10,993 nucleotides of DNA from Deltaproteobacteria bacterium (GTDB lineage: Bacteria; JAUYMQ01): positions 1-10,993 of the forward strand of contig JAUYMQ010000558.1 in assembly GCA_030698575.1 (NCBI GenBank), given 5' to 3'. The notes beneath the pieces were generated by a model. That model ran no database searches and had not been told where the DNA came from. It worked only from the letters and a program-made list of their open reading frames with translations. Positions 1 through 10,993 of the stretch are shown piece by piece (the stretch's first letter is position 1; each line of letters opens with the position of its first letter). The translations under genes were made by a program, and so were the position numbers.

Positions 1-27
1 CCGGCGCGAAGGCGAACGCCGGAAAGA

Positions 28-55
28 AGAAGGCCGGGCAGGTGCCCGGCCTTCT
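28..55 (-). terminator. Rho-independent terminator of the leftward envelope cluster
   Basis: A 12-bp perfect stem (28-39 paired with 44-55) closes on a 4-base loop. Read leftward it is followed by a short T-rich tract (TTCTTT, positions 27-22). It begins 22 bases past the stop codon of the TIGR04073-like gene, so it most likely ends transcription of the three-gene leftward cluster. The T tract is interrupted, which lowers certainty slightly. Confidence 0.75.
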
Positions 56-77
56 CATGCTGGCGATGTGGCGCCGA

Positions 78-455
78 CTATTCCTGGAAGAGGGTTTCCG
101 GATCGAGCACCGGCTTGTAGTAGCGGGGGGAGGGGACGGCGAAGAACACCGTCTCGTACACACCTCCCCAGCCCCGGTCGCCTGCCTTCACGATGCCGTC
201 CGCGGTTCCCCAGAGGATGGCCGTGAAGGGGTCGCGTTGGTCGAAGTAATCGACCCACGCCATGGGCAGCTCCATCCAGAACGTGAGATCGTTCACGAGC
301 CCACGCCCAAGCTTCTTCATGATTTTCGAGCCGTCGCCGTCGTTCTCGTCGTAGTTCATGTCGGCCCTGGCTGAGGCGGGCGCCCCAATGAGCGCCGCGA
401 TCAGCGCCAGCACGACAAGGCACCTCGTCATGATTCTCATCGTCTCACCTCTCAT
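78..455 (-). CDS. Small exported protein resembling TIGR04073 (exosortase system-associated)
   Basis: This is a 125-residue protein with a signal peptide: hydrophobic core at about residues 13-25 and a likely cleavage after ASARA (about 27-31). The mature part (46-122) has the pattern I associate with TIGR04073: KK..RG..N....W.ELP, then a glycine-rich middle and a C-terminal F..P.P..Y.P...PE. TIGR04073 proteins are small, exported, and named for co-occurrence with exosortase systems; their biochemical role is unknown. No exosortase or PEP-CTERM substrate lies in this window. The start at 455 has GGAGGT seven bases upstream; an alternative ATG at 440 also has a GAGGTGAG-like site and would shorten the n-region by five residues. 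The same domain type ends the OmpA-family protein next door, and the two copies align without gaps over their core. Family assignment is from memory of the pattern, not a search. Confidence 0.72.
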   Translation of the reverse strand: MRGETMRIMTRCLVVLALIAALIGAPASARADMNYDENDGDGSKIMKKLGRGLVNDLTFWMELPMAWVDYFDQRDPFTAILWGTADGIVKAGDRGWGGVYETVFFAVPSPRYYKPVLDPETLFQE

Positions 456-546
456 GTCTCTGACCTCCAGTCTTCGCTCCTCGGATAGGTCGCCCGCCGT
501 GGCCGCGCGCGCGGCTGTCAGGCACCGCGGATCCCGCGGAGCAAGG

Positions 547-1548
547 TCAGAAGATGTGCCTCAGATCAAGGATGTCGGGATCGAGCGTCGACCAGTCCTC
601 CGGAAGCGGGATGAAGAAAGTACCCAGCTCGAAGGCTCCGGCCGCGGTGCGTCGGACTCCGTCGGCAACCCCGTGAGGAATGCCGTAGCCGGTGCCCGTG
701 AGCAGATCGCGGTCAGCAACTTCCTGGGAGAAGGTCTTGGGAAGATCGATCCATCCCACCGACAGGTTGTAGGCCCCCCGGCTGAACTTCTTGCCGATCA
801 CATCCAGGTAGTCGTCTTCCTGGTTGGGATCGAGATCCATCTGCGTCGGGAAGTCGTAACCGGCCGGTGCATCGAGCATCTCCGGCGAGTCGGCGTAGCC
901 GATGGGGTAGGTCCGCATGACCCTGAAGCCCACACGGCGGTTCTCGACTCGCCCCTCCCGCGAGTTGTTGCTGGCGACGGGGTCGAACTCGCCGTAGGGG
1001 GCCGTTACGACCCGGCTCGGGGCGATGCCGTGATCCATGAAGTACTGGGCCACGGCTTCGGCGCGCCGCTCGGACAGGTGGAAGTTGTAATGGGCCGTGC
1101 CCGGATTTGACGTGTGCCCGGATACCTGGACCGTCGTGTCGTCCTCCCACTCGAGGACGGCGATGGCCTCGTCGAGCTGAGGCGACTGCATGGCTTCGAC
1201 CAGGGCCGAATCGTTTTCGAAGAGCACGCTCCCGAACACGATTTCGGGGCGCTGGGCCGTGAGGATCGCCCAGACGCTCTTCACCGCCAGCCTGCCGGCC
1301 TCGAGGTGATCGTCGGTGTCGTCGTCCCACTCGTTGAACTCCGCCTGCGCCTCGCCGAGATGCATCGAGGCCTTGCCCAGGTCCTCCGGCGCGCGTTTGA
1401 GCGCCCCGGCGCCCTTGGCCCGCTCGACGGAGTCGCGCAGCTTGTCGATCTCGTGTTGCGTGTCTTGCCGCGTTGCGCAGCCGCCGAGAAACAGCGTGAC
1501 GGCCAGGAACGCGACACCTATGGGAACTCCCCTCAAGAATGGCTTCAT
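547..1548 (-). CDS. OmpA-family lipoprotein: DUF4398-like N-terminus, OmpA domain, TIGR04073-like C-terminus
   Basis: This is a 333-residue outer-membrane lipoprotein. A signal peptide ends in lipobox LGGC with Cys24 as the lipidation site; Ala25 at +2 fits sorting to the outer membrane. Residues 30-98 form a helical, DUF4398-like segment. Residues 101-210 are an OmpA C-terminal peptidoglycan-binding domain, with GHT (144-146), YN..LSERRA (154-163) and NRRV (203-206). The aspartate that normally follows GHT and contacts diaminopimelate is Ser147; the partner arginine (Arg162) is kept. Residues 252-326 resemble TIGR04073, and KK..RG..N....W..LP aligns without gaps to the small downstream protein. 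AAGGAGG precedes the ATG at 1548. It probably tethers the outer membrane to the cell wall, and the C-terminal domain may recruit an unknown partner. The OmpA call is secure; the two flanking domain calls are pattern-based. Confidence 0.88.
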   Translation of the reverse strand: MKPFLRGVPIGVAFLAVTLFLGGCATRQDTQHEIDKLRDSVERAKGAGALKRAPEDLGKASMHLGEAQAEFNEWDDDTDDHLEAGRLAVKSVWAILTAQRPEIVFGSVLFENDSALVEAMQSPQLDEAIAVLEWEDDTTVQVSGHTSNPGTAHYNFHLSERRAEAVAQYFMDHGIAPSRVVTAPYGEFDPVASNNSREGRVENRRVGFRVMRTYPIGYADSPEMLDAPAGYDFPTQMDLDPNQEDDYLDVIGKKFSRGAYNLSVGWIDLPKTFSQEVADRDLLTGTGYGIPHGVADGVRRTAAGAFELGTFFIPLPEDWSTLDPDILDLRHIF

Positions 1549-1571
1549 GAAAACCTCCTTGGACTGCGGCG

Positions 1572-1620
1572 GCGGCCGGTATTGCGACTGGCCGCGGCGC
1601 GCGCTTACGCTTCGCGAAGC
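1572..1620. repeat. Intercistronic dyads between the DUF4398-like gene and the OmpA-family gene
   Basis: Two dyads occupy the 78-base gap. Positions 1572-1579 pair with 1588-1595 (8 bp including one G-U, 8-base loop). Positions 1609-1620 are a perfect 12-base palindrome (GCTTCGCGAAGC) seven bases past the upstream stop codon. Neither is followed by a T tract, so a terminator is unlikely. An mRNA-stabilising or attenuating hairpin, or chance in GC-rich DNA, are both possible. Confidence 0.3.
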
Positions 1621-1626
1621 CCCGCC

Positions 1627-1935
1627 CTAGTCGGTGAAGGACTGCATCGTGGTGGATTTATCCGCAAGCTTCTTGGCTTTTCGGGCGAAGCATGCCGCCT
1701 TGCCGTAATCCATCTCGTCGTACTCGGCACGGGCCGCCGTGAGGGCCGCCTGCGCCTTGTAGAACTGGTAGCGGCCGTAACGGGTCACACCCGACTCGGC
1801 CGCCGTAACTGCCGCCGACGCCTCGTCGATCGTGTCCTGGACCTCGTACATTCCCGCTCCCATGAGGGGAAGCGCGAGAATGAGAATCAAGGGCAGCTGA
1901 ATAAGCGCCGCCCACCCCCGCGTTGTTCGTATCAT
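1627..1935 (-). CDS. Small exported helical protein, DUF4398-like
   Basis: This is a 102-residue protein with an N-terminal hydrophobic segment (about 10-28) acting as a signal peptide or membrane anchor. It has no cysteine there, so it is not a lipoprotein, unlike many DUF4398 proteins. The rest (about 31-95) is an alanine-rich, charged helical pair with regularly spaced Ala (KAQAALTAARAEYDEMDYGKA), as in DUF4398, a family of unknown function often found beside OmpA-domain proteins. The N-terminal segment of the OmpA-family lipoprotein downstream is similar in pattern (KA..L.EA.AEF.E), so the two may interact as helices. The start is well supported by AGGAGGT six bases before the ATG. It is the first gene of the leftward cluster. 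The family call is by pattern only; coding status is likely from context, start signal and the signal sequence. Confidence 0.68.
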   Translation of the reverse strand: MIRTTRGWAALIQLPLILILALPLMGAGMYEVQDTIDEASAAVTAAESGVTRYGRYQFYKAQAALTAARAEYDEMDYGKAACFARKAKKLADKSTTMQSFTD

Positions 1936-2011
1936 TTATAGACCTCCTCGTTGCCCGCAGCGACCGGCGCGGATAGGGATTTGCCCGGACGCTGATACAC
2001 AGCTTGGTGGG

Positions 2012-2041
2012 AAGATAGGAAAACCCGGCCGTGTTACGCAA
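2012..2041 (-). promoter_or_regulatory. Candidate sigma-70-type promoter for the leftward envelope cluster
   Basis: Read leftward, TTGCGT (2041-2036) and TATCTT (2017-2012) are separated by 18 bases. The predicted transcript would start near 2005, about 70 bases before the ATG of the DUF4398-like gene. Match to consensus is only moderate, but it is the best candidate I found in this divergent gap. Confidence 0.35.
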
Positions 2042-2099
2042 GAAAAAACTGGGCGATTCTGCAATAACAACGCCACCGACGAAATGGGAAAGCCGTTCT

Positions 2100-2127
2100 T
2101 TGTGGTGACGGAGGGGTGTGCTAGGAT
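2100..2127 (+). promoter_or_regulatory. Candidate extended -10 promoter for radC-pilZ
   Basis: TAGGAT at 2122-2127 is preceded by TGC, giving an extended -10 (TGnTAGGAT), with a weak -35 (TTGTGG, 2100-2105) 16 bases upstream. The start site would be near 2134, leaving a leader of about 100 bases before radC. The same -10 hexamer appears in the ssb and uppP promoters. The rest of the 1936-2237 gap holds only the opposing promoter candidate and no other structure I can support. Confidence 0.5.
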
Positions 2128-2237
2128 GACGCTGCCGCACAGTTTGCGGTTGCCTGCCGCCTCCCTGCATCCATTCCAAACCACGATCACCGCCGGCTCA
2201 CTCTCCCTGCCAGGCCGACCTCGAGGGAGAATTCAAT

Positions 2238-3050
2238 ATGTCCGGAATGTTTCAGTCCTCCATCGGGCGCGCTACCGTACCGCCCGCAACTTCCGATGTC
2301 CACGGAACGAGATCGCGCGTGAGCGATGTCATGAACGAAGTCACGGGCGATGTGATGGCCTCGCTGCTGTGCGAGGGGCCCGAGGCGCTCACCGACGAAG
2401 CGTTGTTCGAGATCCTGCTCGGCTCTCCGGAGGCGGCCGAAAGCGCGCGCGCGATCGTCCGCCGCTTCCCCGATCACGTTCGCCTCAGGCGGGCGACTTT
2501 TGAGGACCTGTGCGAGATCCCTGGCATCGATCCGCGGCGCGCGGCCGCGCTGCAGGCCGCGGTCGAGCTGGGGCGCCGCGTGAGCGCGCGTCCCTGGCGC
2601 CGGGGTGAGCGATTTCGATCGAGCCGCGATGTTTCCCGCGCCCTCGGGCCCCGCCTCCGTGATCTGCGGCGCGAGATCTTCCTCGTTCTCCTCCTCGACG
2701 GCCGCAACAGAAAGATCGGCGAGGTGCGCGTGAGCGAGGGGAGCCTCTCGGCGAGCATCGTCCACCCGCGGGAGGTCTTCCTTCCGGCCATCCGGGCCTC
2801 GGCCGCCTCCATTCTCGTCGTCCATAACCACCCGAGCGGCGATTCGAGGCCGAGCGCGGAGGATCGGGAGGTGACCTGGCGGCTGGGTCGGGCGGGGGAG
2901 CTACTCGGGATTCGGCTGCTGGATCACGTGATCCTGGGGGAGGCGTCCTATTACAGCTTCGCGGAGGAGGGAATGATGGCGGAGGGCGGCCCCCCGGGGG
3001 CCCTCCCGGGGGCCTCAGGTTACGGGGGAGGGCGGCCGAAAAGACGCTAG
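2238..3050 (+). CDS. radC: RadC family JAB/MPN-domain protein (UPF0758)
   Basis: This is a 270-residue RadC-type protein. Residues about 37-115 match the N-terminal module, including the helix-hairpin-helix-like GIDPRRAAALQAAVELGRR. The C-terminal JAB/MPN domain carries the full JAMM zinc motif H-x-H-x7-S-x2-D, formed by His196, His198, Ser206 and Asp209 in HNHPSGD..PS.ED. JAB domains can be metallo-isopeptidases, but the cellular role of RadC is unsettled and its original DNA-repair link is disputed. GAGGGAGA seven bases before the ATG supports this start. Two features are unusual: about 30 extra polar residues at the N-terminus, and a Gly/Pro-rich tail (from about 245) ending in KRR. That tail is partly encoded by a 12-base GC tandem repeat. 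The PilZ gene follows 48 bases later, probably in the same transcript. Confidence 0.93.
   Translation: MSGMFQSSIGRATVPPATSDVHGTRSRVSDVMNEVTGDVMASLLCEGPEALTDEALFEILLGSPEAAESARAIVRRFPDHVRLRRATFEDLCEIPGIDPRRAAALQAAVELGRRVSARPWRRGERFRSSRDVSRALGPRLRDLRREIFLVLLLDGRNRKIGEVRVSEGSLSASIVHPREVFLPAIRASAASILVVHNHPSGDSRPSAEDREVTWRLGRAGELLGIRLLDHVILGEASYYSFAEEGMMAEGGPPGALPGASGYGGGRPKRR
2993..3016. repeat. 12-base GC tandem repeat in the 3' end of radC
   Basis: Two copies of CCCGGGGGCC plus a two-base spacer (2993-3004 and 3005-3016) lie head to tail. They keep the reading frame and encode part of the Gly/Pro-rich RadC tail. The unit is nearly self-complementary, so slippage is a simple explanation for the tail extension. 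Confidence 0.6.
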
Positions 3051-3098
3051 GAGACCAGAGATCGGGCCCAGGGGACCGGGCCTCCAGAGGGAGAGCGG

Positions 3099-3449
3099 AT
3101 GGAGCCGAAACGCATCAAGGAACGTCGCCGGGAAGCGAGAAAAGATTTCGTCATCGGGGTGGCTTACCAGACGGTGGACGAGGTGTTCACGGATTTCAGC
3201 ACGAACATCAACGACGGCGGGATGTTCATCGAGACGCGCAAGCGGCACAAGCCGGGCGCCAGCGTGCGGCTGGAGTTCAGCCTTCCGGGTTCGGAGCGCC
3301 CCATCAATGTATGGGGTCGGATCGCCTGGGTCCGCCCGCCCGACCAGGCGGATCAGGAGCCACCTGGCGTCGGTATTCAGTTCGAGGATCTCTCTGCGGA
3401 GGCCAGGGATGAAATCAACCGCATCGTGAGGAAGCTCAGGGTGGCCTGA
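3099..3449 (+). CDS. Stand-alone PilZ domain protein (TIGR02266-like)
   Basis: This is a 116-residue single-domain protein. PilZ domains bind cyclic di-GMP and pass the signal to partner proteins. The Arg-x3-Arg motif is present near the start (Arg10 and Arg14 in RRREAR). The second motif, usually (D/N)xSxxG, reads Asn36-Ile-Asn38-Asp-Gly-Gly41, with Asn in place of Ser. NINDGGMFIET, the middle GRIAWVR and the closing GVGIQFEDL match the TIGR02266 subgroup first described in Myxococcus. It has no membrane segment and no output domain, so it would act as a cytoplasmic adaptor. A GAGGGAG site lies just upstream of the ATG. It follows radC after 48 bases and probably shares its promoter. Whether it still binds the nucleotide with the Ser-to-Asn change is unknown. 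Confidence 0.85.
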   Translation: MEPKRIKERRREARKDFVIGVAYQTVDEVFTDFSTNINDGGMFIETRKRHKPGASVRLEFSLPGSERPINVWGRIAWVRPPDQADQEPPGVGIQFEDLSAEARDEINRIVRKLRVA

Positions 3450-3491
3450 GCCTTCGGACCTAATCTCGTCGTTAAATCCCGGAGCAGCGTT

Positions 3492-4244
3492 TTAGAAGGG
3501 GATGTCGTCGTCCTGCCCGCCCTGTGATCCCGAGGCCGCATCGGACACCTGAGAGCTTCCGTTGCTGTCCTGGCGTCCTTCCTCTGTCTTCGATCCAAGC
3601 ATCTGCATGTTGTTCATTACGCACTCGGTCGTCGACTGGGTGGTCCCTTCCTGATTGGTCCACTCGCGCGTCTGGATTCTCCCCTCGGCGTAGATGCGCT
3701 TGCCCGGGGTCAGATAGCGCGAACAGATCTCGGCGAGCTTTCCGAAGGCCACCAGCCGGTGCGTCTCGCTGCGCTCTTCGGGCTCCCCTTCGCGGTTCTG
3801 CCGCTGCGTGGTGGTCACGATATTGAAGTTCACGACCTCACGGCCGGAGGGGAGCGTGCGGAGCTCGGGAGCCTGATCGACCTTGCCGATCAGGATTGCC
3901 TTGCTCACCTCGTCGCCCTCGCCGAGGACCAGCACGTTCGTGGCGATCACCTCGGTGGTGAAGCGCTTGTTGCCTTCCTTGTCTTCCCACTGGCGGGTGC
4001 GCAGGCGCCCCTCGACGTTGACCTGCTTTCCCTTGAAGACGCTCTTCGCGCAGTAGTCCGCGAGGCGACCGAAGGCCGCGACGCGGTGCCACTCGGTGTG
4101 CTCCTCGCGCTCGCCGTCGCGGTTGTTCCAGTTTTCCGAGGTGGCCACGCTGAAATTCGCGACGGAGCTTCCCGAGGGAAGGAACCGCACCTCGGGATCG
4201 CGTCCCGCGTTGCCCACGAGGATGATCTTGTTGACGCTGGCCAT
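3492..4244 (-). CDS. ssb: Single-stranded DNA-binding protein with two tandem OB folds
   Basis: SSB coats single-stranded DNA during replication, repair and recombination. At 250 residues this one is longer than the usual 150-180 because the OB fold is duplicated: copy 1 is about 1-108, copy 2 about 113-217, with a constant offset of 109 over the compared stretch. A short Gly/Ser/Gln-rich linker ends in DDDIPF (245-250), the tip that recruits partner proteins. Copy 1 keeps the three tryptophans known to stack on DNA in E. coli SSB (Trp39, Trp52, Trp86 here). Copy 2 keeps only the third (Trp195); the others are Arg148 and Thr161. By analogy with Deinococcus SSB it probably works as a homodimer with four OB folds but two tails. 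The start is firm, with AGGAGG upstream of the ATG. It converges on the PilZ gene; I see no clear terminator in the 42-base gap. Confidence 0.95.
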   Translation of the reverse strand: MASVNKIILVGNAGRDPEVRFLPSGSSVANFSVATSENWNNRDGEREEHTEWHRVAAFGRLADYCAKSVFKGKQVNVEGRLRTRQWEDKEGNKRFTTEVIATNVLVLGEGDEVSKAILIGKVDQAPELRTLPSGREVVNFNIVTTTQRQNREGEPEERSETHRLVAFGKLAEICSRYLTPGKRIYAEGRIQTREWTNQEGTTQSTTECVMNNMQMLGSKTEEGRQDSNGSSQVSDAASGSQGGQDDDIPF

Positions 4245-4410
4245 GCCTTCCTCCTAATTCGGGGTCATCGGACCCGGCTTCTGTGCCAATGAGTGAGTTC
4301 CGCACGCGGCAGGGCGGGCGCGGGCCGCCGCCGAGCGCGCAGGGCGAAAGCTTCGGGGCGACGAAATATGTTGCTGGAGGGAGACGCTTGTGACAGGAAA
4401 GCCAAGGGGC

Positions 4411-4438
4411 ATCCTATCACCCGTCGCATCGAAGTCAA
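4411..4438 (-). promoter_or_regulatory. Promoter for ssb (extended -10)
   Basis: Read leftward, TTGACT (4438-4433) is followed after 16 bases by TAGGAT (4416-4411), with TGA directly before the -10. Transcription would start near 4404, giving a leader of about 160 bases. That leader contains a small hairpin (GGGTC/GACCC, 4262-4266 with 4271-4275) just before the ribosome binding site but not covering it. Confidence 0.6.
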
Positions 4439-4492
4439 GGAAGAGCGCGCCCGATCCCGCGGTTTCTTCGGCGTGAGCGCCATCGCTTCTGT

Positions 4493-4521
4493 TTGACATG
4501 GGATTCTCCGAAAGCTAGGAT
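4493..4521 (+). promoter_or_regulatory. Sigma-70-type promoter for the uppP-ftsK-lolA-yajQ-apbE run
   Basis: A perfect -35 (TTGACA, 4493-4498) and TAGGAT (4516-4521) are separated by exactly 17 bases. The start site would be near 4528, about 20 bases before the GTG and 48 before the TTG that could start uppP. It is the strongest promoter in the window and the only one I see for the five-gene run. Confidence 0.72.
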
Positions 4522-4548
4522 AGCCGCCGGCTGGATGAAGACGGCGTC

Positions 4549-5445
4549 GTGCGCTGCAGGGCCGGGGGGTTGGGGTTGAGCATCGCCGATGCGGTCCTGC
4601 TCGGAGTGGTTCAAGGGCTCACGGAATTTCTGCCCGTCTCGAGTTCCGGCCATCTGGTTCTTTTCGAGCATGTCGTGCAGAGCTTCGATGCCGACGGCGC
4701 GCTGCTCTTCAACGTCACGCTACATCTCGGCACGCTGTTCTCTGTCCTTGTATACTACCGGCGTGACCTTGCCGGCATGGTCGGGCGCCTCTTCTCCCCC
4801 TCCGGCGTCCCGGTTTCCGGATCAGCCCCCCCCATAAGCCCTGACTGGCGCTTTCTCGGCCTCATCGTTCTGGCGATGCTGGTAACGGCGCTGTTTGGCT
4901 TCCCCCTGCGCGACTGGGCGGAGGCGCTCTTCGGCGAAAGCCGGGGTGGCGAGCAGCTCATGAGCGACTCGCAGCGGCTCCGTTTCGTAGGCATCGCGCT
5001 CATTGTCACGGGCGTGCTCCTGGCCCTGAGCGAGAGGCTGCAGTCAGGCAAGGCAGGTCGGGAGAACCTCGGCTGGCGGGACGCCCTGCTCATCGGGGCG
5101 GCCCAGGGCCTCGCCGTCATCCCGGGAATCTCGCGCTCCGGGGCCACTATCTCGGCGGCGCTGTTCCGCGGAGTGGATGCGGTGCAGGCGGTCAGGTTCT
5201 CGTTCCTCCTGTCGGTGCCGGCGATCGTCGCCGCTGAGTTCTACGCCCTTTACGCGAAAGGGGGCGAAACCGCGGCCCCCCTCGCGGCAGGGGACCTTGC
5301 CGCCTACGGTCTCGGCGCGCTGACCGCCTTCGCCGTAGGGCTCCTGGCGATCAAGGTGATCGTCGGCACGGCGCGGCGGGGCCGGCTCACTTATTTCGCA
5401 ATATACTGCTGGGCGGTGGGCGGAATGGTGGCCGTCCTCGCCTGA
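4549..5445 (+). CDS. uppP: Undecaprenyl-diphosphatase (UppP/BacA)
   Basis: This integral membrane phosphatase recycles undecaprenyl pyrophosphate to the monophosphate carrier used for peptidoglycan and other surface polymers; extra copies give bacitracin resistance. Both family signatures are present: QGLTEFLPVSSSGHL (22-36), with the QxxxE acidic motif and His35, and PGISRSGATI (192-201) with Arg196. Several hydrophobic segments run from about 51 to the end (for example 102-120, 146-162, 217-236, 252-272, 282-298). The length is normal for the family. The start is uncertain: GTG at 4549 gives 298 residues, but the family usually begins near SI.DA.LLG, which fits a TTG at 4576, and neither has a clear ribosome site. 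ftsK follows after 33 bases. Confidence 0.95.
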   Translation: MRCRAGGLGLSIADAVLLGVVQGLTEFLPVSSSGHLVLFEHVVQSFDADGALLFNVTLHLGTLFSVLVYYRRDLAGMVGRLFSPSGVPVSGSAPPISPDWRFLGLIVLAMLVTALFGFPLRDWAEALFGESRGGEQLMSDSQRLRFVGIALIVTGVLLALSERLQSGKAGRENLGWRDALLIGAAQGLAVIPGISRSGATISAALFRGVDAVQAVRFSFLLSVPAIVAAEFYALYAKGGETAAPLAAGDLAAYGLGALTAFAVGLLAIKVIVGTARRGRLTYFAIYCWAVGGMVAVLA

Positions 5446-5478
5446 AAGAAGGGGCCGCAGTGCGGCCGGGGGGATCCC

Positions 5479-7692
5479 ATGGCGCGTTCGTCAACGCGTG
5501 AGTGGATCCGGCGCGAGGTCACGGGGCTCAGCCTCGTCGCGGGATCGGTCTACCTGACCATCAGCCTGCTTAGCTTCTCGCTGGATCAGGACGCCGGGAG
5601 CAACCTGGGCGGGCCGGTCGGGGAGTTTTTGGCGGACGTCCTCCGGCAGTCCGTCGGACTCGCCGCTTTCCTGATTCCATTCTATGGCCTGCTCGCGGGC
5701 TGGCGTCTGCTCCGGAACCAGCCGCTCGGCCCCGTGGCTTCCCGTCTTTCGGGGGGCGGGTTCCTCCTTCTTTTCGCCGCAATCTCCCTCGCCCTCATCC
5801 TGCCCGGCACCGATGCCTACCGCGCGGGCGGGTGGATGGGGGGCTGGATCGCCAATCGCCTCTTCCTCGAAGGGCTCGGGCGCCTCGGCGCTTACCTCTT
5901 CACCCTTGCCGGACTCGCCCTCTCGCTTGCCTTCGCCCTCGACGTGAGCGTGCTTTCCTTCGGGCGCGGCTTCATGACCGCGGGGCAGTGGGCGGCCGCC
6001 CGAGCCGACGCGGCCCGCGAAGCCTACCTCGCCCGCAGGCGTGTCCCGGCGCCCGCCCGTCCCGAGCCCGAAATCGTGACGCGCGGCGAGCAGGAGAGCG
6101 CAGCGGGCGACGAGCCGGCCAGGCCTTCGGCGCGCAAGAAGGCGGCTCCGATCATCGCGCCCAAACCCGTGCAGGAGAAGTTCGAGTTCGTCCGCGACGA
6201 CTCGGCGATCAAGGGTAACTACCGGCTGCCTCCGCTCGACTTTCTGAATCCGGCCATCGCGGTGAACGATTCAGTCGACCGCGAAGCGCTGCTGACGAAC
6301 TCGCGCATCCTCGAGAAGAAGCTCCGTGACTTCGGCGTAGAGGGAAACGTCGTCAAGGTGAACCCCGGGCCAGTCGTCAACATGTACGAGTACGAGCCCG
6401 CGGCCGGCGTCAAGATTTCCCGCATAGTGAACCTGTCGGATGATCTCTCGATGGCACTGCGGGCCGATTCCGTGCGCATCGTGGGCCCGCTGCCGGGGAA
6501 AGCGGTGGTGGGCATCGAGGTCTCGAACCGGCAGAAGGATGAAGTCAACCTGCGGGAGATGCTCACGACCTCCGAGTTCCAGCAGAGCGCCTACAAGCTC
6601 CCTCTCGCGCTGGGCAAGGACATCTACGGATCACCGGTGGTGGCCCCGCTCGAGGCGATGCCCCATCTCCTGGTCGCCGGCGCGACCGGAACGGGGAAGT
6701 CCGTCTTCCTGAACAACATTCTCATGAGCATTCTCTACCGTTCGACCCCCGAGGGTTGCCGCCTCCTGCTCATAGATCCGAAGCTCCTCGAGCTATCGGT
6801 CTACGAGGGGATTCCCCACCTGCTGACCCAGGTGGTGACGAATCCCAAGCGCGCCGCCGCGGCGCTTCACGGCGTCGTCCACAAGATGGAAGAGCGCTAT
6901 CGCATCATGGCGGCCAAGGGGGTGCGGAACATCGATCAGTACAACCGGAAAATGGAAAAGGAAACCAAGCACCCCGAGAAGGCGCCTGCTCAGCCGCAGA
7001 CCATCGACGGCGTGCCCGTGGAGTTCCCGCAGCGGCTTCCCTACATCGTCGTGATGATCGACGAGCTGGCCGACCTGATGGTGGTCGCGGGGCGTGACGT
7101 GGAGGAATCGCTGACGCGCCTGGCACAGATGGCGCGTGCCGCCAGCATCCACCTCATTCTCGCCACGCAGCGGCCGTCGGTCGACGTTTTGACCGGCGTC
7201 ATCAAGGCAAACTTCCCGACGCGCGTTTCCTTTCAGGTGTTCAGCCGCGTGGATTCGCGCACGATCCTCGATCACAACGGCGCCGAGGCACTCCTCGGGC
7301 AGGGCGACATGCTCTTTGTTCCGCCCAACACTTCCAAGCTCAGGCGGATCCACGGCGGTTTCGTGACGGAAGAGGAGATCAAGCGCGTCGTCGAGTTCTT
7401 GAAGGAGCAGGGCGCGCCGAGCTACGATGACACGATCATCCAGGAGAAGAAGGAAGCGCAGGTCGAGGGGGACGACGGGGAAGACGACGAGGTCTATGAC
7501 CAGGCCGTCGCGGTCGTGACGCAGCACAGGCAGGCGTCGATCTCCTTCATCCAGCGCAAGCTCAGGATAGGCTACAATCGCGCGGCACGGATCATGGAGC
7601 GCATGGAGCGCGAGGGGGTCGTGGGAGCGGCGGACGTGAACAATCGCCGGGAGATCCTCGTAAAGGATCTTTCGGTAGATGACTACGAATAG
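5479..7692 (+). CDS. ftsK: DNA translocase FtsK/SpoIIIE family
   Basis: FtsK is a hexameric ATP-driven pump at the division septum that moves the chromosome termini into the daughter cells. At 737 residues it is a compact member (E. coli is about 1,330), mainly through a short linker. Four membrane segments lie at about 14-34, 54-75, 90-109 and 132-157. A charged, Ala/Pro-rich linker (about 170-215) leads to the motor domain, with Walker A GATGTGKS (401-408), IDPK (432-435) and Walker B VVMIDE (524-529). The end (about 672-732) is the winged-helix gamma domain that reads polar octamers and contacts XerD. The ATG at 5479 has only a G-run as ribosome site. It lies 33 bases after uppP and 36 before lolA, an arrangement in which ftsK-lolA adjacency is familiar from Proteobacteria. 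Confidence 0.97.
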   Translation: MARSSTREWIRREVTGLSLVAGSVYLTISLLSFSLDQDAGSNLGGPVGEFLADVLRQSVGLAAFLIPFYGLLAGWRLLRNQPLGPVASRLSGGGFLLLFAAISLALILPGTDAYRAGGWMGGWIANRLFLEGLGRLGAYLFTLAGLALSLAFALDVSVLSFGRGFMTAGQWAAARADAAREAYLARRRVPAPARPEPEIVTRGEQESAAGDEPARPSARKKAAPIIAPKPVQEKFEFVRDDSAIKGNYRLPPLDFLNPAIAVNDSVDREALLTNSRILEKKLRDFGVEGNVVKVNPGPVVNMYEYEPAAGVKISRIVNLSDDLSMALRADSVRIVGPLPGKAVVGIEVSNRQKDEVNLREMLTTSEFQQSAYKLPLALGKDIYGSPVVAPLEAMPHLLVAGATGTGKSVFLNNILMSILYRSTPEGCRLLLIDPKLLELSVYEGIPHLLTQVVTNPKRAAAALHGVVHKMEERYRIMAAKGVRNIDQYNRKMEKETKHPEKAPAQPQTIDGVPVEFPQRLPYIVVMIDELADLMVVAGRDVEESLTRLAQMARAASIHLILATQRPSVDVLTGVIKANFPTRVSFQVFSRVDSRTILDHNGAEALLGQGDMLFVPPNTSKLRRIHGGFVTEEEIKRVVEFLKEQGAPSYDDTIIQEKKEAQVEGDDGEDDEVYDQAVAVVTQHRQASISFIQRKLRIGYNRAARIMERMEREGVVGAADVNNRREILVKDLSVDDYE

Positions 7693-7728
7693 TCGCGCCC
7701 ACGGGCCGTCGACGTTCACTTGAGCCAC

Positions 7729-8511
7729 ATGAAACCCAATCTTTCGAACTTCCGCGCGAGGCGCGACAAGCGCCACCCTGGCGGGGCGGCCACACTGCTC
7801 GCCGCGGCGCTCTTTCTCCTGCTCGGAGCCGCGGGCGCAACGGCCAACGGGGCGAGGGCCGAAACCGACGCCCCCGCGGTTCCCCGGGATGCGGCGGCGC
7901 CCGGCCGCCCGGCGGCTCTCGATGCGCTGGTCAAGGGGTTGCAGGCGCGCTACGAGCGCCTCGAGGATTTCAAGGCGCGTTTCGAGCAGCAGAGCCGTCT
8001 CGAAGCAGCCGGTTCGGCGCAGATTGCGCGGGGCGAGGTGTTCTTCCAGAAGCCGGGCAGGATGCGCTGGAACTACGAGACACCCGAGCCCCAACAGATT
8101 CTCATTAGTGAGGGGAAGCTCACGCAGTACGTGCCCGCTGACAAGCAGATCGTTGTTCAGGGGCTCGACACGAACCGCGTCGAGTACGCCTTCCTGACGG
8201 GGCTCGGGGAACTGGAGAATGAATTCAACATCCGGTGGGCCGAACCGCGGCGGCGGCCTGATGATCCACTCGAATACATAGAGCTCACGCCGCGCGACGC
8301 CGATGCCTCCTTCGCCAGGCTCGTTCTCGGGGTAGAGACGAGAGGGCACCGCATCCTGGCCACGGAGGTGAAGGACTTCCTTGGCAACGTCACGTCGCTC
8401 CGATTCGAGAAGCTTCAGGACAACGTGGGGCTGGGCGCCGACGTTTTCGCCATCAACAAACCTGCGGGGGTCGACGTCATCGACATGACCGATGGATGGA
8501 CGACTCCCTGA
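7729..8511 (+). CDS. lolA: Outer-membrane lipoprotein carrier protein LolA
   Basis: LolA is the periplasmic chaperone that takes lipoproteins from the LolCDE transporter to the outer membrane. The protein (260 residues) begins with a basic n-region (1-18) and a hydrophobic core (about 20-35), with likely cleavage near ANGARA (39-44). The mature domain shows the family pattern: F.ARFEQQSR (81-90), GEVFFQKPGRMRWNYETPEPQQILISEG (102-129) and a closing LRFEKLQDNVGLGADVFAINKPAGVDVI (224-251). An Ala/Pro-rich stretch of about 20 residues separates signal and domain. ATG at 7729 is preferred; an in-frame TTG at 7720 would add three residues, and neither has a strong ribosome site, so translation may be coupled to ftsK. 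Its presence shows a diderm cell with outer-membrane lipoproteins, consistent with the OmpA-family lipoprotein in this window. Confidence 0.93.
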   Translation: MKPNLSNFRARRDKRHPGGAATLLAAALFLLLGAAGATANGARAETDAPAVPRDAAAPGRPAALDALVKGLQARYERLEDFKARFEQQSRLEAAGSAQIARGEVFFQKPGRMRWNYETPEPQQILISEGKLTQYVPADKQIVVQGLDTNRVEYAFLTGLGELENEFNIRWAEPRRRPDDPLEYIELTPRDADASFARLVLGVETRGHRILATEVKDFLGNVTSLRFEKLQDNVGLGADVFAINKPAGVDVIDMTDGWTTP

Positions 8512-8535
8512 GTAGAAAGAGAGCAGGCTTCGAAA

Positions 8536-9030
8536 ATGCCTTCCTTCGACATCGTCTGCCAGATTGACGCGCAGGAGCTCGACAACGCCATCAACCAGGC
8601 GCGCCGGGAGGTCCAGACACGCTTCGACTTCAAGGGCAGCCAGACGACCATCGAGATGGAGCCGAAGAGCCAGGAGATCGTTCTGAACTCCGAGAGCGAG
8701 GGGCGGGTGAAAGCGATCCTCGACATTCTTCAGTCCAAGCTGGTGCGCCGCGGGATCTCGCTCAAGGCCGCCCGGCCGGGACCCATCGAGCCCGCTGCGG
8801 GAGGGCGACACAAGCAGACCCTCACCCTGCAGCAGGGGATTCCCATCGAGAAGTGCCGGGAGATCGTCAAGCGCATCAAGGGGACCAAGAAGAAGGTGCA
8901 GGCTGCCATCCAGGCCGACCAGGTGCGCGTGAGCGGAAAGAGCCTCGACGATCTTCAGTCGATCATCGCCCTTTTCAAGGAGGACGATCTCGGCATCGAG
9001 ATGCAGTTCGTGAACATGAGATCGAACTGA
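8536..9030 (+). CDS. yajQ: YajQ family nucleotide-binding protein (DUF520)
   Basis: This 164-residue cytoplasmic protein has the usual YajQ length. Family landmarks are MPSFDIVCQ (1-9), RFDFKGS (29-35) and the long C-terminal block KKKVQAAIQADQVRVSGKSL (118-137) followed by DDLQSII. YajQ proteins fold as two ferredoxin-like halves; some, such as the Xanthomonas member, have been reported to bind cyclic di-GMP and modulate a transcription factor, while others were found to bind nucleotides or RNA. The role here is not certain. A purine-rich GAGAGCAGG site lies about nine bases before the ATG. It sits 24 bases after lolA and 10 before apbE, so it is almost certainly co-transcribed with them. 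With the PilZ protein it is the second possible cyclic di-GMP receptor in the window, although no cyclase or phosphodiesterase is present. Confidence 0.95.
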   Translation: MPSFDIVCQIDAQELDNAINQARREVQTRFDFKGSQTTIEMEPKSQEIVLNSESEGRVKAILDILQSKLVRRGISLKAARPGPIEPAAGGRHKQTLTLQQGIPIEKCREIVKRIKGTKKKVQAAIQADQVRVSGKSLDDLQSIIALFKEDDLGIEMQFVNMRSN

Positions 9031-9040
9031 GCATCGGACG

Positions 9041-10096
9041 ATGAACCGGCTGTCCTTCCCCCCCCTCCTGCTCTGCGCGGTCGCACTCCTGGCTGCGGCT
9101 GTGACCGCCGCAGGCGAAGGCCGGGTCTTTGTGAGATCGCGGTATCTGATGGGAACGGCGGTGGAGATCAAGGCGCGTGGCGCGGACGCCGCCGAGACCC
9201 AGGGCGCCATCAACGCCGCCTTCGACGAAATTGCCCGGCTCGAAGCGCTCATGACCACCTGGAGCGCGGACAGCGACGTCAGCCGGGTGAACGCGATGGC
9301 GGGCCGGGCGCCCGTACGGGTGGCGCCGGAGGTGATCGAGGTCGTCGAGCACGCCCTCGGCGTCTCCCGGCTTACCGGCGGCGCTTTCGACATCACAATC
9401 GAGCCGCTCGTTCAGCTCTGGGGGATCGACGGCGATGGAAAGGCAAAGGTTCCTGCGAAGAAGGAGATTGACGCGGCGCTGGGGCGCGTCGGCTACCGCC
9501 ACGTGCACGTGGACCGGGGCGAGGGGACGATCTTCCTCGACGAGGCCGGTGTCCGGATCGGGCTCGGAGGGGTGGCCAAGGGCTACGCGGCGGAGCGCGC
9601 GCGGGGCGTTTTGAAGGCGCGGGGTGTGCGCTCGGCGATCGTCAATGCCGGCGGGGACATGGCGATGCTGGGAAAAGACGGCGACCGGCCCTGGCGCGTG
9701 GACATCAGGGACCCGCGCGAGCCCGGCGGCACGATGGGATGGCTGCAGCTCGAGAACCGGACCGTGCATACGTCAGGCGATTACGAGCGGTTCAGGGTCA
9801 TCAAGGGCAAGCGGTACCATCACATCCTGAGCCCGCTCACGGGCTATCCCGCCCGGCGCTCGCAGGCGGTCACGATCGTGAGCCGCGACGGCGCGCTTGG
9901 CGACGCGCTTTCCACCGGCGTTCTCGTGCTGGGACCGGAGGAAGGAATCAAGTTGATCGAATCGCTCGACGGTGTGGCGGTGCTCGTCGTGGACAACGGG
10001 GGAAAGCTTCATATGTCTGGCGCGATGCGCAAACGATTTCACCCGGCGCCCCTGCCCGAGCGAAGGCGGGAGAGTGTTGCGCCGTCACTTTCTTGA
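9041..10096 (+). CDS. apbE: FAD:protein FMN transferase (ApbE family)
   Basis: ApbE attaches FMN to threonine or serine in target proteins such as Rnf and Nqr subunits, using FAD and Mg2+, on the outer face of the inner membrane. The 351-residue protein has a signal-like hydrophobic start (about 7-24) but no proper lipobox, although many relatives are lipoproteins. Landmarks are YLMGTAVEI (35-43), GGAFDITIEPLVQLWG (113-128), GLGGVAKGYAAERA (174-187), NAGGDM (202-207), TSGDYERF (244-251) and GDALST (287-292), where Asp288 and Thr292 match the family's Mg2+ ligands. The usual HI.DP.TG.P reads HILSPLTGYP, with Ser264 for Asp. It ends in a basic, proline-rich tail (about 330-351). It starts 10 bases after yajQ with a poor ribosome site, suggesting coupled translation. 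No flavinylation target is encoded in the window. Confidence 0.93.
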   Translation: MNRLSFPPLLLCAVALLAAAVTAAGEGRVFVRSRYLMGTAVEIKARGADAAETQGAINAAFDEIARLEALMTTWSADSDVSRVNAMAGRAPVRVAPEVIEVVEHALGVSRLTGGAFDITIEPLVQLWGIDGDGKAKVPAKKEIDAALGRVGYRHVHVDRGEGTIFLDEAGVRIGLGGVAKGYAAERARGVLKARGVRSAIVNAGGDMAMLGKDGDRPWRVDIRDPREPGGTMGWLQLENRTVHTSGDYERFRVIKGKRYHHILSPLTGYPARRSQAVTIVSRDGALGDALSTGVLVLGPEEGIKLIESLDGVAVLVVDNGGKLHMSGAMRKRFHPAPLPERRRESVAPSLS

Positions 10097-10285
10097 CGAC
10101 AGTGTCGCGCAATGTACAGGATTCAACGGGTCCGGACGTCCAGGGAGACCTCATGAAAGGACGGCTTGTGCGAGGTGGTGCACAAATTGTGGTCGCTATC
10201 CGTCCTGAAGTCGGGATTCCGGGGAATTCGGCGGCGCTCGGGAGTCGTGCAAACGACGCTGTCGCACGCGGGGCTACACCTCATA

Positions 10286-10313
10286 TTGACAGGCAAGGGG
10301 CCTGTGTTAGAGT
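10286..10313 (+). promoter_or_regulatory. Promoter-like sequence with no clear gene behind it
   Basis: A perfect TTGACA (10286-10291) is followed after 16 bases by TAGAGT (10308-10313), with TGT just before the -10. Transcription would start near 10320. No convincing coding frame begins in the next 600 bases, so it may serve a small RNA, a distant gene at the right edge, or be spurious. Confidence 0.5.
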
Positions 10314-10319
10314 TGAGAC

Positions 10320-10470
10320 AAAGCGCCTCTGGTGCGTAGAAAAGGTTATAAATTGGGAAAAGATTTGCCTTTAGAGCCCGCTCGTCCGATAGAAAGGCCG
10401 AGCGGGTCGGCGTCAGTGGGGCAGGTGCCAAAAGTTGGCTCAACGGGGGGCGAATCTACCCCGGTCAACG
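10320..10470 (+). ncRNA. Possible structured small RNA (speculative)
   Basis: Several helices lie in series behind the promoter-like sequence: CTCT/AGAG (10327-10330 with 10373-10376) enclosing AAAGG/CCTTT (10341-10345 with 10368-10372); CCCGCTCG/CGAGCGGG (10377-10384 with 10399-10406, 8 bp); GCCAA/TTGGC (10427-10431 with 10435-10439); and CGGGG/CCCCG (10444-10448 with 10459-10463). I recognise none of the standard RNAs (tmRNA, SRP RNA, RNase P, 6S) and no T-tailed terminator closes it. Short helices occur by chance in GC-rich DNA, so this is only a candidate. Confidence 0.18.
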
Positions 10471-10590
10471 AATACTCCTGCGCCTCAGCCTTCTTCCGTG
10501 GTAGCGGACGCCTCAAAGCAGCGGACGTATTCGGCCATGTGCCGGATGGCTCCGCGCTTGGCACAACGCTTGCACACTCAAGTCCCTGAG

Positions 10591-10993
10591 TCAGGACCTC
10601 GATGAGTTAACAAGTTCCGCGAGGGGGACCCGTTCGAAGCCCCACGCGTCGCCCGGCAGTCGGAGGGCGCTCATCGAGCGAGCACGAAGGGCACGAGAGG
10701 AAACTCCAGGGCGGCCGGCAGGCTCCGACGAGTAGTCATCCGGACAGGGCGCAGTGCAGGGACGGTCGCCGGGGCACAGTCGGTTGAAGAGGCTAGAGGG
10801 GATATCGAGCACGGAGACTTCGTTCACGCACCCGGAGGGGTAGCGCCGCAGCAAGACATAGCCTCCGGTCCAAACGAGGAGTCCAAACCTGGTGGGTGAC
10901 CACCAGTCCTCGGAGGAGAGCCAAAAGTCATGGGCACGCGTCTTGAAAAGCTCCTCAGTGAATTCGAAACCCTGAAGCGCCGGTACGAGATTA
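10591..10993 (-). CDS. Possible partial leftward gene, hypothetical, running in from the right edge
   Basis: One leftward frame stays open from the window edge to a TGA at 10591-10593, giving about 133 residues with no start in view. The edge-proximal half reads like protein (aromatic-rich, for example DFWLSSEDWW then GLLVWTGGYVLLRRYPSG), and roughly three quarters of third codon positions in the remaining part are G or C. I recognise no family. The terminal half is rich in Arg, Ser and Pro and contains four Cys between about residues 57 and 80. Against it: an open frame of this length can arise by chance in GC-rich DNA, and it overlaps, on the opposite strand, a possible rightward start at 10930 with a good ribosome site. 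At most one of the two is likely real. Confidence 0.3.
   Translation of the reverse strand, partial: NLVPALQGFEFTEELFKTRAHDFWLSSEDWWSPTRFGLLVWTGGYVLLRRYPSGCVNEVSVLDIPSSLFNRLCPGDRPCTAPCPDDYSSEPAGRPGVSSRALRARSMSALRLPGDAWGFERVPLAELVNSSRS
10875..10912 (+). repeat. Strong bulged hairpin with GTGA tetraloop
   Basis: CGAGGA/TCCTCG (10875-10880 with 10907-10912) and CTGGTGG/CCACCAG (10889-10895 with 10900-10906) stack into 13 bp around a GTGA loop, with an 8-base one-sided bulge (10881-10888). It abuts the GGAGGAG that could serve as ribosome site for the frame starting at 10930. It is the most stable-looking isolated hairpin in the window apart from the terminator at 28-55. Confidence 0.55.
10930..10993 (+). 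CDS. Possible 5' end of a rightward gene, cut by the window edge
   Basis: An ATG at 10930 opens a frame that stays open for the 21 codons left in the window. The encoded start (MGTRLEKLLSEFETLKRRY) is an amphipathic, coiled-coil-like helix with Leu and Phe spacing typical of real proteins. GGAGGAG lies 11 bases upstream, slightly far but usable, and directly follows the bulged hairpin at 10875-10912. About two thirds of third codon positions are G or C. Too little is visible to name a family, and it conflicts with the open frame on the other strand. Confidence 0.3.
   Translation, partial: MGTRLEKLLSEFETLKRRYEI

Follow-up and report, generated by a model that had tools for sequence, protein, structure and literature searches.

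The OmpA-family lipoprotein described here ends in a segment that, judged by its profile match and its residues, is homologous to TIGR04073, and its gene is followed by that of a free TIGR04073 protein; such an OmpA-TIGR04073 fusion is rare or unique in our sample. The cluster lies in the window, by which we mean the whole stretch of 10,993 nucleotides analysed, and its three leftward genes (Table 1) are transcribed in the order DUF4398-like gene (gene 1), fused 333-aa lipoprotein gene (gene 2) and free TIGR04073 gene (gene 3). These frames and their order had already been read in a first-pass annotation, and the coordinates match, the interval 78-1935 spanning all three. The explanation to which we incline, giving it about even chances of being right, is that the lipoprotein of a widespread DUF4398 pair gained a C-terminal hairpin in this lineage, next to a free TIGR04073 gene, and would hold this module at the outer membrane. 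The cluster is a new arrangement of known parts, in which the OmpA-TIGR04073 join alone is unusual, and not a new kind of system.

Table 1. Features of the three-gene cluster, in window coordinates
Feature	Position	Strand	Basis
Gene 1, 102-aa exported DUF4398-like protein	1627..1935	-	PF14346 and independent profile
Gene 1 ribosome-binding site, GAGGAGG	1943..1949	-	sequence upstream of ATG
Gene 2, 333-aa lipoprotein, DUF4398-like + OmpA + TIGR04073-like	547..1548	-	profiles, GC3
Gene 2 ribosome-binding site, AAGGAGG	1554..1560	-	sequence
Gene 2 signal peptide, lipobox LGGC, predicted lipidated Cys24 then Ala (not Asp)	1477..1548	-	translation
Gene 2 DUF4398-like helical segment, residues 33-88	1285..1452	-	PF14346 and independent profile
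Gene 2 OmpA-like domain, residues 109-204	937..1224	-	PF00691, 72.2 bits, E 4.8e-20
Gene 2 codon of Ser147, position of the diaminopimelate-binding Asp of OmpA domains	1108..1110	-	alignment
Gene 2 C-terminal TIGR04073-like helical hairpin, residues 252-315	604..795	-	TIGR04073 profile, model
Gene 3, free TIGR04073 protein	78..455	-	TIGR04073, 60 bits, E 1.8e-16
13-bp perfect G+C-rich hairpin, then T-rich stretch, after gene 3	27..56	-	fold of 77 nt past stop

The ribosome-binding sites of genes 1 and 2 are strong by sequence, and the true start of gene 3 is probably the ATG at 440, with AGAGGTGA directly upstream. The G+C-rich hairpin 3' of gene 3, which is absent from the list given by a consensus scan, is probably the end of the transcription unit. 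Could the join be an assembly or binning chimera, absent from the living genome? The architecture is unique in the survey and comes from a single 4.1-Mb MAG in 653 contigs, with the cluster at a contig edge, but we consider such an artefact very improbable. Indeed, the 333-aa frame is open throughout and is read as one gene because its GC3 is high (0.75-0.92) in every segment, linker and hairpin included; the ribosome-binding sites are intact, and the fused domain is far from every other TIGR04073 sequence and a copy of none.

Elsewhere in the window we noticed a LolA gene 6 kb from the cluster, a gene for a PilZ/TIGR02266 protein at 3099-3449 (+) and, at 3492-4244 (-), a single-stranded DNA-binding protein whose single 250-aa chain contains two OB folds (two PF00436 stretches). 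Two-OB-fold proteins of this kind are best known in Deinococcus-Thermus.

Against the curated NCBIfam cut-off of 50 bits for TIGR04073, gene 3 scores above the threshold over residues 45-120, and the gene 2 C-terminus reaches 45.1 bits (E 8e-12) in the protein scan and 48.2 bits in the genome scan. By these scores the fused domain is a homologue lying outside the curated membership, and the assignment of both copies to TIGR04073 in the earlier annotation is borne out. The pattern conserved in the family is an N-terminal K-(F/L)-x-R-G-x-x-N, then E/D-x-P, then G-x3-G-x3-G, R and G. In alignments of 16 to 66 sequences the fused copy keeps K254, R257, G258, N261, P270, G285, G289, G293, R300, G304 and F311, and thereby every invariant residue of the series K, R-G-N, P, GxxxGxxxG, R, G and F; family-wide, G285-G289-G293, R300 and G304 are conserved at 0.89-1.00.

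The same two-helix hairpin is predicted for the free and fused copies. In the AlphaFold2 model of gene 3, whose signal is of the signal-peptidase-I type without a lipobox Cys (by inspection), the helices span 41-71 and 76-103 (pLDDT about 93, 66 aligned sequences), and in the fused copy 241-279 and 282-309 (pLDDT about 93-97). Helix 1 is amphipathic, with a mean moment of 0.53 and a mean hydrophobicity of 0.10, and neither helix resembles a plain transmembrane segment. Sequence searches of the PDB and Foldseek searches gave no convincing solved structure resembling the hairpin: the VPS13 C-terminal regions found by sequence (E 0.2-0.4) and the Foldseek matches, none better than E 3, were taken as chance. 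As there is no PDB fold match (best E 3), it is the character of the sequence that suggests a membrane role, and TIGR04073 may be a glycine-zipper-like hairpin that serves in packing helices or in binding the membrane surface. In the TIGR04073 variant encoded at another locus (L205, 1426-2235, -), the glycine-rich stretch separating the helices is longer (VKGAYIGAYDGGLQGYLAGSTNGYVAGFFSG), possibly an extended zipper.

How are the two copies of the window related? Their alignment runs gap-free from K253/K47 to the P.P, as the first-pass annotation had described for the C-terminal domains, with 30% identity; compared as domains, the two are 28% identical. By identity, the nearest sequences are those of Mariprofundus for the fused domain (40%) and of Omnitrophota for the free one (44%). 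The tree puts the free domain in a mainly Sumerlaeota clade (99/93), both window domains having long branches and weak placements there. A recent tandem duplication of the hairpin is ruled out by the low mutual identity together with the separate branches. The pairing of free with fused copies that had been proposed finds no sequence support, since the two resemble each other less than they resemble distant homologues (28% versus 40-44%).

The DUF4398-like parts are more remote. Gene 1 has a signal peptide ending ...LMGAG with no lipobox Cys (by inspection), and matches PF14346 (DUF4398) with 22.3 bits (E 1.9e-4, residues 35-92); gene 2 matches it with 22.0 bits, and both lie below the gathering score of 27.9. 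A profile built independently from 30 other DUF4398 segments gave 26.3 bits for gene 1 and 22.0 bits for gene 2, with shuffled sequences at 7.3 or less (n=900). The weak Pfam matches thus exceed chance, which supports remote homology and the identity proposed earlier for both segments. BLASTP found no alignment between the two segments, which are connected through the family profile only. The gene 2 segment is modelled by AlphaFold2 as three helices (pLDDT about 75-84).

Without its C-terminal hairpin, the pairing of genes 1 and 2 is a known and ordinary one. DUF4398 and OmpA share one open reading frame in about half of 30 strong DUF4398 loci, and at L190 and L191, which come from unrelated genomes, the gene immediately before a DUF4398-OmpA lipoprotein gene is a small DUF4398 gene, so that, as in the window, a small exported protein adjoins an OmpA-family lipoprotein. 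We take PA3691 of Pseudomonas to be a DUF4398 protein, and the PA3691-PA3692/LptF pair probably belongs with the DUF4398-OmpA pairs. PA3691-PA3692 (lptF) has been treated as one unit (PMC3855792), and Paraliomyxa miuraensis has the same kind of neighbours in orf8 (DUF4398) and orf9 (OmpA) (PMC10051162). Against the LptF model, residues 39-207 of gene 2 itself score 82, far below the cut-off of 400. None of the DUF4398-OmpA proteins fetched was found to have a C-terminal TIGR04073 domain, whereas gene 2 has one. The best NCBIfam match of its OmpA part is the YiaD type (NF053611; 103 bits, below the cut-off of 175), likewise a lipoprotein in which a glycine-patterned helical module accompanies an OmpA domain. 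The glycine-zipper part of YiaD is N-terminal and of another family, whereas gene 2 carries its helical module at the C-terminus.

The lipobox of gene 2, FLGGC-A at residues 20-25, is that of a bacterial lipoprotein by inspection, as had been called earlier, and the Ala at +2 points by the usual rule to an outer-membrane lipoprotein, so that the product is probably destined for the outer membrane. Its OmpA-like domain scores well above the PF00691 gathering cut-off of 27.2 and has PDB homologues that include PA0833, YiaD and YfiB; the AlphaFold2 model of gene 2 is good for the hairpin only, fair for the N-terminal helices and of low confidence for the OmpA domain. The first-pass annotation had carried over to this protein the general statement that OmpA domains bind peptidoglycan. 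In Acinetobacter baumannii OmpA, D271 and R286 are required for diaminopimelate binding (PMC6572160), and PA0833, which keeps both equivalent residues, binds peptidoglycan in vitro (PMC5974059). Gene 2 keeps the Arg (Arg162) and has Ser147 in place of the Asp, which is present in 22 of the 22 other OmpA domains compared. The PDB alignments place an Asp of PA0833 and of Rv0899 at this position, another OmpA protein encoded by this genome (L011) retains it, and the spacing is identical, with 15 residues between D271 and R286 and between S147 and R162. Because Ser147 replaces the conserved diaminopimelate-binding Asp, cell-wall binding by this domain appears doubtful, and the general statement is unsafe to transfer. 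The substitution makes this a naturally occurring OmpA domain that perhaps binds the wall unusually, if at all.

We then asked how rare the fusion and the gene order are. TIGR04073 was searched in four samples, and positive genomes numbered 39 of 40 in the phylum of genome G012, 23 of 386 in a diverse set, 182 of 334 in the phylum of G323 and 19 of 395 in that of G346. The phylum of G012 is indicated to be Sumerlaeota, as L092, L116 and L108 repeat loci L019, L023 and L031, and that of G323 to be Omnitrophota, as its locus L041 branches with an Omnitrophica MAG (99/93). The scan for loci used a 4-sequence TIGR04073 alignment, a 16-sequence one being too divergent. With the whole fused protein as query, a scan of genome contigs gave no relative. 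An OmpA profile run on all open reading frames revealed no second fusion among about 190 TIGR04073 domains read, of which 167 distinct ones are in loci L001-L146, read with about 1.5 to 6 kb of flank, the run covering L177-L212 as well; within the fetched loci, only Nitrosomonas ureae and one Verrucomicrobiales MAG have an OmpA gene within reach of TIGR04073. Among the matches listed and unfetched, most open frames are of 105-210 aa, too short for such a fusion; the frames examined leave out one of 314 aa in genome G095. The three-gene order was not found in the other genomes examined, the relatives compared being of the same domain and none of the same phylum.

That the architecture had not been described, as the first annotator believed, agrees with this survey and with a search of a literature collection in which no paper mentions TIGR04073. 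The same annotation had staked its reading on two points: the profile match of the C-terminal segment to TIGR04073 was found (E 8e-12), and the conservation of the neighbours was not, the order being seen in none of the other genomes examined, all of them from other phyla.

A Pfam check of open frames of 233-809 aa for further fusions yielded one partner only, PilZ; the 809-aa frame of L189 was dismissed as an overlap whose true start lies inside. In an Omnitrophota MAG (L107, 3965-4672, +) a signal peptide and a TIGR04073 hairpin are followed in frame by PilZ (52 bits). As PilZ is normally cytoplasmic, this is either an odd protein or a fused-gene artefact. With this one exception, the TIGR04073 members seen are small free exported proteins, whereas the gene 2 copy, which shares their signature residues and predicted fold, forms the tail of an OmpA lipoprotein.

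These observations bear on another origin, in which a DUF4398-OmpA gene upstream of a tandem TIGR04073 pair happened to join the first copy in one lineage, the product being tolerated with no need for joint work. Tandem TIGR04073 genes are the rule in Sumerlaeota, where nearly all genomes have them, and occur in Omnitrophota, UBP3 and Geobacteraceae; the separate PilZ fusion indicates that the module occasionally joins its neighbours, and the long branches of both window domains would fit as well. But the fused copy keeps its signature residues, which argues that the module is still constrained after fusion. We regard this chance fusion as a serious contender, less probable than the tethering explanation.

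A third possibility is that the cluster is an accessory of an exosortase system and helps to sort or export PEP-CTERM proteins or extracellular polysaccharide. TIGR04073 itself bears the name exosortase system-associated protein. The genome encodes one exosortase (TIGR02602, 180 bits), gives 15 PEP-CTERM matches over the cut-off and carries a third TIGR04073 gene (151 aa) on a different contig, C502. In the diverse set an exosortase was matched in 13 of 23 TIGR04073 genomes versus 51 of 363 others (Fisher p 7e-6, odds ratio 8, kinship ignored). But profile scans found no exosortase, PEP-CTERM or polysaccharide gene within the window, and 10 of the 23 TIGR04073 genomes, Sumerlaeota G012 and G087 included, gave no exosortase match; the link is therefore a loose one, and we consider an accessory role decidedly unlikely. 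The survey of such genes proposed by the first-pass annotation thus finds both in the genome and neither nearby. On C502 (L009, 6664-10030), the third TIGR04073 gene lies between a CstA-like carbon-starvation gene and a Flp-type pilin gene (by inspection).

How might the fused protein work? In the tethering explanation, the lipoprotein would be anchored in the inner leaflet of the outer membrane through lipidated Cys24, with the DUF4398 helices as a spacer or partner-binding segment and the OmpA-like domain extending toward the cell wall. The amphipathic, glycine-zipper-like hairpin would pack on other such hairpins or on the membrane surface, and the lipoprotein would thereby hold at the outer membrane a hairpin module that is otherwise free. 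Beyond the domain identities, the gene order, the export and lipoprotein signals (by inspection) and the predicted GxxxGxxxG hairpin established above, we infer the outer-membrane destination, the packing of the hairpins and the joint action of the three products in one complex. This explanation draws on the domain matches, the lipobox, the ribosome-binding sites and the continuous coding, on L190, L191 and the DUF4398-OmpA frames, and on the hairpin predicted for both copies, the conserved G and R residues, the amphipathic helix 1 and the Sumerlaeota tandems. Against it stand the lack of a relative of the same architecture, Ser147, the low identity of the two copies, the missing fold match and the origin of the cluster in one MAG contig, at its edge. 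Of the earlier interpretation, the domains, the lipoprotein and the exosortase-bearing genome hold, the conserved order and the pairing find no support in the genomes and sequences compared, and the wall binding is weakened.

A bolder version, which we consider unlikely, is that the OmpA lipoprotein, no longer dependent on standard diaminopimelate binding, carries the TIGR04073 hairpin and anchors it to the outer membrane, and that free hairpins assemble with it there into an envelope structure linked to exosortase-type surface proteins. If true, this would be a first way into the function of TIGR04073, which in apparent Omnitrophota reaches up to 15 copies in one genome. In conclusion, TIGR04073 occurs widely among Sumerlaeota and Omnitrophota, where a genome often has many copies, and its fusion to an OmpA lipoprotein hints physically at a periplasmic site of action for the hairpin, at the outer membrane.
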